Position numbers and translations under genes: made by a program | In this document: positions 1 to 20,238 of the stretch, piece after piece | Numbering within the stretch: the first letter of the stretch is position 1 | How the letters are laid out: each line of letters opens with the position of its first letter | Virus record (IMG/VR): IMGVR_UViG_3300023174_007317 | Coordinates: 1 to 20,238 of that record | Origin: a virus | Direction: 5' to 3' (one strand) | DNA length: 20,238 nucleotides | Notes under the pieces: generated by a model | Database searches by the model: none | What the model saw: only the letters and a program-made list of their open reading frames with translations | Told to the model about the DNA's origin: nothing

Positions 1-99
1 GCCAATATGAACAAACACCAAGATATAAGCAAAGAGTTTGTTAACGAGGATCTTGTAGATTTTAATGTAGAAATGTTTCGCACAATAAATGGACTTTAA
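1..99 (+). CDS. C-terminal end of an upstream gene (partial, unidentified)
   Basis: An open frame enters from the left edge and stops at TAA 97-99, giving 32 residues that end in NGL. It has no internal stop and its A/T-rich codon use matches the neighbours. An internal ATG lies at position 7, but a 31-residue gene starting there is less likely than the tail of a longer gene cut by the window edge. The stop codon lies inside the terminator hairpin that follows, which fits a real gene end. The fragment is too short to recognise a family. Confidence 0.5.
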   Translation, partial: ANMNKHQDISKEFVNEDLVDFNVEMFRTINGL

Positions 100-121
100 T
101 TTGGAGTCCATATTATTTTTT
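89..121 (+). terminator. Rho-independent terminator overlapping the upstream stop codon
   Basis: ATGGACT (89-95) pairs perfectly with AGTCCAT (105-111), closing a 9-nt loop, and is followed by a T-rich run (113-121). The upstream gene's stop codon lies in the loop. The -33 TTG of the next promoter lies at the loop end, so terminator and promoter share DNA. Confidence 0.7.
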
Positions 122-131
122 CGTATAATTA
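101..131 (+). promoter_or_regulatory. Bacteroidetes-type promoter for the 148-405 gene
   Basis: TTGG at 101-104 (-33) and TATAATTA at 124-131 (-7, compare TAnnTTTG), with exactly 20 nt between TTG and the -7 box. The same geometry recurs before folE, the DNA polymerase, the clamp loader, the nuclease and the glycosyltransferase gene, which supports the call. The leader would be about 10 nt. Confidence 0.6.
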
Positions 132-147
132 ATCAAAAATAAAAGTT

Positions 148-405
148 ATGATATATTTAAGTTTATATGAGTATCTAGGAAAAGCCGCAGGCTCGGATTT
201 AGGAAAAGAAGTAGCAGCTGCTGCTTATAAAGCAGGTATTAAAATACAAGAAAGAGAAATCTCAAATCCAAAATATACAGGTATTGTACATTTATACCCA
301 AAAGATTTCCTTGAATTTTATTTTAGAGAACCAGTATTAAATTTAATGGATGAATTGCCTGGAACACTTAATAGAGTTATTGATGAAGATGATTTACCCT
401 TTTAA
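148..405 (+). CDS. Small protein with an SSB-like acidic C-terminal tip
   Basis: This is an 85-residue protein whose family I do not recognise. The N-terminal part (MIYLSLYEYLGKAAGSDLGK) and an Ala-rich helix (about residues 20-30) precede a short basic region. The C-terminus reads IDEDDLPF (residues 78-85) and closely resembles the acidic DDxPF tip by which bacterial single-stranded DNA-binding proteins recruit partner enzymes; many Bacteroidetes SSBs end in DDLPF. The protein seems too short to hold a full OB fold of its own. The ATG is preceded by a Bacteroidetes-type promoter and an A-rich leader. A role in replication or repair is an inference from the tail alone. Confidence 0.75.
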   Translation: MIYLSLYEYLGKAAGSDLGKEVAAAAYKAGIKIQEREISNPKYTGIVHLYPKDFLEFYFREPVLNLMDELPGTLNRVIDEDDLPF

Positions 406-407
406 TT

Positions 408-587
408 ATGGATAAATTAACAAAACAGGAATTTGAAAAATTCCGTGAACTGTGGAAAGAAGAATGGTATACTCATTGGAGATTATTAGATATTGATTTT
501 GAATGTTATATGCTAATGAAAGGATTAACTAAACAAGAATATAAAAATTTAAATAGTGAATTATGGCAAAACATAAATTGGATATGA
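408..587 (+). CDS. Small hypothetical protein, 59 residues
   Basis: ATG 408, two bases after the preceding stop, to TGA 585-587. The product starts MDKLTKQEFEKFRELWKEEW and is rich in Trp, Glu and Lys, with helix-forming spacing (FEKFRELWKEEWYTHWRLL). It ends in WQNINWI. No zinc or catalytic motif is visible and I do not recognise the family. Close spacing with the SSB-tip gene suggests co-transcription from the promoter at 101-131. It is kept because of normal codon use, tight spacing and a frame that runs the full length between its neighbours. Confidence 0.6.
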   Translation: MDKLTKQEFEKFRELWKEEWYTHWRLLDIDFECYMLMKGLTKQEYKNLNSELWQNINWI

Positions 588-628
588 AACATGTAGTAAG
601 TGAGTTGTGACTTTAACAGGAGGATATA

Positions 629-638
629 ATATGTATAA
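629..638 (+). promoter_or_regulatory. ATATGTATAA motif upstream of the first HNH gene
   Basis: ATATGTATAA at 629-638 lies 31 nt before the HNH start codon. The longer string TAATATGTATAACC (627-640) recurs exactly at 12851-12864 before the second HNH gene, and ATATGTATAA recurs at 3555 before the GIY-YIG gene. A good Shine-Dalgarno-like GGAGG (619-623) lies just upstream and could serve a nine-codon frame (631-657, MYNQHINT) that ends 2 nt before the HNH ATG. A promoter or translational-control role is an inference. Confidence 0.35.
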
Positions 639-659
639 CCAACATATAAACACATAACT

Positions 660-1322
660 ATGCCTTCAAAAGAATATATGAAAGAATATAGGAGAAGAAA
701 AAATCCTAAAATTCTAGAAAAAGAAGAACTTGCTCAACAAGAAAAAAAACGTTGTACAAAATGTTTTAAAATTAAATTATTTAATTTTTTTGTCCCTCAA
801 AAAGCAGGATATATGGGAGTAAAAGCCCAATGTAAAGAATGCGACACAAAATATGACAAACAGTTTCAATCTAAAAACAATACTAGAGCTGAGCGAGATA
901 AAACAGACAAAGCTAAGCAATATAGAAAAAAATATGTAGCTGAAAATTTAGATTGGTGGAGAAAATACGAAAGAGAATATAGGTACAATCGTAGAAGAGA
1001 GGATATGTTTTTTAAAATAAAGGGAAATTTATCTGGAAGACTATCTGATTTGATCAATAAAAGAAATTTATCTACTAATACTCTTGAACTTATAGGATGT
1101 GATCGAGAAACTTTTCTATCCTATATTGAAAAACAATTTACCGAAGGAATGACATGGGAAAACTATGGTTTGAAAGGATGGCATGTAGATCATATTCTTC
1201 CATTATCTTTATTTGATTTAACTGTAGAGGATGAAGTAAGAAAAGCTTGCCACTATACAAATCTTCAACCACTTTGGTGGCAAGATAATTTGGAAAAGGG
1301 TAATAAAGTTAGTATATTATAA
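660..1322 (+). CDS. HNH homing endonuclease with N-terminal zinc finger
   Basis: This 220-residue protein is probably a free-standing mobile nuclease. Two CxxC pairs (C32/C35 and C58/C61) form an N-terminal zinc ribbon of the kind seen in many phage HNH enzymes. A long basic, helix-rich linker (about 65-135) would contact DNA. The HNH-like core is at the C-terminus: GWHVDHILPLS (H175, D177, H178) followed by HYTNLQPLWWQDNLEKGNK, which holds the Asn residues of the motif. It is inserted between a small gene and queC. Such enzymes cut allelic DNA lacking the insertion and spread by repair; they are not expected to take part in deazapurine synthesis. The stop is only 58 nt before queC, so read-through transcription of queC is likely. 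Confidence 0.88.
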   Translation: MPSKEYMKEYRRRKNPKILEKEELAQQEKKRCTKCFKIKLFNFFVPQKAGYMGVKAQCKECDTKYDKQFQSKNNTRAERDKTDKAKQYRKKYVAENLDWWRKYEREYRYNRRREDMFFKIKGNLSGRLSDLINKRNLSTNTLELIGCDRETFLSYIEKQFTEGMTWENYGLKGWHVDHILPLSLFDLTVEDEVRKACHYTNLQPLWWQDNLEKGNKVSIL

Positions 1323-1325
1323 TAA

Positions 1326-1360
1326 AGGTTTGAAGTTCCATAACCTACAAATACCGGAAC
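1326..1360 (+). other. Possible H-type pseudoknot in the queC leader
   Basis: AGGTT (1326-1330) can pair with AACCT (1342-1346). Within the loop so formed, GTTCC (1335-1339) can pair with GGAAC (1356-1360), which lies outside it, giving an interleaved H-type pseudoknot of 35 nt that ends 20 nt before the queC ATG. Size and topology are like the class I preQ1 riboswitch, but the conserved loop and the A-rich tail sequence of that class are not present. Two 5-bp stems could arise by chance. Confidence 0.3.
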
Positions 1361-1380
1361 AAAGTTTTAAATTAAAAAAT

Positions 1381-2268
1381 ATGAACAAACAAAAAGATCA
1401 TGTAGTTTTATCCCTAAGTGGAGGTCTAGATTCAAGCACCCTTTTACTTAGATGTCTCTCAGAATATAAAAGCGTTACTGCTATCTCATTTGACTATGGG
1501 CAAAAACATAGAGTAGAGTTAGATAGAGCACAGTCATTAGTAGATTATATTAATGGAACCTCTATTCTAGATGAATGGTCTAAAACAGCAGAATACCCAC
1601 ATTTTGTAAAGTATCGCCAAATTCAATTAAACGGATTAGCTGATTTATTAGACTCAGCTTTGGTAACAGGTGGAGAAGAAGTACCTGAAGGACACTATGC
1701 TGAAGAAAACATGAAAGCAACAGTTGTTCCAAATAGAAACAAAATATTTGCCTCAATTACCCAAGCAGTTGCCCTATCAGTAGCAAATAAAACAGGTGAA
1801 CAATGTGATATTGCAATGGGAATCCATGCAGGCGATCACGCAATTTATCCTGATTGCAGACAAGAATTTAGAGATGCAGATGATCATGCCTTTAGAATGG
1901 GTAACTGGGAAGCAGATAAAGTAGGTTACTTTACTCCATATCTTGAAGGAGATAAATTTACCATTTTACAAGATGGAGAAACATTATGTAGTGAATTAGA
2001 TTTAGATTTTAATGAAGTATATAAACGTACAAATACATCATACAAACCAATATATCATAGCTTCTTATACACAAATGACAAAGATGAAATAATGGAGTGT
2101 TCTGATTGGTTCTCTGATTATAAATCAGCAAGTTCCGTGGAGCGTGTAGAGGCTTTTATTAAATTGGGACGAAAAGATCCTGTAGGATATGCTGATGAAA
2201 CAGGTCCTGTAAGTTGGGAACACGTAGTAAATGAAGTAACAAAAGTTTTAGAAACACATAATAATTAA
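1381..2268 (+). CDS. queC: QueC-like 7-cyano-7-deazaguanine (preQ0) synthase
   Basis: QueC uses ATP and ammonia to turn 7-carboxy-7-deazaguanine into preQ0. The product is 295 residues, longer than E. coli QueC (231). The PP-loop SLSGGLDSST (11-20) is intact, followed by FDYGQKHRVELDRA (37-50), VVPNRN (115-120), GIHAGDHAIYPDCRQEF (147-163) and a C-terminal VERVEAFIKLGRKDPVGY. ATG 1381 is chosen because it places the PP-loop near residue 11, as in the family; an in-frame TTG at 1330 would add an unconserved stretch overlapping the possible pseudoknot. Oddly, the four zinc-binding cysteines expected between 215 and 255 are replaced: TNTSYKP has Ser220 and DYKSASSVER has Asp246, Ser249 and Ser252. 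An insertion of roughly 17 residues separates these two parts. preQ0 synthesis is likely but activity without zinc is untested. Confidence 0.9.
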   Translation: MNKQKDHVVLSLSGGLDSSTLLLRCLSEYKSVTAISFDYGQKHRVELDRAQSLVDYINGTSILDEWSKTAEYPHFVKYRQIQLNGLADLLDSALVTGGEEVPEGHYAEENMKATVVPNRNKIFASITQAVALSVANKTGEQCDIAMGIHAGDHAIYPDCRQEFRDADDHAFRMGNWEADKVGYFTPYLEGDKFTILQDGETLCSELDLDFNEVYKRTNTSYKPIYHSFLYTNDKDEIMECSDWFSDYKSASSVERVEAFIKLGRKDPVGYADETGPVSWEHVVNEVTKVLETHNN

Positions 2269-2269
2269 A

Positions 2270-2530
2270 ATGGGAATATATAGAAAGAAACCAGTAGAAA
2301 TTGAAGCAATTCAATTCATATCTGATAATATTGAACAAGTTTACACAATGTTAGGGGATAATTTAATAGTAACCCCAACATCAGATGGTGAGGGATTATA
2401 TCATTTTATAAGAACCTTAGAAGGAGATATGGAAATCTCTTGGAATGATTACGTTATAAAAGGTATTAAAGGAGAATTCTATCCATGCAAACCTGACATC
2501 TTTGAATTAACTTACGATAAAATAAAATAA
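2270..2530 (+). CDS. Small phage protein resembling the PGDYG family
   Basis: This 86-residue protein starts one base after the queC stop. It begins MGIYRKKPVEIEAIQF and ends with NDYVIKGIKGEFYPCKPDIFELTY. Both blocks match a widespread small phage protein family, with the pattern RKKPxxxEAxQ followed by a GDYxIxGxKGEFYPCKPDIF block. Its function is unknown. Here the usual PGDYG core reads WNDYVIKG. It lies between queC and queD with no gap for a promoter, so it is probably translated from the same message, but such proteins also occur in phages without deazapurine genes, so its position does not prove a role in the pathway. Confidence 0.8.
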   Translation: MGIYRKKPVEIEAIQFISDNIEQVYTMLGDNLIVTPTSDGEGLYHFIRTLEGDMEISWNDYVIKGIKGEFYPCKPDIFELTYDKIK

Positions 2531-2536
2531 ATTAAA

Positions 2537-3001
2537 ATGGCAAAATATACTAGTACAAAATTATTTGATGGATACTCAACAGTATTTCGTCAATGGAAAG
2601 CAGAAGATACACATTGCCGTTTTTTACACGGTTATGCTATATCTTTTCGAGTTTGGTTTGAAGGTGAATTAGATCACAGAAATTGGGTATGGGATTTTGG
2701 TGGAATGAAAAGATCTAAAACCCAAATTAATGGAATGTCTCCAAAAGATTATTTTACTTGGCTCCTAGACCATACAACAGTTATAGCTATGGATGACCCG
2801 CATTTAGAATCATTTAAACAACTTAGTAGCGAGGGACTTATTCAATTAAGAATAATTCCAGCAACTGGATGTGAAAAATTTGCTGAACATCTTTATACAA
2901 AAATAAATACATTCTTAAAAGAAGAAACAGAAGGTAGAGTAAAGGCAATAAAAGTAGAAGTTTATGAACACGAAAAAAACAGTGCAAGCTATGGACAATA
3001 A
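2537..3001 (+). CDS. queD: QueD-like 6-carboxytetrahydropterin synthase
   Basis: QueD converts dihydroneopterin triphosphate, made by FolE, into 6-carboxytetrahydropterin. The product is 154 residues. The catalytic Cys27 lies in THCRFLHGYA (25-34); the Asp-His pair is in LLDHTTV (D78, H79); the substrate-binding Glu is in VEVYEHE (E144); DFGGMK (53-58) matches the family DFxxLK. Two of the three zinc histidines of E. coli QueD appear to be missing: the AAH motif is replaced by STVF (14-17) and HGH reads HGY (31-33). I recall this altered pattern from marine phage relatives, so it may mark a subfamily rather than a dead enzyme. It starts 6 nt after the preceding stop and ends with a short tail, SYGQ. 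Confidence 0.85.
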   Translation: MAKYTSTKLFDGYSTVFRQWKAEDTHCRFLHGYAISFRVWFEGELDHRNWVWDFGGMKRSKTQINGMSPKDYFTWLLDHTTVIAMDDPHLESFKQLSSEGLIQLRIIPATGCEKFAEHLYTKINTFLKEETEGRVKAIKVEVYEHEKNSASYGQ

Positions 3002-3024
3002 TTATTATACGACAACCACCACTT

Positions 3025-3054
3025 TTGGTGACATTAAATTTACATATATTTTAA
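3025..3054 (+). promoter_or_regulatory. Probable promoter for the thioredoxin gene
   Basis: TTGG (3025-3028) and TATTTTAA (3047-3054) lie 19 nt apart, measured from TTG. The thioredoxin ATG at 3059 is only 4 nt past the -7 box, so the transcript would be essentially leaderless. The 57-nt gap is the largest inside the deazapurine block. Weaker than the other promoters because the spacing and -7 box deviate slightly. Confidence 0.4.
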
Positions 3055-3058
3055 CAAA

Positions 3059-3307
3059 ATGAAACAAATTATTTATTTCTCTGCAGAATGGTGTGGACCG
3101 TGCAAGAATTTTAAACCTATTATGGAAAGCGTAAGTGCTTCTATTCCTGTTCAATTTGTAGATGTTGATGAAAATCCTCAATTATCTGCTCAATATAATA
3201 TTAAAAGTATACCCACTTTAATATTTTTAAAGGATGGACAAGAAGTTAACAAAAAACCTGGAGTTTTAAGTGAATCACAAGTAAAAGAAATATGGAATCA
3301 AATTTAG
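3059..3307 (+). CDS. Thioredoxin/glutaredoxin-like protein
   Basis: This 82-residue thioredoxin-fold protein is shorter than bacterial thioredoxin (about 105) and similar in size to phage T4 NrdC. It carries the classical active site WCGPC (11-15), the buried strand VQFVDVDENP (31-40) and the cis-proline loop KSIPTLIF (P52). It would reduce disulfides in the cytoplasm, classically as electron donor to ribonucleotide reductase. No reductase gene lies in this window, so the partner is unknown. The last 16 nt of the gene overlap the start of the next gene. Confidence 0.9.
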   Translation: MKQIIYFSAEWCGPCKNFKPIMESVSASIPVQFVDVDENPQLSAQYNIKSIPTLIFLKDGQEVNKKPGVLSESQVKEIWNQI

Positions 3308-3564
3308 GAGACCTACAAGATCAAATTATTAAACAAATAATTGAAGATACTGATAAAAAGTTACAAGAATTTTTTACTCCATATTTTCATCAAGTAGGTA
3401 TTAAGGGAAAAATAACTAAAGGTAAAATAAGTTGGAGAGGAATTAAAATGTTAGTAAATAATGGATTAACAGAAACTACATATCAATTAATTCAAAGAGG
3501 TAAACCTATCTCCCCAAAATACACAATAAACTTTGTAAAAAACAAAAAAGATGCATATGTATAA
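3292..3564 (+). CDS. Hypothetical protein, 90 residues
   Basis: ATG 3292 lies inside the end of the thioredoxin gene (16-nt overlap, different frame), which implies translational coupling. The product begins with an acidic amphipathic helix (MESNLGDLQDQIIKQIIED), followed by a Lys/Gly-rich middle (GIKGKITKGKISWRGIKMLV) and a polar C-terminus (YTINFVKNKKDAYV). I see no catalytic or metal-binding motif and do not recognise the family. It separates thioredoxin from the GIY-YIG endonuclease, and its stop codon lies within the ATATGTATAA motif that precedes that endonuclease. Confidence 0.6.
   Translation: MESNLGDLQDQIIKQIIEDTDKKLQEFFTPYFHQVGIKGKITKGKISWRGIKMLVNNGLTETTYQLIQRGKPISPKYTINFVKNKKDAYV
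3555..3564 (+). promoter_or_regulatory. ATATGTATAA motif upstream of the GIY-YIG gene
   Basis: ATATGTATAA covers the last codons and the TAA stop of the preceding gene and lies 19 nt before the first possible GIY-YIG start. It matches the motifs at 629 and 12853 before the two HNH genes. A role as a dedicated promoter is an inference. Confidence 0.3.
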
Positions 3565-3573
3565 TAAATAAAC

Positions 3574-4044
3574 ATGCATCCTATGAAAACTTGTAACAAA
3601 TGTAAAGAAATTTTAGAACACAATTTATTTGCTAAAAATCGGGCTAAAAATGATGGGTACGAAAATTATTGTAAACCATGTAAAAATACCTATAATAAAT
3701 CTAATTATGGAAATAAATTTACAAAATTATATTTGAAAAAAGAAGGTTATGGCATTTACAAAATGTTAAATTTAGAAACCGGAGAATATTATATTGGAAA
3801 AGGATGGTTAAATGAACGAAAAGTTGACCATTTTACTAAACTTAAAGCTAATAAACATTCTAACCCATATTTACAAAGATCATATCTTACCTCCACCCAA
3901 TTCGAATTCCAGGTTATAGAAAAATGTGAACCTGAACTTGGAAGTCTAAAGGAAAGAACATATATTATAGAAGCATTTTTAAAAGAAGAAAATAAATTAT
4001 TAAACCAACACATTACTTTAAGATGGGACAAATTCCAAGAATGA
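3574..4044 (+). CDS. GIY-YIG homing endonuclease with N-terminal zinc finger
   Basis: This 156-residue protein has an N-terminal zinc ribbon (C7, C10, C33, C36) and then a GIY-YIG nuclease core: GYGIYKM (GIY at 60-62), EYYIGKG (YIG at 73-75), NERKVDHF (R82, H86) and the metal-binding Glu in TYIIEAF (E133). These are the conserved catalytic positions of the family. A second in-frame ATG at 3583 is also possible and would still keep the zinc ribbon. Its TGA overlaps the queE ATG at 4041 in an ATGA arrangement, so the endonuclease sits immediately against queE without breaking it. It is probably a mobile selfish element that uses the flanking deazapurine genes as homing site. Confidence 0.87.
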   Translation: MHPMKTCNKCKEILEHNLFAKNRAKNDGYENYCKPCKNTYNKSNYGNKFTKLYLKKEGYGIYKMLNLETGEYYIGKGWLNERKVDHFTKLKANKHSNPYLQRSYLTSTQFEFQVIEKCEPELGSLKERTYIIEAFLKEENKLLNQHITLRWDKFQE

Positions 4045-4808
4045 CCGAAGAAGAAAAAGCAAAAAAACAAGGCATCATTGAACTTTATCGATGTATCCAA
4101 AGTGAAGGAAGTAGATTTGGTCGACCTACTATTGCCGTAAGAACCACAGGGTGTACTCATAGATGCTACTTTGGAGAAGGTGGATGGTGCGACAGCTGGT
4201 ATACTTCAATCCACCCAGAAAAGGCACAATTTAGTTTTGATGATATCATCAAAATATATGACGAAAACCCCCACATTAAGGAAATGATGCTTACCGGCGG
4301 AAGTCCAACAATGTGGCCAAAATTAGTAAACGAATTAACACATTTTGCACATGAAAGAGATATACTCATTACTATTGAAACTGAAGGTAGCCATTTCGTA
4401 CCTACCGACTATCCTTTGGGCCTTATATCTCTCAGTCCAAAGTTTGGTAATTCTGTACCCGTACTCGGTGCTATTACGCCTCAAGGAGCGATTGTGGATC
4501 AAAGAATGATTGATCAACATAACAAGTTTAGAATGAAGCTTGCTACAATGAGCCAGATGATTCACTTCCATACGGATTATCATTTCAAACCAGTATGGGA
4601 CGGAACGGACAAGAATCTACAAGAAATTGAAAACATTCGCACTCTACTTAATATTCCAAAAGACAAAACATACATTATGCCTGCTGGAGATACTAGAGAA
4701 ACATTAATTAAAATGTATCCACTTGTATTTGAAATGTGTGCTGAAAAAGGATATAACATGACAGGTAGAGATCACATTATTGCATTTGATACAAAAAGAG
4801 GTGTATGA
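4041..4808 (+). CDS. queE: QueE-like 7-carboxy-7-deazaguanine synthase (radical SAM)
   Basis: QueE rearranges 6-carboxytetrahydropterin to 7-carboxy-7-deazaguanine using S-adenosylmethionine and a [4Fe-4S] cluster. The product is 255 residues. The N-terminal QSEGSRFGRPTIAVRTTGC is characteristic of QueE, followed by the cluster cysteines C38, C42 and C50 and the SAM-binding MMLTGGSPTMW. Cysteine spacing is CX3CX7C rather than the usual CX3CX2C, because YFGEGGW is placed before the last Cys. ATG 4041 overlaps the GIY-YIG stop (ATGA); an in-frame ATG at 4023 is possible and would add six residues. The gene is somewhat richer in G/C than its neighbours. The stop overlaps the next gene by ATGA, so translation is probably coupled. 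Confidence 0.9.
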   Translation: MTEEEKAKKQGIIELYRCIQSEGSRFGRPTIAVRTTGCTHRCYFGEGGWCDSWYTSIHPEKAQFSFDDIIKIYDENPHIKEMMLTGGSPTMWPKLVNELTHFAHERDILITIETEGSHFVPTDYPLGLISLSPKFGNSVPVLGAITPQGAIVDQRMIDQHNKFRMKLATMSQMIHFHTDYHFKPVWDGTDKNLQEIENIRTLLNIPKDKTYIMPAGDTRETLIKMYPLVFEMCAEKGYNMTGRDHIIAFDTKRGV

Positions 4809-5227
4809 TAGAAAAATGTTATGTTAGTTGGAATGAAATAGATGAATTAGTTAATTCATTAACCCAACAAATTTCCCAATCAGGAATTCAATTTGAAAAT
4901 ATTTTTGGATTACAGAGGGGAGGACTTATACCAGCGGTTATGGTTTCCCATAAACTAGGAATACCAATGACTAAAGGAACTATTTCCCCAAATACATTAA
5001 TTATAGATGATATTTGCGATAGTGGAGTTACATTTGCTAATTTTTTTAAAACGCATCAAAAAGAATATGCTTTTCCATTTAATTTAAACTTTGCATGTTT
5101 ACATTACAAACCTCAAACTTCTGTATTTAAACCTACATTTTATTCTAGTATTTGGAATTCAAATGATTGGCTTTCTTACCCATGGGAAAGAGAAGATTCA
5201 AATACTATTCAAGATTACAAATTTTAA
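4805..5227 (+). CDS. Type I phosphoribosyltransferase
   Basis: This 140-residue protein has the type I PRTase signature TLIIDDICDSGVTF (64-77), whose acidic pair and following loop bind PRPP, and an upstream FGLQRGGLIPAVMVSHKLG (34-52) typical of purine and related PRTases. SNDWLSYPWE near the C-terminus matches the xWxxxPWE element of hypoxanthine/xanthine-type enzymes. The gene overlaps queE by 4 nt, so it is likely part of the deazapurine operon. It may join PRPP to a free base; whether this is guanine, xanthine, or a deazapurine such as preQ0 cannot be read from the sequence. Confidence 0.85.
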   Translation: MIEKCYVSWNEIDELVNSLTQQISQSGIQFENIFGLQRGGLIPAVMVSHKLGIPMTKGTISPNTLIIDDICDSGVTFANFFKTHQKEYAFPFNLNFACLHYKPQTSVFKPTFYSSIWNSNDWLSYPWEREDSNTIQDYKF

Positions 5228-5228
5228 T

Positions 5229-5259
5229 TTGGTTTATCTAAAAAATTTTTGTACATTTA
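5229..5259 (+). promoter_or_regulatory. Promoter for folE
   Basis: TTGG at 5229-5232 and TACATTTA at 5252-5259, with 20 nt between TTG and the -7 box. The following A/T-rich leader of about 13 nt ends in AAGTTAT before the ATG at 5278, much like the leader of the glycosyltransferase gene at 19500. It gives folE its own start in addition to read-through from queE. Confidence 0.6.
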
Positions 5260-5277
5260 TATAAAATAATAAGTTAT

Positions 5278-5976
5278 ATGACAGAAAACAAACGTAGAAA
5301 AAATCACACTGATTTAGAGTGTGTAAAAGAAGGTTATGCAAATGGAGTTGCACCTGGTTTCCCGCTTACTGAAGAACAAAAATGGGAAATGGTTGATAAA
5401 GCCGAACTTGCTTATGGTCAATTTTTAACTGCATTAGGTGTAGATTGGAAAAATGATCCAAATTCAGCCGAAACACCTCGTCGTGTAGCAAAAGCATATG
5501 TATTTGATTTATTTGCAGGTCGATATACAGCAATGTCTGATATTACCTCATTTCCAAGTGATGGATATGATGGAATTGTAATTGAAAGAAATATTCCTGT
5601 CAATTCAATGTGTTCACACCACCACCAAACAATTGGAGGAGTAGTTCATATTGGATATGTTGTAGGAGATGAAGGTAGAGTAATTGGCTTATCCAAATTA
5701 AACCGAATAGTAGAGCTATTTGGTCGTAGAGGAGCAATCCAAGAACAATTAACATCAGCTATCCACAATGCTGTAAATAAAATTTGTGAATTAAATAGAG
5801 GTGTAATTGTAACTGTAGTAGCAACACATAATTGTGTTTCTTGCCGTGGTATTAAACATCAAGGAGCATCAATGGTTACAACTAAAGCATCAGGTGTGTT
5901 TATGGAAAACGATAATCAAGCACGCAAAGAATTTTTTGACTCACTAAAAATAAATAACGGCGGACACCAAATCTAA
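5278..5976 (+). CDS. folE: GTP cyclohydrolase I (FolE), first step to preQ0
   Basis: FolE converts GTP to dihydroneopterin triphosphate, the substrate of QueD. The product is 232 residues, about the size of the E. coli enzyme. Zinc ligands are present: SMCSHHHQTI (C112, H115) and THNCVSCRG (C186). Further family blocks are TPRRVAKAY (67-75), GLSKLNRIVELF (137-148) and RGIKHQGASMVTT (190-202). The first about 30 residues are charged and specific to this protein. With queD, queE and queC upstream, the window holds all four enzymes from GTP to preQ0. Ownership of all four suggests the phage does not rely on host supply. Confidence 0.96.
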   Translation: MTENKRRKNHTDLECVKEGYANGVAPGFPLTEEQKWEMVDKAELAYGQFLTALGVDWKNDPNSAETPRRVAKAYVFDLFAGRYTAMSDITSFPSDGYDGIVIERNIPVNSMCSHHHQTIGGVVHIGYVVGDEGRVIGLSKLNRIVELFGRRGAIQEQLTSAIHNAVNKICELNRGVIVTVVATHNCVSCRGIKHQGASMVTTKASGVFMENDNQARKEFFDSLKINNGGHQI

Positions 5977-5988
5977 AAATAAAATAAT

Positions 5989-6528
5989 ATGAAACTATTA
6001 AAAGGATTTAAAAATCAAATCACAAAATTCCTAGCAAAACAAGTTGTTGGCAATACAAAAGAAAACTATGTACCATTTGTATCAGAAGTTGAGGAATTTA
6101 ATGCAATAATGGGAAAGCCCAATAATTATACCCCGAACATACCCGATGAAAAAGAGTGGATGTTTGTCTATAATTTCATTTTAGAAGAATTGGAGGAGTA
6201 TAAACATGCATGCGAAACGGGGAATATTGTTGAGGTTCTTGATGCTCTATGTGACATTACCTACGTTTCATTGGGCAACGGTGCTATGCTACATGGTCTT
6301 AAGGATAAAGTATGGCCAGCATATCAAGAAGTACAAGCGTCTAATCTTAGCAAAGCTTGCACAAGTAAAAAGGAGGCACAAGAAACCGTTAGAGTACGTT
6401 CCGAAGAGCAAAAGACTCCGTGTCACTACTCGAAGGTTGGTAGATATTATATCGTCTATAGAAGCTCTGACAAAAAAGTAATGAAATCAATCAATTACTT
6501 TAAACCTGACTTATCTCAATTTTTGTAA
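5989..6528 (+). CDS. MazG-like nucleoside triphosphate pyrophosphohydrolase
   Basis: This 179-residue protein has the MazG/HisE-type metal-binding pattern: ILEELEEY (E66, E67, E70) and then EVLDALCDITYVSLG (E82, D85, D89), followed by GL, EVQASNLSK, matching the usual EVxxSNxSK block. Such all-alpha enzymes hydrolyse NTPs or dNTPs to monophosphates and pyrophosphate. The C-terminal 60 residues are basic and less conserved, ending in KSINYFKPDLSQFL. It follows folE by 12 nt, so the two are likely co-transcribed. In phages with modified DNA, such an enzyme may clear a competing dNTP, but the substrate cannot be read here. Confidence 0.82.
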   Translation: MKLLKGFKNQITKFLAKQVVGNTKENYVPFVSEVEEFNAIMGKPNNYTPNIPDEKEWMFVYNFILEELEEYKHACETGNIVEVLDALCDITYVSLGNGAMLHGLKDKVWPAYQEVQASNLSKACTSKKEAQETVRVRSEEQKTPCHYSKVGRYYIVYRSSDKKVMKSINYFKPDLSQFL

Positions 6529-6544
6529 TATTTATAATAAAATA
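6529..6544 (+). promoter_or_regulatory. Shared A/T motif before the tagged gene at 6550 (candidate late promoter)
   Basis: TATTTATAATAAAATA, identical to 14861-14876 and 17121-17136, begins 21 nt before the ATG. All three copies precede genes whose products share the same N-terminal tag. It has no matching -33 TTG at the standard spacing, so it may be a phage-specific late promoter. T4 late promoters read TATAAATA; here that string appears only on the opposite strand of the motif. Confidence 0.45.
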
Positions 6545-6549
6545 TAAAA

Positions 6550-6891
6550 ATGACACAAGAACAATTACGTATGCAAATGTTGGCTGGTATTATTACAGAA
6601 GGTCAATATAAAGAAAAAATAGAAGAAGCAGATAGATATTATGGCGATATGGAAGATGGTCTTTATATTGCAATTGATAGAGAACTAGACAAGAAAGAGC
6701 AGGAACAGATAGCACTAGCAGCAAAGAAAAAGTTTTTTGTTAACCCGAAAAAAATAAAATTTGGAGAAAATCCACATACTGGAGAGTACTCAGTATTTAT
6801 CCCAAATGCGGGAGATAATGCAAATATGCTAGATGTTTTAAAAAAATTTGGAATAGGTGAACCACCTTACACTAGCCCACATCTTAGGTAA
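6550..6891 (+). CDS. Putative virion protein with N-terminal capsid-targeting-like tag
   Basis: This 113-residue protein starts MTQEQLRMQMLAGIITE, nearly identical to the start of the 14879 gene and similar to that at 17143. The I-T-E at 15-17 fits the T4 prohead protease consensus (Leu/Ile-X-Glu, cut after Glu), and T4 internal head proteins carry a comparable cleaved N-terminal targeting peptide. The rest is acidic then basic (KKKFFVNPKKIKFG) and ends in GEPPYTSPHLR; the family is not recognised. The gene has the shared A/T motif upstream and a terminator downstream, so it may be expressed separately from the MazG-like gene. Head location is an inference. Confidence 0.75.
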   Translation: MTQEQLRMQMLAGIITEGQYKEKIEEADRYYGDMEDGLYIAIDRELDKKEQEQIALAAKKKFFVNPKKIKFGENPHTGEYSVFIPNAGDNANMLDVLKKFGIGEPPYTSPHLR

Positions 6892-6913
6892 ATTTTAAAC
6901 AAATCTTCTATAG

Positions 6914-6941
6914 AAAAGCTTGCCTACCGGCAGGCTTTTTT
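6914..6941 (+). terminator. Rho-independent terminator before the DNA polymerase gene
   Basis: AGCTTGCC (6917-6924) pairs with GGCAGGCT (6929-6936) with one G-T pair around a 4-nt loop, extended by AAA/TTT, then a run of T to 6941. The 5' arm carries the TTG of the next promoter. Very similar hairpins occur at 15261 and 18249. Confidence 0.8.
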
Positions 6942-6950
6942 GTATCTTCA
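6920..6950 (+). promoter_or_regulatory. Promoter for DNA polymerase, embedded in the terminator
   Basis: TTG at 6920-6922 lies in the terminator's 5' arm and TATCTTCA at 6943-6950 follows its T-tract, with 20 nt between. The leader to ATG 6965 would be under 10 nt. A TATAAATA string at 6951-6958 equals the T4 late consensus but lies too near the ATG and is probably chance. Confidence 0.6.
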
Positions 6951-6964
6951 TATAAATAAAGTTT

Positions 6965-9694
6965 ATGTATCAAAGTGTTTTTTACAACAGGTTACCAGGA
7001 GAAGATCAATGGTACTACTATCTACGGGACGATAAAAAAGGAATACACAAATTCCAATATTGGCCTACTCTATATAAGTTGGATGAATATGGGGAACATG
7101 AAACACTATTTGGTGAAAAATGTTCTCCAATATCTGGTAAATACGATAGAAAAGATCCTACAATTTATGAAAAAGACATTGACCGTGAACTTGTACTTTT
7201 AAGAGATCTGTACTACAAGACAGACGAAATGCCTGAATACCACAATACCGTTTATTTAGATATTGAAATTGAAATTTTAGGTGCACTTACCCCATTTACT
7301 ATTAGAGAAGCTAATGCAGAAATTACAGCCATTGCTTTAATTGATACCTCCACTAAGGAAAAGATATGCTTTATTTTAGATAAAGCAGGTAAAATAGAGG
7401 ATATAAACCAAGATGGGAAAACCATTATTTCATGCCAAGATGAAAACACCTTACTACGTAAATTCTTATTAAAATGGGAGCAAATGGATCCTACAATTGT
7501 AGTAGGATACAATAGTGATTTCTTTGATATTCCTTATTTATATTATAGAATTAGAAAATGTTTGGGAGATGAAGTAAACCGTTTATCCCCAATTGGAAAA
7601 ATTACAGAAACATTATCCCAACCAAATTCCCCAATTAAAATTGGTTTAGTTAGCAGTTTAGACTATATGTTATTGCTTCGCAAATACATTGCTAAGGAAG
7701 AACCATCCTACAAGTTAGGTGATATCGGCAAAAAATATGTTAATTTAGGTAAAATTGAATACAACGGTAATTTAGATACTTTATTTAGGGAAGATCCACT
7801 TAAATTTATAGAATACAATATTCGAGATGTTGAAATTATAGAAGCATTAGAGGAAAAACAAAAGTTTATTGAATTAACTATTTTGATTTCCCATTTATGC
7901 CATACACCATACGAATCAATTTACTACAATACCATATTAAACGAGGGGGCGATTTTAACGTATTTAAAACGCAAGGGTATAATTGCACCCAATAAACCAA
8001 CTACCACAAACCACACCATTAAAGAGCTTGAACTCGGTGATCACGTGGTACATCAACGCGGTACTTCAACAATTGAGGGTACTGTATATAGCTTTGAAAA
8101 AGATAACATTGTTGTAAAAACAATGGCAGGAAAATATGTCAATCGTTACCCTAAATCAATCCGTAAAAAAGATAGCTACGCAGGTGGATATCTACTAGAT
8201 CCTATCCCAGGACTATATTCAGATGTAAGTGACTTAGACTTTACCTCACTATATCCCTCCATTATCAAATCTTTGAATTTAGGTGTTGAAACACTAATAG
8301 GTAGAATTGTTACAAAAGATAATTACGAACAATATAATTCTTTAGAGCAGTTAAAAAAACTTGACCCTGAAGAAAAATTACACATACAAAAACTAGTCAA
8401 ACGATCTTATACTTTAAAAGACGCTACTATAGCAGCCGGAGCTTTAATTAAATTAATTGAAGACAATAATTGGACTATTTCCGCTAGTGGAGCATTTTAT
8501 AGAACCGATCAAAAAAGCATAGCTTGTGAAGTACTAGAGGATTGGTTTAACCAAAGAGAACATTATAGAGCACTTAAGAAAAAAGCAGGTAAAAAAGAAG
8601 ATTGGGCAAACTATAAACTATATGACTTGTACCAAATGGCATTTAAAATCTTACAAAACGCTTTATATGGTACATATGCAATTAACTCTTGGCGCTTTAC
8701 AGATGGATTTAAAATATGCTCAGCCGCTATCACAAACAGCGGACAACGTTTAACTAAAGAATCAATTACATTTGTAAACGACTATATCTCCAAACAATTA
8801 AATACAGACCCAAAAACATTCGTAATAGCTAGCGATACAGATTCCCTTTACATGGAGTTAACTGATTTGCTAAAACATAGAAACCCTGATTTAAAATACG
8901 AAGATCGTGAAGAAAAAATCAAACATTTACTTATTTTAACAGAAGAACTACAGCAAGTAGCAAACGATAATTTAAACAATATATCGCAGGATTTATTCAA
9001 TATGACCGAAGCACACCATTTTGTGCTTAAACAAGAGGTAATCGCTGAAAAAGCGTATTGGTCCGGAAAACGCCGTTATGCAATGTACATTGTAAACAAA
9101 GAAGGCATATCAATTGAGGAATTAGAGATGAAAGGAATGGACATTATGAAATCTAATTTTCCTCCCCTATTTAGAAACTTTGGAGAAAATTTGATCAAAA
9201 ATATTCTATTTGGTAAACCAAAAATCGAAATAGATAAAGACGTAATGGAATTCAAAAAAATGGTTGGTAAAATTGAGTGGATTAACTTACTGAAACCAAC
9301 TGGATTAAAGAAAATGGGTGAATATATTGAACGTAAACCTATGGCTGGTGATTTATTTTCCAAATTGAAATTAAAATGTCCTGTAAACACAAAAGCAGCA
9401 ATTAGATACAACGATTTTTTAAAATATAAAAAACTTAATGTAAAGTACCCTGAATTTACCATTGGAGATAAAATGTATATAGCTAACCTGAAACCAAACC
9501 CATACCAAATTGACACTATAGGATACAACGGCTACAACGATCCAGATGACATTACAGAATTAATTAACAAATATATTGATAGAGATGGTTTATTTGATAG
9601 CGTAATGCGAAACAAATTAGAAACCGTGTACAATGATATTGGTTGGGATTTTAATTTGAATCCATTTAAAGCTAAATTCTTTACATTCAACTAG
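6965..9694 (+). CDS. Family B DNA polymerase (T4 gp43-like) with 3'-5' exonuclease
   Basis: This 909-residue replicative polymerase is close in length to T4 gp43 (898). Exonuclease residues are in order: YLDIE (D99, E101), GYNSDFFDIPYL (D188) and YNIRDVEI (Y284, D288). Polymerase motifs follow: A, DLDFTSLYPSII (D425); B, KILQNALYGTYA (from K561); C, IASDTDSLYM (D624 and D626). Proofreading and polymerisation should both be functional. Between the exonuclease and motif A (about 341-405) lies an extra segment, GDHVVHQRGTSTIEGTVYSF and on, with the alternating pattern of a small beta barrel; it is not an intein by any visible splice motif. The C-terminus (PFKAKFFTFN) is aromatic, like clamp-binding tails. 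The start follows the promoter at 6920 and keeps the N-terminal domain at normal size. Confidence 0.97.
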   Translation: MYQSVFYNRLPGEDQWYYYLRDDKKGIHKFQYWPTLYKLDEYGEHETLFGEKCSPISGKYDRKDPTIYEKDIDRELVLLRDLYYKTDEMPEYHNTVYLDIEIEILGALTPFTIREANAEITAIALIDTSTKEKICFILDKAGKIEDINQDGKTIISCQDENTLLRKFLLKWEQMDPTIVVGYNSDFFDIPYLYYRIRKCLGDEVNRLSPIGKITETLSQPNSPIKIGLVSSLDYMLLLRKYIAKEEPSYKLGDIGKKYVNLGKIEYNGNLDTLFREDPLKFIEYNIRDVEIIEALEEKQKFIELTILISHLCHTPYESIYYNTILNEGAILTYLKRKGIIAPNKPTTTNHTIKELELGDHVVHQRGTSTIEGTVYSFEKDNIVVKTMAGKYVNRYPKSIRKKDSYAGGYLLDPIPGLYSDVSDLDFTSLYPSIIKSLNLGVETLIGRIVTKDNYEQYNSLEQLKKLDPEEKLHIQKLVKRSYTLKDATIAAGALIKLIEDNNWTISASGAFYRTDQKSIACEVLEDWFNQREHYRALKKKAGKKEDWANYKLYDLYQMAFKILQNALYGTYAINSWRFTDGFKICSAAITNSGQRLTKESITFVNDYISKQLNTDPKTFVIASDTDSLYMELTDLLKHRNPDLKYEDREEKIKHLLILTEELQQVANDNLNNISQDLFNMTEAHHFVLKQEVIAEKAYWSGKRRYAMYIVNKEGISIEELEMKGMDIMKSNFPPLFRNFGENLIKNILFGKPKIEIDKDVMEFKKMVGKIEWINLLKPTGLKKMGEYIERKPMAGDLFSKLKLKCPVNTKAAIRYNDFLKYKKLNVKYPEFTIGDKMYIANLKPNPYQIDTIGYNGYNDPDDITELINKYIDRDGLFDSVMRNKLETVYNDIGWDFNLNPFKAKFFTFN

Positions 9695-9722
9695 GATATT
9701 TAAAAAATATTTCATACATTTA
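9692..9722 (+). promoter_or_regulatory. Probable promoter for the sliding clamp
   Basis: TACATTTA at 9715-9722 is identical to the -7 box before folE and the glycosyltransferase gene. At the usual 20-nt distance the -33 position reads TAGG (9692-9695), one mismatch from TTGG, and covers the polymerase stop codon. ATG 9727 lies 4 nt past the -7 box, so the message would be leaderless. Confidence 0.5.
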
Positions 9723-9726
9723 ACAC

Positions 9727-10461
9727 ATGGTAAATAAGTTAATTCTACAATCGGTTATAAACAAATACTACTTGGGCGAAAACGAGTCCGTCAAGTGGAA
9801 AATCAAAGACAAAACCTTAACCATTGACTTTATGTCAATTTCCAAAGAGGTAATAGGAAATATTACCCACAACAATATAGACATTGAAGACAGTGAGCTA
9901 GCCATATTTGATACTAAAAAACTACTCAACTTAATAGGAATTACCTCAGGTGATTTGCTATTTACTTTAGAAAAAAATAGAAACCTATGCACTAAAATGC
10001 ATTTTGCAGATAGTGACTTTAACTTAACATATGCTTTAGCTGATCCTTTACTTATTGGTAGAGTAGGTGCTGTAACAGAACCTGAATGGGATGCTGTATT
10101 GCCATTTGAAAAAGAATATGTTGACAATTTAGTTAAAGCAAAATCTGCTTTAGCAGGTATTGGTTTGTTAACAGTATCTGTTGACAAAGACTTGAATGGA
10201 GATGATATGTGTGTGTTCACTTTTGGAGATGAACAAGGCCATAACAACAAGATCACTTACCAAATGTATGGTAAAATCAAACAACAAAAAATCGAAATAC
10301 CATTTAATTCAGATATATTCAAAAATATACTACACGTAAATAAAGATTTAGAAAGCGGTACTTTATATTTAAGCTATCAGGGTTTAATGAAACTTGAATT
10401 TAAATCAGAGGACACTACAAGCGAATATTATATGGTTCGTAAAGAGGAATCAAGTTTTTAA
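9727..10461 (+). CDS. Sliding clamp (T4 gp45-like)
   Basis: This 244-residue protein resembles T4 gp45 (228 residues), which trimerises into a ring around DNA and tethers the polymerase. The N-terminal LILQSVINKYYLG, the AIFDTKKLLNLIG region (about 58-70), the LTYALADPLLIG strand (about 99-110), and the C-terminal FKNILHVNKDLESGTLYLSYQGLMKLEF with a final YYMVRKEES are the usual clamp strand patterns. It lies directly behind the polymerase gene with its own probable promoter. T4 clusters clamp, loader and polymerase; here the loader genes are separated by chaperonin and virion genes. Confidence 0.88.
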   Translation: MVNKLILQSVINKYYLGENESVKWKIKDKTLTIDFMSISKEVIGNITHNNIDIEDSELAIFDTKKLLNLIGITSGDLLFTLEKNRNLCTKMHFADSDFNLTYALADPLLIGRVGAVTEPEWDAVLPFEKEYVDNLVKAKSALAGIGLLTVSVDKDLNGDDMCVFTFGDEQGHNNKITYQMYGKIKQQKIEIPFNSDIFKNILHVNKDLESGTLYLSYQGLMKLEFKSEDTTSEYYMVRKEESSF

Positions 10462-10476
10462 TATGTATAATAGAAT

Positions 10477-10507
10477 TAGGAAATTCAAATAAGTTTTCGT
10501 ATATTAC
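10477..10507 (+). promoter_or_regulatory. Probable promoter for the AT-hook gene and groESL
   Basis: TAGG at 10477-10480 and TATATTAC at 10500-10507, with 20 nt between TAG and the -7 box. The -33 deviates from TTGG exactly as in the clamp promoter. The leader to ATG 10530 is about 15-20 nt. Because the genes from 10530 to 12815 overlap or nearly touch, this may drive the whole chaperonin block. An ATATGTATAA string lies upstream at 10461-10470. Confidence 0.45.
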
Positions 10508-10529
10508 AGTTATAAATTTAAATTTAGTT

Positions 10530-10882
10530 ATGCAAGAAACAAAACGACGCGGTCGTCCCGCTAGAGACGAGAATGACACACAATCCAATTTATGTACAAT
10601 TAAGGATCCAAACATGGAGCCCTTTTATATTGTTAAAGATGCAACAAACTTTACAGTAATGGAATTGTCTACTTCTATGAGAGGATTTGCTGGTAAACAA
10701 GCAACTGGAAAAGAGGTAGAAAAAATAATTGGACATTACAGCAATTTTTCAAATGCACTAAATCGTGTAGCTAAAGAAAAATTTTATCAAAACGAGAATT
10801 CGTACAATTCAATCCAAGATTATATTGAAACTTGGAACACAGTCAAAGAAGGAATAGAAACAATGTTAAACAAAGTAAAATT

Positions 10883-10886
<4 letters not shown>
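10530..10886 (+). CDS. Hypothetical protein with AT-hook-like N-terminus
   Basis: This 118-residue protein begins MQETKRRGRPARD; the basic RGRP core is the AT-hook pattern that binds the minor groove of A/T-rich DNA. The remainder (DPNMEPFYIVKDATNFTVME, then a helical GKEVEKIIGHYSNFSNALNRVAKEKFY and YNSIQDYIETWNTVKEGIETML) looks like a small alpha/beta domain that I do not recognise. Its stop overlaps the groES ATG as ATGA, so it is coupled to the chaperonin genes. A DNA-binding role is suggested only by the AT-hook motif. Confidence 0.75.
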
Positions 10887-12815
<1,929 letters not shown>

Positions 12816-12819
12816 TATT

Positions 12820-12853
12820 TTACCGGGAGATCGACTTTACGGTCTCCCGGTAA
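12820..12853 (+). other. Strong hairpin between groEL and the HNH gene
   Basis: Bases 820-833 of this kilobase (12820-12833) pair with 12840-12853 over 14 positions, with one G-T pair (12831/12842), around a 6-nt loop. Its core ACCGGGAGA/TCTCCCGGT is strikingly G/C-rich in this genome. No T-run follows, so it is not a classical rho-independent terminator. It ends 14 nt before the HNH start and touches the ATATGTATAACC motif (12853-12864). It may stabilise the groEL message or block translation of the HNH gene on read-through transcripts. Confidence 0.75.
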
Positions 12854-12862
12854 TATGTATAA
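12853..12862 (+). promoter_or_regulatory. ATATGTATAA motif upstream of the second HNH gene
   Basis: It starts at the last base of the hairpin and lies 15 nt before the HNH ATG. The wider TAATATGTATAACC (12851-12864) equals that at 627-640 before the other HNH gene. Confidence 0.35.
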
Positions 12863-12867
12863 CCGAT

Positions 12868-13593
12868 ATGGATTATACAAGAATATACAACCAAATTATT
12901 GAACGTGCTCAAAATCGTAAACTGGATGGATACGTTGAAAAACATCATATAGTTCCAAAATGTATAGGTGGTTTAGATATAAAGAAAAATTTAGTTGAAT
13001 TGACTGCTCGTGAACATTTTTTATGTCATAGATTACTTTGTGAAATATATCAAAAAGAACCTAAACTATGGTATGCACTTTGGTTAATGGCTATAGGAAA
13101 AAGGAAATGGATTGAATCTACTCCATATAATATATCTAGTAAAGAATATGAGCGTATAAAATTAGAATTTATTGAGCATAGAAAAGGAAAACCTATAAGT
13201 AACCAACATAAAACCAAAATAAGCAAAAGCAACTCTAAACAAATAATCCAATATTCGACCTCAGGTGAATACATCAAAACCTTTCTAAGCGCAATAGATG
13301 CTGAAAGATATATCAATCAAAAACCTACAGCACATTGGAAAGAACTTAGAAATAATATAAACGATTGTTGTAGAGGAAAACAAAAATCTGCTTATGGATA
13401 TATTTGGAAGTATGAAGGAGATTTATTAAATTTAGAAGAACATAAAGGAGCAAATAATTGTAAAGCAACAAAATTAATCATTTATCAAAATAAAACATAT
13501 AAATCTCAAACCGATTTTTTCAAAAAAACAGGAATGAGTAACTATACATTTTATAAAATGTTAAAAGAAAATAAAATAACTTATGGAAACTAA
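12868..13593 (+). CDS. HNH homing endonuclease with NUMOD-type repeats
   Basis: This 241-residue protein has an N-terminal HNH core: VEKHHIVPKCIGG (H26, H27), then NLVELTAREHFLCHRLL (N41, H50, H54), a pattern typical of T4-group mobile HNH enzymes. A NUMOD3-like KGKPISNQHKTKISKSN follows, and then a NUMOD1-like IIQYSTSGEYIKTFLSAIDA and a C-terminal helix-turn-helix-like TDFFKKTGMSNYTFYKML, all DNA-contacting modules. It lies immediately after groEL and overlaps the next gene by 11 nt. It is probably a free-standing selfish endonuclease targeting this locus. It differs in type from the HNH gene at 660, which uses a zinc ribbon. Confidence 0.92.
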   Translation: MDYTRIYNQIIERAQNRKLDGYVEKHHIVPKCIGGLDIKKNLVELTAREHFLCHRLLCEIYQKEPKLWYALWLMAIGKRKWIESTPYNISSKEYERIKLEFIEHRKGKPISNQHKTKISKSNSKQIIQYSTSGEYIKTFLSAIDAERYINQKPTAHWKELRNNINDCCRGKQKSAYGYIWKYEGDLLNLEEHKGANNCKATKLIIYQNKTYKSQTDFFKKTGMSNYTFYKMLKENKITYGN

Positions 13594-13846
13594 AATAGTA
13601 GAATATAATGAATTGATAGCTATAAGATTTCCCCCATCAGATAGGTGGAAGTTAGTAGACGATAAAACAGAAACAATTCACAAATCCATTACAGATGCTT
13701 TAGAGGCATGGTTTGATAAAAACCAAGAAAAGGTAGAATTTCGTTTAGCTCCTATAGAAGGCAAATTATATGTCATTCGAAGTGAAGAAAAAGAAATTCA
13801 ACCTGAACCAATTAAACGATTTAACATATATGGAGACCCTCAATAA
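13583..13846 (+). CDS. Hypothetical protein, 87 residues
   Basis: ATG 13583 overlaps the end of the HNH gene by 11 nt. The product METKIVEYNELIAIRFPPSD and on is a small acidic protein with Trp residues (RWKLVDD, EAWFDKN), a likely two-strand plus helix fold, and a C-terminus FNIYGDPQ. I do not recognise it. Its stop codon lies in the loop of a strong terminator, so it closes the groESL-HNH transcription unit. Before insertion of the HNH gene it would have followed groEL directly. Confidence 0.65.
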   Translation: METKIVEYNELIAIRFPPSDRWKLVDDKTETIHKSITDALEAWFDKNQEKVEFRLAPIEGKLYVIRSEEKEIQPEPIKRFNIYGDPQ

Positions 13847-13861
13847 CGGGTCTCTTTTTTT
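13833..13861 (+). terminator. Rho-independent terminator
   Basis: GAGACCC (13833-13839) pairs perfectly with GGGTCTC (13848-13854) around an 8-nt loop that holds the upstream stop codon, and is followed by T7 (13855-13861). It ends the groESL/HNH unit. Confidence 0.88.
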
Positions 13862-13864
13862 ACA

Positions 13865-13873
13865 TATTTATAA
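13865..13873 (+). promoter_or_regulatory. Partial copy of the A/T motif before the 13876 gene
   Basis: TATTTATAA matches the first nine bases of the motif before the three tagged genes, but lies only 2 nt before the ATG, against 2-6 nt from the longer motif in the others. If it is a promoter, the start of the message would lie at or inside the gene, so its role is uncertain. Confidence 0.25.
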
Positions 13874-13875
13874 CT

Positions 13876-14853
13876 ATGAAATTAACTGATATATTACGCC
13901 AAATAAACGAAGAGGAAGAGGAAGATAATAAAGGACAAGAGTTTAATATTCCAAAAAATATGACTTTAAGATCTACTTCTATCCCTGTAGCTAAATTAGA
14001 AGACTACCTTAATAATAGTTCAAATTATGGAATATACTCTCGTAATATCCAGAATGCGGGTAGTGATGCTTTAAAAACTAAAATAGAGCAAGAACAAACT
14101 AAAATATTTGGTCCGAAAGGAAAATTTAGAGGTCCTAATATGAAATTAGCGGCTGCTAAAGAAAAATGGAACGAAGCTAATGCTGAATGGAAAAAAAGTA
14201 AAGCCCAAGAAATTGCTTCCCGTATTCCTGGGTTAGATATTAGTGGATGGGAAGAGTTAAAATTTAATGAACTTCCAAGACAAGCTAAAGATTTATTTTA
14301 TGACATAAGTACTGGCCCTAAATTAGATGCATTGCTTAAAAGAGTAAAATCTGAATTTTCAACCCAAGAAAACCCATTAAATTGGGAAGAAGAAGATGGC
14401 CGCCTAATATTCCCCCCAGATACTAATCCTAAGTTTGATGTAATTAAAAAAACTGTTAATACTGTAATGAAAAATGCAGGTATCCCAAAAGAAGAATATG
14501 AACTAAAACCAGAGGATATAAAAGGATTTATTGCACCAAAACAAGAAATCCCAACAACCCCTCAACCTGCAGGCCCATCAGTTTTAACCCTTACCCTAGA
14601 CCCAGATAAAATTAAAGGTAAAAAACCTGAATTAAATAATATAGTTAAGCTATTAAAAAATACATACGATAAAAATTTTGATTACAATAAAGAAACAAAT
14701 GTAATTAAAATTGCAAATATTAAACCTGAACGAAGAGATATTGTTAGAAGTCAATTTGGAAATTTCTTAAAAAAAACTGACCCTATTAAAGAATCTTTAG
14801 ATTTTGATCTTGAAAGATATCAAATGTTAAGACGAGCAGGTATAATTAAATAA
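13876..14853 (+). CDS. Putative virion or prohead-associated protein, 325 residues
   Basis: The protein starts MKLTDILRQINEEEEED; I-N-E at 10-12 fits the T4-type prohead protease consensus, and the start resembles cleaved targeting peptides of T4 internal proteins. A charged, Lys/Glu-rich body follows, with helical segments (KLAAAKEKWNEANAEWKKSKAQE) and a Pro/Thr-rich linker (EIPTTPQPAGPS, about 224-235). The C-terminal third has LTLTLDPDKIKGKKPELNNI and ends ERYQMLRRAGIIK, similar to the C-terminus of the 18160-ending protein and to the N-terminal tags. It follows a terminator, so it starts a new unit. Family unknown; the head or core assignment is an inference. Confidence 0.75.
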   Translation: MKLTDILRQINEEEEEDNKGQEFNIPKNMTLRSTSIPVAKLEDYLNNSSNYGIYSRNIQNAGSDALKTKIEQEQTKIFGPKGKFRGPNMKLAAAKEKWNEANAEWKKSKAQEIASRIPGLDISGWEELKFNELPRQAKDLFYDISTGPKLDALLKRVKSEFSTQENPLNWEEEDGRLIFPPDTNPKFDVIKKTVNTVMKNAGIPKEEYELKPEDIKGFIAPKQEIPTTPQPAGPSVLTLTLDPDKIKGKKPELNNIVKLLKNTYDKNFDYNKETNVIKIANIKPERRDIVRSQFGNFLKKTDPIKESLDFDLERYQMLRRAGIIK

Positions 14854-14860
14854 GATAATA

Positions 14861-14876
14861 TATTTATAATAAAATA
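14861..14876 (+). promoter_or_regulatory. Shared A/T motif before the tagged gene at 14879
   Basis: TATTTATAATAAAATA, an exact copy of the motif at 6529 and 17121, beginning 18 nt before the ATG. No -33 TTG is found at the standard distance. Confidence 0.45.
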
Positions 14877-14878
14877 AA

Positions 14879-15226
14879 ATGACAAAAGAACAATTACGTA
14901 TGCAGATGTTGGCTGGTATTATTACTGAAAGTGAATATAAAGTTAGATTAATGGAGTTAGCGGGCCTCTCTATGCAAGAAGGTATTGACGTAACACCGGC
15001 AAATGCACAAACCATAATGTCGGATCTTAAAAATGAGAAGGATGGCATCTATGTTCTAAAGGGTGGATTAGATCGCCGCGGTGGATGGAATGAGGACAGC
15101 TTACAAAAAGGGAAACCTCTATATTACACAACGGATTTCGATGACCCTAAACTTAAATCATTTCAAGAAGACGGAATGGTGTGGGTTAATATTGAAAACG
15201 GTGAAATGGAAGTCGAAGAGTACTAA
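14879..15226 (+). CDS. Putative virion protein with N-terminal capsid-targeting-like tag
   Basis: This 115-residue protein starts MTKEQLRMQMLAGIITE, matching the 6550 gene at 16 of 17 residues, with the same candidate protease site after Glu17. The first 63 nt differ from those of the 6550 gene at only five positions, yet the bodies are unrelated: here GLDRRGGWNEDSLQKGKPLY and an acidic C-terminus GEMEVEEY. Base composition also shifts after the tag, with more G and C. This suggests that a tag plus upstream motif was joined to a different body. A terminator follows. Function of the body is unknown. Confidence 0.78.
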   Translation: MTKEQLRMQMLAGIITESEYKVRLMELAGLSMQEGIDVTPANAQTIMSDLKNEKDGIYVLKGGLDRRGGWNEDSLQKGKPLYYTTDFDDPKLKSFQEDGMVWVNIENGEMEVEEY

Positions 15227-15260
15227 AAACACACACTAAATTAAATAAATAAAATAAAAG

Positions 15261-15285
15261 AGCTTGCCTAGTGCAAGCTTTTTTT
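15261..15285 (+). terminator. Rho-independent terminator before the clamp loader
   Basis: AGCTTGC (15261-15267) pairs perfectly with GCAAGCT (15273-15279) around a 5-nt loop, then a T run to 15285. It is similar in sequence to the hairpins at 6917 and 18249, and its 5' arm contains the TTG of the next promoter. Confidence 0.82.
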
Positions 15286-15294
15286 GTATATTAT
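15264..15294 (+). promoter_or_regulatory. Promoter for the clamp loader operon, embedded in the terminator
   Basis: TTG at 15264-15266 lies in the hairpin arm, and TATATTAT at 15287-15294 follows the T-tract with 20 nt between. ATG 15299 is 4 nt downstream, so the message would be leaderless, and the ATG at 15293 would lie inside the -7 box. Confidence 0.6.
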
Positions 15295-15298
15295 GGTT

Positions 15299-16207
15299 AT
15301 GAAAGAAAATACATTGTACGTAGAACGTTTTCGCCCTACCGAACTGAAATACTATGTTGGTAACGAAAATGTAAAAGACACAATACAAAAATACCTTAAT
15401 CAAGGTGATATTCAAAACTTTATCTTTTATGGTCCCGCAGGTACAGGCAAAACTACCCTAGCAAAAATTATCGTTAAAAATCTAGATTGCGATTATCTTT
15501 ACATAAATGCATCCGATGAAAATGGAATTGACACTATTAGAGAGAAAGTAAAGGGATTTGCTAGCTCAGCTTCTTGGAAAAGTATTAAAGTAGTAATTTT
15601 AGACGAAGCAGATTTCATTACAATTCAGGGACAAGCCGCTTTACGTAACGTAATTGAGACATTCTCTCGCTCAACACGATTTATATTAACTTGTAACTTT
15701 ATTGAGCGAATCATTGATCCACTTCAATCACGTTGCCAGGTACTTAAAATTGTACCTCCATCTAAAACAGATGTATACAACCATTTAGATTGGATATTAA
15801 AGGATCAACTATCTATTTCATATAAACCTGAAGATTTAAAATCACTTATAGTACAGTACTACCCTGACATGAGAAAAATGTTGAATGTACTTCAAATGTC
15901 TGTAAAAGATGGCTGTATTGAACTAGATAAAACAGTTTTAACTTCAAACAACTATATTAAAGAGGTATTGAAGGAACTAATGGGAAGTAAAAAATGGCTT
16001 ACCATTAGACAAATTATAGCGGATTCAAATACAAAGGACTTTGAAGAATTGTATCGTAATTTATTTGAATACAGTTCAAAATATGCTCCTGGAAAGGAAG
16101 GCTCCGTTGCAATTATATTAAACGAACATTTATATCAAGCAAATTTTAGAATAGATAAAGAAATAAATGTAATGTCGGCTTTAGCCAAAATTATAGAAAC
16201 AATATAA
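15299..16207 (+). CDS. Clamp loader large subunit, AAA+ ATPase (T4 gp44-like)
   Basis: This 302-residue protein has a Walker A GPAGTGKTT (45-53), Walker B VVILDEAD (98-105), a sensor 1 region TCNFIERI (131-138) and the SRC arginine-finger motif (144-146), the hallmarks of sliding-clamp loaders such as T4 gp44 and archaeal RFC small subunits. It opens the clamp ring and loads it on primed DNA, using ATP. The initial VERFRPTELKYYVG is the usual loader start. ATG 15299 is preferred to 15293 because the latter overlaps the promoter -7 box. Three further genes follow closely, including its probable gp62-like partner. Confidence 0.94.
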   Translation: MKENTLYVERFRPTELKYYVGNENVKDTIQKYLNQGDIQNFIFYGPAGTGKTTLAKIIVKNLDCDYLYINASDENGIDTIREKVKGFASSASWKSIKVVILDEADFITIQGQAALRNVIETFSRSTRFILTCNFIERIIDPLQSRCQVLKIVPPSKTDVYNHLDWILKDQLSISYKPEDLKSLIVQYYPDMRKMLNVLQMSVKDGCIELDKTVLTSNNYIKEVLKELMGSKKWLTIRQIIADSNTKDFEELYRNLFEYSSKYAPGKEGSVAIILNEHLYQANFRIDKEINVMSALAKIIETI

Positions 16208-16223
16208 ACCAAAATAAAATCAA

Positions 16224-16481
16224 ATGAAAACACAATCAAAAACACCTCCACAAATGAACATTGACTTTAACAATACAACATCAGTTGATGGATTTAATGG
16301 AGAAAAATTATTCGGACAAGCATTTGTAATCCGTAGAGTATCTAAATTCATTGCAGGAACAGATGAAGATCAACTTATCCCAATTACTGTATTTTACGAT
16401 TTAGAATCAAAGAAAATACTTCCAGATTCGTTACCTTCAGAATTAAAAGAAGAATATAAAGATATTACATTAAGTGTCTAA
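16224..16481 (+). CDS. Hypothetical protein in the clamp-loader operon, 85 residues
   Basis: It starts 16 nt after the loader gene and overlaps the next gene by 8 nt, so it is translationally linked to both loader subunits. The sequence FNGEKLFGQAFVIRRVSKFIAGTDEDQLIPITVFYDLESKKILPDS looks like a small beta-rich domain. I see no catalytic or zinc motif and do not recognise a family. Placement between two loader subunits makes a replication-linked role plausible, but this is only context. Confidence 0.65.
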   Translation: MKTQSKTPPQMNIDFNNTTSVDGFNGEKLFGQAFVIRRVSKFIAGTDEDQLIPITVFYDLESKKILPDSLPSELKEEYKDITLSV

Positions 16482-16905
16482 AAAACAAATTAAGGATTTA
16501 TGGGGGTGGTTAAATGAAATCACCCTCTATAAAACTCCAATTGAAAACATTTCGGAAGAGTCGTGGGATAAATGGAACTCTTACGTGGTTAATCGATACG
16601 TATCGATGGATATACGCTATATTGAATTAGCAAACTATATTCAAACAATACCATACGATAACAAACACCAACTATACCAAATTTATCGAGAAATGATCCC
16701 TAAATCTAAAGTGTTTTTGAAATATCTTAAGTCAAAAACAAAGAAAAAACCTGCTACATTAATAGAATATGTAGCAAAACATTTTGAATGTAGTTTAGGG
16801 GAAGCAGAAGAATATATTGACATATTACGTGACCATGGTACCAGAAAGGTACTTTACGATATGGGAATGGATGAAAAAGAAGTAGAAAAATTATTGAAAA
16901 AATGA
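16474..16905 (+). CDS. Probable clamp loader small subunit (T4 gp62-like)
   Basis: This 143-residue all-helical protein starts with GTG at 16474, overlapping the previous gene by 8 nt. The VNRYVSMDIRYIELANYI region, the MIPKSKVFLKYLKSKTKKK region and a helical C-terminus (HFECSLGEAEEYIDILRDHG) resemble the order of blocks in T4 gp62 and its relatives, where a family-specific helical subunit joins the gp44 tetramer. It is shorter than T4 gp62 (187). The neighbour gp44-like gene supports the call, but the sequence match is weak and an all-helical unrelated protein cannot be excluded. Confidence 0.7.
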   Translation: MSKKQIKDLWGWLNEITLYKTPIENISEESWDKWNSYVVNRYVSMDIRYIELANYIQTIPYDNKHQLYQIYREMIPKSKVFLKYLKSKTKKKPATLIEYVAKHFECSLGEAEEYIDILRDHGTRKVLYDMGMDEKEVEKLLKK

Positions 16906-17120
16906 ATAGAGAAATTAAGGTTACAGACTCAATTGTAGACTCCATTATAGACAAATTTGTTGCTAGAGCCACCATTGGAAAACAAAAGTATGGAACAGAT
17001 TTAGATCGTAACGACCTAAAACTAGAAGAATGGCTAGAACATAGTATCCAAGAAAAAATGGATGACATATTATATATTCAGAAAGCTTTAATAGTATTGC
17101 GCGAAGCAAAAAATACATAA
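16902..17120 (+). CDS. MazG-like small nucleotide pyrophosphohydrolase
   Basis: This 72-residue helical protein starts in an ATGA overlap with the preceding gene. It has IVDSIIDKFVARATIGKQKYGTDL and then LEEWLEHSIQEKMDDILYIQKAL, the pattern of a phage MazG-like family (some annotated dATP/dGTP pyrophosphohydrolase) with EEW and ExxD (E51, D54) as likely metal ligands. It is very short, so it must form a multimer to build the active site. It is a second MazG-like protein in addition to the one at 5989. The substrate cannot be told from the sequence. Confidence 0.72.
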   Translation: MNREIKVTDSIVDSIIDKFVARATIGKQKYGTDLDRNDLKLEEWLEHSIQEKMDDILYIQKALIVLREAKNT

Positions 17121-17136
17121 TATTTATAATAAAATA
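17121..17136 (+). promoter_or_regulatory. Shared A/T motif before the tagged gene at 17143
   Basis: TATTTATAATAAAATA directly follows the preceding stop codon and begins 22 nt before the ATG. It is the third exact copy. A TTG at 17097-17099 lies 21 nt upstream of it, but the other copies lack one. Confidence 0.45.
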
Positions 17137-17142
17137 TATAAA

Positions 17143-17925
17143 ATGGAAAAAGACACATTACGCATGCAATTCCTTTCAGGTGTAATCACAGAAGGTGAAT
17201 ACAAAGCTATTATCAATAAAGAAATTGAGGATGCTGAAAAAGCATCTTTAAACGAATCCATGATTGGAGGAATTGTTGGAATTGGAGCAATTAACCAAAT
17301 CCCACCTCGTGCTAAAGCAGATTATGAAACAGCGTTTGAACATTTCTTAGGTGAAAAATATGGTTTAAATGAAGTTGAAATAGAAGAAGTAAAAATAGAA
17401 GAAGGAGCATTTGGTGACTTGTTAAGTAGAATGGAAAATAATACTAGAATGGCAGCTGATATTCTTACTGTTATTACTTTAGCAAAAGAAGATAAAGAAG
17501 GCAATGCTGAAAAAGCTGTTGAATTATTAATGAAAAATCACAACTTATCTAAAGAAGCAGCACTTGAAGCTGTTACTCGTATCTTTAAAAAAGCTTTTGA
17601 ATGGGTAGATTCAATTGAAGAAGAAGTTGAAATTAAAGGTATTGATGAAGTAGAAGAAAAAACTTATCTTCCACAAGGGAAATTTGAAAGCACTGAAAAT
17701 TTTGAAGATTTCTTAAAGGAAATTGATGCTATGCCTAAAGAAACAGTTAAACAAATCATGGGAAAACATCATTACATCCCAACACCAGGCACTTACCAAC
17801 AACAAGCTAAAAACTACGATAATGATATTAAACTCTATATGGAAGATAATATAGGCAAAACTGATTTGTATCAACTTGAGGAGTATTGGAAATTTTACAT
17901 ATCTGATGAATACAGAAAAAAATAA
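17143..17925 (+). CDS. Putative virion or prohead core protein with N-terminal tag
   Basis: This 260-residue protein starts MEKDTLRMQFLSGVITE, the third copy of the tag, with the candidate protease site again after residue 17. Its DNA is more diverged from the other two than they are from each other. Next is a Gly/Ala segment (MIGGIVGIGAINQIPPRAKA, about 40-59), then a highly acidic helical body (EVEIEEVKIEEG and EEEVEIKGIDEVEEKTY) and a C-terminal region YWKFYISDEYRKK. A long acidic helical body fits scaffold or core proteins, but I do not recognise the family. It is followed after one base by another probable virion gene. Confidence 0.78.
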   Translation: MEKDTLRMQFLSGVITEGEYKAIINKEIEDAEKASLNESMIGGIVGIGAINQIPPRAKADYETAFEHFLGEKYGLNEVEIEEVKIEEGAFGDLLSRMENNTRMAADILTVITLAKEDKEGNAEKAVELLMKNHNLSKEAALEAVTRIFKKAFEWVDSIEEEVEIKGIDEVEEKTYLPQGKFESTENFEDFLKEIDAMPKETVKQIMGKHHYIPTPGTYQQQAKNYDNDIKLYMEDNIGKTDLYQLEEYWKFYISDEYRKK

Positions 17926-17926
17926 T

Positions 17927-18160
17927 ATGAACCCAAGAGATATAATTACAGTAGACGTTCCTCTATTTATTCGTTTACTCGAATATGCTAGAGAAGATGC
18001 CCAATCAGACATGGATTTACATGATCTAATAGAAAACATTATATCATTGGCTGCTTCCGGTAAAACACTATCTATGGAAGATTACAGTACAATAATTGGA
18101 TCTCAAGAAGATATTAATGAACGCAGAATGCTTCAAGTAAGAGCAGGAATTATTAGATAA
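17927..18160 (+). CDS. Small putative virion-associated protein, C-terminal tag variant
   Basis: This 77-residue protein starts at ATG 17927, one base after the preceding stop; an in-frame upstream ATG (17876) would overlap that gene by 50 nt and is less likely. VDVPLFIRLLEYAREDAQSD followed by a helical MDLHDLIENIISLAASGKTL resembles a small family seen in T4-like phages, function unknown. It ends with ERRMLQVRAGIIR, like ERYQMLRRAGIIK at the end of the 13876 gene. Both resemble the LRMQMLAGII core of the N-terminal tags but lack the T-E protease site. Confidence 0.72.
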   Translation: MNPRDIITVDVPLFIRLLEYAREDAQSDMDLHDLIENIISLAASGKTLSMEDYSTIIGSQEDINERRMLQVRAGIIR

Positions 18161-18205
18161 AATTAAACCCACGGCTTAGGACCGTATAGCTACGGCTATA
18201 AAAAT

Positions 18206-18234
18206 TATCCTAGTATCGCTACAGGGATATTTTT
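18206..18234 (+). terminator. Probable terminator after the 17143-18160 unit
   Basis: Bases 18206-18215 pair with 18220-18229 (one mismatch, one G-T pair) around the tetraloop TCGC, followed by five T (18230-18234). A second small hairpin, CCGTA (18182-18186) with TACGG (18191-18195), lies upstream. The 126-nt gap from 18161 to 18286 holds these two, a third terminator and the next promoter, and no other gene that I can see. Confidence 0.6.
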
Positions 18235-18248
18235 AAAAACTAAAAGAA

Positions 18249-18273
18249 AGCTTGCCTATGGCAGGCTTTTTTT
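18249..18273 (+). terminator. Rho-independent terminator before the nuclease gene
   Basis: AGCTTGCC (18249-18256) pairs with GGCAGGCT (18260-18267) with one G-T pair around a 3-nt loop, then T7 to 18273. It is near-identical to the hairpin at 6917-6936. Confidence 0.82.
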
Positions 18274-18282
18274 GTATCTTTG
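18252..18282 (+). promoter_or_regulatory. Promoter for the nuclease gene, embedded in the terminator
   Basis: TTG at 18252-18254 in the hairpin arm and TATCTTTG at 18275-18282, an exact TAnnTTTG box, with 20 nt between. ATG 18287 follows 4 nt later, so the message would be leaderless. This is the best match to the Bacteroidetes consensus in the window. Confidence 0.75.
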
Positions 18283-18286
18283 TGTA

Positions 18287-19222
18287 ATGAAAAAGAAGTT
18301 ACCTTTACTATTAAAAGAGATTAAAAGTAAACAATTACCAACAATAGATTATGCAACTCAAAAATCTATTTCATATTCTCAATTATCCATGTTCAATGAG
18401 TGTCCTAAAAAATGGTCACTCCAATACAAAGAAGGATATAAACAATTTACTTCCTCCATTCACACTATTTTTGGAACAGCATTACATGAAGTTATCCAAG
18501 CTTACTTAACTACAATGTATGGAAAAAGTGGAGCAGAAGCAGATAAACTAAACACATACGAAATGCTTGAAGATGCATTACGTGAAGAATATAAAAAGCA
18601 ATACAAATCAAACAATAACCAACACTTTACCTCCCCTGAAGAACTTAGGGAATTTTTTGAAGATGGGGTAGAAATCATAAGAGAATTTGCTAAAAACAGA
18701 AACAAATATTTTTCTAAACGCGGTTGGCATTTAGTAGGATGTGAGTTACCTCTTATACTCCACCCCTCTCCAAAATTATATAATGTAATGTTCCAAGGTT
18801 ACTTAGACATTGTAATGTACCACGAGCCAACAAACACAATCAAGATCATAGATATTAAAACCAGTAAACAAGGTTGGAGCAAGAAAGAAAAATCAGACGA
18901 AAATAAACAATTTCAACTTATACTCTATAAAAAATATTTTTCTGAAACATACAATTTACCATTAGAGAATATAGAAATAGAGTTTATGATCGTAAAACGT
19001 AAACCATTTGAAAGCGATAAATTCGTAATCAAACGTGTACAACTATTTAAACCTGCATCAGGTAAAGTAAAATTAAATAAAGTATCTAAATCAATTGAGG
19101 AATTTATAGAACAGGCATTTGATCGAAATGGATACAAAGATGTTGAACATCAACCAACCCCACATAAAAATTGTAATTGGTGTTCATTTCATAAGACTCA
19201 CTTATGCTCTGCGACCTACTAA
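18287..19222 (+). CDS. PD-(D/E)XK nuclease, Cas4/RecB-like, probable Fe-S cluster
   Basis: This 311-residue protein has the RecB-family nuclease motifs in order: SYSQLSMFNECPKKW (29-43), FGTALHEVIQ (62-71, H67), QGYLDIVMY (170-178, D174), IIDIKTSK (187-194, D189 and K191) and QFQLILYKKYF (208-218, the QxxxY motif). Cys39 together with C296, C299 and C307 near the end gives the four-cysteine arrangement that holds a [4Fe-4S] cluster in Cas4 and AddB. It probably is a single-strand exonuclease used in replication or recombination. ATG 18287 is chosen because the promoter overlaps any upstream start. No CRISPR array is seen in the window. Confidence 0.9.
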   Translation: MKKKLPLLLKEIKSKQLPTIDYATQKSISYSQLSMFNECPKKWSLQYKEGYKQFTSSIHTIFGTALHEVIQAYLTTMYGKSGAEADKLNTYEMLEDALREEYKKQYKSNNNQHFTSPEELREFFEDGVEIIREFAKNRNKYFSKRGWHLVGCELPLILHPSPKLYNVMFQGYLDIVMYHEPTNTIKIIDIKTSKQGWSKKEKSDENKQFQLILYKKYFSETYNLPLENIEIEFMIVKRKPFESDKFVIKRVQLFKPASGKVKLNKVSKSIEEFIEQAFDRNGYKDVEHQPTPHKNCNWCSFHKTHLCSATY

Positions 19223-19266
19223 TATACTACCATATGTATATACAATAAACATAAAAAGTAAATACT

Positions 19267-19464
19267 ATGAGTGAAAAAAACCAACAATTAACAAGTGTCA
19301 AATTAGATAAAGATCTATTTGAGCAATTTAGAGTAGAATGCATTAAACGTAAATTCTCTTTCCAAAAACTATCGGAACGAGCAATTCACCTTTACTTAAC
19401 AGATGATGAATTTAAAAGACAAATTCACAATCATAACGATTTAAGTTTGGAAGAACAAAATTAA
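19267..19464 (+). CDS. Ribbon-helix-helix-like DNA-binding protein
   Basis: This 65-residue protein has LTSVKLDKDLFEQFRVECIK followed by FSFQKLSERAIHLYL: a short beta strand, then two helices, as in Arc/MetJ ribbon-helix-helix proteins. Residues of the strand would enter the major groove of DNA as a dimer. The C-terminal DDEFKRQIHNHNDLSLEEQN is polar and likely flexible. Size, charge pattern and fold prediction fit a small phage transcription regulator, but the target is unknown. An ATATGTATA string lies 35 nt upstream of its start. Confidence 0.75.
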   Translation: MSEKNQQLTSVKLDKDLFEQFRVECIKRKFSFQKLSERAIHLYLTDDEFKRQIHNHNDLSLEEQN

Positions 19465-19477
19465 GTTATTACATTTA
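19447..19477 (+). promoter_or_regulatory. Promoter for the glycosyltransferase gene
   Basis: TTGG at 19447-19450, inside the preceding gene, and TACATTTA at 19470-19477, with 20 nt between TTG and the -7 box. The A-rich leader ends in AAGTTAT before ATG 19500, as before folE. Confidence 0.6.
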
Positions 19478-19499
19478 AATAAAAACAAAATAAAGTTAT

Positions 19500-20238
19500 A
19501 TGAATTCAAGTTTTAATTATCTTCCTCAAAACGAGAGGAAAAAAATCATGCTAATTTGTGACGACATTAGAGTACACTCTGGAGTAGCAACTATAGCAAA
19601 AGAGCTAGTATTAAATACAGCTCAACATTTTAATTGGGTAAATATTGCAGGTGCAATTAACCATCCTGAAAAAGGAAAACGTTTTGACTTATCCCAAGAC
19701 ACAAACACAAACACAAAATTAACAGATGCTTCTGTTTTTCTGTACCCTGTAGATAACTATGGAGATGCTGATTTGATTAGACACATGATTGAGGTTGAAA
19801 AACCGGATGCAATCATGTTAATTACTGATCCAAGATATTTTGAATGGCTGTTTGTAATTGAAAACGAAATTAGAAAACACATGCCAATCATTTATCTAAA
19901 CATTTGGGATGATTACCCAGCACCGCTATACAATAAAGCATTTTACGAATCCTGTGATGCATTGTTAGCTATTTCAAAGCAAACTAAATTAATTAATGAG
20001 CTTGTTTTAGATGAAAAAAGAGGTAAAAAAATAATTGAGTATGTTCCTCACGGTTTAAACCACGATATGTACTATCCAATTGTAAAAGAGGATGAGCTAA
20101 AAGAATTAGAGACATTAAAGTCTACTATATTTGGTGGTAAAGAAAAAGATTTTGTTGTATTTTTTAATTCAAGAAACATTAGAAGAAAACAAATTCCAGA
20201 CACAATGCTTGCTTTTAAAATATTTTTAGATACTTTAC
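19500..20238 (+). CDS. Glycosyltransferase, GT-B type (3' end missing)
   Basis: An open frame starts at ATG 19500 and runs to the edge of the window, 246 residues without a stop. It begins MNSSFNYLPQNERKKIMLIC and has a typical GT-B N-terminal domain: DDIRVHSGVATIAKELVLN (23-41) near the acceptor site, VEKPDAIMLITDPRYFEW (102-119), IIYLNIWDDYPAPLYN and ALLAISKQTKLINE, followed by EYVPHGLNHDMYYPI and FFNSRNIRRKQIPDTMLAF, the beginning of the donor-binding domain with its conserved S-R-N-R pattern. It may glycosylate phage DNA, virion protein or a host structure; no catalytic EX7E segment is visible because the C-terminal half lies outside. Call based on sequence pattern only. Confidence 0.82.
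   Translation, partial: MNSSFNYLPQNERKKIMLICDDIRVHSGVATIAKELVLNTAQHFNWVNIAGAINHPEKGKRFDLSQDTNTNTKLTDASVFLYPVDNYGDADLIRHMIEVEKPDAIMLITDPRYFEWLFVIENEIRKHMPIIYLNIWDDYPAPLYNKAFYESCDALLAISKQTKLINELVLDEKRGKKIIEYVPHGLNHDMYYPIVKEDELKELETLKSTIFGGKEKDFVVFFNSRNIRRKQIPDTMLAFKIFLDTL

Follow-up and report, generated by a model that had tools for sequence, protein, structure and literature searches.

What is the function of a sequence that is repeated at the start of three otherwise unrelated genes in one phage? The repeat lies in a 20,238-bp virus contig from a T4-like phage (IMG/VR record IMGVR_UViG_3300023174_007317; the whole contig is referred to as the window), where the ORFs that start at 6550, 14879, and 17143 share an N-terminal peptide (the tag); the initial annotation explained it as a cassette in which promoter and tag move together onto new gene bodies. 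The translations identify queC/D/E, folE, polB, groES/groEL, and clamp and clamp-loader genes in the window, which shows partial synteny with Flavobacterium phage immuto. The window encodes a family B DNA polymerase (6965–9694) together with clamp and clamp loader; in immuto, the polymerase ahead of groES/groEL belongs to family A, a likely polymerase exchange. When read by eye, the ORFs at 660–1322, 3574–4044, and 12868–13593 resemble homing endonucleases of the HNH or GIY-YIG type.

The tagged genes form three units, all features of which are on the plus strand. In unit A, a late-promoter motif (6528–6543) precedes the tag MTQEQLRMQMLAGIITE (6550–6600; predicted cleavage after E17) and a cargo body without a family match (6601–6891). 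Unit B contains a late gene (13876–14853) that ends in a C-terminal tag, ERYQMLRRAGIIK followed by the stop codon (tag codons 14812–14850), and then the motif (14860–14875), the N-terminal tag MTKEQLRMQMLAGIITE (14879–14929; predicted cleavage after E17), and its cargo body (14930–15226). In unit C, the motif (17120–17135) and the tag MEKDTLRMQFLSGVITE (17143–17193) are followed by a mosaic body of exchangeable modules (17194–17925) and by a 77-aa protein (17927–18160) that also ends in a C-terminal tag, RRMLQVRAGIIR and stop (tag codons 18122–18157). Neither the C-terminal tags nor the scaffold match described below had been noticed in the initial annotation.

The repeat itself is real: the regions at 6529 and 14861 share an identical 16-nt motif and differ at 5 of the first 63 coding bases, and in the repeat family (D1) the 6550 and 14879 copies are 88% identical. 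The motif, ATATTTATAATAAAAT, occurs at 6528, 14860, and 17120 (one base ahead of where it was initially placed) and nowhere else in the window. As had been described, the similarity ends abruptly behind the tag, since 40 of the 60 bases after the first 63 differ (6550 vs 14879), and the 17143 copy combines an exact motif with diverged coding DNA (18–19 differences in 63). The reported change in base composition is clear for 14879 (body 41% GC, tag 30%), but only there.

The N-terminal tag has 17 residues with the consensus M(T/N)(K/Q)EQLRMQMLAGIITE↓(G/S), in which the arrow marks the predicted cut, and is found on unrelated bodies in a clade of T4-like phages, most of them aquatic. In the loci that we collected, we counted 191 distinct, non-redundant N-terminal tags, and the bodies behind them group into 92 clusters with no similarity detected between clusters; that is, a short conserved N-terminal peptide is carried by otherwise unrelated proteins, the pattern by which a capsid-targeting sequence (CTS) of the T4 type is recognized. 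A degenerate DNA pattern for RMQxLAGI(x)TE matched at least 119 IMG/VR stretches and two contigs only in one-per-species bacterial and archaeal genomes, with the translated motif present in one of the two, a Fluviicola MAG contig. Large related contigs have 0 to 5 strict matches each, and some of these probably belong to the scaffold. When annotated phages were searched with the short tag, neither the nucleotide nor the protein comparison gave a usable match, and a literature search did not find the motif.

In the profile of the 191 tags (R 1.00, M 0.99, Q 1.00, then L-A-G, T 0.91, E 0.95, and G/S/N 0.88), R, L, A, G, and nearly Q and M were preset by the search pattern and the TE↓G/S end was mostly free; the first IMG/VR scan required TE, so the T and E frequencies are inflated for its loci, whereas the loci from other scans did not all require it. 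By sequence match, this end (T-E↓G/S/N) is a site of the type used by the prohead protease gp21, with the T4 counterparts LTE↓A in gp23, from which the first 65 residues are cleaved (PMC9958956), and ITE↓A in IPI. At the matching place, the capsid proteins of the clade mostly have V-x-E↓A/S/Q. Cleavage of the tag by gp21 at ITE↓G/S is likely on this comparison.

The tag also matches the end of a protein in the head module. Directly upstream of the major capsid gene and after the gp21 protease, that is, at the position of the gp22 scaffold, is an acidic ORF that ends in R(M/W/F)(Q/K/R)xLA(G/N)I(I)(K) and stop, or a close variant, in 77 of 77 readable loci (core form R(M/W/F)QxLAGII(K) and stop); among other ORFs this ending is found in 1 of 948, and that one is also in the head module. 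The ending agrees in substance at the scaffold position of immuto, Microcystis phage Mel-JY01, Rhodothermus phage RM378, and the huge phage LR756508; the T4 gp22 end is without the motif. Synteny, acidity, a T4-like N-terminus, and an enrichment of L/I-x-E (1.53, compared with 0.96 in cargo bodies) identify the ORF as a putative gp22, although a profile search of the gp22-position ORF gave no PHROG scaffold match. The idea that the cargo is a polyprotein cut at many LxE sites was rejected, the bodies being unenriched. In immuto, the gene at the scaffold position (gene 204, 125626–126867) is annotated as a ‘DNA polymerase phi-like protein’, probably a misannotation from acidic repeats. In the Mel-JY01 locus (L127), an ORF between gp21 and gp22 (22429–23595) has the ADP-ribosyltransferase-like pattern YRA...STT...ESEI; it has no Pfam match and is perhaps an Alt-like head enzyme.

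A peptide that matches the scaffold tail and closes with a likely protease site would make a removable address label, and this is probably what the tag is. Many unrelated proteins carry the core R-M-Q-x-L-A-G-I-I, normally at the N-terminus with T-E↓G/S behind it. We put the probability that the repeat encodes a removable capsid-targeting peptide at roughly 80%, judged from sequence comparisons. The tag might instead dock the cargo to another late complex (tail, portal, or late transcription machinery) or to the membrane and not to the prohead core, and some tagged genes are indeed among replication genes near the sliding clamp; we consider this improbable, as all readable loci have the motif at the end of the ORF that separates gp21 from gp23 and the tag itself ends in a gp21-like site.

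If the repeat encodes a capsid-targeting peptide, is the promoter part of it? The window has four copies of the promoter core TATTTATAA and no others, at 6529, 13865 (13865–13873), 14861, and 17121, each ahead of a tagged gene; the gene behind the 13865 core is 13876, whose tag is C-terminal. In relatives the same motif precedes structural genes. In immuto, 24 of the 30 plus-strand TATTTATA sites are followed within 70 nt by a gene, in many cases a head or tail gene (such upstream DNA is 10% of the genome), and in 80 capsid loci the motif occurs 342 times on the coding strand and 84 times on the other. From this placement and strand bias we take the A/T motif to be the clade's general late promoter, outside the tag proper; the promoter as a component of a tag cassette was therefore rejected. 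A promoter within 70 nt is found for only 58 of 187 tagged genes (31%), a point against the capsid-targeting reading, and for 169 of 1324 other ORFs.

At their other ends, the three units terminate in similar stem-loop terminators fused to early-promoter-like sequence: at 6909–6944 ahead of the polB gene (z −6.7), at 15256–15284 ahead of a gp44-like clamp-loader gene, and at 18243–18273; a further terminator (13832–13855) lies directly ahead of unit B. The composite terminator-promoter element (GCTTGCCTA..GCAAGCTTTTTTTGTAT) is located at 6902–6965, 15246–15309, and 18234–18297; in the last, TTG in the stem is about 20 nt ahead of TATCTTTG, which resembles a Bacteroidota promoter. The collected loci contain 73 distinct copies of the element, 48 of which follow a tagged ORF.

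Comparison of loci shows that a given locus keeps its promoter and tag and exchanges the body behind them. Between the 17143 locus and its orthologues, the upstream DNA and the tag are 94–100% identical, similarity is lost in the body, and it recovers downstream. The body of the 14879 gene recurs in another locus (L211) at 99–100% identity behind a less similar tag (92%) and upstream DNA (75–82%), and an inserted module behind the tag is common to two different tagged loci, one of the 6550 type (L241) and one of the 17143 type (L301). The terminator-promoter elements stand at the three unit ends, but the exchange borders that we mapped are inside the tag or just behind it. Thus, the initial interpretation was right that tag and body have separate histories; a single travelling cassette of promoter and tag was not supported, nor was an older age of the third copy (17143), which belongs to another locus lineage and is conserved among its own orthologues.

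Other leaders can take the place of the tag. Homologous bodies carry either the tag or the leader MKxSQLKQLIKEEIxKILxE in five pairings from four body families (L212 with the 14879 body of the window, L110 with L057, L069 and L089 with L009, and L281 with L111). This leader resembles the N-terminus of a small ORF between gp20 and gp21, a likeness that is weaker than the scaffold match and only suggestive. A third leader type, M..NFDL(K/R)(K/E)(F/Y)L..N.L...LL.E or similar, is found in immuto genes 194, 195, and 202 and in L315; its carriers are proteins encoded in the head module or close to it and one Acb1-like protein.

The tag is also used at the C-terminus. In homologues of the 13876 gene, the protein end is conserved and the remainder is 23–49% identical in most; an AF2 model places the C-terminal tag in a helix after a disordered linker, and a fold search with this model (pTM 0.38) gave no match. 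In the 77-aa family, the C-terminal tag is present in 51 of 51 copies classed as stand-alone and absent in the 3 of 3 cases in which the domain is fused behind an N-terminal tag, and 2 further copies have neither tag; this either-end pattern is supportive, but not a formal test, because the copies are related. C-terminal tags mostly lack the cut site, so cleavage of the tag would not be universal.

Could the repeat be a mobile cassette without a role at the protein level, that is, promoter and tag DNA that act as a recombination hotspot copied between loci? The sharp breakpoints at the tag and the composite elements behind tagged ORFs fit this proposal, as do synonymous codons that are kept beyond codon usage between and within genomes (ratio 1.16–1.30). 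In the window, the synonymous conservation described in the initial annotation exceeds codon usage (11 of 13 comparable codons agree, 6.4 expected; p ~0.01) but is unexceptional among all LRMQMLAGIITE tags (p ~0.08), which in unrelated contigs have 62% of synonymous codons in common. Recent duplication of tags within a genome is unsupported (0.652 for same-genome pairs, 0.621 for different-contig pairs of the same flavour). Against the hotspot, conserved residues are encoded by varying codons (CGT/AGA, ATT/ATC/ATA), the peptide recurs at another gene position in C-terminal versions and scaffold tails, and unrelated leaders substitute for the tag; we regard it as quite unlikely. Least credible is that the tagged genes are diverged scaffold or core paralogues with a peptide shared by ordinary homology: both have the motif and late expression would be expected for both, but the 92 dissimilar body clusters include an Acb1-family enzyme and the motif is C-terminal in the scaffold and N-terminal in the cargo.

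Family searches with the bodies were almost all without a convincing match. The exception is one tagged body that scores as Acb1 (29.1 bits; Pfam cut-off 27) and has HCT and HMT motifs, so we consider it a putative enzyme of this anti-CBASS family; a PDB sequence search with this protein found no match. Its relatives in other phages have at least four unrelated short leader types, some of them closely T4-like (MKTIKDFITE↓K). A hydrophobic-x-E is located ahead of the core in 28 of 28 Acb1-family leaders and in 61% of shuffled leaders; for the 19 distinct leaders, the product of the shuffle probabilities is ~3e-5 when relatedness is ignored. With its head-targeting-like leader, the Acb1-like protein is probably delivered by the virion.

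The best explanation of the repeat as a capsid-targeting peptide is that the tag works like the T4 CTS, via a copied scaffold tail and with fast-changing cargo. Late in infection, the tag would make the contact of the scaffold tail with the capsid protein or another core component, and the cargo would thereby be built into the prohead core; gp21 would then cut after ITE, and the freed body would stay in the head and be injected together with the DNA. Promoter, tag, and terminator would persist from phage to phage, and recombination within the conserved tag or immediately behind it would bring in a different body. We give even odds to a broader proposal, that the clade loads its heads by molecular mimicry: the cargo would show the terminal peptide of the scaffold at either end, the interchangeable leaders would each be copied from a core protein (the gp22 C-terminus or the N-terminus of the small gp20–gp21 protein), and the virion would serve as an open platform on which counter-defence proteins, for example Acb1-like enzymes, are packaged in advance.

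Recruitment of cargo into the T4 core has been described as unresolved (PMC9958956), and the peptide common to scaffold and cargo suggests a concrete contact for it. The tag would also be a sequence rule for predicting which uncharacterized proteins in uncultured phages are virion-borne and injected, likely anti-defence proteins among them, and it may serve as a new label with which foreign proteins could be brought into phage heads.

Three known systems invite comparison. With Acb1, an anti-CBASS 2H phosphoesterase, the tagged body shares a profile score above the cut-off and both HxT motifs; it differs in its leader, as T4 57B has no head-targeting-like leader. The mobile regulatory cassettes (PeSL) of T4-like phages, reportedly described by Arbiol in 2010 and by Comeau in 2014, may be similar in that composite terminator-promoter elements lie beside exchanged genes and in homology-driven shuffling; here, however, the conserved junction encodes a peptide that is probably functional, and exchange extends from whole genes to bodies and internal modules. 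The T4 CTS (IPI–IPIII and Alt) is, like the tag, a short N-terminal peptide on unrelated, fast-changing proteins (about 10–20 residues vs 17) with a hydrophobic-x-E end at a probable gp21 cut. The T4 leaders (MKTYQEFIAEA and MKTFKEF..ITEA) are without RMQxLAGI, whereas the tag copies a scaffold C-terminus, is also used at the C-terminus, is found on many more bodies, and is swappable with other leaders. Because the two share no sequence similarity, we conclude that the tag may work like the T4 CTS without being of the same sequence family.
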